Source: Saccharothrix syringae (GTDB lineage: Bacteria > Actinomycetota > Actinomycetes > Mycobacteriales > Pseudonocardiaceae). From it: a stretch of DNA of 64,000 nt. This document shows, piece after piece, positions 1-64,000 of this stretch. The notes under the pieces were generated by a model. That model did no database searches and was not told the origin of the DNA. It saw only the letters and a program-made list of their open reading frames with translations. The translations under genes and the position numbers were made by a program. The stretch covers positions 7,936,001 to 8,000,000 of the forward strand of contig NZ_CP034550.1 in NCBI RefSeq assembly GCF_009498035.1, written 5' to 3'. Numbering within the stretch: the stretch's first letter is position 1; each line of letters opens with the position of its first letter.

Positions 1-3000
1 AACACCGGGTAGGCGGCCGACAGCTCCCGCCCCATGCCGACCCGCTGCGAACCCTGACCGGTGAACAGGAACGCGACCTTGCCCTGCCCGGCCACCCCGC
101 GCACCACCGCCGGCGAGGCGACCCCGTCGGCCAGCGCCCGCAGCCCGGCCACCAGCTCGTCGCGGGTGTCCCCGACCACGGCCGCGCGGTGCTCCAGCCC
201 GGACCGCTGGGTCGCCAGCGACCAGGCCAGGTCACCCGCGTCCACCCCGCTCTCCACCAGCGGCAGCAGCTTGCGCGCCTGCGCCGGGAGGGCGCCCTCG
301 GTGCGGGCGGAGAGCACCCACGGCGCGGTGGCGGTCACGGTGACCGGCTCGGCCCGCTCGACCCGCTCGGGCGCCTGCTCCAGCACCACGTGCGAGTTGG
401 TGCCACTGATGCCGAACGAGGACACGCCCGCCCGCCGGGGACGCCCGGTGCCCGGCCACTCGCGGGCCTCGGTGGCCAGCTCGACGTGCCCGGCCTCCCA
501 GTCCACGTGCGAGGAGGGCGCGTCGACGTGCAGCGTCCTGGGGATGACGCCGTGCCGCATCGCCATGACGACCTTGATCACGCCCGCGACGCCCGCGGCG
601 GCCTGCGTGTGGCCCAGGTTCGACTTGATCGAGCCCAGCCACAGCGGCTCCTCGCGGTCCTGCCCGTAGGTGGCCAGCAGCGCCTGCGCCTCGATCGGGT
701 CGCCCAGGCGGGTGCCCGTGCCGTGCGCCTCCACCAGGTCCACGTCGGACGGGCGCAGGCCCGCGTTGGCCAGGGCCTGCCGGATCACCCGCTGCTGCGA
801 CGGGCCGTTCGGCGCCGTCAAACCGTTCGACGCGCCGTCCTGGTTGACCGCCGAACCGCGCACCAGCGCCAGCACCGGGTGCCCGTTGCGGCGCGCGTCG
901 GACAGGCGCTCCAGCACCAGCACGCCCACGCCCTCGCCCCAGCCGGTGCCGTCGGCGGCGTCCGCGAACGGCTTGCAGCGGCCGTCCGGGGCCAGCCCGC
1001 GCTGGCGGGAGAACTCCACGAACGTCTCGGGCGTGGCCATCACGGTCACGCCGCCGGCCAGCGCCAGCGAGCACTCCCCCGAGCGCAGCGCCTGCGCGGC
1101 CAGGTGGATCGCCACCAGGGAGGAGGAGCACGCGGTGTCCACCGACACCGCCGGGCCCTCGAAGCCGAACGTGTAGGACACCCGGCCGGACACCACGCCG
1201 CCGGAGCTGTGGCCGGTCACGTAGTCGTGGTACATCACGCCCGCGAACACGCCGGTCGGGCTGCCCTTCAGCGCGGCCGGGTCGATGCCGCCGCGCTCGA
1301 ACGCCTCCCAGGACGCCTCCAGCAGCAGCCGCTGCTGCGGGTCCATGATCACCGCCTCGCGCGGCGAGATGCCGAAGAAACCGGGGTCGAACAGCGCGGC
1401 GTCGTCGAGGAAACCGCCCTCGGCCACGTAGGTGGTGTCGGGGCGCAGCGACTCGGGGTCGTGCAGCCTCGCCACGTTCCAGCCGCGGTCGACCGGGAAC
1501 GCGCCGATGGCGTCGCCGCCGTCGGCCAGCAGCCGCCACAGGTCCTCCGGCGACCGCACCCCGCCGGGGTAGCGGCAGGCCATGGCCACGATCGCGATCG
1601 GGTCGTCGTCGGCGCGCTTGGCCGCCACGACCGCTTCGACCACGTCCGCGGCACCGGACAGCTCGGTCACCAGGTGCTCGACCAGCACCAGCGGTGTCGG
1701 GTAGTCGAACACCAGCGTCGCGGGCAGCCGCAGGCCGGTCGCGGCGTTGAGGCCGTTGCGCAGCTCCACCGCGGTCAGCGAGTCGAAGCCCAGGTCGGAG
1801 AACGCGCGGGCCGGGTCGACCGCGTCCGGCGAGCCGTGCCCGAGCACGGCCGCGACCCTGGCGCGCACCAGGGTGAGCACCTCGGCGTGCCGCTCCTCGG
1901 CGGACAGCCCGGCCAGCCGCCGGGCCAGCTCGGAGGTGTCGGCCACGGCCGCACCCGCCGCGGCGGCGCGCCTGGCCGGGCGGCGGACCAGGCCGTCGAA
2001 CGCCAGGGGCGCGTGGTCGCCCAGCGCCCGCAGCGCGCGCAGGTCCAGCCGGGCCGCGACCACGGCGGGCGCGTCGGCGGACACCGCCGCGTCGAACAGG
2101 GCCATGCCCTCCTCGACCGACAGCGGCAGCACGCCGTTGCGGGACATGCGGGCCTTGTCGCCGGCGTCGAGCGTGCCGGTCATGGCGCTCTCGACGTCCC
2201 ACAGGCCCCAGGCGACCGAGGTCGCGGGGAGCCCGGCGGCCCGGCGGTGCGCGGCCAGGGCGTCCAGGTAGGCGTTGGCGGCGGCGTAGTTGCCCTGGCC
2301 GGGCGCGCCCAGCACGCCGGACATCGAGGAGAACAGGACGAACGCCGACAAGTCCGAGGTCAGCTCGTGCAGGTTCCAGGCGGCGTCGACCTTGGGTCGC
2401 AGCACGGCGTCGACGCGGGCCGGGTCCAGCGCGGTGACCACGCCGTCGTCCACGACGCCCGCCACGTGCACCACCGCGGACACGTCCACGTCGTTGAGCA
2501 CCGCGGCCAACGCGTCGCGGTCGGCCGCGTCGCACGCCACCAGCGACACCCGCGCCCCGGCCGACTCCAGCTCGGCCACCAGCTCCGCCGCACCCTCGGC
2601 CGCCGGACCACGACGGCTGAGCAGCAGCAGGTCCCGCACACCCCGCTCCACCACCAGGTGCCGCGACACGACCCGGCCCAGCGCACCGGTCGCGCCGGTC
2701 ACCAGCACCGCGCCGTCGCCGAAGCCCACCGGCTCCGCGCCGTCGGCGGCGGTGGCCAGCCGGGCGGCGGTGACCGAGTCGCCGCGGCAGACCAGCTGCG
2801 GCTCGCCGGAGGCCAGCGCGACCGCCAGCGCCCGGGTCAGGTCGGTGCCCTCGACGTCGAGCAGGGTGACCAGGTCGGGGTTCTCGGCCTGCGCGGACCG
2901 CACCAGGCCCCAGACGGCCGCGCCCGCGAGGTCGCCGCCGCCGACCGCTCCCCCGGTGACCACGACCAGGCGCGAGGCCGCGAACCGCGACTCGGCCAGC

Positions 3001-6000
3001 CAGGTCTGGAGCACGCCCAGCACCCGGTGCACCTGCGCGCGCACCGACGCCGGGTCCTCGCCGCCCTCCACGGGCAGCACCACGACCGCGGGCACGTCGC
3101 CGTCGCCCAGGGAGTCCCACTCGGTCCAGGACACGTCGACCAGGTCGAGCGCCGCCACGTCGACCGGCTTCCAGCCGAGCACGCGCAGCGGGCTGCGGCC
3201 GGCGGTCGGGCGCTGGTCGGCGGTGGCCCGCAGGACCAGCGACGCCACCGTCGCCACCGGGGCGCCGGTCGGGTCGGCCACCTCGACCGCCACCCCGCCC
3301 GCGCCGGCCGGGGACAGCCGCACGCGCAGCGCGCCCGCGCCCGCCGCGTGCACGGTCACGCCGGTCCAGGCGAACGGCAGGCCGCGGTGCTCCTCCAGGC
3401 CGCTCAGGCCCAGCGCGTGCAGCGCGGCGTCCAGGGCGGCCGGGTGCAGGCCGAAGCGCTCGGCGTCGGCCGCGTCGGGCAGCGCCACCTCGGCGAACAG
3501 CTCGTCGCCCCGCCGCCACGCGGCGCGCAGGCCGCGGAAGGAGGGGCCGTAGTCCAGGCCGCCCTCGGCGAGCCGGTCGTACAACCCGTCCAGCTCCAGC
3601 GCCTCGGCGCCCGCGGGCGGCCACTGCGCCAGGTCGAACCCGGCGCGCGGGCGGCCGGCGGCGAGCCGGCCGGTGGCGTGCGGGGTCCACGGCGCGTCGG
3701 CGCCGCCGTCCTCCTCGCGGGAGTACACCTCGAACGGGCGCGTGCCCGTCGCGTCGGGCGTGCCGACCACCACCTGGAGCTGCACCGCGCCCTGCTCGGG
3801 CAGCACCAGCGGGGTGGCCAGGGTCAGCTCGTCGACCGAGCCGCAGCCGACGTCCTCACCGACCCGGGCGGCCAGCTCCACGAAGCCGGTGCCGGGGAAG
3901 AACACCGCGCCGCCGACCCGGTGGTCGCCCAGCCACGGGTGCGACCGCAGCGACAGCCGCCCGGTGAACACCGCGCCCTCGGAGTTCGCCAGGGTCATCG
4001 CCGCGCCCAGCAGCGGGTGGTCGGTGGCGTCCAGGCCGGCCGAGGACACGTCGCCGACCGCCGAGGTCGACTCGATCCAGAACCGCTCGCGCTGGAACGC
4101 GTAGGTCGGCAGCTCCACGCGGTCGGTGGCGCGGCCGGCGAACACCGCGGCCCAGTCCACCGGCACGCCCGCGACGTGCGCCCGCGCCAGCCCGGTGACC
4201 AGCGCGGCCACGTCGTCGCGGTCGCGGCGCTGGGTGGCCACGAGCACCGCGGACTCGACCGAGCCCTGCGCCATGCCGGTGAGCACGCCGTCCGGCCCGA
4301 CCTCGACGAACCGCGTGACGCCCTGGGAGGCCAGGAACACCACGCCGTCGTGGAACCGCACGGCCTGCCGGACGTGCCGCACCCAGTAGTCGGCCGAGCC
4401 CAGCTCCGCGGCGGTCGCCAGGGCGCCGGTCACGGTGGACACCACGGCCAGCTCGGGCGCGGAGAAGGTGATCCCGGCGACGACCGCGCGGAACTCGTCG
4501 AGCATCGGCTCCATCAGCGGCGAGTGGAACGCGTGCGAGACCGCCAACCGCTTGGTGCGACGGCCCTCCAGCTTTGCCGCGATCTCGTCCACCGCGTCGG
4601 CGGCACCCGAGACCACCACGGACGTCGGCCCGTTGACCGCGGCGAGCCCGACCCGGTCGTTCAGGAACGGCAGGACCTCGTCCTCGGTCGCCTGCACGGC
4701 CAGCATCGCGCCACCGCTGGGCAGCGCCTGCATCAGCCGCCCACGCGCGGCCACCAGCTTGCAGCCGTCCTCCAGCGAGAACACCCCGGCCACGTGCGCG
4801 GCGGCGATCTCACCGATCGAGTGACCGGCCAGGAAGTCCGGCTTGACGCCCCACGACTCCAGCAGGCGGTAGAGCGAGACCTCGAACGCGAACAGCGCGG
4901 GCTGGCTGTACGCGGTCTGGTTCAGCAGCTCCTGGTCCTCGCCGAACACGATTCCCGCGAGCGACCGGCCCAGCAGCGCGTCGAAGTGCCCGCAGATCCC
5001 GTCGAACGCCTCCCGGAACACCGGGAACTCCGCGTGCAGCCGGCGGCCCATGCCGACCCGCTGCGAGCCCTGCCCGGTGAACAGGAACGCGGACCGGCCG
5101 CCGGCCGCCACGCCGCGCACCACGGCCGCGCCGTCCCCGCGCAGCTGCGCCAGCGCGTCGGCGGTGTCGGTGGCCAGCACGACGGCCCGGTGCTCCAGCG
5201 ACGCCCGGGTGGTCGCCAGCGCGGCGGCCACGTCGACCGCCGACGCGCCCGCGTCGACCGCCGCGGCCAGCCGCTCCTCCTGGGCCGCCAGGCCCGCCGC
5301 GGTGCGGCCGGACACCAGCCACGGCACGGGCGCGCCCTCGGGCCAGCCGGTGCCTCCGGCGGGCGCGTCGGCGGGCGCGGCCTGCTCCAGGATGATGTGC
5401 CCGTTGGTGCCGCTCACGCCGAACGACGAGACCGCGGCGCGCCGGGGCCGGTCCAGCTCGGGCCACGGGCGGCCCTCGGTCAGCAGCTCGATGTGCCCGG
5501 CCGACCAGTCCACGTGCGACGAGGGCGTGCCCACGTGCAGCGACTTGGGCAGCACGCCGTGCCGGATCGCCATGACGGCCTTGATCACGCCGCTGACCGC
5601 CGCGGCGGCCTGGGCGTGGCCGATGTTGGACTTGATCGAGCCCAGCCACAGCGGGTGGTCGGCCGAGCGCTCGCGGCCGTAGGTGGCCAGCAGCGCCTGC
5701 GCCTCGATCGGGTCGCCCAGGGTGGTGCCGGTGCCGTGCGCCTCGACCAGGTCGACCTCGGTGGAGGCCAGCCCGGCGTTGGCCAGCGCCTGGAGGATCA
5801 CCCGCTGCTGGGACGGGCCGTTGGGCGCGGTCAGGCCGTTGGACGCGCCGTCCTGGTTGAGCGCCGAGCCGCGCACCACGGCCAGCACCTCGTGCCCGTT
5901 GCGGCGGGCGTCGGACAGCCGCTCCAGCATGATCAGGCCGACGCCCTCGCCCCAGCCGGTGCCGTCGGCGTCGTCGGAGAACGGCTTGCAGCGGCCGTCC

Positions 6001-6758
6001 GGGGCCAGGCCCCGCTGCCGGGAGAACGCGACGAACGCGCCCGGCGTGGACATGACCGTGACGCCGCCAGCGATGGCCAGCGAGCACTCCCGCTTGCGCA
6101 GCGCCTGGGCGGCCAGGTGGATCGCCACCAGGGCCGAGGAGCACGCGGTGTTGACCGTGAGCGCGGGTCCCTCCAGGCCCAGGCTGTAGGACACCCGGCC
6201 GGAGATCACCGCCGCGGTGCTGCCGGTGCTCATGTACGCCTCGACGGCCTCGGGCAGGTCGGTCAGCCGGTCCCAGTAGTCCTGGCCACCGCAGCCGACG
6301 TAGACGCCGACGGGCTTGCCGCGCAGCGCGTCCGGGTTGATGCCCGCGCGCTCCACGGCCTCCCACGCGGTCTCCAGCACGATCCGCTGCTGCGGGTCCA
6401 TGGCCAGCGCCTCGCGCGGGCTGATGCCGAAGAACGCGGCGTCGAAGTCGGCCACGTCGTGCACGAAGCCGCCCTGGTGCACGTAGCTCGACCCGGAGCG
6501 GTCCGGGTCGGGGTCGAACAGCGCGTCGGTGTCCCAGCCGCGGTCGGTCGGGAAGTCGCCGATCGCGTCACCGCCCTCCGCGACCAGCCGCCACAGGTCC
6601 TCGGGCGAGCGCACCCCGCCGGGGTAGCGGCACGCCATCGAGACGATCGCGATCGGCTCCTGCTCGCCGGACTCGGCCTCGCGCAGGCGCTGCCGCGTCT
6701 GGTGGAGGTCGGCCGTCACCTTCTTGAGGTAATCCAGGAGCTTCTCTTCGTTCGCCAT
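1..6758 (-). CDS. Modular type I polyketide synthase, KS-AT-DH-KR-ACP-KS-AT (3' end cut by window edge)
   Basis: This is the last PKS gene of the operon visible here; it continues past the left edge after about 2,250 residues. It starts at ATG 6758 ([13 protein letters not shown]), an N-terminal coiled-coil docking segment, with a TGAGG motif upstream. Module 1 has a KS (active Cys about residue 206, in NTACSSA; EAHGTGT later), an AT with GHSIGE (Ser about 647) and HAFH, the malonyl-CoA signature, a DH with the HxxxGxxxxP motif (His about 946), a KR with GATGALG and a VDD motif typical of B-type reductases, and an ACP (Ser about 1660, GFDSL). Module 2 has a complete KS (Cys about 1877, DTACSSS) and the beginning of an AT ([10 protein letters not shown]). 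Module 1 should therefore extend with malonate and leave an alkene. Later domains and the chemistry of module 2 lie outside the window. Confidence 0.95.
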
Positions 6759-6836
6759 TTCAGTGCCTCACCAAGTCTGCTGTGCCGAAAAGCCTGGCCG
6801 GGAAAAGCCGGTAGGGAGTGACGCGCCTGGCGAAGC

Positions 6837-9800
6837 TCAGGCCATGCCCAGTTCGCGGTCGATGAAGTCGAAGACGTCGTCGGCCGACGCGCTCTCCAGC
6901 TTCTCGGCCACGGCGACGGGCGCGTCACCCGTCACGGTCTGGTTGAGCCGGCTCAGCAGGTTCTGCAGCCGGGTGGTGATGTGGCTCGCCTCGATCTCCG
7001 CGGCACCCAGGTTCGCCGCGGCGACCTCCAGCCGGTCCAGCTCGGCCAGCAGGGAACCGCCGCCCGCGGGCGCGCCGCCGTCCCCGACCAGCTCGCCGTG
7101 CAGCAGGTCGACCAGGGCGGCCGGCGTCGGGTGGTCGAAGACCAGGGTCGCGGGCAGCCGCGCGCCGGTCGCGCCGGCCAGCGCGTTGCGCAGCTCCACC
7201 GCGGTCACCGAGTCGAAGCCCAGGTCCTTGAACGCCCGCCCCGGCTCGACCGCGGTCGCGTCGGCGTAGCCCAGCACGGAGGCCACGTGCGTGCGCACGA
7301 TGTCGAGCAGCAGCGCGCGGCGCTCGCCGTCGGGCAGGCCCGCCAGCTTCGCGGCCAGCTCGTCCTGCCCGGCCCCGTCGTCCTCGGCGGCGGCGGGCTC
7401 CAGCGCGGCCCGCGCCTCGGGGATGGCGTCGATCAGCGGGCGGCGGCGCGACAGCGCGTAGGTGGGCGCGAACCGCGCCCAGTCCAGGTCCGCGACGACC
7501 ACGTGGGCCTCGCCGCGGTCCAGCACGCCCTGGAGCGCCGACACGGCCAGCCGCGGCTCCATCACGCCCACGCCGAGCCGGGCCAGGTGCTCGCCCGCCT
7601 CGCCGGAGGCCATGCCGCCGCCACCCCAGGAGCCCCAGGCCACCGAGGTGCCGGCCAGGCCGCGGGCCCGGCGGGTCCGCACCACGCCGTCGACCGCGGC
7701 GTTGGCCGCCGCGTAGCCGGTCTGCCCGCCCGAGCCCCACACGGCCGCGCCGGAGGAGAACACCACGAACGCGTCCAGCTCGCGGGCGCCCAGCAGCTCG
7801 TCCAGGTTCAGCGCGCCGGCGACCTTGGCGTGCCCGACCTCGGCGAAGTCCGCGACGGACACGCCGTCCAAACCGGACTCGCGGTGCATGGTGCCCGCCG
7901 CGTGGAACACCGAGGTGAGGTCCGGCAGGGTTGCCAGCAGGTCGCGCAGGGCCTCGCGGTCGGTCACGTCGCACGCGACGACCTCGGCCCGGCCGCCCAG
8001 CTCGGCCACCAGCTCCGCCGCGCCCGGCGCGTCCGCGCCGCGCCGCGAGGTCAGCACCACGCGGTCGGCGCCACCGGCCACCAGCCAGCGGGCCAGGTGC
8101 GCGCCCACGCCACCGGTACCGCCGGTCACCAGCACGGTGCCGCGCGGCTGCCAGCGGCCCTCGGCCACGCCGGCGGGCGCGCGGACCAGGCGCCGCGCCA
8201 GCACCCCGGCGGGCCGCAGCGCGACCTGGTCCTCCTCCCCCGCGTCCAGCACGCCGACCAGGCGCTCCACCACCAGGTCGTCCACGTCGACCGGCAGGTC
8301 GACCAGGCCGCCCCAGGTGTTCGGCCGGTCCAGGCCCAGCACCGTGCCGATGCCCCACAGCGCGCCCTGGTACGGGTCCGCGACCTCCTCGAAGTCGTCC
8401 ACCGCCACGCCCGCCGAGGTGCCGAACCACAGCGGCGCGGTCACGCCCGCGTCGGCCAGGCCCTGCACCAGCACCACCGAGGCCGCGACGCCGCGCGACA
8501 GCGACGGGAACAGCGGGTGCGGCCGGGCGTCCAGGCCCACCAGGGACAGCACGCCGTCCGGAGCGGTGTCGCCCAGGGTGGCGCGCACCCGCTCCGCGAT
8601 CGCCGCGCGGTCCGGCTCCTCCACCTCGACCCGCAGCACGTCCGCGCCGCGCGCGGCGAAGCCGTCGGCGACGGCGGTCACCCGCTTGTCGTCGCGCATC
8701 GACTCGGGCACCACCAGCAGCCAGGAACCGGCGAACAGCACCGGCACGTCCGGCTCGACCGGCCGCCACTCGACCCGGTAGCGCCACGAGTCCACGACGG
8801 ACTCCTCGCGCAGCCGCGCCCGCCACGTGGTCAGCGCGGGCAGCACCTGCCGCAACGCCTGCTCGTCCACTGCCAGGTCGCCGGCCAGCGACTCCAGGCC
8901 GCCGTTCTCCACCGCGGCCCAGAACGCCGCGTCGGCCGGGTCGGCGGCCGCCGCGGGCGGCTGCTCGACCAGCCAGAAGTGCTGGTGGCGGAACGCGTAG
9001 GTGGGCAGCGGCACCACCGCGCCGCCGGGCAGCAGCGCGGTGAGGTCGGCGGCACCGCCGCGCACGTGCAGCTCGGCCAGCGAGCGGGTGAAGCGGGCCA
9101 GGCCGCCCTCGTCGCGGCGCAGCGTGCCGACCACGGCCGTGGGCTGCTCGCGGTCGTCCAGCGTCTCCTGCACGCTCATGGTCAGCACCGGGTGCGGGCT
9201 GACCTCGACGAACGCCGCGTGCCCGCGCTCGGCCAGGGTGCGGATCGCCGGGTCGAACGCCACCGTGGTGCGCAGGTTGGTGTACCAGTAGCGGGCGTCC
9301 AGCGCGGCGTCGGCGACCCACTCGCCGGTCACCGTCGACAGCATCGGCACCGCGCCCGCGCGCGGCCCGACCGGCGCGAGGTCGTCGAGCAGCCGCTGCT
9401 CGATCGCGCCGACCTGCGCGGAGTGCGAGGCGTAGTCCACGTTCACCCGCTTGGCGCGCACGCCGCGCGCGACCAGGTCCGCCACCAGCCCGTCCAGCGC
9501 CCCCGGCTCGCCGGAGACCACGACGGAGGCGGCGCCGTTGACCGCGGCGACCGAGATGCGCTCGCCCCACGGCTCCAGGTGCGGCCGCACCGCGTCGGCG
9601 GACAGGCCGACCGACACCATGCCGCCGTGCCCGGCCAGGTGCTCGCGGATGGCGCGGCTGCGCAGCGCCACCACCCGGGCGCCGTCGAGCAGCGACAGGT
9701 GGCCGCCCACCACGGCCGCGGCGATCTCGCCCTGCGAGTGGCCCACGACCGCGTCCGGCACCACGCCGTGGTGGCGCCACAGCTCGGTCAGCGACACCAT

Positions 9801-11648
9801 GACCGCCCACAGCACCGGCTGCACCACGTCGACCCGGTCCAGCGACGGCGCGCCCCCGGCGCCCCGCGCCACCTCGACCAGGTCCCAGTCCACGAACGCG
9901 GACAGCGCCTCGGCGCACTCGGCCATGCGCGCGGCGAACACCGGCGAGGTGTCCAGCAGCTCGGCGGCCATGCCCACCCACTGCGCGCCCTGGCCGGGGT
10001 AGACGAACACGGTCTTGCCCGCCACGTCGGCCACGCCGGTGACCAGCGCGCCCGACGGGTCGCCGGCGGCCAGCGCGGCCACCCCGGCGGCCAGCGCGTC
10101 GCGGTCGGCGCCCAGCGCCACGGCCCGGTGCTCGAAGCCCGCCCGGGTGGTGGCCAGCGACCAGCCCAGGTCGCGCGCGGAGTACCCGGGGTTGGCGGCG
10201 AGGTGGTCGACCAGCCGCGCGGCCTGCGCCCGCAGCGCGTCGGCGGTGCGGCCGGACAGCACCCACGGCACCACGCCGGCGGGCTCGGGCACCCGCTCCA
10301 CGGGTTCCGCGGCCGGTGCCTGCTCCAGCACCACGTGCGCGTTGGTGCCGCTGATGCCGAACGACGACACGCCCGCGCGCCGCGGCCGGTCGGACTCGGG
10401 CCAGGGCACCTCGTCGGTCAGCAGCGCCACCTCGCCGCGGGCCCAGTCGACCTCGGGGGTCGGCGCGTCCACGTGCAGGGTGCGCGGCAGCACGCCGTGG
10501 CGCAGCGCCAGCACCATCTTGATCACGCCCGCGACGCCGGCGGCGGCCTGCGAGTGGCCGATGTTGGACTTGAGCGAGCCCAGCCACAGCGGCTGCTCGC
10601 GGTCCTGCCCGTAGGTGGCCAGCACGGCCTGCGCCTCGATCGGGTCGCCCAGCCGGGTGCCGGTGCCGTGCGCCTCGACCGCGTCCACGTCGGCGGGCCG
10701 CAGGCCGGCGTCGGTCAGCGCGGCGCGGATGACCCGGCGCTGCGACGGCCCGTTGGGCGCGGTGATGCCGTTGGACGCGCCGTCCTGGTTGACCGCCGAG
10801 CCGCGCACCACGGCCAGCACCTCGTGGCCGTTGCGCAGCGCGTCGGACAGCCGCTCCAGCACCACCACGCCGGCGCCCTCGGACCAGCCCGCGCCGTCTG
10901 CGGCGGCGGCGAAGGACTTGCACCGGCCGTCGGCGGCCAGCGCCCGCTGCCGGGAGAACTCCAGGAACGTGGCCGGCGTGGAGATCACCGTGGCGCCGCC
11001 CGCCAGGGCCAGCGACACCTGGCCCGAGCGCAGCGCCTGCGCGGCCAGGTGGATCGCCACCAGCGACGACGAGCAGCCGGTGTCGACGGTCAGCGCGGGG
11101 CCCTCCAGGCCCAGGTGGTAGGCCACCCGGCCGGACACCAGGCTGCCGGCGCCGAAGCTGTTGGGGTAGTCGTGGTAGACCACGCCCGCGTACACGCCGG
11201 TCTGGGTGCCCTTGAGGCCCTGCGGGTCGATGCCGGCGTGCTCCAGCGCCTCCCACGCGGTCTCCAGCAGCACCCGCTGCTGCGGGTCCATCTCGGCCGC
11301 CTCGCGCGGGCTGATGCCGAAGAACCCGGGGTCGAACAGCGGCGCGTCGTGCAGGAAGCCGCCGCGCCGCACGTAGGTGGTGCCGGGGTGCTCCGGGTCG
11401 GGGTGGTAGAGCGCGTCCACGTCCCAGCCGCGGTCGGTCGGCATGTCCGAGATCGCGTCGGTGCCGGAGCGCAGCAGCTCCCACAGGTCGTCCGGCGAGG
11501 CGACCCCGCCGGGGTAGCGGCAGCCCATGCCGACCACGGCGATGGGCTCGGCCGCCCGCTCCTGCACCTCGCGCAGCTTCCGGCTGGTCTCGTGCAGGTC
11601 GGCGGTCACCCGGCGCAGGTAGTCGCGGAGCTTGGCTTCGTTGGACAT
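6837..11648 (-). CDS. Modular type I polyketide synthase, KS-AT(methylmalonyl)-KR-ACP
   Basis: A single-module PKS of about 1,603 residues. I chose ATG 11648 ([13 protein letters not shown]) because GGGGA lies just upstream; an in-frame GTG at 11663 would instead overlap the previous stop codon as GTGA. The order is an N-terminal docking coiled coil, a KS (Cys about 192, in DTGCSSS), an AT with GHSQGE (Ser about 638) and YASH, both signatures of methylmalonyl-CoA selection, then a non-catalytic KR structural subdomain, a KR (GGTGGVG) and an ACP (Ser about 1480, GFDSV). There is no DH. The KR has Trp in SSGAAVWGS and Gln five residues later, with no LDD motif, the pattern of A1-type reductases, so an unepimerised L-hydroxy product is predicted. 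It is the only branched-extender module seen here. A C-terminal docking segment follows the ACP. It lies 11 bp after the preceding PKS gene and 78 bp before the next. Confidence 0.95.
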
Positions 11649-11659
11649 CGGATCCCCGT

Positions 11660-14600
11660 TCACGCGTTGCCGAGCCTGTCATCGATGAACCGGAAGAGGT
11701 CGTCGTCGCTGCCGCCCTCCAGCAGGTCGGCGACGCTGACCTCGCCGTCCTGGCGCGGACCGCCGTCGGCGGCCTGCGCCAGGAGGGCCTTGAGCCGGTC
11801 GGCCACCTCGGCGCGCACGTCCTCGTCGAGGCCGCCGGCGAGCGCCGCCTCCAGCCGGTCGAGGTCGTCGAGCACCGGCGAGCCGTCGGCGGGCGCGAGC
11901 TCCAGCCGCAGCTGCTCGGCCAGCACGACCGGGGTGGGGTGGTCGAAGACCAGGGTCGCGGGCAGCCGCAGCCCGGTCTCCGCGGCCAGCGCGTTGCGCA
12001 GCTCCACGGCCGTGAGCGAGTCGAAGCCGGACTCGTTGAACGCCCGCTCCGGGTCGACCGCGTCGGCACCGGCGTGCCCGAGCACGATCGCGACCTGCGT
12101 GCGCACCAGCTCCAGCAGCAGGGCGAGCTGGTCGGCCTCGTCCAGGCCCACCAGCCGCGCGGCCAGGCCGGTCGGGTCGGCGGTCTCGGCCGGCCCGGTG
12201 TCCTCGGTCAGCGCGGCCCGCGCCTCGGGCACGGTGTTGAGCAGCGGGCGCGGCCGGGCCAGGGCGTAGGCCGGGGCGAACTTCGCCCAGTCCACGTCCG
12301 CGACGACCGCGTGGGCCTCGCCCCGGTCGAGCACGCCCTGGAGCGCGGCGATCGCCAGCCTGGGGTCCATCAGGCCCAGGCCGAGGCGGGCGAGCTGGCC
12401 GGTGGCGTCGCCCGCGGCCATGCCGCCGCCGCCCCACGAGCCCCAGGCCACCGAGGTGCCCTCCAGGTCGCGGGCCCGGCGGTGCCGCACCAGCGCGTCG
12501 ACCACCGTGTTCGCCCCGGCGTAGCCGAGCTGGCCGCCCGAGCCCCACACGGCCGCGCCGGAGGAGAACACCACGAACGCGTCCAGCTCCCGCTCGCCCA
12601 GCAGCTCGTCCAGGTACAGCGCGCCGGCGACCTTGGCGTGCCCGACCTCGGCGAAGTCCGCCAGCGACACGTCGTCGATCCCGGACTCGCGGTGCATGAC
12701 ACCGGCCGCGTGGAACACCGACCGCAGGTCGGGCAGCGAGCCCAGCAGCTCCGCGAGCGCGTCCCGGTCGGCCACGTCGCAGGCCACGACCTCGGCCCGG
12801 CCGCCCAGCTCGGCCACCAGCTCCGCCGCGCCCGGCGCGTCCGGGCCCCGCCGCGAGGTCAGCACCACGCGGTCGGCACCGCCCGCCACCAGCCAGCGGG
12901 CCAGGTGCGCGCCCACGCCACCGGTGCCACCGGTCACCAGCACGGTGCCGCGCGGCTGCCAGCCGGCGCCGGTCGGCGCCCCCGGCGCCCGCACCAGCCG
13001 GCGGCCGAAGACGCCGGACAGCCGGACCGCGAGCTGGTCCTCGTCACCGCCGCGCAGCACGCCGGCCAGCCGGTCGAGCACCCGCTCGTCGGCCATCAGG
13101 CCGGGCTGGTCGGGCAGGGTGGGCTCGGCGGGCAGGTCGACCACGCCGCCCCAGGTGTTCGGCCGGTCCAGGCCCAGCACCGTGCCGATGCCCCACAGCG
13201 CGGTCTGCCGCAGGTCGCCGGGCCGGTCGAACCGGTCCACGGCCACCGCGCCCACCGTGGCGAACCACAGCGGCGCGGTCACGCCCGCGTCGTCCAGGCC
13301 CTGCACCAGCGCGATGGAGGCGGCCACCCCGGTGGACATCGCCACCGACAGCGGGTGCGGCCGCTCGTCCAGGGCCAGCAGGGACAGCACCCCGTCCGGG
13401 GTGGTGCCGGCCAGCGCGTCGCGCACGGCACCGGCGACCGCGGCCCGGTCGGGCTCGGTGACCACCACGCGCACCACGTCCGCGCCGCGCGCGGCCAGGC
13501 CGGCGACGACCGGTTCGGCGCGGTCGTCCGCGGGCACCGCCACGAGCCAGGTGCCGGACAGCAGGCCGGGCGTCTCGGGCACCGACCGCCACTCGACGCG
13601 GTAGCGCCAGGAGTCCACGGTGGACTCCTCGTTCAGCCGGTTGCGCCACGACGACAGGGCGGGCAGCACCTCGCCCAGCGCGCCGGCGTCCACCGACAGG
13701 TCCTCGGCCAGCTCCTCCAGGCCGCCCTGCTCCACCGCGGCCCAGAACGCGGCGTCCGCGCCACTCGGGCCGGTCGCCGCGACCGCGGCCGGCTCCGGCA
13801 GGTCGATCCAGTAGCGCTCGTGCTGGAAGGCGTAGGTGGGCAGGTCGACCCGCCGCGCGCCGCGGCCGGCGAAGAACGCCGCCCAGTCCACCTCGACGCC
13901 GTGCGCGAACGCCCGCGCCACGGCCGTGGTCAGCGCCGTGACCTCGTCGCGGTCGCGCCGCTGGGTGGCCACCCGCACACCGTCCACGTCCGCCATGCCG
14001 GTGAGCACGCCGTCCGGGCCGACCTCCAGGAACCGGGTCACGCCCTGCCGCGCCAACGCCGTCACGCCGTCGTGGAACCGCACCGCCTGCCGCACGTGCC
14101 GCACCCAGTAGTCGGCGGCGGTCAGCTCGGTGGTGACCAGCCCGCCGGTCACGTTCGACACGACCGGGAGGGCGGGCGCGGAGAACGCCACCCCCTCGGC
14201 GACGCGGCGGAACTCGTCGAGCATCGGCTCCATCAGCGGCGAGTGGAACGCGTGCGACACGCGCAAACGCTTGGTACGACGGCCTTCCAGCTTCGCCGCC
14301 ACCTCGTCGACCGCGTCCGCGTCACCGGAGACGACCACGGCCTTCGGCCCGTTGACCGCCGCGATGCCGACCCGGTCGTTCAGGAACGGCAGGACTTCTT
14401 CCTCGGTGGCCTCCACGGCGAGCATCGCGCCACCGGCCGGCAGCGCCTGCATCAACCGGCCCCGGGCCTCCACCAAACGGCACGCATCCGCCAGCGAGAA
14501 CACCGCGGCCACGTGCGCCGCCGCGATCTCACCGATCGAGTGACCCGCCAGGAAGTCCGGCCGGACACCCCACGACTCCAGCAACCGGAACAACGCCACC

Positions 14601-17600
14601 TCGAACGCGAACAACGCCGGCTGACTGTTACCCGTCTGGTTCAACAACTCCTGGTCATCACCGAACACCACGTCCGCCAACGGCAGCTCGAAGTGCCCGC
14701 ACACCTCGTCGAACACCTCGCGGAACACCGGGAACGCCACCCGCAACTCGCGCCCCATGCCCACCCGCTGCGAACCCTGACCGGTGAACAGGAACGCGGT
14801 CAGGCCACCGCCCGCGACCCCGGTCACCACGCCGGGCGCGGCCGTGCCCGCGGCGACCGCGCGCACGCCGGCCAGCAGCTCCTCGCGCGAGGACCCGACG
14901 ACCACGGCCCGGTGCTCCAGCGCGGCCCGCGTGGTGCCCAGCGAGAGGCCCACGTCGACCGGCTCCGCGTCGGCGGCCCGCCCGACCAGGCGCGCGGCCT
15001 GCTCGCGCAGCGCCGCCGCGCCCCGCGCGGACACCGGCCACGCCACCACGTCGGTGGCCACCGCCACCGGTTCGACGTGCGGGGGTTCGTCGGCGGGCGC
15101 CTCCTCGATGATCGTGTGCGCGTTGGTGCCGCTCACGCCGAACGACGACACGCCGATGCGGCGGGGCGTCTCGCGCGCCGGCCACGGCCGCGCCTCGGTC
15201 AGCAGCTCGACCCGGCCCTCCGCCCAGTCCACGTGCGAGGAGGGCTCGGTGACGTGCAGCGTCCTGGGCAGCAGCCCGTGCCGCAGCGCGAGCACCGACT
15301 TGATCACGCCCGCGACGCCGGCGGCGGCCTGGGCGTGGCCGATGTTGGACTTGATCGAGCCCAGCAGCAGCGGGGTCTCGCGGTCCTGGCCGTAGGTCTT
15401 CAGCACCGCCTGCGCCTCGATCGGGTCGCCCAGCGAGGTGCCGGTGCCGTGCCCCTCGACCGCGTCCACGTCGGCGGGCCGCAGGCCCGCGCCGGCCAGC
15501 GCGGCGCGGATGACCCGCTGCTGCGACGGCCCGTTGGGCGCGGTCAGGCCGTTGGAGGCGCCGTCCTGGTTGACCGCGGTGCCCTTGACCACCGCGAGCA
15601 CCGGGTGGCCGTGGCGGCGGGCGTCGGACAGCCGCTCCAGCAGCAGCACGCCCGCGCCCTCGGCCCAGCCGGTGCCGTCGGCGCTGTCGGAGAACGGCTT
15701 GCACCGGCCGTCGGGCGCCAGGCCGCGCTGCCGGGAGAAGGCGATGAACGGCGTCGGCGTGGCCATCACCAGCACGCCGCCGGCCAGCGCGAGCGAGCAC
15801 TCGCCGCTGCGCAGCGCCTGCGCCGCCAGGTGCAGCGCGACCAGCGACGACGAGCAGGCCGTGTCCACCGACACCGCCGGGCCCTCGAAGCCGAAGGTGT
15901 AGGACACCCGGCCGGACAGCACCGCCGCGGACGTGGCCGTGGCCAGGTACGCCTCGACCTCCTCGGGCGCGTGGTCGAGCAGGTCCGCGTAGTCCTGCCC
16001 GCCGGTGCCCAGGAACACGCCGACCCGCTTGCCCTGCAACGCCTTCGGGTCGACGCCCGCGCGCTCCACGGCCTCCCAGGACAGCTCCAGCGCCAGCCGC
16101 TGCTGCGGGTCCATCGCGGTGGCCTCGCGCGGGCTGATGCCGAAGAACGCCGCGTCGAACGCGCCCGCGTCGTGGACGAAGCCGCCCTCGTGCACGTAGC
16201 TGGTGCCGGGCCGGTCGGGGTCGGCGTCGTAGAGCGCCGCGCCGTCCCAGCCGCGGTCGGTCGGGAAGTCGGAGATCGCGTCCACGCCGTTCGCGACCAG
16301 CTCCCACAGGTCCTCCGGGGAGCGCACGCCGCCCGGGTAGCGGCACGACATGGCCACGATCACGATCGGGTCGTCGTCCACCGGGGCGGCAACGACCTCG
16401 ACCTCGGCGGGGGCCGCGGAGCCGATCAGCTCCTCGCGCAGGAACCTGGCCAGCGCCACCGGCGTCGGGTGGTCGAACACCAGGGTCGCGGGCAGCCGCA
16501 CCCCGGTGGCCTCGCCGAGCCGGTTGCGCAGCTCCACGGCGGTCAGCGAGTCGAACCCGAGGTCCTTGAACGCGCGACCCGGTTCGACCCCGGCGGCGTC
16601 GGCGTAGGCGAGCACGGCGGCCACGTGGGTCCGGACGATGTCCAGCAGTGCGCGGTGCTGCTCGCTCTCGGGCAGCGTGGCCAGCCGGTCGGCCAGCGCC
16701 GACTCCGCCGGGGTCGGGCTCGCGGCCCCGCGGTCGAGGTCGAGCACGTCGCGGACCTCGGGCAGGGCGTGCAGCAGCGGCCGGGGCCGCGCCGCGGAGT
16801 AGGTGGGCGCGAACCGCGCCCAGTCGATGTCGGCCACCACCAGGTGGGACTCGTCGTGGTCCAGCGCCTGCTGGAGCGCGCCCACGGCCAGCTCCGGCGC
16901 CATGGGCGGGATGCCGTGCCGGCGCAGCTGCTCGCCGACCTCCTCCTCGTCGACCATGCCGCCGCCGCCCCAGGTGCCCCAGGCCACCGAGGTGACCGGG
17001 GCGCCGCGGTGCCTGCGCCGGTGGGCCAGGGCGTCGAGGTGGGCGTTGGCCGCGCCGTAGCCGGCCTGCCCGGCCGAGCCCCACACCGCCGCGCCGGAGG
17101 AGAACAGCACGAACGCGTCGACCTCGCGGTCGCCCAGCAGCTCGTCCAGGTGCTCCGCGCCCGCGACCTTGGCCCGGCCGGTCTCCACGAAGTCGGCCAG
17201 CGCGATGTCGCCCAGGTGCGCCTCGTCGGGCAGCACGCCCGCGGCGTGCACCACGGTCAGCGGCCCGTCGGGCAGCGACGCCAGCAGCGCGGCCACCGAG
17301 TCGCGGTCGGCCACGTCGCACGCGGCCAGCGTCACCTCGGTGCCGGCGGCCTCCAGCTCGGCCTTGAGGTCGGCCGCGCCGGGCGCGTCCGGGCCCCGCC
17401 GAGAGGTCAGCACGACGTGCCGGGCGCCCCGCTCGGCCAGCCAGCGCGCCACGTGCGCGCCGACGCCGCCGGTGCCGCCGGTGACCAGCGCGGTGCCGCG
17501 CGGCGCCCAGTCGCGGCGGGCGGCGCCGGTCAGCGGCGCGTGCACCAGCCGCCGGCCCAGCACGCCGGTCGGGCGCACCGCGACCTGGTCCTCCGCGCCG

Positions 17601-20600
17601 TCGGCGAGCACGTCGCACAGCCGCTCCAGCAGCGCGCCGTCCCAGTCCGCGGGCAGGTCGACCGCGCCGCCCCAGGTGAGCGGGTGGTCCAGGGCCAGCA
17701 CGCCGGCCAGGCCCCACACCGACGCCTGGGCGGCGGACGCGGGCACCTCGAACGGGTCGACGGCCACCGCGCCGGCGGTGACCACCCAGGTGGGCGCGGA
17801 CACGCCGGCGTCGCCGAGCGCCTGCACGAGGGTGACGGTGGCCGCCACGCCCGCGGTGGTGGTCGGGTGCAGCGGGTGCGGGCGCTCGTCCAGCGCGGTC
17901 AGCGCCAGCACGCCGGCCAGGTCCGGCACGGCCCGCTCGCGCAGCAGCGCGGCCAGCGCCTCGCGGCCGGACCCGGCGGGGTCGAGGGTGGTCACGGTGG
18001 CACCGCGGGCGGTCAGCCGCTCGGCGACCGCGGCGGCGCGCTCGTCGGCGGCGCCCACCAGCAGCCAGGTGCCGGTCAGCAGCGCCCCGGTGGGCCTGCC
18101 GGTCGGCCGCCACACCACGCGGTAGCGCCAGGCGTCCAGGGTGGCCCGCTCGCGGCCCCGGGCCCGCCACGACGCCAGCGCGGGCAGCACCCGGGCCACG
18201 TCCTCGCGGTCGACGCCGAGCAGGTCGGCCAGGTCCGCGTTCTCCACGGCGCGCCAGAACTCGGCGTCCTCGCCCTCGGCGGCGGGCGCGGCCGGGACGG
18301 ACTCCAGCCAGTACCGCTGCTTGCGGAACGCGTGGGTGGGCAGCTCGACGCGCGTGCCGCCGGGGTGGACGGCCGCCCAGTCGGGCGCCAGGCCGTGCGC
18401 GTGCAGCCGGGCCACCGCGCAGGCGAACGCGGTGACCTCGTCGCGGTCCTTGCGGCGGGTGGCGGCCAGCACGGTGGTGTCGGGGTCGAGGAAGCCCTGG
18501 GCCATGCCGGTCAGCACGCCCTCGGGCCCGACCTCCAGGAACCGGGTCACGCCGCGCGACTGGAGGAACCGCACGCCGTCGTGGAACCGCACGGCCTGCC
18601 GCACGTGCCGCACCCAGTAGTCGGGCGAGCCGAGGTCGTCGGCGGTCTCGCCGGTCACGTTGGACACCACGGGGGTGTGCGGGGCGTGGTAGGCGATCCC
18701 GGCGGCGACCGCGTGGAACTCCGCCAGCATCGGCTCCATCAGCGGCGAGTGGAACGCGTGCGAGACCTGCAACCGCTTGGTACGACGGCCTTCCAGCTTC
18801 GCCGCCACCTCGTCCACGGCCGCCGCGTCACCGGACACGACCACCGACGTGGGCCCGTTCACCGCCGCGAGCCCGACCCGGTCGTTCAGGAACGGCAGCA
18901 CTTCCTCTTCGGTCGCCTCCACCGCGAGCATCGCACCACCAGCGGGCAGCGCCTGCATCAACCGACCACGCGCGGCCACCAGCTTGCAACCGTCCTCCAA
19001 CGAGAACACCCCGGCCACGTGAGCCGCCGCGATCTCACCGATCGAGTGACCGGCGACGAAGTCCGGCTTCACACCCCACGACTCCAGCAGCCGGAACAAC
19101 GCCACCTCGAAGGCGAACAACGCCGGCTGGCTGAACCCCGTCTGGTTCAACAACTCCTGGTCATCACCGAAAACGACCTCGCGCAACGGCAGGTCGAAGT
19201 ACGAGCACGCCTCGTCGAACGCCTCCCGGAACACCGGGAACGCCGCCCGCAGGTCGCGGCCCATGCCGACCCGCTGCGAACCCTGCCCGGTGAACAGGAA
19301 CGCGGTCAGGCCGCTGCCCTCGACGCCGGTCTCCACGTTCGGCGCCGGCGTGCCCGCGGCGATCGCGCGCAGCCCGGCGACCAGGTCGTCCCCGGTGGCG
19401 CCGACGACCACGGCCCGGTGCTCCAGCGCGGCCCGCGTGGTGCCCAGCGAGTAGGCCAGGTCCAGGTCGCGGGCCGACGAGCCGGCCGCGAACGCCGCCA
19501 GCCGGGCCGCCTGCGCGGCCAGGTCGTCCGCGCCGCGCCCGGACACCGGCCACAGCCGAACCGGGAACTCCGCGACCGGCTCGGCGGCCTCAGCGGGCTC
19601 CTCGGCGGGTGCCTGCTCGATGATGGTGTGGACGTTGGTGCCGCTGATGCCGAACGACGACACACCGGCCCGCCGGGGACGCCCGGTCTCCGGCCACGGC
19701 ACCGACTCGGTCAGCAGCGAGACCCGCCCGGCGTCCCAGTCGACCTGGTCGCTGGGCTCCTCGGCGTGCAGGGTCCGCGGCAGCACGCCGTTGCGCATGG
19801 CCATGACGACCTTGATCACGCCGGCCACGCCCGCGGCGGCCTGCGGGTGGCCGATGTTGGACTTGATGGAACCCAGCAGCAGCGGGGTCTCCCGGTCCTG
19901 GCCGTAGGTGGCCAGCAGCGCCTGCGCCTCGATCGGGTCGCCGAGCACGGTGCCGGTGCCGTGCGCCTCGACCGCGTCCACCTGCGCCGGGGACAGCCGC
20001 GCGTTGGCCAGCGCCTGCTGGATGACCCGCCGCTGCGACGGGCCGTTGGGCGCGGTCAGGCCGTTGGACGCGCCGTCCTGGTTCATGGCCGAGCCGCGCA
20101 CGACCGCGAGCACCGGGTGCCCGTTGCGGCGGGCGTCGGACAGCCGCTCCAGCACCAGCACGCCGGCGCCCTCGGACCACGCGGCGCCGTTGGCGCCCTG
20201 CCCGAACGAGCGGCAGCGGCCGTCGGGCGACAGCGCGCGCTGCTTGCTGAACTCGACGAACAGCTGCGGGGTCGCCATCACGGCCACGCCGCCGGCCAGC
20301 GCCAGCGAGCACTCGCCGTTGCGCAGCGCCTGCGCGGCCAGGTGCAGCGCGACCGACGAGGACGAGCAGGCCGTGTCGACGGTGACCGCCGGGCCCTCCA
20401 GGCCGAAGGTGTAGGCGACCCGGCCGGACGCGATGCTGCCGGAGGTGGTGCTGTCGGCGTAGTCGTGGTGCATCACGCCGGTGAACACGCCGGTGGCCGT
20501 GCCCTTGAGCGCGGCGGGCGGGATGCCGGCGCGCTCGAATGCCTCCCAGGTGACCTCCAGCAGCAGCCGCTGCTGCGGGTCGGTCTCCAGCGCCTCGCGG

Positions 20601-20941
20601 GGGCTCATGCCGAAGAACACCGGGTCGAACTCGGCCACGTCGTGCAGGAAGCCGCCCTCGCGGGTGTAGCTCTTGCCCGGCTTGCCCGGCTCGGGGTCGT
20701 AGACGCCCTCCACGTCCCAGCCGCGGTCGACCGGGAAGCCGGAGATCGCGTCCACGCCGTTCGCGACCAGCTCCCACAGGTCCTCCGGCGAGCGCACCCC
20801 GCCGGGGTAGCGGCAGGCCATCGACACGATCGCGATGGGCTCGGACTCCCTGGCCTCCAGCTCGCGCACGCGCCGCTTGGCCTGCTGGAGGTCGGCGGTG
20901 GCCCGCCGGAGGTAGTCGCGGAGCTTGTCGTCGTTCGACAT
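11660..20941 (-). CDS. Modular type I polyketide synthase, two KS-AT(malonyl)-KR-ACP modules
   Basis: A bimodular PKS of about 3,093 residues. ATG 20941 ([13 protein letters not shown]) is chosen because GGTGGA lies at a suitable distance; a second ATG at 20956 is possible. Module 1: KS (Cys about 192, DTACSSSS), AT (GHSIGE Ser about 633, HAFH, so malonyl), KR near 1145, ACP (Ser about 1465). Module 2: KS (Cys about 1696; its His motif reads EGHGTGT rather than EAHGTGT), AT (Ser about 2135, HAFH, malonyl), KR near 2675, ACP (Ser about 2975), then a C-terminal docking helix region. Neither module has a DH. Both KRs carry the Trp of A-type reductases (SSGAAVWGS) followed by Gln, as in A1 KRs. 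Two consecutive L-configured secondary alcohols are therefore predicted. Its second AT and the AT of the upstream gene are strikingly alike in DNA sequence. Confidence 0.95.
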
Positions 20942-21000
20942 CGGTGTTCCACCCATTCTTCAGGGCCGTCCTCGGGGGCAGTCGGGACCGGTGACCCCGG

Positions 21001-24000
21001 TCAGATGCCGAGTTCGTTGTCGAGGACTTCGAAGAGTTCCTCGTCGGTGGCCGCGCCCAGGTCGCGGTCGTCGTCGTCATCGCGGCCGTGCACGTCGTGC
21101 CAGGTGCGCAGCAGCGCTTCCAGCCGCGCGGTGACCCGGGCGACGTCGTCGCCCGCCACGGTCTCCAGCGCCGCCTCCAGCCGGTCGACCTCGGCGAGCA
21201 CGGCGCGCGCCTGGTCCTCCTCGCCCACCAGCTCCGCCAGCAGCGCCTTGGCCAGCACGTCCGGCGACGGGTGGTCGAACACGAGCGTGGCGGGCAGCCG
21301 CAGGCCGGTCGCGGTGCCGAGCAGGTTGCGCAGCTCCACGGCGGCCAGCGAGTCGAACCCGAGGTCCTTGAACGCCTTGGTGGGCGTGACCTCGTCCACG
21401 CCGCCGTGGCCGAGCACGGCCGCGGCGTGCGTGCGCACCAGGTCCAGCACGAGCTGTTCGCGCTCCACGGCGGGCAGCCCGGCGAGCCGGTCGGCCAGGG
21501 GCCGCGCGTCGGCGCCGGTCGCGGCCGCGGCGGCGCGCCGGGACGGGACCCGGACCAGGCCGCGCAGCACCGGGGGCAGCGCGTCGGTGCGGGCGCGCAG
21601 GGCCGCGGTGTCCACCCGCACGGGCACCAGCGCGGCCTCGTCGAGGGTGAGCGCGGCGTCGAACAGCGCCAGGCCCTCGGCGGGGCTCATCGCGGGCATC
21701 CCGAGCCGGTCCATCCGGCGCAGGTCGGCCTCGTCCAGGTGGCCGGCCATGCCGCTGCTCTCCGCCCACAGCCCGTAGGCCAGGGAGGTGGCGGGCAGGC
21801 CCGCGGCGCGCCGGTGCTCGGCGAGCGCGTCCAGGAAGGCGTTGGCGGTGGCGTAGTTCGCCTGCCCGGCCCCGGCGACCACGGCCGCCGAGGAGGAGAA
21901 CAGCACGAACGCGGCCAGGTCGCCGGTGAGCCGGTGCAGGTGCCAGGCGGCGTCGACCTTGGCCCGCAGCACGGTGTCGACCTGCTCCGGGGTGAGGTCG
22001 GCCAGCAGGGCGTTGTCCGCCACGCCCGCGGCGTGCACCACGGCGGTCAGCGGGTGCGCGGCGGGCACGCCGGCCAGCAGCTTCTCCACCGCCTCGCCGT
22101 CGGCGGTGTCGCAGGCGACCACGGCCACGTCGGCGCCCGCGGCCTCCAGCTCGGCGGCCAGTTCGGCGGCGCCGGGCGCGTCCGGGCCGCGGCGGCTGGT
22201 GAGCAGCAGGTGCCGGACGCCGTGCGCGGTGACCAGGTGCCGGGCGAGCAGCCCGCCCAGGCCGCCGGTGCCGCCGGTGATCAGCACGGTGCCGTCGGGG
22301 CGCCACGGGGCGCCCTGGCCCTCGGCCACCACCACGCGGTGCAGCCGGGGCACGAGCACCCCGCCGCCGCGCAGGGCGACCTCGGGTTCGCCGGAGGCGA
22401 TGGCGGCGGGCAGCAGGTCCTCGTTGCCCGGCTCGACGTCGACGACGGTGAACCGGTCGGGGTTCTCGGCCTGCGCGGCCCGCAGCAGGCCCCACAGGGG
22501 CGCGCGGGTCAGGTCGTGGCCGGCCCCGTCACCGGTGGGCACCGCGCCCCGGGTGACCAGGACCAGGCGGGAACCCGCCAGCCGCTCGTCGGCGAGCCAG
22601 CCGGTCAGCAGGCGCAGCGCGGCGTGCGTGGCCGACCGGACCTCGGCGGGCACGTCGACCGCGCCCGCGGTGACCGCGGCGGGGTCGTTGGGCGTGACCG
22701 GCGCCAGCACCACCCCGGGCGCGGCGACGCCCGCGTCCAGGGCCGCGCGCAGCGCCGCCAGGTCCGGGTACGGCGTCGCGGCGACCACGGCGTCCGGCCC
22801 GAGCACCGCCCAGCCGTCGCCGGTGGGCACCGGCGCGGCACCGGTCGCCGCGGGCGTCCAGCGCAGCCGGAACAGGGACTCGTGGTGGCCGCGGTTGGCC
22901 GCGCCGAGCTGCTCGGCGGTCACCGAGCGGGCGACCAGCTCGTCGATGGTGGCCACGGGCTCGCCGCGGCCGTCGGCGACCGCCACGGTGAGCTTGTCCT
23001 GGCCGGTGGGCCGGATGTGGATGCGCAGCTCGGTCGCGCCCGTCGCGTGCAGCCGCACGCCGTTCCAGGCGAAGGGCAGCGGGGTGCGCTCGGCCGAGCC
23101 GTCGGCCAGGTTGGCGTGCAGGGCGGCGTCGAGCAGCGCGGGGTGCAGGCCGAAGCGGGCCGCGTCGGCGTGCGCGGCCTCGGGCAGCGCGGCCGAGGCG
23201 AACAGCTCGCCCTCGCCGCGCTTCCACAGCGACCGCAGGCCGCGGAACACCTCGCCGTAGCCGTAGCCGGCGTCGGCCAGCCGCTCGTAGAACCCGTCGA
23301 GGTCCACGGCCTCCGCGCCCTCGGGCGGCCACGCGGCCAGGCGCTCGGGCTCGCCGTCGCCGGCCGTGCCGAGCAGGCCCGACGCGTGGCGGGTCCACTC
23401 CTCGTCGGGGTGCGCGCCCTCGGGGCGCGAGTGGATGGCCAGCGCGCGCCGCCCGGAGGCGTCCGGCCCCTCGGCGGTCACCCGCAGCGCCAGGGCGCCC
23501 TGCTCGGGCAGCAGCAGCGGCGCCTCCAGGGTCAGCTCCTCCAGCAGGTCGCAGCCGACCTGGTCGCCCGCGCGCACGGCCAGCTCCACCAGGCCGGTGC
23601 CGGGCACCAGCACGGTGCCGTGCACGGCGTGGTCGGCCAGCCAGCCGTGGGTGTTGTGCGCGAGCCGCCCGGTCAGCACGACGCCGCCGGTGGTCGGCGT
23701 CTCCACCACGGCGGACAGCATCGGGTGCCCACCCGGCAGCAGGCCGAACGACCCGGCGTCGCCCGCCGGGCCCGCGGACTCCAGCCAGTAGCGCCGGTGC
23801 TGGAAGGCGTAGGTGGGCAGGTCGACCCGCCGCGCGCCGCGGCCGGCGAAGAACGCGGCCCAGTCCACGGCCACGCCGTGCGCGAACGCCTGCGCGACCG
23901 CGGTCGTCAGCGTCACGACCTCGTCGCGGTCACGCCGCTGGGTGGCCACCCGCACACCGTCCACATCGGCCATGCCGGTGAGCACGCCGTCCGGGCCGAC

Positions 24001-26448
24001 CTCCAGGAACCGGGTCACGCCCTGCTGCGCCAACGCCGTCACGCCGTCGTGGAACCGCACCGCCTGCCGCACGTGCCGCACCCAGTAGTCGGCGGCGGCG
24101 ATCTCCTCGCCCGCGGGCCGACCGGTCACAGTGGACACCAGGGCCGTCTGCGGGGCCTGGAAGGCGATTCCCGAGACGACCGCCCGGAAGTCCTCCAGCA
24201 TCGGCTCCATCAGCGGCGAGTGGAACGCGTGCGACACGCGCAAACGCTTGGTGCGCCGCCCCTCGAACTTCACCGCGATCTCGTCCACCGCGGCCGCGTC
24301 ACCGGAGACCACCACGGCATTCGGGCCATTGACCGCCGCGAGCCCGACCCGGGCGTCCAGCAGCGGCAGGACTTCTTCCTCGGTGGCCTCCACCGCGAGC
24401 ATCGCACCACCGGCCGGCAGCGCCTGCATCAACCGACCCCGGGCCTCCACCAAGCGGCACGCATCCGCCAGCGAGAACACCCCGGCCACGTGCGCCGCCG
24501 CGATCTCACCGATCGAGTGACCCGCGACGAAGTCCGGCTTGATCCCCCAGGACTCCAGCAGCCGGAACAACGCCACCTCGAACGCGAACAACGCCGGCTG
24601 ACTGTTACCCGTCTGGTTCAACAACTCCTGGTCATCACCGAACACCACGTCCGCCAGCGGCAGCTCGAAGTGCCCGCACACCTCGTCGAACACCTCCCGG
24701 AACACCGGGAACGCCGCCCGCAACTCGCGGCCCATGCCCACCCGCTGCGAACCCTGACCGGTGAACAGGAACGCCGTGGCACCCGCCTTCACCTCGCCGC
24801 GCACCACGCCCGGCGCGCCGTCGGCCAGCCCGGCGGCCAGCTCGTCGGCGGTCCGGCCGACGACCGCGAGCCGGTGCTCGAAGTGGGCGCGGGAGGTCGC
24901 CAGCGAGTAGGCGACGTCGAGCGCGTTCTCCCCGGCCACCGCGCGCAGGCGCCGCACCTGGGCGGCCAGCGCCTCCGGGGTCTTGCCGGTGACCAGCCAC
25001 GGCACCACGTCGGTCTCGACGACCGGCGCGGTCTCCCCGGTGGGCTCCCCGGCCTCCTCGGGCTCCTCCGCCGGCGCCTGCTCCAGCACCACGTGCGAGT
25101 TGGTGCCGCTGATGCCGAACGACGACACCGCCGCGCGGCGCGGGCGGCCGGTCTCCGGCCACGGCACGGCCTCGGTGGGCAGCACGACTGCGCCCGCGCT
25201 CCAGTCCACGTGCGAGGTGGGCGCGTCCACGTGCAGGGTCTTGGGCACGACCCCGTGCCGCATGGCCATGATCGCCTTGATCACGCCCGCGACGCCGGCC
25301 GCGGCCTGGGTGTGGCCGAAGTTGGACTTGATCGACCCCAGCAGCAGCGGGTGCTCCCGGTCCTGGCCGTAGGTGGCGATGACGGCCTGCGCCTCGATCG
25401 GGTCACCCAGCCGGGTGCCGGTGCCGTGCGCCTCGACCACGTCGACGTGCTCGGTGGACAGGCCCGCGTTGGCCAGCGCGGCGCGGATGACCCGCTGCTG
25501 CGACGGCCCGTTCGGGGCGGTCATGCCGCTGGAGGCGCCGTCCTGGTTGACCGCGGTGCCCTTGACCACGGCCAGCACGCGGTGGCCGTTGCGGCGCGCG
25601 TCGGACAGCCGCTCGACCACGATCACCGCGGCGCCCTCGGACCAGCCGGTGCCGTCGGCGGCCTCGGCGAACGGCTTGCAGCGGCCGTCCGGGGACAGGC
25701 CGCGCTGCCGGGAGAAGTCCACGAACGTCTCGGGCGAGGACATCACGGTCACGCCGCCGGCCAGCGCCAGCGAGCACTCGCCGCGGCGCAGCGCCTGCAC
25801 GGCCAGGTGCAGGGCGACCAGCGACGAGGAGCAGGCGGTGTCGACGGTGACCGCCGGGCCCTCCAGCCCGAAGGCGTAGGCGACGCGGCCGGAGAACACG
25901 CTGCCCGCGTTGCCGTTGCCGATGAAGCCCTCCAGCTCCTCGGGCACGACGGGCACGCGCGACGAGTACTCGTGGTACATCAGGCCGGCGTAGACGCCCG
26001 TGCGGCTGCCCTTGAGCGAGGTGGGGTCGATGCCCGCGTGCTCGAACGCCTCCCAGGACACCTCCAGCAGCAGCCGCTGCTGCGGGTCCATGGCCACGGC
26101 CTCGCGCGGGCTGATGCCGAAGAACGCGGCGTCGAACTCGGCCGCGTCGTGCAGGAACCCGCCCTCGCGGGTGTAGCTGTGGCCGCGCCGGTCGGGGTCG
26201 GGGTCGTAGAGGGCGTCGAGGTCCCAGTCGCGGTCGGTGGGGAACGGCGTCACCGCGTCCACGCCACCGGCCACCAGCTCCCACAGCCCGTCGGGGTCGG
26301 TGACCCCGCCGGGGAAGCGGCAGCCGATGCCGACGACCGCGATCGGGTCGTTGTCCCGGCGCTCGGCCTCGCGCAACCTGCGGCGTGCTTCACGCAGGTC
26401 CGCGGTCGCCCGCTTCAGGTAAGCCAGGAGCTTTTCCTCGTTTCCCAC
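21001..26448 (-). CDS. Modular type I polyketide synthase, KS-AT(malonyl)-DH-KR-ACP
   Basis: First PKS gene of the visible operon, about 1,815 residues. GTG 26448 ([13 protein letters not shown]) is taken as start because GGGAGG lies 5-6 nt upstream and the protein then begins with a typical docking coiled coil. Domains: KS (Cys about 206, DTACSSS), AT (GHSIGE Ser about 645, HAFH, malonyl-CoA), DH ([11 protein letters not shown], His about 940), KR (GGTGGLG near 1393), ACP (Ser about 1700, GFDSL) and a C-terminal acidic docking segment ending in DNELGI. The KR lacks the A-type Trp and reads VADN where B-type enzymes usually have LDD; a B-type outcome followed by dehydration is the simplest reading. 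The N-terminal docking domain shows that it receives a chain from another PKS protein, so it is not the loading module. It is followed after 59 bp by the bimodular gene. Confidence 0.95.
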
Positions 26449-26596
26449 GCACGCCTCCCGGGGCCGTTCCACTTCGCGGTCAAACCGATCAGGTGCCTGT
26501 GCCCGACCGGCGGGGCCACGCCCGCCGCGTCGTCCTCGACGATGGGGTTTGCGCACGTCCTGGGCTCGCGCGGGAACACCGGGGGCTCTTTTCCAC

Positions 26597-26650
26597 CGGA
26601 ATTCCCGCATCACCGCGGAAGCGCGCAACACCTCAGTCGGGAATTCCCGA
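26597..26650. promoter_or_regulatory. Two GGGAATTCCC-type palindromes upstream of the PKS operon
   Basis: A perfect 14-bp palindrome TCGGGAATTCCCGA lies at 26637-26650, about 190 bp upstream of the first PKS start. A second, imperfect copy (CCGGAATTCCCG) lies at 26597-26608. The core matches GGGAWWTCCC, the centre of the published PimM site CTVGGGAWWTCCCBAG recognised by PAS-LuxR regulators of polyene macrolide clusters; at 26636-26651 only the outermost bases differ from it. That the operon is controlled by such a regulator is inferred; no regulator of this family is encoded in the window. Confidence 0.55.
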
Positions 26651-26695
26651 CCCGTTTTTCCCAGGATGACGCTACGGAGATCCGGACACCGCGGC

Positions 26696-26752
26696 CAACC
26701 CCTAGGGGGCCCTTACCCGGCCCCTAGCGGACGGGGTGCCCCGGGTTGCCCC
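26696..26752 (-). promoter_or_regulatory. CTAGGGGTTG / GGGGCAACC promoter block of the PKS operon
   Basis: On the minus strand this stretch carries GGGGCAACC (26752-26744) and, further toward the PKS, CTAGGGGTTG (26705-26696), the latter inside a perfect CCCCTAGGGG palindrome (26699-26708). The same two strings in the same order and orientation precede the carboxyltransferase gene at 29412-29450. Function is inferred only from this recurrence. Confidence 0.35.
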
Positions 26753-26808
26753 GGAACACCCTCCGACCACGGAAAACCCCACCCGCCCCCTCTTTTCCCG
26801 CGAACGCC

Positions 26809-26844
26809 GGAGCCCGGCCGCACAGGGGTGTGCGACCGGGCTCC
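26809..26844 (-). terminator. Long hairpin downstream of the MFS gene
   Basis: GGAGCCCGG at 26809-26817 pairs with CCGGGCTCC at 26836-26844. Inside it, CGCACA (26819-26824) pairs with TGTGCG (26829-26834) around a GGGG loop. The result is a nearly continuous stem with one mismatched pair. It lies 24 bp past the MFS stop codon and has no T-run, as is common for actinomycete terminators. The remaining part of the gap between MFS and PKS (26449-26867) holds the PKS control region described separately. Confidence 0.7.
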
Positions 26845-26867
26845 GGGTGGGGTTCGCGCGGGTGGCG

Positions 26868-28487
26868 TCAGGCCGTGCTCCCGGCCTTCTGCTGACCGCT
26901 GTTCTCCTCGCTGCGGACGGGGTCGGGGTCGGCCGCGTCGGCCGCCTCGTCCGGCGCGCCCTGCGGCGGCGGGGTCGGGCGGGGCACCCGGCGCAGCAGC
27001 GCGACCGCCACCACCGCGGTGAGCAGCAGCACGCCGGACACCGTGTACGCCGCCACGTGCAGCTCGTCGGTGAACGCGGTCTTCGCGGCCAGTCGCAGGG
27101 CGTTCCCGGCGCCCTCGGACAGCCCCTTGGCGGCCTCGATGGCCGCGCCGAGCGTCTCCCGCGCGGTGTCCAGCGCGGCGGCGGGCACCCCGGCGGGCGG
27201 GGTGTCGGTCAGCTGCGAGCGGTACACGAACGCGCCGACGCTGCCCAGCACGGCCACGCCCAGGGCGCTGCCGAACTGGCTGCCGGTCTCGGACAGGCCC
27301 GCGGCGGCGCCCGCCCGCTCCTGCGGCGCGGTGGTGACGACGAGCTCGGCGGTCAGCGTGAGCGCCATCGCCATGCCCATGGTGGCCAGCATCTGGCCCG
27401 CCACGACCTGGAACAGGCCGTTCTCGACGCCCACCTGCGACATCAGCAGGAAGCCGCAGGTGCCGATGACCAGGCCGACGGCGATCGCGCCGCCGTGGCG
27501 CAGCTTCGGGGTGAGCACCGGGGCCAGCACCGCCGCGCCGATCGCCGCGGTGAACGCCTGCGGCAGCGACCACAGGCCCGCCACGAACGGGTCGAGCCCC
27601 AGCACCAGCTGGAGGTACTGGGCGGTGAAGAACATGAAGCCGACCAGCGCGAAGTTCGCCAGCACGTTGGTGAACAGGGCGGCGGAGAACGCGGCCTTGC
27701 CGAACAGCCGCACGTCCACCATCGGGTCGTCCAGGCCGCGCTGGCGCACGATGAACAGCGGCAGGAACAGCAGCCCCACCACGACCGCGGCCAGCGGCTG
27801 CCAGCCGAAGCCCTGCTCGGCGAACTCCTTGATGCCCCACACCGCGGGCAGCACGCTCGCGAACAGCAGGATGGAGCTGACGATGTCGAACCTGCCCGCC
27901 TGCGGGTTGCGGTACTCCGGCAGCAGCAGCGGCGACGCCACCACCAGCACCAGCATGATCGGCACGTTGATCAGGAACACCACGCCCCAGTTGAACGTCT
28001 GGAGCAGCACGCCGCCGAGCAGCAGGCCGATGGCGCCACCCGCGGAGAAGCCGGCCGACCACAGGCCGATCGCGGCCCGCCGCTGCTGCTCGTCCTGGAA
28101 CATGGTGCGGATCAACGACATGGTCGACGGCATCAGCGTCGCACCCGCCGCGCCCATGAGCGCGCGCGAGGCGATCAGCATCTCGGCGCTGCCGGCGTAG
28201 GCGCTGACGGCCGAGGCGATGCCGAAGGCCGCCGCACCGATGATCAGCAGCTTGCGGCGGCCGATGCGGTCCCCGAGCGTGCCCATCGGGATCAGCAGAC
28301 CCGCGAGCACGAACGCGTAGATGTCGGTGATCCACAGCAGTTGGCTGCTGGACGGCTGCAGCGTTTCGCTGATGCGCGGCAGCGCGTAGGACAGCACGGT
28401 CATGTCCATGCTGATGATGAGCGTGACGAGGACGAGGACGGCCAGCCCCCACCACTCCCGCTTCCCGGCACGTTGGGCTGGAGTCAT
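26868..28487 (-). CDS. MFS drug exporter, DHA2-like (14-TMS family)
   Basis: An inner-membrane proton-coupled exporter of about 539 residues, the usual size for DHA2 multidrug antiporters. The N-terminus has a hydrophobic helix with the family motif SMDMTVLSYALPRI, then GTLGDRIGRRKLL, the MFS loop 2-3 signature. Many hydrophobic segments follow, and the tail is hydrophilic and charged (about the last 40 residues). ATG 28487 is chosen; a GTG two codons upstream (28493) is equally possible. Neither has a clear ribosome binding site, so a very short leader is likely. It is divergent from a TetR regulator with a palindrome between them, the usual arrangement for an export pump repressed by its neighbour. 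Its position beside the PKS suggests export of, or self-resistance to, the polyketide; the substrate is not determinable. Confidence 0.9.
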   Translation of the reverse strand: MTPAQRAGKREWWGLAVLVLVTLIISMDMTVLSYALPRISETLQPSSSQLLWITDIYAFVLAGLLIPMGTLGDRIGRRKLLIIGAAAFGIASAVSAYAGSAEMLIASRALMGAAGATLMPSTMSLIRTMFQDEQQRRAAIGLWSAGFSAGGAIGLLLGGVLLQTFNWGVVFLINVPIMLVLVVASPLLLPEYRNPQAGRFDIVSSILLFASVLPAVWGIKEFAEQGFGWQPLAAVVVGLLFLPLFIVRQRGLDDPMVDVRLFGKAAFSAALFTNVLANFALVGFMFFTAQYLQLVLGLDPFVAGLWSLPQAFTAAIGAAVLAPVLTPKLRHGGAIAVGLVIGTCGFLLMSQVGVENGLFQVVAGQMLATMGMAMALTLTAELVVTTAPQERAGAAAGLSETGSQFGSALGVAVLGSVGAFVYRSQLTDTPPAGVPAAALDTARETLGAAIEAAKGLSEGAGNALRLAAKTAFTDELHVAAYTVSGVLLLTAVVAVALLRRVPRPTPPPQGAPDEAADAADPDPVRSEENSGQQKAGSTA

Positions 28488-28509
28488 GTGCACGACGCTA
28501 CACCCGATC

Positions 28510-28523
28510 TATACGCTTGTATA
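28510..28523. promoter_or_regulatory. Probable TetR operator between MFS and tetR genes
   Basis: The inverted repeat TATAC-GCTT-GTATA lies midway between the divergent starts, 22 bp from the MFS start and 45 bp from the regulator start. A TATAGA-like -10 for the MFS gene overlaps it on the minus strand, so binding would block transcription. This AT-rich palindrome stands out in the GC-rich surroundings. Assignment to the adjacent TetR protein is inference. Confidence 0.6.
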
Positions 28524-28568
28524 TGACGACTGTATGAAAACACTGTCCCGATCCGGTAGGGTCACGAC

Positions 28569-29273
28569 GTGGGCCATCGAGAACAGCTCCTCGCCGGAGC
28601 CAGGAAATGCCTGTACGAACGCGGGTACTCGAACACGACGGCGCGGGACATCGTCGCCGCGTCGAACACCAACCTGGCCTCGATCGGCTACCACTTCGGG
28701 TCCAAGGAGGCGCTGCTCAGCGCGGCGCTGCTGGAGGCGTTCCAGGAGTGGGGCGCCGAGCTGGACCGGGTCATGACCGCCGCGGGCGCCGACCAGACCG
28801 CGGCCGGGCGCCTGGAGACCATGTGGAGCGGGGTGCTGGAGTCCTTCAGCAGCCACCGGCCGCTGTGGGTGGCGGGCATCGAGGCGTTCTCCCTGGCCGA
28901 GCGCATGCCCGACCTGCGGGAGAAGCTGGCGACCGCCTACCAGCACGCGCGCCCGTCGCTGGGCGCGCTGGCCCTGCCCGACGAGGCGCCCGACCACCCG
29001 ACGCGCCTGGCGGCGGGCTCGTTCCTGCTGGCCGTGATGACCGGCCTGACCGTGCAGAACCTGCTCGACCCCGACGCCGCGCCCACCGCGGGCGACCTGC
29101 TGTCGGCCGTGCGGGCGATCGCCGAGCGGGTCGGGCCGACGCCCGAGGACGGCACCCCGAGCGGGGACGGCACCCCGGCCGGGAACGGCGCCGCACCACG
29201 CGTGAACGGCGTCGCGACCACCGAGCCCGACCCCGAGCCCGACCCGGAGGCCGGCGCCGGGGCGCACCCCTGA
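28569..29273 (+). CDS. TetR/AcrR-family transcriptional regulator
   Basis: A 234-residue regulator starting at GTG 28569 with GGTAGGG upstream. The N-terminal helix-turn-helix is clear: RGYSNTTARDIVAASNTNLASIGYHFGSKEAL (about residues 18-49) matches the TetR family pattern in which a G-Y-H/Y-F motif ends the recognition helix. The remainder is the ligand-binding domain. The last roughly 45 residues are low-complexity, rich in Gly, Pro, Asp and Glu (DGTPSGDGTPAGNG, then EPDPEPDPEAG), and are unlikely to be folded. It is divergent from the MFS exporter and probably represses it and itself through the palindrome between them, with the pathway product or a precursor as the likely inducer. Confidence 0.92.
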   Translation: MGHREQLLAGARKCLYERGYSNTTARDIVAASNTNLASIGYHFGSKEALLSAALLEAFQEWGAELDRVMTAAGADQTAAGRLETMWSGVLESFSSHRPLWVAGIEAFSLAERMPDLREKLATAYQHARPSLGALALPDEAPDHPTRLAAGSFLLAVMTGLTVQNLLDPDAAPTAGDLLSAVRAIAERVGPTPEDGTPSGDGTPAGNGAAPRVNGVATTEPDPEPDPEAGAGAHP

Positions 29274-29336
29274 GCCGGTAGTCGGTGGAGCGGTCGGTCC
29301 CGCGGGCACCGCACCCTCCTCCTGCTCGCTCCCGGT

Positions 29337-29356
29337 CCGGCGGGAATTCCCGCCGG
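29337..29356. promoter_or_regulatory. 20-bp perfect palindrome upstream of the carboxyltransferase operon
   Basis: CCGGCGGGAATTCCCGCCGG is a perfect palindrome about 160 bp upstream of the carboxyltransferase start. It shares its CGGGAATTCCCG centre with the palindrome in front of the PKS operon. It fits the GGGAWWTCCC core known for PAS-LuxR activators, although the flanks differ from the published consensus. Shared control of the two operons is inferred. Confidence 0.55.
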
Positions 29357-29411
29357 GTGAACCCTCGTGCCCGCGCGCACGTCCCGTCCACCCCCTGCGG
29401 GGGTGGGCAGG

Positions 29412-29450
29412 GGGGCAACCGAGGAATGCCCAGGGGGGCACTAGGGGTTG
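29412..29450 (+). promoter_or_regulatory. GGGGCAACC / CTAGGGGTTG block before the carboxyltransferase gene
   Basis: GGGGCAACC at 29412-29420 and CTAGGGGTTG at 29441-29450 repeat the two strings seen upstream of the PKS operon, in the same order relative to transcription. The second ends 64 bp before the start codon, a plausible position for a promoter-proximal activator site. Confidence 0.35.
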
Positions 29451-29514
29451 TCGAGCGGTGCTCGGCACCGGCACTTTCGGTACACCGTCCCGCTCGCACA
29501 GCCGAGGAGAGCGC

Positions 29515-30939
29515 ATGTCCGTCCTGGCCGCCGACGCGTCGGTCGAGTCGCCCGAACCGCTCGACCCGCGTGACCCGATGGTCCGGCTGGGGAACCTGCT
29601 CGACCCAGCGTCCCTGGTGCCCCTGCACGAGCAGGACGGCAGCGGGGTCCGCGCGGTGCGCGGTCGCGTCAACGGTTCTCCCGTGCTGGCCTACTGCACC
29701 GACGCCACCATGATGGGCGGCGCCATGGGCTGGTCCGGCGCCCAGCGCGTCGTGGAGGCCATCGAAGCCGCCGTGCGCGACCGGGTGCCGGTCGTCGGCC
29801 TGTGGCACTCCGGCGGCGCGAAGCTCGCCGACGGCGTGGAGTCCATGGACGGCGTCGGCCGGATGTTCGCCGCGATGACCCGCGCCTCCGGCCGGGTGCC
29901 GCAGATCTCGGTGATCCTCGGCCCGGCCGCGGGCGCCGCCGCGTACGGCCCCGCGCTGACCGACATCGTCGTGATGGCCGAGGGCGGCCGGGTATTCGTC
30001 ACCGGTCCCGAGGTCGTCCGCAGCGTCACCGGCGAGCAGATCGACATGGAGGGCCTGGGCGGCATCGAGGCGCACGGCCGCAAGTCCGGCGTGGTGCACG
30101 TGACCACGGCGTCCGAGGACGAGGCGCTGCGCAAGGCCCGCAACCTGGTGGACTTCTTCACCCGCCCCGGCCTGCTCGACCTCGCGGCCGCCGACGACGA
30201 CCGCGACCCGAGCAGCTGGCTGCCCCCGTCACCGCGGCGCGCCTACGACGTCAAGCCGCTCGTGCAGGACGTGCTCGACCCGGGCACGTTCGAGGAGCTG
30301 CAGGCCAAGTGGGCGCCCAACGTCGTGGTCGGCTTCGGCCGACTGGCCAGGCGCACGGTCGGCGTCATCGCGAACAACCCGCTGCGCAAGGGCGGCTGCC
30401 TGGACTCGCTGTCGGCGGAGAAGGCATCGCGGTTCGTGCGCATGTGCGACGCCTTCGGCGTGCCGCTGGTGGTGCTGGTGGACGTGCCCGGCTACCTGCC
30501 CGGCGTGGGCCAGGAGTGGGGCGGCGTGGTGCGGCGCGGCGCGAAGCTGCTGCACGCCTTCGCCGAGGCGGTCGTCCCGCGCGTCACCCTGATCACCCGC
30601 AAGTCCTACGGCGGCGCCTACATCGCGATGAACTCCCGGTCCCTCGGCGCCAGCGCGGTGTTCGCCTGGCCGGACGCCGAGGTGGCCGTGATGGGCGCCG
30701 AGGCCGCGGTGAAGATCCTGCACCGCAAGAAGCTCGCCGCCGTGCCCGAGGAGGAGCGGGCGGCGCTGCTGGCCGACCTGACCGCCGAGCAGCAGCGGAT
30801 CGCGGGCGGCGTGGACCGGGCGATGGCGCTCGGTGTCGTGGACGAGGTCGTGGCGCCGCGCGGCACCCGCCGCCGGCTGGCCGAGGCGCTGGCCGCCGCG
30901 CAGCCGGGCCGCGGCCACCACGGGAACATCCCGCTGTGA
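29515..30939 (+). CDS. Acyl-CoA carboxylase carboxyltransferase (beta) subunit-like protein
   Basis: A 474-residue carboxyl transferase domain protein starting at ATG 29515 after GAGGAGAG. It has the two-lobed crotonase-like fold of AccD/PccB proteins. The N-terminal lobe carries GWSGAQRVVEAIEAA and HSGGAKLADGVESMDGVGRMF, and GPAAGAAAYGPALTD forms one oxyanion loop. The C-terminal lobe carries VGVIANNP, VDVPGYLPGVGQEWGGVVRRGAKLL and KSYGGAYIAMNSRSLG, classic motifs around the acyl-CoA and biotin sites. Such subunits move the carboxyl group from biotin to acetyl- or propionyl-CoA, giving malonyl- or methylmalonyl-CoA extenders. It is somewhat shorter at the N-terminus than typical PccB (about 520-540 residues). 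No biotin carboxylase alpha subunit is nearby, so it would have to borrow one encoded elsewhere. It overlaps the thioesterase gene by 4 bp (GTGA). Confidence 0.88.
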   Translation: MSVLAADASVESPEPLDPRDPMVRLGNLLDPASLVPLHEQDGSGVRAVRGRVNGSPVLAYCTDATMMGGAMGWSGAQRVVEAIEAAVRDRVPVVGLWHSGGAKLADGVESMDGVGRMFAAMTRASGRVPQISVILGPAAGAAAYGPALTDIVVMAEGGRVFVTGPEVVRSVTGEQIDMEGLGGIEAHGRKSGVVHVTTASEDEALRKARNLVDFFTRPGLLDLAAADDDRDPSSWLPPSPRRAYDVKPLVQDVLDPGTFEELQAKWAPNVVVGFGRLARRTVGVIANNPLRKGGCLDSLSAEKASRFVRMCDAFGVPLVVLVDVPGYLPGVGQEWGGVVRRGAKLLHAFAEAVVPRVTLITRKSYGGAYIAMNSRSLGASAVFAWPDAEVAVMGAEAAVKILHRKKLAAVPEEERAALLADLTAEQQRIAGGVDRAMALGVVDEVVAPRGTRRRLAEALAAAQPGRGHHGNIPL

Positions 30940-31685
30940 CCGCCCCGACCACCACCGGTCCCTGGCTGCGCCGGTTCCAGCCCACCGCGCAGGCCCCGGT
31001 CCGCCTGGTGTGCTTCCCGCACGCGGGCGGCTCGGCGTCCTACTTCGTGCCGCTGGCGAAGGCGCACGCGCCGGGGGTCGACGTGCTGGCCGTGCAGTAC
31101 CCGGGGCGGCAGGACCGCCGCGGCGACCCGGCCGTGCCCTCGATCACGGAACTGGCCGAGCACCTGGTGCCGGAGCTGCTGCCGTGGACCGACCGGCCGT
31201 TCGCGTTCTTCGGGCACAGCATGGGCGCGACCCTGGCGTTCGAGGTCACCCGCAGGCTGGAGGCGCGGGGCGTGGCCCCGGTCCGGCTGTTCGCCTCGGC
31301 GCGGCGCGGGCCGACGACCTTCCGGGGCGACCGGCTGCACCTGCTGGGCGACCAGGCGCTGCTGGCGGAGCTGCAGGCGTTGGGCGGTACGGACTTCCGG
31401 TTGGTGGACCAGGACATCCTGAGCATGGTGCTGCCCGCGCTGCGGGCGGACTACCAGGCCGTCGAGACGTACGAGTTCGCGCCCGGTCCCCGGTTGCGGA
31501 CGCCGATCACGGTGCTGATCGGGGACGCGGACCCCAAGGTGTCCCTGGAGGAGGCGCGGACCTGGGAGCAGCACACCGAGGGCGGGTTCGAGCTGGAGGT
31601 GTTCCCCGGCGGGCACTTCTACCTGACCGAGCACGCGGCGGCGGTGAACGCGCTGATCGCCGACCGCCTGTCCGGGGCTCGCTGA
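30936..31685 (+). CDS. Type II thioesterase (alpha/beta hydrolase, editing TE)
   Basis: A 249-residue free-standing thioesterase translationally coupled to the upstream carboxyltransferase (GTG 30936 overlaps its stop). It shows the family pattern: FPHAGGSASYF oxyanion region (about residues 26-36), GHSMGA with the nucleophilic Ser near residue 94, an Asp in IGDADPKVS, and the catalytic His in FPGGHFYL near residue 228. Type II TEs remove stalled or wrongly primed acyl groups from PKS and NRPS carrier proteins. Sitting beside the PKS and following an extender-supply gene, it most likely edits this assembly line. It is not a chain-releasing TE domain, because it is not fused to a module. Confidence 0.93.
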   Translation: MTAPTTTGPWLRRFQPTAQAPVRLVCFPHAGGSASYFVPLAKAHAPGVDVLAVQYPGRQDRRGDPAVPSITELAEHLVPELLPWTDRPFAFFGHSMGATLAFEVTRRLEARGVAPVRLFASARRGPTTFRGDRLHLLGDQALLAELQALGGTDFRLVDQDILSMVLPALRADYQAVETYEFAPGPRLRTPITVLIGDADPKVSLEEARTWEQHTEGGFELEVFPGGHFYLTEHAAAVNALIADRLSGAR

Positions 31686-31700
31686 CCCGGGGCTCACCGA

Positions 31701-31720
31701 CCCGGGGTTTCGACCCCGGG
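31701..31720 (+). terminator. Hairpin terminator after the thioesterase gene
   Basis: CCCGGGGT (31701-31708) and ACCCCGGG (31713-31720) form an 8-bp perfect stem closed by a TTCG tetraloop, 15 bp past the thioesterase stop. There is no T-run. It probably ends the carboxyltransferase-thioesterase transcript. Confidence 0.65.
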
Positions 31721-31795
31721 ACCCCTGCCCCGGACCGCGGGCCGGGTCGGCGCTGTGGTGGCCGACCCGCCCCGCGGTCCCGTCACCGCGCCTCC

Positions 31796-31915
31796 GACAG
31801 CCTTCCCGACGACCGCCTTCCCGACGACCGCCGTCCCAGCGACAGCCGTCCCAACGACCGCCGTCCCAACGACCGCCGTCCCAACGACCGCCTTCCCAAC
31901 GACAGCCGTCCCAGC
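31796..31915. repeat. Eight tandem copies of a 15-bp repeat
   Basis: Eight consecutive 15-bp units follow the consensus GACCGCCGTCCCAAC, with A or C at position 4, G or T at position 8 and small changes at the end. Degenerate traces continue to about 31950. Because 15 is divisible by three, all frames stay open and read as simple peptides such as TTAVP or VVGTA. The array lies between the convergent thioesterase and PqqD-like genes, and I see no start signal or conserved domain supporting translation. The surrounding gap 31686-31983 otherwise holds only the terminator. Confidence 0.85.
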
Positions 31916-31983
31916 GATCGTCCCTTTCCGACGGCCGCCCTTCCCGACGGCCGCCCCTTGTGCGGCGGCCCCCAGCGGGAACC

Positions 31984-32250
31984 TCAGTCGAGGTGCGCGA
32001 GCCCGATGGCGCATAAGTGGGACACCCACCGCCCCAGGTCCTCGCGCACCGCGCTCAGCTCGACGTCCCACCGCCGCGCCAGCGCCCGCGAAGCCTCGTC
32101 CAGCCGCCCGCCGTGCCGCCGCAGCGCGATCCACATCCCGGTGTGCTCGGCCTCGAACCGGAACGACGCGCCGGTGCCCGGCACGATCAGCATCAGCCTG
32201 CCCTCGGCGTCCACCTCGGCGGTCAACGGCTGTTCGAGTCGGACGCGCAC
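31984..32250 (-). CDS. PqqD-like small protein (RRE-type winged-helix fold)
   Basis: An 88-residue protein starting at GTG 32250 with GGGAGC five bases upstream. The start overlaps the end of the ABC ATPase gene by 28 bp, so the two are an operon. The sequence follows the PqqD plan: an N-terminal strand pair (DAEGRLMLIVPGTGASFRFEAEHTGMWIALRR) followed by helices (DEASRALARRWDVELSAVREDLGRWVSHLCAIGLAHL). The spacing of WDVE...V..DL..W...L...GL is typical of PqqD and of the RiPP recognition element fold. PqqD proteins present peptide substrates to modifying enzymes. No radical SAM enzyme, cyclase or convincing precursor peptide is adjacent, so the role is open. It could be a regulatory or substrate-binding partner of the ATPase. 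Homology was judged by eye. Confidence 0.65.
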   Translation of the reverse strand: MRVRLEQPLTAEVDAEGRLMLIVPGTGASFRFEAEHTGMWIALRRHGGRLDEASRALARRWDVELSAVREDLGRWVSHLCAIGLAHLD

Positions 32251-32939
32251 GGAAGCTCCCGGAAGGGCTCGACGACGCGATCGCACCACGAGGCGACCCT
32301 TTCGGACGACCGAACAGCGCACAGCACCCCACCCCCGGTAGCGGCGAATTCCCTCAACACCGCGCGGACGACCCCGAACGCCCACGCGTCGATCCCGGCG
32401 AACGGGTCGTCCAGCACCAGCACCCGCGGCTCGCCCACCAGCACCGCGCCCAGCCGCAGCAGGACGCGCTGACCGGCCGTGCACTCCCACACGGGCACGT
32501 CCGCCACGTCCACCAGCTCGCACACCGACAGCAGCGTCGTGGCGCGGCGCTCGGCGACCGACCGCGGCAGCCCGTGCCGCATCCCCGCGCACACCAGGAC
32601 GTCCCGGCACGAGCGCCGGTCCGCCACGGGCTCCTCGTCGGGCACCAGGGCGACCCCGGCGCGCGCGAACCCGGGACCGTCCCACAGGTCCTCGCCGAAC
32701 AGCCGCAGGACACCGTCGTCGGGCGGCAGCAGCCCGGCGGCGATCGCCATCAGCGTGGTCTTGCCCGTGCCGGGTCCCCCGACCACGCCGACCAGCTCAC
32801 CGCCCGGCACCTCCAGGTCGACCCGGTCGAGCACGACCTCGTCCCCGAACTGCTTGCGCACGCCTTCCAGCCGGAGCAGCGGAGCCCCCGTGCACCCGAC
32901 CTCGGGCAGCCGCCGCTCCCCCGAAACCCTTGACCGCAT
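32223..32939 (-). CDS. ABC transporter ATP-binding protein (no adjacent permease)
   Basis: A 238-residue ABC ATPase starting at ATG 32939 with a strong AGGAGGGG site. It has Walker A GGPGTGKTT (residues 54-62) and Walker B RVLVLDD near residue 175. The motifs are unusual: the signature reads CTAGQ instead of LSGGQ, and the residue after the Walker B Asp, normally the catalytic Glu, is Asp (LDDP). Hydrolysis may therefore be weak. Such ATPases usually energise an exporter or importer, but no membrane component lies next to it; its only operon partner is the PqqD-like gene that overlaps its end. A GGGAATTCC sequence lies about 180 bp upstream (33118-33126). A TAGCGT-like -10 is visible 20-30 bp before the start. 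Confidence 0.85.
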   Translation of the reverse strand: MRSRVSGERRLPEVGCTGAPLLRLEGVRKQFGDEVVLDRVDLEVPGGELVGVVGGPGTGKTTLMAIAAGLLPPDDGVLRLFGEDLWDGPGFARAGVALVPDEEPVADRRSCRDVLVCAGMRHGLPRSVAERRATTLLSVCELVDVADVPVWECTAGQRVLLRLGAVLVGEPRVLVLDDPFAGIDAWAFGVVRAVLREFAATGGGVLCAVRSSERVASWCDRVVEPFRELPCASDSNSR

Positions 32940-33666
32940 GAACCCCTCCTATGAGCTGACATCAACGCTAGGGAAGGGAACCGGCGCGGGGCATGGCACC
33001 AACCCCACAACCGAGGTGGTGCTACACCAACCCCCGATCGGGAAGTCAGGTCCCGTGCACGTGACGATGGGTCACGAACCCTGCCTCCGGGCACACCGCC
33101 GCGACCGGTCCGACGACGGGAATTCCACGTGACCCGATCTGCGCAACCCGCAGAAATCGGGTCAGCCCGGAATACCGCGGCCCGTCCGCGGAGGCGCCGA
33201 GGAGCTTCCCCTGAACGGGTGGGTGACGCCGGGCGAGCACCCCGCAGAACGCTTAAAAAATTCACAAAAACAGCGTTGTGACTTACCCCACCAAAGCCGC
33301 GCCCGCGCCCTCCCCGGCAACGAAACGTTGACCGGCCCACTACGTTCCGGCAACATTCCGTTCACGTGTGCGCCATCTGTTCATGCTCGTGAACAGTCAG
33401 CAGGGGCACCCGGGACGGGTACGTGTGGAGCCACCGGCGACAAGGTGTTCCCCGCGGGCGGTCGAGCGGACCCGGCGCGGCAGGTGGCCGTGAGGAGCAG
33501 ATCGCCGGGAACCCCCTGCTCGCCGACCGACCTGTTGCGGGACGCGCCCCAACCCCGGCCGACGCGATCACCACCCCCTACCGCGGCAGGGGCGGCAGCG
33601 CGACCGGCGGGCAGTGGGTCGGGGCGGTGAACGTGCGGAGCAGTGAACGGGCAGCGGGCGCCTGGC
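32940..33666. other. Intergenic region with an AT-rich inverted repeat
   Basis: This 727-bp gap has no open frame with both a credible start and a recognisable product. It includes the promoter side of the ABC-PqqD operon. An inverted repeat AACGCT / AGCGTT (33248-33253 and 33272-33277) encloses an 18-nt A-rich centre, the most AT-rich tract in the neighbourhood. A GGGAATTCC sequence lies at 33118-33126. A 67-residue minus-strand frame at 33162-33365 lacks a ribosome binding site and is not called. Confidence 0.5.
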
Positions 33667-34221
33667 CTAGCGGGTCACCCCGGTGCCCGCCGCAGGCCCC
33701 GCCCCGCCCGCAGGCCGCACCCGCTCCCCCGCCGTGCGCTCCAGCACCACCGCCGCCTTCTCCGGCGACAGGAAGCGCAACCCCATGAAGTTGTCGCCCG
33801 CGTTGAACCCGGGCAGCGCCCAGATCTCCTCGTACGGGATGTGGGTGAACCAGCACTCGCGCAGGCTGTAGACGTTGCTCCACAGGCACCTCCCCGGGTC
33901 CGGGCGCCACAGCCGGCGGGCGAAGGCGGGGTTGCGCAGGGCGTGCCCCACCTCGCCGATCGCCAGCACGTGCTTGCGCCCGGTGAGCAGCACGACGTCA
34001 CCGGTGCTGACGGTGTCCATCCGCCGGTCGTGCTTGGCCGTGGCTCCCCAGAACCTGGCCCGCCCCGACGGGTGCAGCCCGGTCAACCGCTCCAGGTCGG
34101 CGGGGTCGAGCAGGTCGGCGTACCCGGCCTCCCGGAACGGCGCGGTGCGCTCCAGGGTCTCGGCCCAGTACCGCCGCACCCACGGGGGGCCGTAGGACGG
34201 TTGGATGAACACCTGGGGCAC
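33667..34221 (-). CDS. Conserved-looking protein of unknown function, possible PUA/EVE-like fold
   Basis: I do not recognise this gene with certainty. The predicted product is about 184 residues, starting at GTG 34221 (VPQVFIQPSYG); GTG 34212 is an alternative and neither has a strong ribosome binding site. The middle reads RRMDTVSTGDVVLLTGRK then HVLAIGEVGHALRNPAFARRLW, and NVYSL and LPGFNAGDNFMGLRFL follow. The pattern of a polar loop followed by GDVVL and then IGEV is reminiscent of PUA/EVE-type nucleic-acid-binding barrels, but this is only a resemblance. The last 25 residues are Gly/Ala/Pro-rich. It lies 58 bp downstream of htpG in the same direction and may be cotranscribed with it. Confidence 0.6.
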   Translation of the reverse strand: MPQVFIQPSYGPPWVRRYWAETLERTAPFREAGYADLLDPADLERLTGLHPSGRARFWGATAKHDRRMDTVSTGDVVLLTGRKHVLAIGEVGHALRNPAFARRLWRPDPGRCLWSNVYSLRECWFTHIPYEEIWALPGFNAGDNFMGLRFLSPEKAAVVLERTAGERVRPAGGAGPAAGTGVTR

Positions 34222-34279
34222 GGTCGGCCAGGCTACCCGGCGGGGTGACCGGACCGGGCCCGGCCACCCCGCCGCCGCC

Positions 34280-36154
<1,875 letters not shown>

Positions 36155-36342
36155 CCTCTCTATCGGGCCCTCGTCGACCCCACATCGTATCGAGACCGCG
36201 GCACCGGGCGTGCCACCTCGGGAGGGGCGCGCCCGCGGGTCGACGCCCGCCGTTCACCCACCTGGGCTACGGCCACCCGCACCAACTCCCGCGTCCCCCG
36301 TCGAGGCCATGCCCCGCCCCCGTCCAGGCGGGAGAATGGCCC

Positions 36343-37029
36343 ATGGCCAACATCGGCTGGCGCACCCTCCGACTGCTCTCCCTCCTGCAGACCCACCGCT
36401 TCTGGCCGGGTTCGGAACTGGCCGCCGAGCTGGGCGTCAGCAGGCGGACGCTCCGGCGCGACGTCGAGCGGATCCGCGAGATGGGCTACGAGGTGACCGC
36501 GCACCCCGGCGTGGCGGGCGGCTACCAGCTGCGCGCGGGCGACCGCCTGCCCACCCTGCTCGTGCTCGACGACGACGAGGCGGTGGCGGTCGTCGCCGGC
36601 CTGCTCGCCGCGGCCAACGGCACCGTCCCCGGCGCGGAGGCGACCGCCCTGCGGGCGCTGGCCAAGCTGGTGCCGGTCATGCCGCCGCGCGTGCGCGACC
36701 GCGCCGGCGCGCTGTCCTCGGCCGGCGACACCCCCGTGGACGTCGGCACCCTCGCCACCACCGCCCTGGCCTGCCGCAACGGCGAGCGGCTGCGCTTCGA
36801 CTACGTCGCGGGGAGCGGCGAGCACAGCTCCCGCCTGGTCGAACCGCTGCGCCTGCTGTCCCTGGACCACCGCTGGTACCTGCTGGCCTGGGACGTCCAG
36901 CGCGACGCCTGGCGCCAGTTCCGCCTCGACCGGATGACCGAACCCGCCCTGACCGGGCAACCCGCGACCCCGCGCGAGGTGCCGGGCGAGGACGTGCACG
37001 CGTTCGTCCGCACGCTGACCGAGCACTGA
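36343..37029 (+). CDS. HTH-WYL family transcriptional regulator
   Basis: A 228-residue regulator starting at ATG 36343. The N-terminal winged helix reads RTLRLLSLLQTHRFWPGSELAAELGVSRRTLRRDVERIREMGYEV (residues 7-51), the DeoR-like HTH_11 type. A bridging segment (YQLRAGDRLPTLLVLDDDEAVAVVAGLLAAA) leads to a WYL domain with RLVEPLRLLSLDHRWYLLAWDVQRDAWRQFRLDRM (about 165-200). The WYL triad itself appears as WYL in HRWYLLAW. WYL domains sense ligands, in some cases nucleic acids. The protein is shorter than the usual 310-330 residues because the C-terminal extension is missing. It is divergent from htpG and convergent (5 bp apart) with the NACHT gene. Its target is unknown. Confidence 0.92.
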   Translation: MANIGWRTLRLLSLLQTHRFWPGSELAAELGVSRRTLRRDVERIREMGYEVTAHPGVAGGYQLRAGDRLPTLLVLDDDEAVAVVAGLLAAANGTVPGAEATALRALAKLVPVMPPRVRDRAGALSSAGDTPVDVGTLATTALACRNGERLRFDYVAGSGEHSSRLVEPLRLLSLDHRWYLLAWDVQRDAWRQFRLDRMTEPALTGQPATPREVPGEDVHAFVRTLTEH

Positions 37030-37034
37030 CTCCC

Positions 37035-40000
37035 TCAACCCCGGTACAGCGCGCTCCAGGCGGCCAGGTCCCGCGCCGCCCGCCGCCGCACGTGCCCCGG
37101 CACGGCCTCGTCCCGCGCCACCGCCCGCACCGCCACCGCGGCGCCCTCGCGCAGGTCGTGCCCCGTGCGGACCACCGCTTCGGCACACCGCACCCGGACC
37201 ACCGCGCCCAGCTCCGGGTCACGCGCCATCCGGAGCAGTCCGAGCCCGTCACCCAGGGCGCTCAGCACCTCGGCACGCCGCAGCGGGTCCCCCACCCTGA
37301 GCAACCCGCGCAACACCTTCACCACCGGACCACGACGGGCCGGCGCGACCTCCAGCAGGACCCGCCCCGCCGCCGTCCGGGCACCGACCGGCAACCCCTC
37401 GTCCACGGCCATCGCCCACAGCAGCTCCTCGGCCCGGTCACGACCCGGAACCCCCAGCTCGGCCAGGTCCCGCGCGGCCCGCCACCGCAACGCCGGCCGC
37501 ACCCCCGGGTCAGCGGCAATGGAACCCAGCAACCGCGCCGCCGCCGCGCGGTCCTCCACGCCGTGGCTGACCAGCTTGACCGCCGCACGCCACCGGGTCG
37601 CCTGCGCCTCGCGCTCGTCGTCGCGGATCGCCCGCAAGGGGTCCAGTCCGTCGACGTGCCGCAGCCAGTACCGGGCGTCCACCCGGTCCCGATCGGAGGA
37701 CGCCAGGTCGTGCAGGCACGCCACCACGTCCGCCGGCGGGTCGAACGCGACCTCCAGCACGACCCCGGCCGCCCGCAGGCGCACCCGCGCCGGTCGCGTT
37801 GGATCGAGCACGAGTTCCCGAGCCCGGGTCAGCACCTCCTCGCGGTACCGGGGCCCCAATCGCGCCAACGCCTTCGCCGCCGCCACGCTGCCCGGCCGCT
37901 CGTCCCAGGCCCGGCGCAACACCTCGGCCGCCTCTTCCACCAGCTCCAACGACAGGCCGGCCAGCTCCGACGCCGCGTTGATCCGTTCCCGCCAACGCGT
38001 GCCGGGCGCGGTGAGCACATGGCGCACCGCCTCCTCCGCCTCGGCGAACAGCGGCAGGTCGTCCCAGATGTCCCGGCGGGGCACCCGCTGCCCGATCGGG
38101 AGCGCGTGGTCGAGGAGCAGGGCGCGTTCTGCCTCGGTGCGCTCCTCCCGGGGCAGCCAGGCGACCACCCGGCGTCGCACGTTCGGCCACGTCGCGGGGT
38201 GCCGGGCCACCGACTCGAACAACTTCAGGTCCTCCCGCTCACCCGAAGGGCTGCTCCACGCCAGGTAGTACGCCGCAAGCCCTCTCTCCGCCGCGGTGGA
38301 GTAACGGCTCCGGGCGAACCGCCGGAGCAACCCGAGTGCCGTCTGACGGGAGGCCCGGTCGAAGTTGAAGAGCAGCGCCGCCGCCGCGCTCCGGCTGCCG
38401 ACGTCCTGGCACTCGTCCTCCAGCACCGCGCGGTGGTAGGCGATGGCCGCATCCGCCGTGCCCGGATCGGTCTTCACCTGCTCCAGCAGGGCCGAACTGC
38501 GCGGTGTGACGCCCAAGTAGGGGTCGTGCGCCCGGAGTGGCACCTCGGTCTTGTCCAGCCGCCGCACCACGGCGGCAGCCTCCGAGGCGTGCTCCGGGGC
38601 GATCCGCGCCAACATCACCGCCGCTTGCCGGCGGTCCTCCGGCTTGACCGCGGTGTCGACGACGACGGTGCACAACGCGGCCACCACCTCGGGACCGGTG
38701 CCGAACCCGAGGCGGTCGAGCGCGCTCGAAACCCGCCACAGCCGGAACGCCGTCGCACGCGGGTCGGCCAGCAGCCCGCGCAGCGCCCCGGCCACCTCCC
38801 ATCGGAGACCTGGGCCCACGTCGTCGAGGAACAGGGCGAGGTAGGGGAAGTCGAAATCCGGTGCGGCAACGGACCGGATGAGAACGACCACCTCGTCCAC
38901 CGCGGCACGCCGGCCCCCGCTCCTGAAGTCGAGCAGGCCCCGGAGGGCCGACAACCTCGTCCGGAAGTTCCGACCGGTGTCCCCCAGCACGCGCAGCAGC
39001 GCCTGGGCCACCCGGAAGTGCTCTTCGTCGGACAACGCGAAAGCATGCGCGGCGCCGAACAGGTTGCCTTCCGCCCCCTGGTCCGCACGCGTCGCGTCGA
39101 GCAGGGCCGCCAACGCCTCGGCCCGGTGCTCCGACGCCAGTCCCAGCAGACCCGCCCAGGCGCGCAGCGCGACCTCGACGTCCGGTTCCCCGGCGGCGAT
39201 TTCCAGGAAGCACGCGTGCGCCTCGGCGCACCACTGCGGGCCCGACCGGACCAGCCACTCGGCCCCGTCGCACCGGTCGGCGGGCGGCGCCGCGCGGTCG
39301 TTCACCCGTTCCTGCAACAGCCCGGCGGCCCGGGTCCGGTGGGGTTCGCCCAGTTTCAGCAGGTTACCGAGCACCATCGTCCGCAGCGGGCGGTCGCCGG
39401 GCACGTCGGACAGCAGCCGCCACAGTGCCCGCGCGGCCTCGCCGAAGAAGTCCGGCCCGAGGTTCGCCAGACTCCTGGCCGCCGTCAGGACGCTGTACCG
39501 CCCGGCCCCGCGATCGGCTTCCACCGAGCGCAGGTGCCCGATCGCAATCTCCCTCATCCTCGGCCCCAGGTCGGCCAACCTGGCCGCGCACTGGTGCCGT
39601 TCCTGGGTGGTGAGCCCTGGCTCGGCCATCACCCCCAGCAGCAACTCCCCCGCCGCGACGCGGTGCTGCGGCCCCAGCTCACCCAGTACCTGAGCAGCTT
39701 GTGCACGGTCGTCCCGGTCCCGTCCTCGATCCGCGACGAGCGCGGTGAGTGCGTCAACCGCCTCGGCCGTCCCCTCGGGCCCCAGGGAGGCCAGCCCCAG
39801 CGCCGCGTTCCGCCGCCCGGTCATGCTCTTGACCGGGTCGCGCAGGACGGCGCGGAACACGGACGCGGCCGTGGCGTGGAACTCGGCCCCGATCTCGATC
39901 AACCCGGTGGCCACCTCGACCAGGTCGTGCGCCGGGATCTCCTCGCTGCCCACCAGGCGTAACAGCACCTCGACGGCGAACTCCCGGGCACCGTCCCCGA

Positions 40001-42077
40001 ATGCGGCGAGCAGCACGGCCGCGGTGCGGCAGCCGTCCCCGCACGCCAGCGGGTTGGCCAGCACCGCGCGCAACCCGCGTTCGGCCGGCTCCCGCGCGGC
40101 CTCCCCGCAGTCGGCCAACGCCTCGGCCGCCGCCAGCCGGTCGCCGACCGGGGTGCCGGGGTCGTCCACCAGGCCGGTCAGGAACGCGACCGCCTCCGCC
40201 GCGTGCCCGCCCCGGATGCGACCGGCCAGCGCCGCGGCGGCCTCGGTCCGCGACGACAGCGGTGCCGCGTCGGCGCGCATCAGATCGACCAGCCACCCCA
40301 CCAGCCCCGGGTGGTGCGCGGCCCGGCTCGCCTGCGCCAGGATGTCGCCGCCGGGGTACTGGGTCGTCATCGCCCACCCGCGCACCGTGGTCAGGAACGC
40401 GTCCACGACCTCCTCCCCCGCCGGCACGCGCCTGGCCAGCAGCCGGGCGGCCAGCAGGTGGTGTTCCGGGTCGCCGGCGTGCAGGGCGCGCACCAGCGGG
40501 TCGGCCTCCGCCGGGCGCAGGCGGGTGTAGTGCAGCACCACGGCCCTGGCGTACCCGCCCCGCTCCTTCGGGCGGGCGGCGTGCAGCAGGCGCGCGAACT
40601 CCTCGTGCCCCGCGTCGAAGCGCTCGGGCAGCTCGCGGGCCCGCGCCGTGGCGGCCAGGTGCTCGGCGAAGCTGTGGTGCAGGAACCGCAGGTCGTCGCC
40701 GCGCATGACCAACGGGCCGACGGAGACCAGGAACGCGGTCAGGTCGGCCTGCCAGTCGACGCCCGGCGCGGCGGGCGGCACGTGCGCGCGCACCCAGTCG
40801 CGGGCCGCCGCCACCAGGGGCGTGTCGGTCTCCAGCCGGGTGCGGCCCAGGTGCTCCAGCAGCGGGCCGCGGTGGTCCTCGAAGCGGCCGGTCGACGTGC
40901 GGGCCGAGCGCAGCAGCTCCAGGTACTTCTCGTACAGCTCGTACTGGTTGTCCGGCAGCGGGCGGTCGTGGCGCTGCCCGAAGATGATCGCCGCGATGGT
41001 GGCCAGCAGCGGCACGCGGACCAGCTCGTCCAGGTGGGCCTCGCGGACCTGGCGGACGAACCGGTCGGCCGCGTCCGGGCCGTCCTCGGCGAACCAGTTC
41101 TCGGCGAAGCAGCGCACCGCCCGCTCGTCGAACGGCTGCAACTCGTACCGCGCCGCGCCCGCGCGCCGCAGCGGGGCCAGGGCCGCGCCCTCCACGGGCC
41201 GGGTGGTGACCACGACGCGGTAGGCGGGTTCCTCCGCCAGGGCGGCGAGGACCTGCACCAGCCGGTCGCGGTCGGCGCCGTCGGCGACCTCGTCGAGCGC
41301 GTCGACGAGCAGCAGCCAGCGGCAGCCGGCAACCCGGTCGGCGGCCAGGTCCGGGCCCAGCGGGGTGGTCAGCAGCGCGCCGTACTCGTCCCGGGCGCTG
41401 TCCGCGAGTGCCTGGGACGCGGGGAAGTTCAGCCGTTTGGCCAGCTCGCGGGCCGTGAGCCGGAGGGGGACGACGGGTTCGGCGATCGGTTCGCCGGCGC
41501 GTTCACCGCACCAGTGGGCCGCGATGTCCGCGGCCAGGCGCAGCGACAGCGTCGACTTGCCCTGACCCGCGCCGCCGGTGATCACCAGGTGCTCGTCGCC
41601 GTCCAGCACCTCCCGCAGGCCGCGGACCGGCGGTCGCACGGCCGCGCGCGGCGCGGGTGGGCGGGGCGCTTCGACCAGTTGGCCGTGGCCGTCCAGGATC
41701 GGGGTGGGCTGCGGCGCCTCCGGGCGCGGCTCGTCGGTGCCGGTGCTCAGGTCCTGGCGGACGTGCACGGCGGCCAGCGACGGGCGGCGCGCGCCGGGCA
41801 GCCGGTAGGGCAGCTCCCGGGCCGCCCGCACCTGGGCGCGCATCAGCGAGCGGACCTCCGCCGGGAGCCGTGCCTCCCAGCTCCCGCGCCCAGCCCGGTC
41901 ACCCCGGCTCGCGGGGGCGGCTTGATCGTCCCGGCTCCCGCGCCCAGCCCGGTCATCCCGGCTCGCGGGGGCGAGGTGGAGGTGCACGCCGCCCTGGATC
42001 ACCCCCGCCTGGACGCTCGGGCCGAAGACGTCACCGCCGACGTGGTTGGGCACCGCAGCGCGACCGTCCTGTTCCAC
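37035..42077 (-). CDS. Large NACHT-type STAND NTPase with HEAT-like repeats
   Basis: A 1,680-residue signalling NTPase starting at GTG 42077 after GAGGGGG. The N-terminus has NHVGGDVFGPSVQAGVIQGGVHLH, a pattern I associate with short N-terminal segments of actinomycete STAND NTPases. A disordered Arg/Asp/Ser-rich stretch with an 18-residue duplication follows. The NACHT domain covers roughly residues 130-480: Walker A GGAGQGKST (near 165-175), Walker B LLLVDALDEVAD (near 258-270) with the acidic cluster typical of NACHT, and sensor residues in VVVTTRP. From about 500 to the end are many repeated helical hairpins with recurring A..LA.LGP and DP....R..AA..L patterns, that is HEAT-like repeats forming a sensor solenoid. 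Proteins of this architecture include bacterial antiviral sensors, but no recognisable effector domain is seen at either end, so defence is an inference. Confidence 0.88.
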   Translation of the reverse strand: MEQDGRAAVPNHVGGDVFGPSVQAGVIQGGVHLHLAPASRDDRAGRGSRDDQAAPASRGDRAGRGSWEARLPAEVRSLMRAQVRAARELPYRLPGARRPSLAAVHVRQDLSTGTDEPRPEAPQPTPILDGHGQLVEAPRPPAPRAAVRPPVRGLREVLDGDEHLVITGGAGQGKSTLSLRLAADIAAHWCGERAGEPIAEPVVPLRLTARELAKRLNFPASQALADSARDEYGALLTTPLGPDLAADRVAGCRWLLLVDALDEVADGADRDRLVQVLAALAEEPAYRVVVTTRPVEGAALAPLRRAGAARYELQPFDERAVRCFAENWFAEDGPDAADRFVRQVREAHLDELVRVPLLATIAAIIFGQRHDRPLPDNQYELYEKYLELLRSARTSTGRFEDHRGPLLEHLGRTRLETDTPLVAAARDWVRAHVPPAAPGVDWQADLTAFLVSVGPLVMRGDDLRFLHHSFAEHLAATARARELPERFDAGHEEFARLLHAARPKERGGYARAVVLHYTRLRPAEADPLVRALHAGDPEHHLLAARLLARRVPAGEEVVDAFLTTVRGWAMTTQYPGGDILAQASRAAHHPGLVGWLVDLMRADAAPLSSRTEAAAALAGRIRGGHAAEAVAFLTGLVDDPGTPVGDRLAAAEALADCGEAAREPAERGLRAVLANPLACGDGCRTAAVLLAAFGDGAREFAVEVLLRLVGSEEIPAHDLVEVATGLIEIGAEFHATAASVFRAVLRDPVKSMTGRRNAALGLASLGPEGTAEAVDALTALVADRGRDRDDRAQAAQVLGELGPQHRVAAGELLLGVMAEPGLTTQERHQCAARLADLGPRMREIAIGHLRSVEADRGAGRYSVLTAARSLANLGPDFFGEAARALWRLLSDVPGDRPLRTMVLGNLLKLGEPHRTRAAGLLQERVNDRAAPPADRCDGAEWLVRSGPQWCAEAHACFLEIAAGEPDVEVALRAWAGLLGLASEHRAEALAALLDATRADQGAEGNLFGAAHAFALSDEEHFRVAQALLRVLGDTGRNFRTRLSALRGLLDFRSGGRRAAVDEVVVLIRSVAAPDFDFPYLALFLDDVGPGLRWEVAGALRGLLADPRATAFRLWRVSSALDRLGFGTGPEVVAALCTVVVDTAVKPEDRRQAAVMLARIAPEHASEAAAVVRRLDKTEVPLRAHDPYLGVTPRSSALLEQVKTDPGTADAAIAYHRAVLEDECQDVGSRSAAAALLFNFDRASRQTALGLLRRFARSRYSTAAERGLAAYYLAWSSPSGEREDLKLFESVARHPATWPNVRRRVVAWLPREERTEAERALLLDHALPIGQRVPRRDIWDDLPLFAEAEEAVRHVLTAPGTRWRERINAASELAGLSLELVEEAAEVLRRAWDERPGSVAAAKALARLGPRYREEVLTRARELVLDPTRPARVRLRAAGVVLEVAFDPPADVVACLHDLASSDRDRVDARYWLRHVDGLDPLRAIRDDEREAQATRWRAAVKLVSHGVEDRAAAARLLGSIAADPGVRPALRWRAARDLAELGVPGRDRAEELLWAMAVDEGLPVGARTAAGRVLLEVAPARRGPVVKVLRGLLRVGDPLRRAEVLSALGDGLGLLRMARDPELGAVVRVRCAEAVVRTGHDLREGAAVAVRAVARDEAVPGHVRRRAARDLAAWSALYRG
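41881..41973. repeat. 54-bp tandem duplication inside the NACHT gene
   Basis: CTCCCGCGCCCAGCCCGGTC begins two copies, at 41881 and 41935, a period of 54 bp; the second copy is partial (39 bp) and differs at one base over the overlap. In the protein this repeats ASR(D/G)DRAGRGS with a period of 18 residues in the disordered linker before the NACHT domain, preserving the frame. Confidence 0.85.
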
Positions 42078-42131
42078 CGCACCCCCTCGCGGACCTGGTC
42101 ACCGCATGGTCCCACGCGGCAACAGGTCCGT

Positions 42132-42737
42132 TCAGGCGTCGGCGGACCGGGCGGCCACGACGAACTCGCGCATCAGCCCGTGGTCCTTGACCCCGCGGCT
42201 CGCCTCGATCCCGCTGGACACGTCGACCCCCCACGGCCGCGCGCGGGTGACGGCCTCGGCCACGTTGTGCACGCCCAGCCCGCCGGCCAGCAGCCAGCGG
42301 CCCTCCGGGCGGGCCGCGTCGAGGGCGGTGAGGTCCCAGCGCTCGCCGGAACCCGCCACGGGCGAGTCGAGCAGCAGCATGTCCTCGCCGTAGGCGCCCA
42401 CGCGCACGTCCGTGCCCGGCGTGAGCGCGACCGCGCGCAGCAGCCGCACCCCGGCCGCCGCCACCTCGTCGAACGCCTCCCGGGGGTAGTCGCCGTGCAG
42501 CTGGACGGCGCCGATGCCGGACTCCTCGGCCAGCCGCCGCACCTCGGCCGCCCCGACGCCGCGGAACACGCCGACCGCCAGCACGTCCGGCGGCACCTCG
42601 CGCACCAGCCGGCGCGCGGTGTCGACGTCCACCCGCCGGGGGCTCTCGGTGAGCACGAACCCGACCGCGTCGGCCCCGGCACCGACCGCCACCTCGACGT
42701 CCGCCTCGGTGCGCAGGCCGCACAGCTTCACGTACAT
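42132..42737 (-). CDS. trpF: Phosphoribosylanthranilate isomerase
   Basis: A 201-residue TIM-barrel enzyme converting N-(5-phosphoribosyl)anthranilate to the 1-deoxyribulose-5-phosphate form in tryptophan synthesis. The start ATG 42737 gives MYVKLCGLRTEADV, where KxCGL carries the catalytic Cys (residue 6). VQLHGD marks strand 3-4. The catalytic Asp lies in LLLDSPV (near residue 125), and LAGGLGVHNVAEA plus GVDVSSGIEASRGVKD bind the phosphate. Length is normal. It is not next to other trp genes here, as is common for trpF in actinomycetes. It could also be a PriA-independent copy tied to secondary metabolism, but nothing nearby supports that. Confidence 0.93.
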   Translation of the reverse strand: MYVKLCGLRTEADVEVAVGAGADAVGFVLTESPRRVDVDTARRLVREVPPDVLAVGVFRGVGAAEVRRLAEESGIGAVQLHGDYPREAFDEVAAAGVRLLRAVALTPGTDVRVGAYGEDMLLLDSPVAGSGERWDLTALDAARPEGRWLLAGGLGVHNVAEAVTRARPWGVDVSSGIEASRGVKDHGLMREFVVAARSADA

Positions 42738-42999
42738 GGGACGACCCTAGGGCTTGTCATCGCGGCCGGCCGGGCAGGGTGGCCGGCCGGACCGCGGCGG
42801 GCGGGAGCGGACGGCGCGGCTGGAGCGCCCCTCCACGCCCGAACCGTCCGCCGTGGCGCGGTGGTCACCGGGCCGGTGCGGGTGGAATGGTGCTCGCCAC
42901 GGGCTCGGGGGCGGCGTGGGGCGCGCCGGACAAGGTAGCTTCTGCGCTGGGTCCCGCGCCGCGGGTCCGGCGTCTTGAGCAGACAGGACGGGTTCCGCC

Positions 43000-43401
43000 A
43001 TGCCCGATGAGGGTGATCAACCCCCTCCCGCGTCGCTGGTCGTCGCCCTGGCGGGGCCGCGGCCACCCGCGCTGGCCGAGGTGCGGCGGCAGGCGGTGGA
43101 CTTCCTGCCACCGCTGTCCGACGACAAGGTCAACGACGTCCTGCTGGTGGTGACCGAGCTGGTGAGCAACGCCTACGACCACGGCGAGCGGGCGCTGGCG
43201 CTGCGCGTGACCTGCGGCAGGCAGGTGATCCGGGTCGAGGTGGACGACGTGTCGCCGAGGCTGCCCACGCTGGGGCGCTCGTCGATCGGCCGCTACCGGG
43301 GGCACGGCCTGCTCATGGTGGAGAACCTGTGCAAGGACTGGGGCGTGGCCCAGCGGGACGGCCACAAGACCGTGTGGGCGGTCCTGATCGGCGACTACTA
43401 G
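43000..43401 (+). CDS. ATP-binding anti-sigma regulatory factor-like protein (HATPase_c_2)
   Basis: A 133-residue GHKL-fold protein starting at ATG 43000. The N box is LLVVTELVSNAYDHGER (about residues 47-63) and the glycine-rich lid is RYRGHGLLMVENLCKDWGV (about 98-116). This is the layout of stand-alone RsbW/SpoIIAB-like serine kinases that phosphorylate STAS antagonists, common in actinomycetes. Two STAS proteins and a SpoIIE phosphatase are encoded 10 kb away. It stands alone transcriptionally. Partner and sigma factor cannot be read from the sequence. Confidence 0.85.
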   Translation: MPDEGDQPPPASLVVALAGPRPPALAEVRRQAVDFLPPLSDDKVNDVLLVVTELVSNAYDHGERALALRVTCGRQVIRVEVDDVSPRLPTLGRSSIGRYRGHGLLMVENLCKDWGVAQRDGHKTVWAVLIGDY

Positions 43402-43535
43402 CCCAGCGCGGACCACGGGCACGCCCCGCTCCGGGTGAGCGCCTGCCCACTCGAAGTGCGTCAGCCGTCCCGGCTCGGCGTCAGCCCGGCTCAGCGGTCC
43501 CCGGTCCCCCCGCTCAGCGGTCCCCGATTCCCGCC

Positions 43536-43727
43536 TCAGCGGTCCCCGACCGCCTTCAGCACCGCGTGCCGGTCGGCGTAGTCCGTCTCCGGCAGCTCCC
43601 GCAACGCCTGGATTGCGGTGGCCTCGCCCTTGCGGATGGCCGCGTCCATCAGGTCGTCCTTGGTCGCCGGGAATTCCACCTCCTCCAGCGCGTGCTCGAC
43701 GTGCTCACGGACGGTGGGTGCGGACAT
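43536..43727 (-). CDS. DUF2795-type small protein
   Basis: A 63-residue acidic protein (MSAPTVREHVEHALEEVEFPATKDDLMDAAIRKG...). The order of a short N-terminal helix, an EFPATKDDLMDAAI core and a second helix with LRELPETDYADRHAVLKAVG is that of the DUF2795 family. Its members are small helical proteins of unknown role in actinomycetes. It is followed after 27 bp by the start-distal end of the reductase-like gene region and may share its promoter direction. No catalytic residues are evident. Confidence 0.75.
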   Translation of the reverse strand: MSAPTVREHVEHALEEVEFPATKDDLMDAAIRKGEATAIQALRELPETDYADRHAVLKAVGDR

Positions 43728-43754
43728 CGTCGTGCCACCTCTCCTCGACTGCGA

Positions 43755-44372
43755 TCACCCGACCGGCGGGTACCGCTCCTGCTTGAGCAGCCGCGCGAGG
43801 TGCGCGGCGTTGGCCGCCAGCTTCTTGTTGGTCGACGCCACCGGGTCGGGCGTCCGCTCCAGCTCGATGTAGTCCTTGGGCGTCATGGCCTCGTTGTTCC
43901 AGTACGTCCCGCCGCTGGCCGGGATGGTGAACCCGACGTCGTCGAGCGCCTGGAAGCAGTCGGCGATGATCTTGTGCGCGCCGTCCTCGTTGCCGACCAC
44001 CGCCACCACCGCGACCTTGCCGTAGGTGAGCAGGCGCCCCTGGTCGTCGGTCTCGGACAGCTCGGCGTCCAGCCGCTCCATCACCCGCTGCGCCACGCTG
44101 GACGGGTGCCCCACCCACGTCGGCGTGGCCAGCACCAGGATGTCGGCGGCCAGCACCCGCTCGCGGATCGCCGGCCACTCGTCCCCGCCGCCCATGTCCT
44201 TCTCGACACCGGGCCGCACGTCGTGGTCCACGACGCGGACCAGGTCGCCCCGGACGCCGTGCGCCGCGAGCTCGTCCAGCACCTGCCGGGCGAGCTTGTC
44301 GGTGCTCGACGGCTCCGGCGAGGGCTTGAGGGAACAGGTCAGCGCCAGCGCGGTCAACGGGGTCTCGGTCAT
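43755..44372 (-). CDS. Flavodoxin-fold NAD(P)H-dependent FMN reductase-like protein
   Basis: A 205-residue cytosolic flavoprotein starting at ATG 44372. The N-terminal phosphate-binding loop LTCSLKPSPEPSSTDKLARQVLDEL resembles the SxR.xS(x)(T/N)..L pattern of NADPH-dependent FMN reductases. The second flavin contact is in LATPTWVGHPSSVAQRVMERLD (about residues 80-101), and KVAVVAVVGNEDGAHK corresponds to the third loop. Such enzymes reduce quinones, flavins or xenobiotics. A related reading is WrbA/flavodoxin-like quinone reductase; the physiological substrate is unknown. It lies upstream of the DUF2795 gene in the same direction. Confidence 0.85.
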   Translation of the reverse strand: MTETPLTALALTCSLKPSPEPSSTDKLARQVLDELAAHGVRGDLVRVVDHDVRPGVEKDMGGGDEWPAIRERVLAADILVLATPTWVGHPSSVAQRVMERLDAELSETDDQGRLLTYGKVAVVAVVGNEDGAHKIIADCFQALDDVGFTIPASGGTYWNNEAMTPKDYIELERTPDPVASTNKKLAANAAHLARLLKQERYPPVG

Positions 44373-44507
44373 GCACCTGGCCTACCCGCTGCCGGCCGCC
44401 TCAACCCGCACCGCCCTTTTCGGGGACGATCAGCGCCCGCGCGGGTACAGGAGCAGGATGCGGGAACAGTGAACCAGAGCGCCGCCCAACCGACGAGAGG
44501 TGGTCCC

Positions 44508-45212
44508 GTGGTCAACGGCACCGACGACCTGGCCGTCAGGCTCAGCGAAGTCGCCAGGGCGCTCCAGCAGCAGCACAGCGCGCAGGACACCCTGGACGAG
44601 ATCGTGCGCGCCGCGGTCGGCACCATCCCGGGCGCGGAGCACGCCGGGATCATCATGGTCCTGGGCAAGCGCGAGGTCAGCACGGTCGCGATGACCGACG
44701 AGCTGCCGGGCAAGGTGGACCAGGTCCAGTACGACACCGGGCAGGGGCCGTGCCTGGCGGCGCTCTACCTGAACAAGACGGTCAGCGTGCCGGACCTGGG
44801 CAACGAGTCGCGCTGGCCGGCGTTCGCCGCCCGGGCCGCCGCGATGGACGTGGGCAGCATGCTGTCGTTCCAGCTCTTCGTGGAGAACGACGACCTCGGG
44901 GCGCTCAACCTCTACGCCCCTCGGCCGCACTCGTTCGACGAGGACTCCCTGCACGTGGGGCTGCTGTTCGCCAGCCACGCCGCGGTGGCGCTGGCGGAGG
45001 CGCAGCAGCGGGAGAGCCTGGTGCAGGCCATGCACACCCGCGACCTGATCGGGCAGGCCAAGGGCATCCTGATGGAGCGGCACAAGCTGACCGCCGACCA
45101 GGCGTTCTCCGTGCTGGTGCGGGTCAGCCAGCAGTCCAACACCAAGCTGCGCGACCTCGCCGAGCGGCTCGCGCTCACCGGTGAGCTGCCGGTCGCGCCG
45201 AGCGGCGGCTGA
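44508..45212 (+). CDS. GAF-ANTAR domain transcription antiterminator
   Basis: A 234-residue regulator. GTG 44508 is chosen because GAGAGG lies seven bases upstream; an in-frame GTG at 44469 is an alternative. Residues about 25-160 form a GAF sensor (LDEIVRAAVGTIPGAEHAGIIMVLG, then DTGQGPCLAALYLNKTVSVPDL, GSMLSFQLFVENDDLGALNLYAPRPHSFDE). Residues about 170-225 are the RNA-binding ANTAR domain (LVQAMHTRDLIGQAKGILMERHKLTADQAFSVLVRVSQQSNTKLRDLAERL). ANTAR proteins bind paired hairpins in nascent RNA and prevent termination. The GAF ligand is unknown. It stands alone between convergent neighbours. Confidence 0.93.
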   Translation: MVNGTDDLAVRLSEVARALQQQHSAQDTLDEIVRAAVGTIPGAEHAGIIMVLGKREVSTVAMTDELPGKVDQVQYDTGQGPCLAALYLNKTVSVPDLGNESRWPAFAARAAAMDVGSMLSFQLFVENDDLGALNLYAPRPHSFDEDSLHVGLLFASHAAVALAEAQQRESLVQAMHTRDLIGQAKGILMERHKLTADQAFSVLVRVSQQSNTKLRDLAERLALTGELPVAPSGG

Positions 45213-45256
45213 CCGGCTCGACCGGCTCGACCGGCTCGACCGGATCGACCGGCTCC
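45212..45256. repeat. Five tandem copies of a 9-bp repeat
   Basis: ACCGGCTCG is repeated three times exactly, followed by ACCGGATCG and ACCGGCTCC, starting at the GAF-ANTAR stop codon. It lies in the 91-bp convergent gap before the TPP-enzyme gene. No transcription terminator with a longer stem is obvious there. Confidence 0.85.
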
Positions 45257-45303
45257 CGACGACGTGCCCCGACGGAGCGCTGACGGAGCGCTGCCCCTGC
45301 CCC

Positions 45304-47079
45304 CTACCCGTGCCCCTCGTCCTCCCGCTGCCGCCGCAACCGCTCCAACGCGGCCCCGTTCCCCTCCTGCTCCAGCGCCCGCCGCATGGTCTCCACCTTC
45401 TCCTCGGGCAGGTGGGGCGCGAGCAGCGGCACGGCGGGGTCCACGACCGCCTCGACCACCACCGGCCGGTCGGCGTGGAACGCCTCGCGCCACGCCTCGC
45501 CCACCCCGTCCGGCGAGTCGACCCGGATGCCGCGCAGCCCCAGCAGCTCGGCGTACGCGGCGTAGGGGAACTCCGGCACCCGCTGCGAGGTCGGGAAGCG
45601 CGGGTCGCCCTCCATCTCGCGCTGCTCCCAGCTGACCTCGTTCAGGTCGCGGTTGTGCAGCACCAGCACCACGAACCGGGGATCGGCCCAGGTGCGCCAC
45701 CGGTCGGCCACGGTGATCAGCTCCAGCAGCCCGTTCATCTGCATCGCGCCGTCACCCGCCAGGGCCACCACGGGCCGGTCGGGCGCGTCCAGCTTCGCGG
45801 CCAGGCCGTAGGGCAGGGCGCAGCCCATCGACGCCAGGTAGCTGGACGTGTGCGCGGGCACGCCGCGCGGCAGGGCGAGGTGGCGGGCGTACCAGTAGGT
45901 GGTGGAGCCGACGTCCACCGCGACCCGCGCGTCCGGGGGCAGGTGGCCGGACAGCTCGTGCACGACCAGCTCGGGGTTGAGCGGGTCGGCGGGGGCCTGG
46001 GCGCGTTCCCCGGCGATGCGCCGCCACCGGGCCACGCCGTCGAACACGCGCCGCTCCCAGTCGCGGTCGGGGTTGCGCTCCAGCAGCGGCAGCAGCGCGC
46101 GCAGCGTCTCGGCGGTGTCACCCACCAGGGGTACTTCGACCGGGTACTTGCTGCCCACCACGCGGGCCTCGATGTCGATCTGCACGGCCCGCGCCTGCCC
46201 GGGCTCGGGGTAGAACTCGGTCCACGGGTCGTTGCTGCCGACGATGAGCAGCGTGTCGCAGCCGGCCATCAGCTCGGCCGAGGCGGTGGTGCCCAGGTGG
46301 CCCATGACCCCGGTGTGCCACGGGGCGTCCTCCGGCACGACCGGCTTGCCCACCAGCGACGCGGTCACGCCCGCGCCCAGCACGTCGACCACCTCGGCGA
46401 CCTCGCGCTCCGCGCCCGCCGCGCCGCGCCCGACCAGCAGCGCGACCTTCCGACCGGCGCCCAGCACCTCGGCGGCGCGGCGCAGGTCGTCCTGGCGCGG
46501 CAGCACGCGGGGCCGGGCGGTGACCGCCGAGGAGGGCACGACACCGTGGGTGTGCGGCAGGTCCTCGACGGCGTCGGCGCGCTGCACGTCGTGCGGCACG
46601 ATCAGGCACGTGGGGGTGCGCTCGGCGATGGCGGTGCGCATCGCGTTGTCCAGCAGCACCGGCAGCTGCTCGGGGGCGAAGACCGTCTGGAGGTACTGGC
46701 CGCACACGTCCTTGAACAGCGAGTGCAGGTCCACCTCCTGGAGGTAGCCGGTGCCCAGCGCGGTGGACACGACCTGGCCGACGACCGCCACCACGGGGCG
46801 GCGGTCCAGCTTGGCGTCGTAGAGCCCGTTGAGCAGGTGGATCGCCCCCGGCCCCTGCGTGGCCAGGCACACGCCGACCCGACCGGTGTACTTGGCGTGG
46901 CCGGAGGCCATGAACGCGGCCATCTCCTCGTGCCGGACGGGCACGAACTCCGGGTCGCCGTCGGCGCGGCGCAGCGCGGCGAGGATCGGGTCGATCCCGT
47001 CGCCGGCGTACCCGAACACCCGCGGCACGCCCCACGTCCGCAGTCGTCGGACGAGCGCGTCGGCCACCGTGCTGCCCAT
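45304..47079 (-). CDS. Thiamine pyrophosphate enzyme, pyruvate oxidase/PoxB-like
   Basis: A 591-residue TPP enzyme of the pyruvate oxidase/acetolactate synthase superfamily, starting at ATG 47079 after GAGGAGG. The N-terminal PYR domain carries GYAGDGIDPILAAL, the catalytic Glu in VRHEEMAAFMASGHAKYTG (about residue 49), and QGPGAIHLLNGLYDAK. A central domain of the family follows (GRGAAGAEREVAEV). The C-terminal PP domain carries the cofactor motif GDGAMQMNGLLELITVADRW...HNRDLNEVSW (about 440-490). Quinone-dependent pyruvate dehydrogenases and pyruvate oxidases fit best because of overall length and order. The substrate is not fixed by the sequence, and acetolactate or other alpha-keto acid chemistry is possible. 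Its promoter region is shared with the divergent amidohydrolase gene 88 bp away. Confidence 0.88.
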   Translation of the reverse strand: MGSTVADALVRRLRTWGVPRVFGYAGDGIDPILAALRRADGDPEFVPVRHEEMAAFMASGHAKYTGRVGVCLATQGPGAIHLLNGLYDAKLDRRPVVAVVGQVVSTALGTGYLQEVDLHSLFKDVCGQYLQTVFAPEQLPVLLDNAMRTAIAERTPTCLIVPHDVQRADAVEDLPHTHGVVPSSAVTARPRVLPRQDDLRRAAEVLGAGRKVALLVGRGAAGAEREVAEVVDVLGAGVTASLVGKPVVPEDAPWHTGVMGHLGTTASAELMAGCDTLLIVGSNDPWTEFYPEPGQARAVQIDIEARVVGSKYPVEVPLVGDTAETLRALLPLLERNPDRDWERRVFDGVARWRRIAGERAQAPADPLNPELVVHELSGHLPPDARVAVDVGSTTYWYARHLALPRGVPAHTSSYLASMGCALPYGLAAKLDAPDRPVVALAGDGAMQMNGLLELITVADRWRTWADPRFVVLVLHNRDLNEVSWEQREMEGDPRFPTSQRVPEFPYAAYAELLGLRGIRVDSPDGVGEAWREAFHADRPVVVEAVVDPAVPLLAPHLPEEKVETMRRALEQEGNGAALERLRRQREDEGHG

Positions 47080-47167
47080 GCGACCTCCTCGCGAGAACTG
47101 CCCGTGAGGTTCCCGGCGGCCGGCGGCCGAAACGCTTGACCGCCGGCGGACCGGGTACCACCCGGAC

Positions 47168-48337
47168 GTGGACGTGGAGCGGTGCCACGCGGTGGTGGAC
47201 GCGGAACTGGAGGCCCTGGGCGACCGGCTGCGGGCGGTGGCCTCGGCCCTGCACGCCGACCCGGAGACGGCCTTCGCCGAGCACCGGGCGGCCGACCGGC
47301 TGTGCGCGGAGCTGGCGGCGGGCGGTTTCGAGGTCGAGCGCGGCGTGGCCGGGATGGGCACGGCGTTCGTGGGCCGGGCCGGGCGGGGCGGCGGGCCGAG
47401 GGTGGCGCTGCTGCTGGAGTACGACGCGCTGCCCGGCCTGGGTCACGCGTGCGGGCACAACCTGATCGCGGCCGCCGGGCTCGGCGCGGCGCTGGCCCTG
47501 CGGCCGGTGTCGGCGGATCTGCCCGGCACGGTGCTGGCCGTGGGCACGCCCGCCGAGGAGGGCGGCGGCGGCAAGGTCCGGCAGGTGGCGGCCGGGCTGT
47601 TCGACGGGGTGGACGCGGCGCTGATGTTCCACCCCGGCGCGCAGAGCTGGCGGTGGGCGCCGCTGACCGCTCAGGTGGAGCTGCGGGTGACCGTGCACGG
47701 GCGGGCCGCGCACCCCACCGGCAACCCCACCGAGGGCCTGGACGCGCTCGCCGCGCTGATCCAGGTGTTCAACAGCCTCGGCGCGCTGCGCCAGCGGCTG
47801 CCGACGGGGTCGCACGTCCAGGGCATCATCACGCGCGGCGGCGAGGCGACCAACATCGTGCCCGCCCTGGCCGAGGGCCGGTTCGGGCTGCGCGCGCTGA
47901 CCACCGAGGAGCTGGCGCGGCTGGTCGACCAGGTCACCGACGTGGTGCGGGGCACCGGGCTGGCCACCGGGACGTCGGTCGAGGTCGAGCCCACTCGCGC
48001 GCCCTACGCGCACTTCCGCGACAACTCCGTGCTGTCGGGGCTGTTCGCGCGGCACCTGGCGGACGCGGGCATCGCGCTGACCGAGCCGACGCCCGGCGTG
48101 TTCCTCGGGTCCTCCGACATCGGCAACGTCAGCGTGGTGACCCCCGCGATCCACCCGTTCGTGGCCATCGTGGACGCCGGCACCTCCGACCACACCCCCG
48201 AGTTCGCCACCGCCGCCGGCAGCGCGCACGGCCAGGACGTGATGCTGGCCGCCGCCCGGGCCCTCGCCCACACCGCGGTCGACGTGCTGGGCCGCCCCGA
48301 GGTCACCGAGGAGGCGTGGGCCGAGTTCCGCCGGTGA
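47168..48337 (+). CDS. M20-family amidohydrolase (AbgB/carboxypeptidase-like)
   Basis: A 389-residue metallo-amidohydrolase starting at GTG 47168. The metal site motif EYDALPGLGHACGHNLIAAAG (about residues 93-113) and GTPAEEGGGGK (about 131-141) are characteristic of M20D enzymes. The dimerisation lid contains AHPTGNPTEGLDALAALIQVFN, and C-terminal PGVFLGSSDIGN and DAGTSDHTPEFA complete the active site. These enzymes hydrolyse N-acyl amino acids, aminobenzoyl-glutamate or amidated peptides. The EYDALP variant is typical of the p-aminobenzoyl-glutamate hydrolase-like subgroup. No partner gene (AbgA, transporter) is adjacent. Confidence 0.9.
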   Translation: MDVERCHAVVDAELEALGDRLRAVASALHADPETAFAEHRAADRLCAELAAGGFEVERGVAGMGTAFVGRAGRGGGPRVALLLEYDALPGLGHACGHNLIAAAGLGAALALRPVSADLPGTVLAVGTPAEEGGGGKVRQVAAGLFDGVDAALMFHPGAQSWRWAPLTAQVELRVTVHGRAAHPTGNPTEGLDALAALIQVFNSLGALRQRLPTGSHVQGIITRGGEATNIVPALAEGRFGLRALTTEELARLVDQVTDVVRGTGLATGTSVEVEPTRAPYAHFRDNSVLSGLFARHLADAGIALTEPTPGVFLGSSDIGNVSVVTPAIHPFVAIVDAGTSDHTPEFATAAGSAHGQDVMLAAARALAHTAVDVLGRPEVTEEAWAEFRR

Positions 48338-48417
48338 ACGCGCGGGCCGGACGCACCAGTTCGAGCGCACCGGCTCGCGCGCACCGGGCCGGACCACACC
48401 GGTCAGGTCACGCCCGG

Positions 48418-48963
48418 TCAGGCCAGCGGGTACTCCATCGACACGCCGGCCAGCACCGTGCCGTCGGGCAGCGGCACGTCCGCCCGCGCCACCTCGCGGA
48501 ACCCGAACGCCCGGTACAGCGGCTCACCGGGCAGGGTCGCCATCAGCACCATCGACCGGAACCCCGCCGCCCGCGCCGCGCGCTCGCACGAGCCGAGCAG
48601 CGCGCGACCCAGGCCCCGGCGGGCCCGGTCGCCGCGCACGAACATCGCCCGCACCCGCGCGGGCTCGGTGGCGGGGTCGAGCAGCCGGTCCTCGCCGGGA
48701 CGGGCGCCGGAGCCGGTGTAGAGCTTGTCGCGCCTGCTCCAGCCGCCGCAGGCGATGATGTCGCCGCCGTCCTCGTGCACGACGTAGTAGGTGCCGTCGT
48801 CGATGAGCACGACGTCGGGCACGGTCAGGTACTCGGCCGCCGCCGCGGTCTCGCGCTCGTCGTGGAAGCGCGGGAACAGCTCCAGCACCGACCGCCGCAT
48901 CAGCTCGGCGATCCGCGGCACGTCCGCCCGGACCGCCTCCCGCAACACCGGCGCAGCCCCCAT
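48418..48963 (-). CDS. GNAT-family N-acetyltransferase
   Basis: A 181-residue acetyltransferase starting at ATG 48963 after GGGGAGG. Motif A, which binds the pyrophosphate of acetyl-CoA, is clear: RAMFVRGDRARRGLGRALLGSCERAARAAGF (about residues 104-134), with the R-x-x-G-x-G core. The terminal strand contains PLYRAFGF, typical of motif B. N-terminal LREAVRADVPRIAELMRRSV is the usual first strand and helix. Substrate cannot be inferred. It is convergent with the amidohydrolase gene and 64 bp upstream of the end of the PP2C remnant in the same direction. Confidence 0.9.
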   Translation of the reverse strand: MGAAPVLREAVRADVPRIAELMRRSVLELFPRFHDERETAAAAEYLTVPDVVLIDDGTYYVVHEDGGDIIACGGWSRRDKLYTGSGARPGEDRLLDPATEPARVRAMFVRGDRARRGLGRALLGSCERAARAAGFRSMVLMATLPGEPLYRAFGFREVARADVPLPDGTVLAGVSMEYPLA

Positions 48964-49027
48964 GGTCCTCCCCCGTCTCCCGGACGATCATCGCCCGGAC
49001 CGCGGGGGCCGCGCCAGTGCCACCGGG

Positions 49028-50082
49028 CTAGGCGGCGGCGACCACGTCGGCCACCACGCACACCACGTTGTCCGGCGCGCCGCCGCCGGTGACCAGGTCG
49101 ACCAGCCGCCCGGTCGCCTCGCCCGGGTCGGGCGCGCCGACCAGCGCGTCCCTGATGGCGTCCTCCGGCACCACGGCGTGCAGGCCGTCCGTGGCCAGCA
49201 GGTAGCGGTCGCCCGGCAGGGCGTCGTGCAGCGCCAGGTCGGGGTCGACGGCCCGGCCGTGCAGGGCCCGGACCAGCAGGGCCCGCTGCGGGTGGCTGCG
49301 CGCCTCCTCCTCGGTCAGCCGGCCCTCCGCGATCATCCCCTGCACGACCGTGTGGTCGTGGGTGATGCGGAACAGCGCGCCGCCGCGCAGCAGGTACACC
49401 CGCGCGTCGCCGACGTGGACCAGGCCCAGCCGCGACCCGGACAGCACCAGCGCGGTCAGCGTGGTGCCGGTGCACCCGTCGGCGGGGTGCGCGGCCAGGT
49501 CGTCGGCGACGACGGCCCCGGCCCGGTGGACCGCGTCGGCCAGCGCGTTGAGCAGCTCGCCCGCCGGCACCGGCGCGTCCAGGGCGGCGATCGCCCCCAC
49601 CGCCGCCGAGCTGAGCGGCGCGCCGCGCGCCCCGAAGCCGTCGGCCACGGCCAGCAGCCGCTCGCCCGCGTAGCCGGTGCCTGGTTGGTGTCGCGGACCA
49701 GGCCGCGGTCGGTGCGCAGCGAGTAGCGCAGTGCCAAGCTCATGGTGTCGTCCTCTCCGGACAGCTGTGCCACGAGGAAGGAGGCGAGGTCGCGACGGGC
49801 CGCGGTCTCGGCCTCGACCCGCGCCCAGTAGGCGCGGACCTCACCCGCCGCACTCGCCGGCTCCAGCCCGCACACGTGCCGGATGCGGTCCAGCGGCATG
49901 CCGAGCCGACGCAGCCAGGCGACCAGCCGAGCCCGCTCCAACTGCGCCGGCGCGTACAACCGGTACCCCGAGTGCGGGTCCACCCGCGCCGGCGCGAGCA
50001 GACCCAACTCGTCGTAAAGCCGCAGCGCCTTGGGCGACAGGCCGGCGGCCCGCGCGAACGCCCCGATGGTCAGCAGCTCCAC
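49028..50082 (-). pseudogene. MerR-PP2C fusion regulator interrupted by a frameshift
   Basis: The 5' part starts at GTG 50082 after GGGAGGGGG and encodes a MerR winged helix (LLTIGAFARAAGLSPKALRLYDELGLL, then SGYRLY and LRRLGMPLDRIRHVCG), a coiled coil, and the start of a PP2C phosphatase domain (LRYSLRTDRGLVRDTNQ). The PP2C domain then continues in another frame from GYAGERLLAVADGFG near 49675 to the stop at 49028, with GTTLTALVLSGSRLGLVHVGDARVYLLR, DHTVVQGMI, LLATDGLH and GGAPDNVVCVVADV. The split falls inside one domain, and the total of 1,055 nt is one short of a multiple of three, so a single missing base near 49675-49685 explains it. Sequencing error, genuine inactivation and frameshifting are all possible. 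A shorter frame beginning at 49648 could make the phosphatase part without its first metal-binding strand. Confidence 0.8.
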
Positions 50083-50175
50083 ATCGCCCCCTCCCCCGGC
50101 CGGGCACCTCACCCGGCCGACACCACCGTGCGCCTTCCCCAAGGGTCAAGGTCAACACCTCCGACCAACCCCCGG

Positions 50176-50371
50176 TGCCGGACCGGAGGACACGCCATGC
50201 CGGACCGGAGGACACGCAGTGCCGGAGTGGAGGACACGCAGTGCCGGAGTGGAGGACACGCGCGGTGAGAGCGCTTCCACCCGGCGTGTCCTCCACTGGG
50301 ACACCGCGTGTCCTCCACTGGGACACCGCGTGTCCTCCACTGGGACACCGCGTGTCCTCCAGTCGGACACC
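50176..50371. repeat. Head-to-head array of 22-bp repeats (4 + 4 copies)
   Basis: Four 22-bp units in direct orientation occupy 50176-50263, each ending in GGAGGACACGC or a close form. After a 20-bp centre, four further 22-bp units in reverse orientation occupy 50284-50371, each beginning GCGTGTCCTCCA; a degraded ninth follows. The two halves are complementary over about 14-16 bp per unit, for example AGTGGAGGACACGC, so the region can form a long branched hairpin or cruciform. It sits in the 320-bp gap between the SGNH hydrolase stop and the MerR-PP2C start. There is no transposase, and adjacent genes are intact except the nearby frameshift. The unit length and absence of unique spacers exclude CRISPR. 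Confidence 0.9.
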
Positions 50372-50405
50372 GCGTGTTCCTCGGTGGGGCGGCAGGTGTT
50401 CGGGG

Positions 50406-51176
50406 TCAGACGCGGGGCATGGCTTCCACCGGGGTCCAGTCCTGGTGCTTGCCCGGTTCGTCGTCGCCGGAGGAGATGCCGCGCAGGCGGCGGTTCACCC
50501 ACGGCAGCACGTGCTCGCGGTAGTAGCGGGCCTCGGCCATCAGGCCGCGGGTCGCCGCGGGCCCCGGCTCGACCGCGTGCGCCGGCTGCGGGTGCCCCAG
50601 CGCGGTGAGCACGCGCGAGGCGACCCGCCGGTGCCCCGCGCTGTTGAGGTGCAGCCGGTCCGGCGCCCAGTACTCGGGCCGCCGGATCTCGGCGTCGCCG
50701 AACATGCCCACGTACAGCACGTCGTACCGCGCCGCCAGCCGCTCGATCGCCACCGTCAGCGCCGCGCCCCGCCGGTGGATCACCCGCCCGAGCGGCAGCC
50801 GCGCCGACGGGTCCGGCCCGCTGAGCAGCACCAGCCGGACGCCGGCGTCCAGGCAGCGCCGGACCGCCCGCTCGGTGAGCGCGACCAGCCGCGCCGGGTC
50901 GATGCCGGGGCGCATCATGTCGTTGCCGCCGCCGTTGAACGTGATCAGCGTGGGTTGCGGGTCCAGCGCCAGCGCGGCGTCGAGCTGCGTGGTGGCGATG
51001 GGCTCCAGCAGGCGGCCGCGCACGGCGAAGTTGGCGTAGTGCACGGTCTCGCCGCGCCCGGTGGCCAGCCCGGCCGCGACCAGGTCGGCCCAGCCGCGCG
51101 GCGAGCCGTCGGGCAGCTCGTCGCCGACGCCCTCGGTGAAGCTGTCGCCGAGCGCGGCGTAGCGCAGGGCGCTCAC
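50406..51176 (-). CDS. SGNH/GDSL-family hydrolase
   Basis: A 256-residue esterase-like enzyme, GTG 51176, overlapping the SpoIIE gene stop by 4 bp (GTGA), so translationally coupled. Block I is [17 protein letters not shown] with the nucleophilic Ser near residue 11. Block II Gly is in YANFAVRG, block III is [12 protein letters not shown] with Asn, and block [15 protein letters not shown] provides the Asp-x-x-His pair near residue 177. No signal peptide is present, so it is cytosolic. SGNH enzymes hydrolyse esters or acyl groups; the substrate is unknown. Coupling to a phosphatase and STAS pair suggests a role in the same stress response, which is inference. Confidence 0.9.
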
Positions 51177-53602
51177 GGGCACCTCACCCGGCCGGCGGGG
51201 GCGGGGATCTCGGCCCAGACGACCTTGCCGTCCAGGGTGCTGCGGGTGCCCCAGCGCGCGGCGAGCGCGTTGACCAGGTGCAGGCCCCGCCGCCCCTCCC
51301 CCTCCGGGTGCGCCTCGAACAGCCTGGGCCGGTCGACGCCGCGGTCCACCACGTCGACGGTCAGCCGACCGCCGTCGTGGTGGAGCCGGAGCGTGCCCGG
51401 GTCCTCGGTGTGCTTGACGGCGTTGGTCACGAGTTCGCTGGTCACCGTCAGGGCGGCGTCGAGCACGTCGGTCAGCTCCCACTCCTCGAGTCGTTCGGCC
51501 ACGAAGGCCCGGGCCAGTGCCGGGACGCCGGGGTGCGCCTCCAGCGGCATGGTGGCCACCCGCCGGTGCCCGGCGACGTGGCGGACGTGCAGCAGGGCCA
51601 CGTCGTCGTCGTGGCGGCCCCCGGTGAGCCGGTGGATCAGCTCGTCGCAGGCGTCCTCCGGCGCGAGGTGGCCTGCCAGCGCGCGCAGGCCCTCGACCAG
51701 CGCGTCGATGCCCGTGGTCAGGTCCCGGTGGCGGTTCTCGACCAGGCCGTCGGTGTAGAGCGCCAGGCTCGCGCCCGGCGGGAACGGGGTGTGCTCCTGC
51801 CGGAACACCTCGCCCACGCCCAGCGGCATGCCCAGGCCCGCGCCGACCTGCCGCGCGGTGCCGTCGGGCAGGATCAGCACCGCGGGGAGGTGACCGGCGT
51901 TGGCGCAGGTCAGGGTGTTCTCCACCGGGTCGTGCACGGCGTAGAGGCAGGTGATGAAGGTGGCACCGGGCGTGCTGTCGGCGAGGTTGGACACGTGCGC
52001 GAGCACGTCGGCGGGCGGCAGGTCCAGCAGCGCGTAGGAGCGCACCGCGGTCCGGATCTGGCCCATGACCGCCGCCGCGGTGACGCCGCGGCCCACGACG
52101 TCGCCGATGACGAACGCGGTCCGCCCGCCGGGCAGCTCGACCACGTCGAACCAGTCGCCGCCGACCTCCGAGCCGGTGGCGGCGGGCAGGTAGCGGGAGG
52201 TGATCTCCAGGTCGGGCACCTCCGGCACGGTCGGCAGCATGCTGCGCGCCAGCTCGGTGGCCATGGTGCGCTGGCGGGCGAACAGCCGGGCGTTGTCCAG
52301 CGCGATGGCCGCGTACCCGGCGATGCCCTCGGCCAGCTGCTGGTGGCGCGCGGTGAACCGGCCCGGTTCGGCGTGGCCGAAGAAGAAGCCGCCCAGCACC
52401 TCCTGCGACGACGGCGAGATCACCGGCACGGCGAGGTAGCTGCGCACCGGCAGGTGCCCCGGCGGCATGCCGCGGTAGGGCTCGCTGAGGCCGTAGCGGG
52501 GGTCGGCGGTGATGTCGTCGGAGCGGACCGTGCCGACGCCCTTGAACGTCGGCTCGAACACCGCGGTGTTGCGCGGCATGGGGAACGCGGCGAACGCCTC
52601 CCGCGGCACGCCCGAGATCGTGTAGAGGGTGTAGGACTCGCCGTACTGGTCGACGAGGTTGTAGAAGAACGCGCCGAACGACGCCGCGGTGGCCTTGGTC
52701 GCCGCGTCCGTGGCGTCCTGGACCAGCGCGTCGAGGTCGAGCTGGGCGGTCAGCCGCTGCCCGACCACCTGGAGCACGTCGACCAGCTCGGCCTCGGCGC
52801 GGGTGTCCTGGAGGGCGCCCTCCAGTTCGGCGGCCTGGGTGCGGGCGACGTCCTCCAGGACCTCCAGGTGCTCGCGCAGCGCGTCGCGCTGGGCGGCCAG
52901 GCCGGCCTCGCCCGCCGCGCTCCACGGGTGGGCGAGCAGCCCGGCGCGGACGCTGACCGCGACGGCCCGGAACAGCTCGGCGGCCTCGGCGGGGATGGGC
53001 ACGCGGGAGGACAGCACCACGCAGAACAGGTCGCCGTTGGGCAGCACCCCGCCGAACCCGAGGACCGAGGCGATGCCCTTCTCGGCGAGGAACGCCCGGT
53101 CGCCGCCCGCGGCCGCGGGCACGTGGAACACGCCGAACCGGCCCTGACCGCCGTCGACGCCCCCGGCCACCACGTCCTCGGGCCGCACGCCCAGCTCAGC
53201 GACCAGGGTGGAGATCATCGGCGCGACGGGCACCGCGTCGGCGGAGGGCAGCGGGACCACGCGGTGCCCGGGCGCGGGGTCGTCCCCGGCGGTGGCCTCC
53301 AGGGTCAGGCACCGCAGGTCGTCGCCCGGCGGCCCGGGCAGCGCCTCCAGCACGTCCCGGCGCGCGTCCTCGGCGAGGTCGGCGAAGCGGCGGGTGGCGA
53401 ACAGCCGGACCAGCCGCAGGACCTGTTCGCCGCGCTCGTCGACGAAGTTCTCGCGCAGCAGGCGCACCACGGCCTCGGCGGCCGGGACGAAGCCGGGTGC
53501 CCGCTCGGCGGCCGCGCGCAGGGCGGCGGCCACCTCCACCATGTCGGCGAGCCCGAAGGTGGCGAAGTCGTGGCCGCGCCGGGTGGCCGGGTCGGCGGTC
53601 AT
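51173..53602 (-). CDS. GAF-SpoIIE phosphatase-HATPase multidomain signalling protein
   Basis: An 809-residue cytosolic regulator starting at ATG 53602, which overlaps the stop of the STAS gene (ATGA). Residues 1-250 form an undefined N-terminal sensory region. A short coiled coil then leads to a GAF domain at about 285-440 ([26 protein letters not shown], then [25 protein letters not shown]). The PP2C/SpoIIE phosphatase at about 455-665 carries metal-site Asp residues in [26 protein letters not shown], with [13 protein letters not shown] and [17 protein letters not shown]-terminal HATPase_c domain at about 690-805 has [12 protein letters not shown] and [12 protein letters not shown]. The protein combines a phosphatase and an anti-sigma-like kinase domain, so it may both phosphorylate and dephosphorylate STAS antagonists such as the neighbouring gene's product. 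Confidence 0.93.
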
Positions 53603-53955
53603 GGCCGGGGGTGCCCGTCGGGCCCCGCCGGAACCTCGTCGACGATGGTCAGGAGCTGGTCCAGCGACGTCATGGTGATCGCCGCCCGGACCTGGGAGCG
53701 CAGCGCGGCCAGGCTGAGCGAGCCGCCGGCCACCCGGCTGGCCTTGTGCAGGCGGACGAGGGCGCTCAGCGCGCTGGAGTCGCAGAAGGTGAGGTCGGCG
53801 AGGTCCAGCACCAGCGCGCCGCCCCGGGCGGCGAGGGGTTCGGCGACGGCGAGGAGCTGCGGGGTGGTGCCGTAGTCCAGCTCGCCGGCCACCGACACCA
53901 CGGTGTCCCGGTCGCGCTCCCGGACCCCCACCGACAGCGGCAGCGCTTCGTCCAC
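53599..53955 (-). CDS. STAS-domain anti-sigma factor antagonist
   Basis: A 118-residue single STAS domain protein starting at GTG 53955 after GAGGAGG. It has [16 protein letters not shown] (strands 1-2, helix 1) and [26 protein letters not shown], in which the Ser pair in DSS is the usual phosphorylation site (about residue 60). The stop codon overlaps the start of the SpoIIE phosphatase gene, so the three genes STAS-phosphatase-SGNH are one coupled operon. Its product is the expected substrate of the phosphatase. Confidence 0.93.
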
Positions 53956-54158
53956 CCTCGCCTCCTCAGACCCCGTTCATCCACCGGAGCCTAACGCGAG
54001 ACGGTGACGCGTCCGCAGGACGGCGTGCAGCGTGACCGGGTGTTATGAGATCGCCCACCCATTACCTGGCCGAGTGTCACCCGACCGGTGCCCGTTCGGC
54101 CGGCACTGATCGACCCGGTTGCCCGGCGCGTCGCCGATCAGCGTGGTTGAGTAGTCCT

Positions 54159-54581
54159 GTGACAACCCCGGACGAGACGACACCCGCCGAGCAGGCGGGC
54201 ACCACGACCGGCCCGTGGACGCGGGTCGAGCCGCTGGCCGACGGCCAGGCGGTGGTGGTGCGGGTCGGTGGCGACATCGACCAGAAGACGGCCGACGTGC
54301 TGGACAAGGGCCTGGACGAGGGCCTGGCCAAGGCGGTCGAGGCCGGGGCGCTGCTGGTCGTGGTGGACCTGCAGGAGGTGGGCTTCGTCGCCTCGACCGG
54401 CCTGTCGTCGCTGATCCGGGTGCACAACGCGACCAGGGACAAGGGCCTGGAGCTGGTCGTGGTGCTGCCGGACGAGCACCGGCTGTCCCGGCTGCTCTGG
54501 CTGACCGCGCTGAGCCGCATCCTCACCGTCACCACGTCCGTCGAGCAGGCCCTGGCGCAGGCTCCTCGCAACCCTGCGTGA
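54159..54581 (+). CDS. STAS-domain anti-sigma factor antagonist
   Basis: A 140-residue STAS protein starting at GTG 54159. Its core reads AVVVRVGGDIDQKTADVLDKGLDEGLAKAVEAGALLVVVDLQEVGFVASTGLSSLIRVHNATRDKG; the phosphorylatable position is in ASTGLSS, slightly different from the DSS of the neighbouring family member. A Thr/Glu-rich N-terminal extension of about 25 residues is probably disordered. It is divergent from the other STAS gene, 203 bp away, and convergent with the CHAP-like gene. Both STAS genes probably belong to the same partner-switching network. Confidence 0.9.
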   Translation: MTTPDETTPAEQAGTTTGPWTRVEPLADGQAVVVRVGGDIDQKTADVLDKGLDEGLAKAVEAGALLVVVDLQEVGFVASTGLSSLIRVHNATRDKGLELVVVLPDEHRLSRLLWLTALSRILTVTTSVEQALAQAPRNPA

Positions 54582-54588
54582 CCACTCG

Positions 54589-55401
54589 TCACACGAGCGC
54601 GCGGAACACCATCGGGCGCGTCGAGACCGGCTTGTACTGGTCCACCACGTTCTCGTTGGCGCCCCACCAGTAACCGGTCGGCACGCCGGCGGCGTCGGTG
54701 CCGATGAACAGCCAGCCCCGGCCCACGCCGCTGTACTCGGTCGCGCCCACCGCCCGCGTGTCCCGGAAGGACTGGTAGGGCGAGGACGCGCTGGTGCTCG
54801 CCACGCCGTGCGGGTTGCTGGTGCTGTCGATCACCGGCACGGCCCACTCGGCCGTCGCCGCGTCGCCGTCCCGGTCGTACGCCTGCGGCGCGCCCGCCAC
54901 CACGGCCACGTGCCCGCTCGCGTCGCCGCTGCCGCCCGCGGTGTCGTTGTACTTGATGGCGATCACGTCACCGGCGACCAGGGAGGCGACGGTGGTCCGG
55001 GTGGCGAAGTGGTCGGCGCCCGCGGTGAGGCCGTCGTAGTACTTCGCCGCGTTCGGGCTGGTGCTGCCGAACTCCGCCTGGAGGTAGGAGTCGGTGGCCC
55101 AGGAGAAGGTGTGCTTGAGGGCCTGGGTGAACAGCGGGGCGCACTTGGCCTTGCTCTCGTACGTGGTGGGCTGGCCGGGCGTGCCCCACACCACGCTGGT
55201 CGCCACGTCGGCGTGGCCCTTGGCGCCGGGGTAGAAGTTGTAGGTGTCCTGCGCGGGCCAGGCCAGGGCGTTGAGGTTGTCGGCCAGCTCCGCCAGCTCG
55301 GCGTAGAGGGTGGCGGACGTGGCGTGGGCGGGCGTCACCGCGGTCAGGGTGACCGCCGCCGCGGTGGCGGCGGAGGCGATCAGGGCGCGGAGTGCGGGCA
55401 T
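54589..55401 (-). CDS. Secreted CHAP/NlpC-like protein
   Basis: A 270-residue exported protein starting at ATG 55401 with GAGAGG upstream. Residues 1-28 are a Sec signal peptide (MPALRALIASAATAAAVTLTAVTPAHA) with an A-H-A cleavage site. The mature part shows a candidate Cys-His hydrolase layout: a Cys in SKAKCAPLFTQALKHTFSWA, then GDVIAIKYN and SGHVAVVAGAP, the order found in CHAP and NlpC/P60 amidases or peptidases that act on peptidoglycan or isopeptides. A hydrophilic YWWGANENVV stretch lies near the C-terminus. Overall identity to a named family is not certain. The gene is convergent with the second STAS gene and divergent from the SnoaL-like gene. Confidence 0.7.
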   Translation of the reverse strand: MPALRALIASAATAAAVTLTAVTPAHATSATLYAELAELADNLNALAWPAQDTYNFYPGAKGHADVATSVVWGTPGQPTTYESKAKCAPLFTQALKHTFSWATDSYLQAEFGSTSPNAAKYYDGLTAGADHFATRTTVASLVAGDVIAIKYNDTAGGSGDASGHVAVVAGAPQAYDRDGDAATAEWAVPVIDSTSNPHGVASTSASSPYQSFRDTRAVGATEYSGVGRGWLFIGTDAAGVPTGYWWGANENVVDQYKPVSTRPMVFRALV

Positions 55402-55577
55402 GGCGTTCCTCTCGAACCGTGCGGCGGGCGGGTCGTCGGCCGCCGCTTCCGGGGAGGAAGACCCGCCCGCCGGACCGCTGATACGCGGCGCCGGTGAGAT
55501 CAACTTCACGGTAACGCCCGGAGCGCGGGCGGCGAACCGGGAGCGGTCCCGGGGAGACGCGGCCGCCCCACCTCCGA

Positions 55578-55625
55578 GCCGACCGACCACCCAACCGACC
55601 ACCACCCAACCGACCACCACCCGCC
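55578..55625. repeat. Short 15-bp direct repeats before the SnoaL-like gene
   Basis: The segment CCGACCACCACCCAA and close variants occur about three times in a row (roughly 55582-55625). They lie within the 343-bp divergent gap 55402-55744, which also holds the GCGATAA boxes. No protein is supported here. Confidence 0.6.
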
Positions 55626-55662
55626 CCGGCACATCACCCGGTCGCCGCAAAAAGCGGAAACC

Positions 55663-55694
55663 GCGATAGCCGGGCGATAACGGGCGGTAAGCGG
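55663..55694 (+). promoter_or_regulatory. Three direct GCGATAA-like boxes at 10-11 bp spacing
   Basis: GCGATAGC (55663), GCGATAAC (55674) and GCGGTAAG (55684) repeat with starts 11 and 10 bp apart, ending 50 bp before the SnoaL-like start codon. Direct repeats of this size, one helical turn apart, are how SARP activators bind. The next intergenic region beyond the SARP gene has the same core in more copies. Control by the adjacent SARP is inferred. Confidence 0.5.
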
Positions 55695-55744
55695 CGCGGA
55701 GGAGGTTGGGCGGGGCAAGGTCGCCTACGGAGGGGAACAGGGGC

Positions 55745-56128
55745 ATGGCAGCGGACCGGTCAGGGGGCGGCAGACAGCCCGGTGCCGCGGTCACCGCGGT
55801 GGGGGTGGAGCACGTCCGGTTGAGCTACGAGTACCTCGACCGCAGCGACATCGACGGGTACGGGTCGCTGTTCGACGCCGACGCCGTGCTGCACCGGCCC
55901 GGTGAGCAGGAGGTGCGGGGCCGCGCGGAGATCGAGGCGTACCAGGCCCGCCGGCACCAGGTCGATCGACACCACGTCGACGACGTGATCGCCGCCGAGG
56001 GCCGGGTGGCCGTCATCGGCAGGCTCGTCGGCACCGGGGGCGAAGTCGGTTTTGCCGACTTCTTCCTGTTGAGCGAACACGGGTTGCTTCGGTCCCAGCG
56101 GACCTTCTTCTTCGCCCCGGCCGACTGA
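55745..56128 (+). CDS. SnoaL-like (NTF2-fold) protein
   Basis: A 127-residue protein starting at ATG 55745 with GGAGGGG upstream. The family layout is clear: HVRLSYEYLDRSDIDGYGSLFDADAVLHRPGEQEVRGRAEIEAYQARRHQ (helix, then the acidic loop and first strands), ending in GLLRSQRTFFF. NTF2-fold SnoaL-like proteins act as polyketide cyclases, isomerases or small-molecule-binding proteins; a His or Asp usually lines the pocket and DRHHVDD may supply it. It is divergent from the CHAP-like gene and sits upstream of the SARP gene with 140 bp between. A role in the same locus is inferred from position and shared boxes. Confidence 0.75.
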   Translation: MAADRSGGGRQPGAAVTAVGVEHVRLSYEYLDRSDIDGYGSLFDADAVLHRPGEQEVRGRAEIEAYQARRHQVDRHHVDDVIAAEGRVAVIGRLVGTGGEVGFADFFLLSEHGLLRSQRTFFFAPAD

Positions 56129-56268
56129 TCGGCTCAACGCCGCTGCTCCGAGGCGTGCCGGGTCCCCGACGGCGAACGGACGCTTTGACTTCGGTGACAC
56201 GCACCCGCGGTACCGGATCCCGTGACTGCCGGTTACCGTCCAAAGGGGCTTAGCACTGGGAGTCGGCG

Positions 56269-59253
56269 TTGGAAGTCGGGACGGGTTTGACGCAGGTCAT
56301 TCCGGTGTACCGGGTCTTGGGGCCCCTGTACGTCGCGGATGGACCCGAACGGATCGGCAAGGTCCCGCCGGGACGCCAGCAGATCGTCCTGGGCGCGCTG
56401 CTCCTGGAGGCGAACCGGGTGGTCAGCATCGACCACCTGATCGACGCCATCTGGGACGACTCGCCACCGGCCACCGCGCGCACCCAGGTCCAGATCTGCG
56501 TCTCGGCGCTGCGCAGCAACCTGGCGGCCGTCGACCGCGGGAACGCGATCACCACCCGGTCGCCGGGCTACCTGATGCGCGTGGCGGACGGCGAGCTGGA
56601 CGCGCACGTGTTCGCCCGCCTGACCGCGGAGGCCGAGGCCCTGGTCCGGGCGGGTGACCCGCGCGCCGCCGCGGACCTGCTGCGGCAGGCGCTGGCGCTG
56701 TGGCGCGGTCCGGCGCTGAGCGGCACCACCAGCCGCGCGCTGCTGGCCCGCGCCGCCCGGCTGGACGAGGACCGGTTGGCGGTGCTGGAGACCTGGCTGG
56801 ACCTGGAGCTGAACGCGGGCAGGCACCGCCAGGTGGTGGGCGAGATCGGCGCGCTGGTCGCCCAGCACCCGCTGCGGGAGCGGCTGCGCGGGCAGCTGAT
56901 GCTGGCGCTGTACCGGTCGGGCAGGCAGGCCGAGGCGCTGGAGGTCTACCGCGCGGGCCGGGAGCTGCTGGTCGACGAGCTGGGCCTGGAACCCGGCGGC
57001 GAGCTGCGCCGGCTGGAGACGGCGATCCTCTCCGGCGACCCGGCGCTGACCGTGCGCGCCGAGGCACCGCCCGTCGTCGAACTCCCCCGGCCCGCGCCCG
57101 CACCCGCGCCCGAGGCGGTGGTGCCGCTCCAGCTGCCCGCCGACATCGGGGACTTCACCGGCCGCGCCGCGCTGGTCGCCCGCGCGCTGGAGCTGCTGGC
57201 GCCCGGCGGGCGCGCGACACGCGTCGTGGCGCTGGTCGGCAAGCCCGGCATCGGCAAGAGCGCGCTGGCCGTCCACATCGCGCACCAACTGGTGGAGGAG
57301 CACTTCCCGGACGGCCAGCTGTACTGCGACCTCGGCGGCACCCGCGCCCACCCGGCGACCGCGGCCGACGTGCTCGGCCGGTTCCTGCGCGCCATGGGCA
57401 TCCCCGGCACCTCCATCCCCGACTCCGAGGACGAGCGCGCCGAGATGTACCGGCAGCTGGTGGCGCGCAAGCGGATGCTCGTCGTGCTCGACGACGCCGC
57501 GGCGGAGCGGCAGGTGCAGGCGCTGCTGCCGGGCAGCAGCACGTGCTCGGTGATCGTCACCAGCCGCGCCCGCCTGACCGGGCTGCCGGGCGCGCGGGTG
57601 CTGGAGGTCGAGGTGCTCGACCACGACGAGGCCACCGCCATGCTCGCCACGGTCATCGGCCCGGAGCGGGTCGCCGCCGAACCGGCCGCCGCCACCGCGC
57701 TGATCCGCCTGGTCGGCTGCCTGCCGCTGGCGCTGCGCATCGTGGCCGCGCGGCTGGCCGCCCGGTCGAGCTGGTCGCTGGCGTGGATGCTGGAGCGCCT
57801 GTCCGACGAGCGGCGGCGGCTCGACGAGCTGGCGCACGGCGAGATGATGGTGCGCGCCAGCCTGGCGCTGACCTACGACGGCCTGGACGTGGCGTCGCGC
57901 CGGCTGCTGCGGCTGCTGGGCGCGCTGGACGGGCTGAGCTTCCCCACCTGGGTGGCCGCGGCGCTGCTGGACGTGGACCTGATGGGCGCCGCGGACCTGC
58001 TGGAGCGGCTGGTCGACGCGCAGATGCTGGAGCTGGTGGCCATCGACGTCACCGGCACGCCGCGCTACAAGTTCCACGACCTGATCCGGTTGTTCGCCAA
58101 GGAGCAGCTCGAACAGGTGGAGGAGGCGGACGAGCGGCGCGCCGCGCTGCGCCGGGTCGCGGGCGGCTGGCTGGCCCTGGCCGGCGAGGCGCACGCGCGC
58201 GTCTACGGCGGCGACTTCACCTCGCTGCACGGCGACGCGCCGCGCTGGCGCCCATCACAGTCCTATGTGGACCGGCTGTTGGCCGATCCGCTGGTGTGGC
58301 TGGAGTCCGAGCACCCGAACCTGTGCTCGGTGGTCGAGCTGACCGCCGCGGAGGGCCTGGACGAGGCGTGCTGGGACCTCGCGGTCGCGCTGGTGACGCT
58401 GTTCGAGGCGCGCTGCTACTTCGACGACTGGGAGCGCACGCACCAGCAGGCGCTGGCCGCCGTGCGCGCGGCGGGCAACGCGCGGGGCGAGGCCGCGCTG
58501 CTGTGCTCGCTGGCGTCGCTCCAGCTGAGCTGGTCGCGGGCGCGGGTGGCGCGCGACCTGCTGGGCCCCGCGCTGCGCACGTTCGAGGAGCTGGACGACG
58601 TGCGCGGGCTGGCCCTGGCCCGGCGCAACCTGGCGCTGGCCCACCACCGACTCGGCGACAACGAGCAGGCCGCGCCGGTCTACCTGGCCGCGCTGGAGGG
58701 CTTCCGGTCGGCGGGCGACCCGGTCGGGCAGGCGTACGTGCTGGCCCAGGTGGCGCAGATCGACCTGGAGAACGGCGAGCAGGAGCTGGCCGCCGGGCGG
58801 CTGTACGAGGCGCTGGACATCTGCCGCGAGTTCGGCAACCAGCGGGTGGAGGTGCAGGTCCGGTACCGGTTGAGCGACCTGATGGCGCGCCAGGGGCGGC
58901 ACCGGGAGGCCGAGGAGGCGTTGACCGAGCTGCTGGAGGTGGTCCGCGCCGGGCGCGACATCGTGGGCGAGGCGCGGGTGCTGCACCGGCTGGCGGTGGT
59001 GAAGGTGGCCCTGGGCGACCCGGCGGCCGCGGAGGCGCTGCTGCGGGCGGCCCTGGAGGTCCGGGAGCGGGCGATGGACCACGGCGGTGCCGCGGAGACC
59101 CGGGCGGAGCTGGCGGTGGTGCTGGCGGGGCTGGGTGACCGCGCTCAGGCGGTCGGCTTGCTGGGCCGGGCGATCACCACGTTCGCGGAGCGCAACATGA
59201 GCGCGGCGCGGTTGCGGGCGCAGCAGGCCCTGGAGCTGATCCGGACGGGCTGA
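56269..59253 (+). CDS. SARP-family activator with NB-ARC and TPR domains (AfsR-like architecture)
   Basis: A 994-residue regulator. The start is TTG 56269, supported by GGGAG six bases upstream; later GTG codons would remove part of the winged helix. Residues about 10-100 are the OmpR-like DNA-binding domain (YRVLGPLYVADG through GYLMRV). Residues about 110-255 are the BTAD domain (VFARLTAEAEALVRAGDPRAAADLLRQALALW). An NB-ARC NTPase follows at about 300-570, with Walker A GKPGIGKS near 324 and a Walker B-like RMLVVLDDAA near 405. TPR-like helical repeats fill about 650-990. AfsR-type SARPs activate biosynthetic genes by binding 11-bp direct repeats just upstream of the -10. Its stop lies 12 bp from the end of the convergent repeat-peptide gene. 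The two flanking regions with GCGATAA boxes are likely targets. Confidence 0.92.
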   Translation: MEVGTGLTQVIPVYRVLGPLYVADGPERIGKVPPGRQQIVLGALLLEANRVVSIDHLIDAIWDDSPPATARTQVQICVSALRSNLAAVDRGNAITTRSPGYLMRVADGELDAHVFARLTAEAEALVRAGDPRAAADLLRQALALWRGPALSGTTSRALLARAARLDEDRLAVLETWLDLELNAGRHRQVVGEIGALVAQHPLRERLRGQLMLALYRSGRQAEALEVYRAGRELLVDELGLEPGGELRRLETAILSGDPALTVRAEAPPVVELPRPAPAPAPEAVVPLQLPADIGDFTGRAALVARALELLAPGGRATRVVALVGKPGIGKSALAVHIAHQLVEEHFPDGQLYCDLGGTRAHPATAADVLGRFLRAMGIPGTSIPDSEDERAEMYRQLVARKRMLVVLDDAAAERQVQALLPGSSTCSVIVTSRARLTGLPGARVLEVEVLDHDEATAMLATVIGPERVAAEPAAATALIRLVGCLPLALRIVAARLAARSSWSLAWMLERLSDERRRLDELAHGEMMVRASLALTYDGLDVASRRLLRLLGALDGLSFPTWVAAALLDVDLMGAADLLERLVDAQMLELVAIDVTGTPRYKFHDLIRLFAKEQLEQVEEADERRAALRRVAGGWLALAGEAHARVYGGDFTSLHGDAPRWRPSQSYVDRLLADPLVWLESEHPNLCSVVELTAAEGLDEACWDLAVALVTLFEARCYFDDWERTHQQALAAVRAAGNARGEAALLCSLASLQLSWSRARVARDLLGPALRTFEELDDVRGLALARRNLALAHHRLGDNEQAAPVYLAALEGFRSAGDPVGQAYVLAQVAQIDLENGEQELAAGRLYEALDICREFGNQRVEVQVRYRLSDLMARQGRHREAEEALTELLEVVRAGRDIVGEARVLHRLAVVKVALGDPAAAEALLRAALEVRERAMDHGGAAETRAELAVVLAGLGDRAQAVGLLGRAITTFAERNMSAARLRAQQALELIRTG

Positions 59254-59265
59254 CCGGACCGGCCG

Positions 59266-59577
59266 TCACGCCTGCCTCGGGCCCCACGGGGTGTCGTCAC
59301 CGGTCGGCCCCCAGGGGGTGTCGTCGCCGGTCGGCCCCCAGGGGGTGTCGTCGCCGGTCGGGCCCCACGGGGTGTCGTCGGTGGTCGGACCCCACGGCGT
59401 GTCGTCGCTCGTCGGGCCCCACGGGGTGTCATCGCCGGTCGGACCCCACGGGGTGTCGTCGGTGGCGACGACCGCGGTCGGGGCGGCCTCGGCGTGGGCG
59501 AGGGTGGCGCCGAGCACGGGGGCGAGCACGATGGCGGCGAACGCGGCGGTGGCGGCGGCGATCTTGTTGATGCGCAT
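59266..59577 (-). CDS. Small secreted protein with seven tandem DDTPWGP repeats
   Basis: A 103-residue protein of no family I recognise. It starts at ATG 59577 with AGAGG upstream. Residues 1-29 are a Sec signal peptide (MRINK, hydrophobic core, ending GATLAHA) with probable cleavage before EAAP. A ten-residue linker EAAPTAVVAT leads to seven consecutive units at residues 40-100: DDTPWGP followed by TG, TS or TT, so the period is nine residues. The last unit is followed by RQA. The repeats are almost invariant in protein but the DNA codons vary somewhat, so the peptide sequence itself seems selected. No Cys is present; Trp, Pro and acidic residues dominate. It might be a wall- or metal-binding surface protein, or a precursor from which repeated short peptides are cut. 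A TAGCGT -10 (59634-59629) and GATAA boxes precede it. Confidence 0.85.
   Translation of the reverse strand: MRINKIAAATAAFAAIVLAPVLGATLAHAEAAPTAVVATDDTPWGPTGDDTPWGPTSDDTPWGPTTDDTPWGPTGDDTPWGPTGDDTPWGPTGDDTPWGPRQA
59278..59460 (-). repeat. 27-bp coding repeats of the DDTPWGP protein
   Basis: Six full 27-bp units and one partial unit in tandem encode the seven DDTPWGP copies. The units differ at a few third-codon positions and in the two-residue spacer (TG, TS, TT), so the array is not a fresh perfect duplication. Confidence 0.9.
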
Positions 59578-59655
59578 TTTCGGACCTCTTCCCTGGCCGG
59601 TCCCGGCGTTCCGGGCTTGCTGGAACCGACGCTAGGAATTGCGCCCATCCCCGGA

Positions 59656-59729
59656 TTATCACGGCGCGAAGGACCCGTTATCGGGGTCGTTATCACGGCC
59701 CGCGCTGCCCCGCGATAACGCCGCGATAA
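59656..59729. promoter_or_regulatory. GATAA boxes in the divergent promoter between the DDTPWGP and XRE genes
   Basis: Three minus-strand boxes (GTGATAATC, CCGATAACG, GTGATAACG; cores at 59656, 59678 and 59690) face the repeat-protein gene. Two plus-strand boxes (GCGATAACG and GCGATAAGC; cores at 59714 and 59725) face the XRE gene. Spacings are 22, 12 and 11 bp. The cores and spacing echo the boxes at 55663-55694. The two sets are oriented toward their respective genes. The regulator is inferred to be the SARP encoded between the two regions. Confidence 0.5.
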
Positions 59730-59835
59730 GCGCGTGGAGATGCTGGACCAGGGCCTAACCGCACGACCGTTACGGCGCGTCGGAGCCGTGTGGTGGCCGG
59801 TACATCGGCAGCACCTCATCGCCACTGGAGCGGGC

Positions 59836-61143
59836 ATGGACCGGAATTCATCGCAGCACCAATTCGGTGAACTGCTCAGGCAGCACCGGATGAAGCGGGG
59901 CGCCACGCAGCGGCAACTGGCGGACTTGTCCACCATCAGCGTGCGGGCGATCCGAGACCTGGAGGCCGGGCGGGCGAGCAGGCCGCGCCGCGACACCGTG
60001 CGGCTGATCGCGGAAGGGCTGCGGCTCAGCGGGCGCGAGCTGTCCTCGTTCGAGGCGGCGGCGCTGCGGGCGCGCGGCGGCGTCGAGATCGACCTGGTGC
60101 CCGACCTGGACGCCGGGCCGCCGCCGTCCGGGCTCGACGCCCTGGTCGGCCGGGACGCCGAGGTCGCCGCGCTGCTGGACCTGCTCGGCGAGGGCGGTTC
60201 GCGGCTGGTCGCGGTGACCGGGCTGCCCGGGGTCGGCAAGACCCGGCTGGTGGTGGAGGTCGCCGGGCGGCTGCACGAGTCCGGCTCGGTCCGCGTGCTG
60301 TGGGACGCCGCGACCGCGAACCCGGGCGGCGCGGCCGGGCGGTTGCGGCTGCTGGTGCACTCCGCGCTGGGCCGGGTCGGGGACGGCGAGGGCCTGGACC
60401 CGCTGGCCTCGCTCATCGGCGACCGGGAGCTGCTGCTGGTGCTCGACGGGCACGACGCGGGCTGGCCGGACCCGGAGCGGGTGCTGGCCCTGCTGCACCG
60501 CTGCCGGCGGCTGCGGCTGGTGCGCACCGTGCGCGCACCGCTGGACGTCCCGGGCGAGCGCGTGATCGCGCTGCCGCCCCTGGCCCCGCCCGACGCGGTG
60601 CGGCTGCTGGCCCGGCTGGCCGGGCAGGTCTGCCCCGGCACCACGACCGGCACCCGGCCCGGCACCGGCTCTGGCATCGGCACCGGCTCCGCGACCGGCC
60701 CCCGAACCCGCACCCGCACCGAGGCCGCGCTCGCGGAGCTGGCCGACCGGCTCGACGGCCTGCCGGGCGCGCTGGAGGCGGCCGCGTCCTGGCTGCTGGT
60801 CTACCGCCCCGAGGAGCTGCTGGAGCTGGTGCGCGCCGACCCGCTGGCGGTGACCGGCGACCGGCTGCCCGACCTGCGCGCCGCGCTGGCGGGCGCGATG
60901 TCCGGTGTGGACGGCGAGTGGGCGGCGCTCGCCGCGGCGGGCGGCGACTGGACCGTGCACGACGCCGCGCGGCTGACCGGCGTGCCCGCGGTCGCGTGCG
61001 CGCACCTGGTGCGGCGCCTGCGCTTGCTGGGCCTGGTGCGGCCGGTGGGCCGCGACCGGTTCCGCGTGCTGGCCCTGGCCGGCGCCGCAACTGCCGCACG
61101 GCTGCCGGTCGCGCTGCCGGTCGCCGGTACCCGGAACTCCTAG
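59836..61143 (+). CDS. XRE-type HTH regulator with STAND/NB-ARC-like NTPase domain
   Basis: A 435-residue regulator starting at ATG 59836 with GGAG seven bases upstream. The HTH is FGELLRQHRMKRGATQRQLADLSTISVRAIRDLEAGRASRPRRDTVRLIAEGLRLSG (residues 9-66). An NTPase domain follows, with Walker A GLPGVGKTRL near 131-140 and a Walker B-like ELLLVLDGHD near 197-205. A Gly/Thr-rich low-complexity stretch (about 273-296, TTTGTRPGTGSGIG onward) interrupts the ARC region. A winged-helix-like end (VHDAARLTGVPAVACAHLVRRLRLLGLVRPVG) completes the protein. There are no C-terminal TPRs, so it is shorter than many relatives. It lies 41 bp upstream of the mutase operon, which it may regulate or be cotranscribed with. 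Confidence 0.88.
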   Translation: MDRNSSQHQFGELLRQHRMKRGATQRQLADLSTISVRAIRDLEAGRASRPRRDTVRLIAEGLRLSGRELSSFEAAALRARGGVEIDLVPDLDAGPPPSGLDALVGRDAEVAALLDLLGEGGSRLVAVTGLPGVGKTRLVVEVAGRLHESGSVRVLWDAATANPGGAAGRLRLLVHSALGRVGDGEGLDPLASLIGDRELLLVLDGHDAGWPDPERVLALLHRCRRLRLVRTVRAPLDVPGERVIALPPLAPPDAVRLLARLAGQVCPGTTTGTRPGTGSGIGTGSATGPRTRTRTEAALAELADRLDGLPGALEAAASWLLVYRPEELLELVRADPLAVTGDRLPDLRAALAGAMSGVDGEWAALAAAGGDWTVHDAARLTGVPAVACAHLVRRLRLLGLVRPVGRDRFRVLALAGAATAARLPVALPVAGTRNS

Positions 61144-61184
61144 TTTCGTCGTTGAAAGACCATCCCGCTACGCAAGGGGTTGCC

Positions 61185-61634
61185 ATGGACTTGGCGGAAC
61201 CGACCAACGGCCACCGGGGCCTCGACGTCGTGGTGACGAGCCTCGCCTCCGACGCGCACACGTGGAACCTGGTGTACCTCCAACTGGTCCTGGAGGAACT
61301 GGGCCACCGCGTGGTCAACCTGGGCGCGTGCGTGCCCGACGACCTGCTGGTCACCGAGTGCGTCCGGCACCGGCCGGACCTGGTGGTGGTCAGCAGCGTC
61401 AACGGGCACGGCGCCCACGAGGCCAAGCGGGTCATCGGGCGGCTGCGCGCCCGCCCCGAGCTGGCCGCCACGCCGGTGGTCGTCGGCGGCAAGCTCGGCA
61501 TCGACGGCCCGGGCGGGCAGCGCCGCGCCGCCGACCTCACCGCGGCCGGTTTCGACGCGGTGTTCGAGGACGCGGGCAGCCTGGCCGCGTTCCGGTCCTT
61601 CCTGGACCGGCTGCCCGTGGGCGTGCGGTCATGA
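61185..61634 (+). CDS. Glutamate (methylaspartate) mutase, S subunit (B12-binding)
   Basis: A 149-residue cobalamin-binding protein, starting at ATG 61185. It aligns with GlmS/MutS: VVVTSLASDAHTWNLVYLQLVLEELGHRVVNLGACVPDDLLV, SSVNGHG and VVGGKLGI. The B12 His is in SDAHTWN: the family motif D-x-H-x-x-G has Asn at the last position here. With the E subunit it converts L-glutamate to (2S,3S)-3-methylaspartate by a radical rearrangement that needs adenosylcobalamin. The stop overlaps the start of the E-subunit gene (ATGA), so the two are translationally coupled and made in balance. Use of 3-methylaspartate in macrolactam starters or lipopeptides is known in actinomycetes. Which product is made here is unknown. 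Confidence 0.9.
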   Translation: MDLAEPTNGHRGLDVVVTSLASDAHTWNLVYLQLVLEELGHRVVNLGACVPDDLLVTECVRHRPDLVVVSSVNGHGAHEAKRVIGRLRARPELAATPVVVGGKLGIDGPGGQRRAADLTAAGFDAVFEDAGSLAAFRSFLDRLPVGVRS

Positions 61635-62911
61635 GCGACGGGTCGTTCGGCGGCTTCGTGGCCGCCGCCGCGGCCCGCGGCGAGCTGGTGGTCCAGCCGC
61701 GGATGGGCATCGGCGACCCGGCGGGCATGCGCGCCGGGCTGCTGGCGGTGCGCGGGGCGGGGGTGCGCGCGGTCGGCACCATCACCCTGGACAGCTTCAC
61801 CCGGGTCGGTGACCACGCGGCGGTGCGCGCCGCGCTGGCCGCGGGCGACGACCTCAACGGCTACCCGATCGTGGCCTACCCGCAGGCGATCACCCGGTCG
61901 GTGCTGGCCGGGGTGCACGACGCGGCGTTCCCGGTGCAGGTGCGGCACGGTTCGGCCCGGCCGCAGGACATCGTGGTGGCGCTGATGGCCGCCGGGCTGC
62001 ACGCCACCGAGGGCGGCCCGCTGTCCTACTGCCTGCCCTACAGCCGGGTGCCGGTGGCCGAGTCGGTGCGCGCGTGGGCCGAGTCGTGCCTGCTGCTGGC
62101 GGGCCTGCGCGAGCGCGGCGGCCGGCCGCACCTGGAGTCCTTCGGCGGCTGCATGATGGGCCAGCTGTGCCCGCCGGGGCTGCTGGTGGCGATCAGCGTG
62201 CTGGAGGCGTTGTTCTTCCGCCAGCACGGCCTGGGCAGCGTGTCGCTGAGCTACGCCCAGCAGACCCACCCGGAGCAGGACGCCGAGGCGGTGCACGCGC
62301 TGCGCGCGCTGGCCGCCGAGCACCTGTCCGACGTGGACTGGCACGTGGTGCTCTACACCTACATGGGCGTGTTCCCCCGCACGCCGCGCGGCGCGACCGC
62401 GCTGCTGGAGCGCGCGGCGGAGCTGGCCGTGCGCACCGGCGCGGCGCGGCTGATCGTCAAGACCGTCGCCGAGGCGCACCGCATCCCCACGGTCGCGGAG
62501 AACGTCGCGGCGCTGCGGACCGCGAGCCGCGCGGCGGCCCGCACCCGGCCCGGCGCGGCACCGGCCGACACCGGGGTGCTGGCCGAGGCGCGGGCCATCG
62601 TCGAGGCCGTGCTCGACCTGTCCCCCGACGTGGGCACCGCCCTGGTCCGCGCGGTCGAGCGCGGCTACCTCGACGTGCCCTACTGCCTGCACCCGGACAA
62701 CGCCGGGCGCACCAGGGCGGTGGTGGACGCGGGCGGGCGGCTGCGGTGGTCCCGGACCGGGGCGCTGCCGCTGGCCGGGCCGGTCGAGACCGTCCCGGTC
62801 GAGACCACCGCGGCCGAGCTGCTGCGCTCGCTGTCCCACGTGGAGCGCACCTTCGACGACGCGGCCCTGGACCACGACCTGGGCGCCGCGCACCCCGCCG
62901 GCATCGGCTGA
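61631..62911 (+). CDS. Glutamate (methylaspartate) mutase, E subunit (catalytic)
   Basis: A 426-residue catalytic subunit, ATG 61631. It has the GlmE signature path: VVQPRMGIGDPAGMRAGLLAV, GTITLDSFTRVGD, LNGYPIVAYPQAITRSVL, PVQVRHGSARPQDIV, EGGPLSYCLPYSRVPVAESVRAW, and LESFGGCMMGQLCPPGLLVAIS. The TIM barrel holds glutamate over the cobalamin bound by the S subunit. It is about 55 residues shorter than clostridial GlmE (483), as in some actinomycete biosynthetic forms; the shortage is mainly at the N-terminus. It precedes the AsnRS-like gene by 31 bp, with a GGAGGAG site between them. Confidence 0.93.
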   Translation: MSDGSFGGFVAAAAARGELVVQPRMGIGDPAGMRAGLLAVRGAGVRAVGTITLDSFTRVGDHAAVRAALAAGDDLNGYPIVAYPQAITRSVLAGVHDAAFPVQVRHGSARPQDIVVALMAAGLHATEGGPLSYCLPYSRVPVAESVRAWAESCLLLAGLRERGGRPHLESFGGCMMGQLCPPGLLVAISVLEALFFRQHGLGSVSLSYAQQTHPEQDAEAVHALRALAAEHLSDVDWHVVLYTYMGVFPRTPRGATALLERAAELAVRTGAARLIVKTVAEAHRIPTVAENVAALRTASRAAARTRPGAAPADTGVLAEARAIVEAVLDLSPDVGTALVRAVERGYLDVPYCLHPDNAGRTRAVVDAGGRLRWSRTGALPLAGPVETVPVETTAAELLRSLSHVERTFDDAALDHDLGAAHPAGIG

Positions 62912-62942
62912 CCCGACCGAATTCCCCTCCCGGAGGAGCGAG

Positions 62943-63953
62943 ATGGACACCACGACCGACACCGGCACGGCGACCCCGCTGCCGGCCAGTCCCCGCGAGC
63001 ACCTGGCGTCGCCGACGACCCGCGCGGTGCTGCGCGTGCAGCACGCGGTGCTCGACGCGGCGCGGGAACACCTGCGCGAGCACGGCTTCACCGAGATGCT
63101 GCCGCCGATCATCGGACCGGTCACCGACCCGGGCGCCCGCGGCGCCAAGCAGGTCGACGTGGACTACTACGGCCACCGGTACAAGCTGATGACCAGCGCG
63201 ATCCTCTACAAGCAGGCGTCGCTGACCGCGTTCGACAAGATCTTCTGCATCGCGCCCAACGTGCGCCTGGAGCCGCTGGAAACCAGCTCCACCAGCAGGC
63301 ACCTGGCCGAGTTCCACCAGATCGACGTGGAGGTCGCGGGCGCCTCCCGCGAGGACGCCATGGCCGTGGCCGAGGGGCTGGTGGCGCACGTGGTGCGGCG
63401 CGTGGTGGAGCGGTCGGCCGCGGAGCTGGAGGTCCTGGGCCGCGACCCCGACGCGTTCGCCGACCTGCTGTCCGGCCGCCCGTTCGAGCGCCGCGCGCAC
63501 GCCGCGGCGGTCGCCGACCTGCACGGCCTCGGCCACGACCAGAACCCCGACGCGGAGATCGACTGGACCGGCGAGGCGATGCTGTCGGCCAAGGCCAGCA
63601 GGCCGTTCTTCCTCACCGACTACCCCAAGGGCTCGCGCGGGTTCTACGACAAGGAGAGCCGCGATCAGCCCGGCCGGCTGCGCAACTTCGACCTGCTGGC
63701 CCCCGAGGGCTACGGCGAGCTGTGCAGCGGCAGCGAGCGGGAGCACGAGTACGGCGCGATCATCGCGCGGATGCGCGAGACCGGCGAGAACCCGGCCAAG
63801 TACGGCTGGTACCTGAAGATGGTCCGCGACGGCATCCCGGGCAGCGCGGGCTTCGGCATCGGCCTGGAGCGGCTGACCCGCTACATCGCGGGCCTGGAGT
63901 CGGTGTGGCAGGCCAGCGCCTACCCGAAGGTGCCGGGGGTGGTGTCGCCGTGA
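62943..63953 (+). CDS. Asparaginyl-tRNA synthetase-like enzyme lacking an anticodon-binding domain
   Basis: A 336-residue class II (D/K/N group) catalytic core starting at ATG 62943. Motif 2 is APNVRLEPLETSSTSRHLAEF (ATP and amino-acid binding Arg and Glu, near residues 100-120), EFHQIDVEV follows, and motif 3 is GFGIGLERLTRYIAGL (near 305-320). ELCSGSEREHEYG is the usual late active-site strand. The N-terminal OB-fold of AsnRS/AspRS is absent: the protein begins directly with the catalytic domain. Such AsnRS paralogs include archaeal asparagine synthetase (AS-AR), which amidates free aspartate. Sitting directly behind the 3-methylaspartate mutase, it probably activates aspartate or 3-methylaspartate for amidation or amide ligation. 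It overlaps the next gene by 4 bp (GTGA). Confidence 0.88.
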   Translation: MDTTTDTGTATPLPASPREHLASPTTRAVLRVQHAVLDAAREHLREHGFTEMLPPIIGPVTDPGARGAKQVDVDYYGHRYKLMTSAILYKQASLTAFDKIFCIAPNVRLEPLETSSTSRHLAEFHQIDVEVAGASREDAMAVAEGLVAHVVRRVVERSAAELEVLGRDPDAFADLLSGRPFERRAHAAAVADLHGLGHDQNPDAEIDWTGEAMLSAKASRPFFLTDYPKGSRGFYDKESRDQPGRLRNFDLLAPEGYGELCSGSEREHEYGAIIARMRETGENPAKYGWYLKMVRDGIPGSAGFGIGLERLTRYIAGLESVWQASAYPKVPGVVSP

Positions 63954-64000
63954 CCGGGCTGCGCGCGGGGACCTTCCCCGAGGCCGCGGTGCGCGAACGG
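63950..64000 (+). CDS. Start of a further operon gene, cut by the window edge
   Basis: GTG 63950 overlaps the AsnRS-like stop codon (GTGA) and opens a frame running to the end (VTGLRAGTFPEAAVRER). Seventeen residues are too few to name a family. The overlap places it in the mutase operon. Confidence 0.6.
   Translation, partial: MTGLRAGTFPEAAVRER

Follow-up and report, generated by a model that had tools for sequence, protein, structure and literature searches.

The genes at the right end of the 64,000-nucleotide stretch of Saccharothrix syringae DNA analysed here (the window) raise the question of whether they form one regulon, as the initial annotation proposed, with a product derived from 3-methylaspartate or from a peptide. 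The genes noted there are real, and most of them belong together; the SnoaL-like protein, the large SARP activator and the XRE-NTPase were all recovered by domain searches (Table 1). The label 'CHAP/NlpC-like' for 54589-55401 found no backing, with zero Pfam or NCBIfam matches and a mean pLDDT of 34.3 in a single-sequence model. This gene is outside the cluster. The CHAP-like and STAS genes do not adjoin the block from SnoaL1 to BCAT in two further genomes of the genus (G172 and G647), which carry that block in identical order. Beyond position 64,000 the operon goes on, and the window's right end falls inside, and cuts, a nonribosomal peptide synthetase (NRPS) cluster of this Saccharothrix-type soil bacterium. 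According to gene calls and domains, the order is FMN protein, MFS pump, amidase, MbtH, NRPS1, NRPS2, SnoaL2 and BCAT, with an eight-module NRPS on the same strand downstream of the supply genes and a cluster end near 94,423 on the window's scale. The cluster, from SnoaL1 to BCAT, measures about 38.7 kb, and the window holds its left end. The whole is quite probably an NRPS cluster under predicted SARP control, with slg-type precursor supply, GATA operators, an octapeptide product and a peptide accessory.

Table 1. Features of the locus within the window
Feature	Position	Strand	Evidence
SnoaL1, SnoaL/NTF2-like protein upstream of SARP	55745-56128	+	PF12680, 42.2 bits
AfsR-architecture SARP activator, Trans_reg_C-BTAD-NB-ARC-TPR	56269-59253	+	Domain and NCBIfam profiles, paralogue and clade identities, tree
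Small peptide of exported appearance with seven DDTPWGP repeats; gene converges on SARP	59266-59577	-	Repeat analysis, relatives
Regulator with XRE-type HTH and AAA_16 NTPase, opening the mut operon	59836-61143	+	Domain matches
MutS, glutamate mutase B12-binding subunit, SlgE-type	61185-61634	+	PF02310, 57.2 bits
MutE, glutamate mutase catalytic subunit, SlgE-type	61631-62911	+	PF06368, 291 bits; aligned to 1cb7
AsnA-type AsnRS-like enzyme, SlgZ-type	62943-63953	+	NF005052, 472.8 bits, cut-off 368
GltS-like FMN protein (SlgE3-type), start only in window	63950-64000, continuing to 65227	+	Gene call and domains
Directly repeated GATA with 11-bp phase upstream of SnoaL1, a likely (predicted) operator of the SARP	55665-55695	+	GATA at 55665, 55676
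GATAA boxes (three) directed towards the peptide gene	59656-59694	-	TTATC at 59656, 59678, 59690; spacings 22, 12
Directly repeated GATAA with 11-bp phase, upstream of XRE and the biosynthetic operon	59714-59729	+	GATAA at 59714, 59725

The SARP is a protein of 994 aa with Trans_reg_C (32.1 bits), BTAD (158.8 bits), NB-ARC (63.4 bits) and TPR (68.1 bits) matches. It is AfsR-like without the status of an AfsR orthologue, scoring 620.7 bits with the NCBIfam AfsR equivalog model, well under the cut-off of 1430. The host genome alone gave 119 matches to it, some of which are pieces of one gene; the best paralogue reached 444 bits at 38% identity, and members of its own clade share 51-81% identity. 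A SnoaL1 relative was found in 12 of the 15 loci having this SARP clade, and an XRE-NTPase relative (coverage >70%) in 34 of 80 loci, the best paralogue of the XRE-NTPase in its own genome reaching only 62.3 bits.

SARP target promoters carry direct repeats with an 11-bp phase, and such repeats are present in the candidate target promoters here. The 'GCGATAA-type boxes' that had been reported on both sides of the SARP gene were confirmed and could be sharpened to 11-bp-phased GATA repeats; before SnoaL1, a GGTAAG follows 11 bp beyond the GATA at 55676. The pattern YGATA-N6-YGATA, chosen post hoc with the sites here already known, occurs eight times in the 10.93-Mb genome versus once for a reversed-pattern control, and two of the eight are the promoters before SnoaL1 and before XRE. 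Across genomes, 23 GATA-11 repeats were counted in 18 SARP-clade loci (367 kb) versus one in 65 loci without the clade (1.13 Mb), for a pattern defined after the members were known and in related genomes. Within the SARP-clade loci, spacings of 9, 10, 13 and 14 gave zero, other spacings were 12 (n=7), 8 (n=3) and 22 (n=1), and the strict GATA-11 repeat is absent from six of the 18 (L042, L068, L073, L075, L118, L121). GATA repeats precede SnoaL1 also in L005, L006, L007-L011 and L115, and a GATAA repeat precedes XRE also in L005, L006, L028, L040, L051 and L115.

The gene convergent with the SARP had been described as encoding a seven-repeat exported peptide. The gene and its seven DDTPWGP units stand, and export is a by-eye call of a signal-peptide-like start. 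Protein-level selection acts on the repeat unit: pairwise differences between units within genes, summed over six genes, amount to 143 synonymous versus 7 non-synonymous nucleotides, although one unit allows 14:49 possible single changes (synonymous:non-synonymous; unit pairs are not independent). Among supply-cassette loci, 14 of the 15 having the SARP clade contain a short ORF whose terminal motif is [DS][TSN]PW[GNE], versus 0 of 65 others; reversed sequence, as a control, gave zero, for a motif defined after the members were known and in related genomes. Nine more SARP-peptide pairs sit away from the cassette in nine genomes of the genus Lentzea (12.9-20 kb examined in each), and in G648 the pair adjoins a different cluster. 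The pair looks new, with a candidate function for the peptide: the undescribed gene is consistently paired with the SARP gene and may encode the SARP's own signal.

RRNPP regulators in Firmicutes sense re-imported processed peptides. By analogy, and as a tentative reading, the PW-peptide might be exported, cut to a [D/S][T/N]PW piece and re-imported, for the adjacent SARP to detect with its TPR/NB-ARC part, and several copies per precursor would give a larger dose. This fits small ORFs that adjoin this SARP clade, mostly with hydrophobic starts and with a core conserved at the C-terminus or repeated (one to eight copies per precursor, one copy in several loci). It also fits a peptide type that tracks the SARP tree and shifts with the subclade, two different pairs within Lentzea albida, the TPRs of the SARP and the GATA boxes before the peptide gene, which make positive feedback possible. 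On the other hand, the shortest members (L040 and L051, 31-32 aa, and the L029 candidate) lack a clear signal sequence, and the motif contrast depends on few clades. Like Rap-Phr and Rgg-SHP, the system places an exported-looking peptide gene beside a TPR regulator (export being a visual call, uncertain for L040 and L051), with the peptide type matching the regulator type. It differs in that the regulator is a SARP with BTAD and NB-ARC, outside the Rap/NprR/PlcR/PrgX/Rgg families, and in the up to eight core copies; peptide binding and re-import are putative here. Stated generally, it is possible, if doubtful, that a clade of actinomycete SARPs with AfsR architecture is controlled by an adjacently encoded small peptide with the [D/S][T/N]PW core as ligand, in one to eight copies per precursor, as peptide quorum sensing that can move from one antibiotic-type cluster to another, different pairs sharing one genome.

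AfsS of Streptomyces is a small repeat protein beside AfsR, a direct target of it, and acts downstream. A similar effector role of the peptide, as a direct SARP target acting downstream of the SARP, seems slightly less likely than a signal. The peptide gene likewise adjoins a SARP with NB-ARC and TPRs, encodes short tandem repeats and has GATA boxes in its promoter region. However, most members have signal-peptide-like starts and look exported, and several loci have a single copy only. As a difference from AfsR, the SARP falls well short of its equivalog cut-off. Less probable again is a RiPP precursor, or an extracellular carrier or protection factor for the NRPS product: the exported look, the strongly conserved core and the predicted co-regulation via GATA boxes would agree with it, but zero RiPP-modifying enzyme families were matched among the annotated genes of the cluster, and in nine genomes the SARP-peptide pair lies apart from this NRPS.

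The MutS, MutE, AsnRS-like and GltS-like genes are relatives of streptolydigin-locus genes (slgE1, slgE2, slgZ, slgE3), and the roles of SlgE1-E3 and SlgZ are described in PMC5357945. Among 80 AsnA-like loci, MutS was found in 76, MutE in 77 and the GltS-like gene in 76. One of these loci, L030, carries all four genes, and one of its proteins matches PDB 4gr5 (SlgN1) with full identity along 567 residues, but it is without SARP, XRE or small PW-peptide relatives within its 21 kb. As a gene set, these four form the 3-methylaspartate supply type already known from streptolydigin. In MutE, eight active-site positions from the 1cb7 alignment, which we take to be the substrate-binding Arg/Glu/Tyr residues of GlmE, are invariant in 77 of 77 relatives, and MutS has DAHTWN in place of the B12-subunit motif DxHxxG; all 76 relatives that carry a residue at the last position, L030 included, have N. 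Hallmarks of glutamate synthase are a glutaminase domain and 3Fe-4S cysteines (C-x5-C-x4-C); the GltS-like protein (425 aa) matches only Glu_synthase and FMN_dh, the glutaminase domain not being among its matches, and the cysteine motif occurs in 0 of 77 relatives. Of the coupled mutase-AsnRS-like operon first described, the MutS and MutE frames, overlapping by 4 bases, and the following class II gene hold, whereas the name 'AsnRS' gives way to an AsnA type. That this enzyme aminoacylates tRNA instead of forming an amide is very improbable in spite of a fold typical of class II D/K/N synthetases (196.2 bits with PF00152), for it passes the asparagine synthetase A cut-off, fails that for AsnRS (206.6 bits, cut-off 414) and aligns to AsnRS 1x54 only from about residue 124, the N-terminal anticodon-binding part being missing.

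NRPS1 and NRPS2 comprise eight modules (A-T and four C-A-T, then three C-A-T and a thioesterase), whereas SlgN1 is a free-standing MbtH-A protein. The adenylation domains of modules 1-6 are nearest to SlgN1 (60-63% identity; modules 7-8, 43%). Loading of 3-methylaspartate is unproven by this likeness, because Val-like codes (DALWVGGVF) also occur in the SlgN1-like clade and LgrA follows closely in the PDB search with module 1 (268.7 bits, the next non-SlgN1 match, after 345.9 bits for 4gr5). Of the nine pocket-code positions, 2-5 deviate from SlgN1. The codes of modules 1, 2 and 5 alone are alike, with modules 3, 4 and 6 deviating; the code of module 4 resembles Ile codes. At the operon end, BCAT (425.3 bits, cut-off 307) stands beside SnoaL2, whose matches are KSI/SnoaL-like only. 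With BCAT next to a small isomerase-like protein, this arrangement is a candidate counterpart of the L-allo-isoleucine pairs DsaD/DsaE and MfnO/MfnH as these are described. From its modules, the cluster should build an eight-residue peptide with an unusual amino acid.

As to whether related genomes keep these genes together or scatter them, both were found. The block from SnoaL1 to BCAT is syntenic in two genomes, but in 65 of the 80 retained loci the metabolic genes have no SARP of this clade beside them, and the SARP with its peptide lies elsewhere in the nine Lentzea-genus genomes and G648. Many quartet loci show different regulators or lack an NRPS within the range viewed. Two modules are therefore joined here: a regulator and its peptide, which are portable as a pair, and a module for supply and NRPS. 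The proposal of one regulon is supported by the NRPS with SlgN1-like adenylation domains, the GATA repeats and the synteny, less the CHAP-like gene. That no described cluster has this set holds for the new-looking pair but not for the supply genes, which match the streptolydigin set in kind; the NRPS cluster is new, but of a known kind.

In the mechanism that we propose, the SARP would bind the GATA repeats and switch on its own operon, the peptide gene and the biosynthetic operon. The mutase would turn glutamate into 3-methylaspartate, part of which the AsnA-type enzyme would amidate. Modules 1-6 might load 3-methyl-Asp/Asn or similar beta-branched residues, with module 4 Ile/allo-Ile-like and SnoaL2 and BCAT possibly forming an L-allo-Ile pair. 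Module 7 might load a Leu-like residue and module 8 Ser, and the thioesterase would release an octapeptide. Least firmly, the PW-peptide would be a cognate SARP accessory, most likely a signal or modulator of SARP activity.

From the cluster one would expect a new octapeptide with many 3-methyl-Asp/Asn-like residues. The predicted GATA-11 operator offers a route to listing the regulon. For this SARP clade, the closely associated peptide gene provides a concrete ligand candidate, and synthetic DTPWG- or SNPWN-type peptides might be tried on silent clusters.

All genes that the initial annotation had named as a SARP, a SnoaL-like protein, a small repeat peptide, an XRE-NTPase, MutS, MutE and an AsnRS-like protein were borne out by open reading frames and profile results. 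A check of the sequence past position 64,000 established that the operon carries on through an FMN protein to a branched-chain aminotransferase (BCAT). The window's genome consists of one contig of 10.93 Mb. By motif scan, five modules were found in NRPS1 and three in NRPS2, with the first module lacking a condensation domain. The block from SnoaL1 to BCAT has an identical gene order in two genomes of the same genus (G172 and G647; the genus is that of Saccharothrix sp. S26 and S. yanglingensis), where the small peptide is also present and both NRPSs share 78–80% identity with those of the window and the 5+3 module layout. None of the genes called to the left of SnoaL1 in G172 or G647 matches the STAS or the CHAP-like gene of the window, so both were excluded from the cluster. 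The label "CHAP/NlpC-like" for the protein at 54589–55401 could not be upheld, as no family was matched in profile searches; a single-sequence structure model (mean pLDDT 34.3) was uninformative. Further left, at 51173–54581, open reading frame translations suggest one phosphatase-type protein that is PP2C-like, together with a pair of STAS/anti-sigma-antagonist-like genes.

Features of the cluster and its GATA repeats, on the scale of the window continued beyond 64,000
Feature	Position	Strand	Remarks
GATA repeat before SnoaL1	55665/55676	+	GGTAAG 11 bp further
SnoaL1	55745-56128	+	
SARP	56269-59253	+	AfsR architecture
Small PW-peptide	59266-59577	-	convergent with SARP
Boxes facing peptide	59656/59678/59690	other strand	
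GATA repeat before XRE	59714/59725	+	
XRE-NTPase	59836-61143		
MutS	61185-61634		
GltS-like FMN protein	63950-65227	+	
MFS pump	65224-66534		
Amidase	66527-67945		
MbtH	68205-68411		
NRPS1	68451-82718		4755 aa
NRPS2	82715-92761		3348 aa, thioesterase at end
SnoaL2 (second SnoaL-like protein)	92789-93157		
BCAT	93350-94423		

Genome contigs were scanned with the AsnRS-like protein, and the 80 loci kept are the best of 180 relatives; they are unequal in length (54 exceed 17 kb). At more than 70% query coverage, relatives of MutS occur in 76, of MutE in 77, of the GltS-like protein in 76 and of MbtH in 41 of these 80 loci. In one such quartet locus (L030, Streptomyces lydicus NRRL ISP-5461), a protein is encoded that shares all of 567 aligned residues with PDB 4gr5, a structure listed in the literature as SlgN1 of streptolydigin, which activates (2S,3S)-beta-methyl-L-Asp (PMC11253843). 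Together with the published roles of the streptolydigin (slg) genes (PMC5357945), the quartet of the window is therefore a supply set of the slg type. The AsnRS-like protein has no anticodon part in the alignment and scores above the asparagine synthetase A cut-off; judged by its sequence, it likely amidates 3-methylaspartate. MutE has eight positions that correspond, in an alignment, to the active site of the Clostridium glutamate mutase, and all 77 relatives keep them. Unusually, the B12-binding DxHxxG motif of MutS reads DAHTWN, with DxHxxN in 76 of 76 relatives, L030 included. Because a glutaminase domain is absent from the domain matches of the GltS-like protein and the 3Fe-4S cysteine motif occurs in none of its 77 relatives, the name "glutamate synthase" is doubtful. 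This SlgE3/GltS-like FMN protein, nearly always located beside the mutase, may catalyse a reaction other than glutamate synthesis.

The nine-position pocket codes of the adenylation domains were located by our own alignment with GrsA numbering and motif anchors; they read DALHMGGIF, DALHMGGIF, DATDLGGGF and DGLFMGGVY for modules 1–4 and DALHMGGIF, DATKMGGGY, DAWFLGHVV and DVWHVSLVD for modules 5–8. Position 278 was left out of the comparison with G172 and G647, being misaligned in most rows. Identity to SlgN1 (code DALQIGGGF) amounts to 60–63% for modules 1–6 and 43% for modules 7 and 8. Among 95 adenylation domains compared, a SlgN1-like group stands at at least 58% identity and the next at 48%; in the same genome, adenylation domains outside the cluster NRPSs reach at most 49% identity to module 1 over full length, besides one partial 144-residue match at 51%. 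The code of module 4 resembles Ile codes, and we take those of modules 7 and 8 to be Leu-like and Ser, respectively. As Val-like codes fall in the SlgN1-like group as well, the substrates can only be inferred: modules 1–6 would load 3-methyl-Asp/Asn or similar beta-branched residues, followed by a Leu-like residue and then Ser. The codes were not found in the literature searched. Quartet-linked NRPSs of many Streptomyces loci (L044–L063) repeatedly carry the pocket DSYYWG(A/V)VF, outside the SlgN1-like group. For L-allo-Ile, formation by an aminotransferase plus an isomerase has been described (PMC7459860, PMC9943842). The SnoaL2–BCAT pair would fit this arrangement and may be an L-allo-Ile pair comparable to DsaD/DsaE. 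SnoaL2 and BCAT also lie near each other, adjoining the quartet, in L036 and L037, and DALHMGGIF-type domains are found in L037 and in BCAT-bearing Lentzea loci. Read from its genes, the NRPS cluster belongs to a known kind as a new member, with an slg-type supply set predicted to feed an octapeptide NRPS.

The seven DDTPWGP units of the small PW-peptide gene differ in DNA only at silent positions (38:0), and the ratio of silent to non-silent changes over six genes is 143:7. For a wider scan, a small open reading frame with a hydrophobic N-terminal stretch and [DS][TSN]PW[GNE] near its end was sought, a motif defined from known members; 80 reversed sequences gave no match. The initial annotation had read the locus as one regulon, to be refuted if related genomes carried its genes scattered, and on this point the outcome is mixed. 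The peptide was found in 14 of 15 loci with the SARP clade (15 of the 80 loci, 51–81% identity over most of the protein) and in 0/65 others. Those 65 AsnA-like loci are without the clade, and no supply cassette was seen within the 12.9–20 kb fetched around nine pairs of the Lentzea genus. The core is present once in L007–L010, L028, L040 and L051, twice in L011, four or five times (as SNPWN) in L042, L068, L073 and L075, and three to eight times in loci of the Saccharothrix genus. The exception, L029, is without the strict motif; a later, relaxed search revealed a small open reading frame ending ...LADTPWTRCGRPPSET near the SARP end, which was left out of the count.

A protein search with the peptide returned 12 relatives, those with a name being just "hypothetical protein". 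The tandem DTPWG pattern matched 30 of 390 family genomes, of which 18 were inspected. Fifteen were judged genuine (six belong to the genus of the window and nine to the Lentzea genus), and the SARP lies beside the peptide in 15/15; G673, G719 and G728, fetched as well, have neither this SARP nor the peptide. Among 394 class-level genomes the pattern matched 21, the window's own included, and in the other 20 the matched strings by themselves do not resemble repeat peptides. A DTPWG-stop pattern matched eight of these 394; no small open reading frame that begins with a hydrophobic stretch is among the eight, nor does any of them lie within about 1.5 kb of a SARP or XRE match. In a further set (30/249 genomes matched), matches inside frames roughly 3,500 aa long, or inside frames otherwise long or broken, were discounted as chance hits of low complexity.

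A SARP tree was built that included six own-genome paralogues and, L029 aside, 10 of the 21 loci without a peptide. In it a branch with support 92/83 sets the 27 peptide-bearing SARPs apart; adding L029 gives 28 with 100/99. SNPW-type motifs are confined to one subclade of nine (100/100). Lentzea albida has two pairs on one contig, as placed by 10,000 identical bases: SNPWE in the cassette cluster (L009) and DTPWG elsewhere (L215).

The "GCGATAA boxes" reported earlier around the SARP gene were confirmed and sharpened to direct repeats at 11-bp spacing on the plus strand. YGATA-N6-YGATA has eight copies genome-wide, two of which are the SnoaL1 and XRE promoter repeats. The 18 loci examined for GATA-11-GATA (the 15 SARP-clade loci plus L115, L118 and L121) have 23 copies in 367 kb, versus one in 1.13 Mb of the 65 other AsnA-like loci, counts to be read with the pattern having been picked after the sites were seen and the genomes being related. 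In the 18 loci, spacing 12 gave seven matches, spacing 8 three, and spacings 9, 10, 13 and 14 none; six of the 18 are without a strict match. The stronger argument is the placement, kept across Saccharothrix, Lentzea, Actinokineospora and Hamadaea: before SnoaL1 in L005–L011 and L115, before XRE in L005, L006, L028, L040, L051 and L115, and before the peptide in L007–L011. Four of the matches lie in L029, and the GATA elements ahead of the peptide in the genus of L118, L121 and L214–L220 are conserved but looser. In G648 (L212/L227), SARP, SnoaL1 and peptide adjoin another cluster, where GATA-11 repeats in both orientations lie in the stretch that separates a second SARP-type gene from an operon whose first genes encode a carrier protein and a protein resembling lantibiotic dehydratases; this cluster, which has more than one lantibiotic-dehydratase-like protein, also holds NRPS-type genes. 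The XRE-NTPase, with a top own-genome paralogue at just 62.3 bits, may be a second quartet-linked regulator. Its relatives are found in 34 of the 80 quartet loci (>70% coverage), including Streptomyces loci without the SARP clade.

SARP and peptide are associated, the repeat unit is under selection, and the motif type co-segregates with the SARP. Two leading readings of the peptide's role are both tentative. It could possibly be a ligand or pheromone of the SARP, but its export was judged by eye and a clear signal sequence is absent from the shortest members; a role as an AfsS-like effector is slightly less probable still. No related work on PW-peptide motifs was present among the literature matches listed, as judged from titles and the starts of abstracts. 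We infer that the SARP has the small PW-peptide as a cognate accessory, and the two form a pair that, as far as protein and literature searches show, is previously undescribed.
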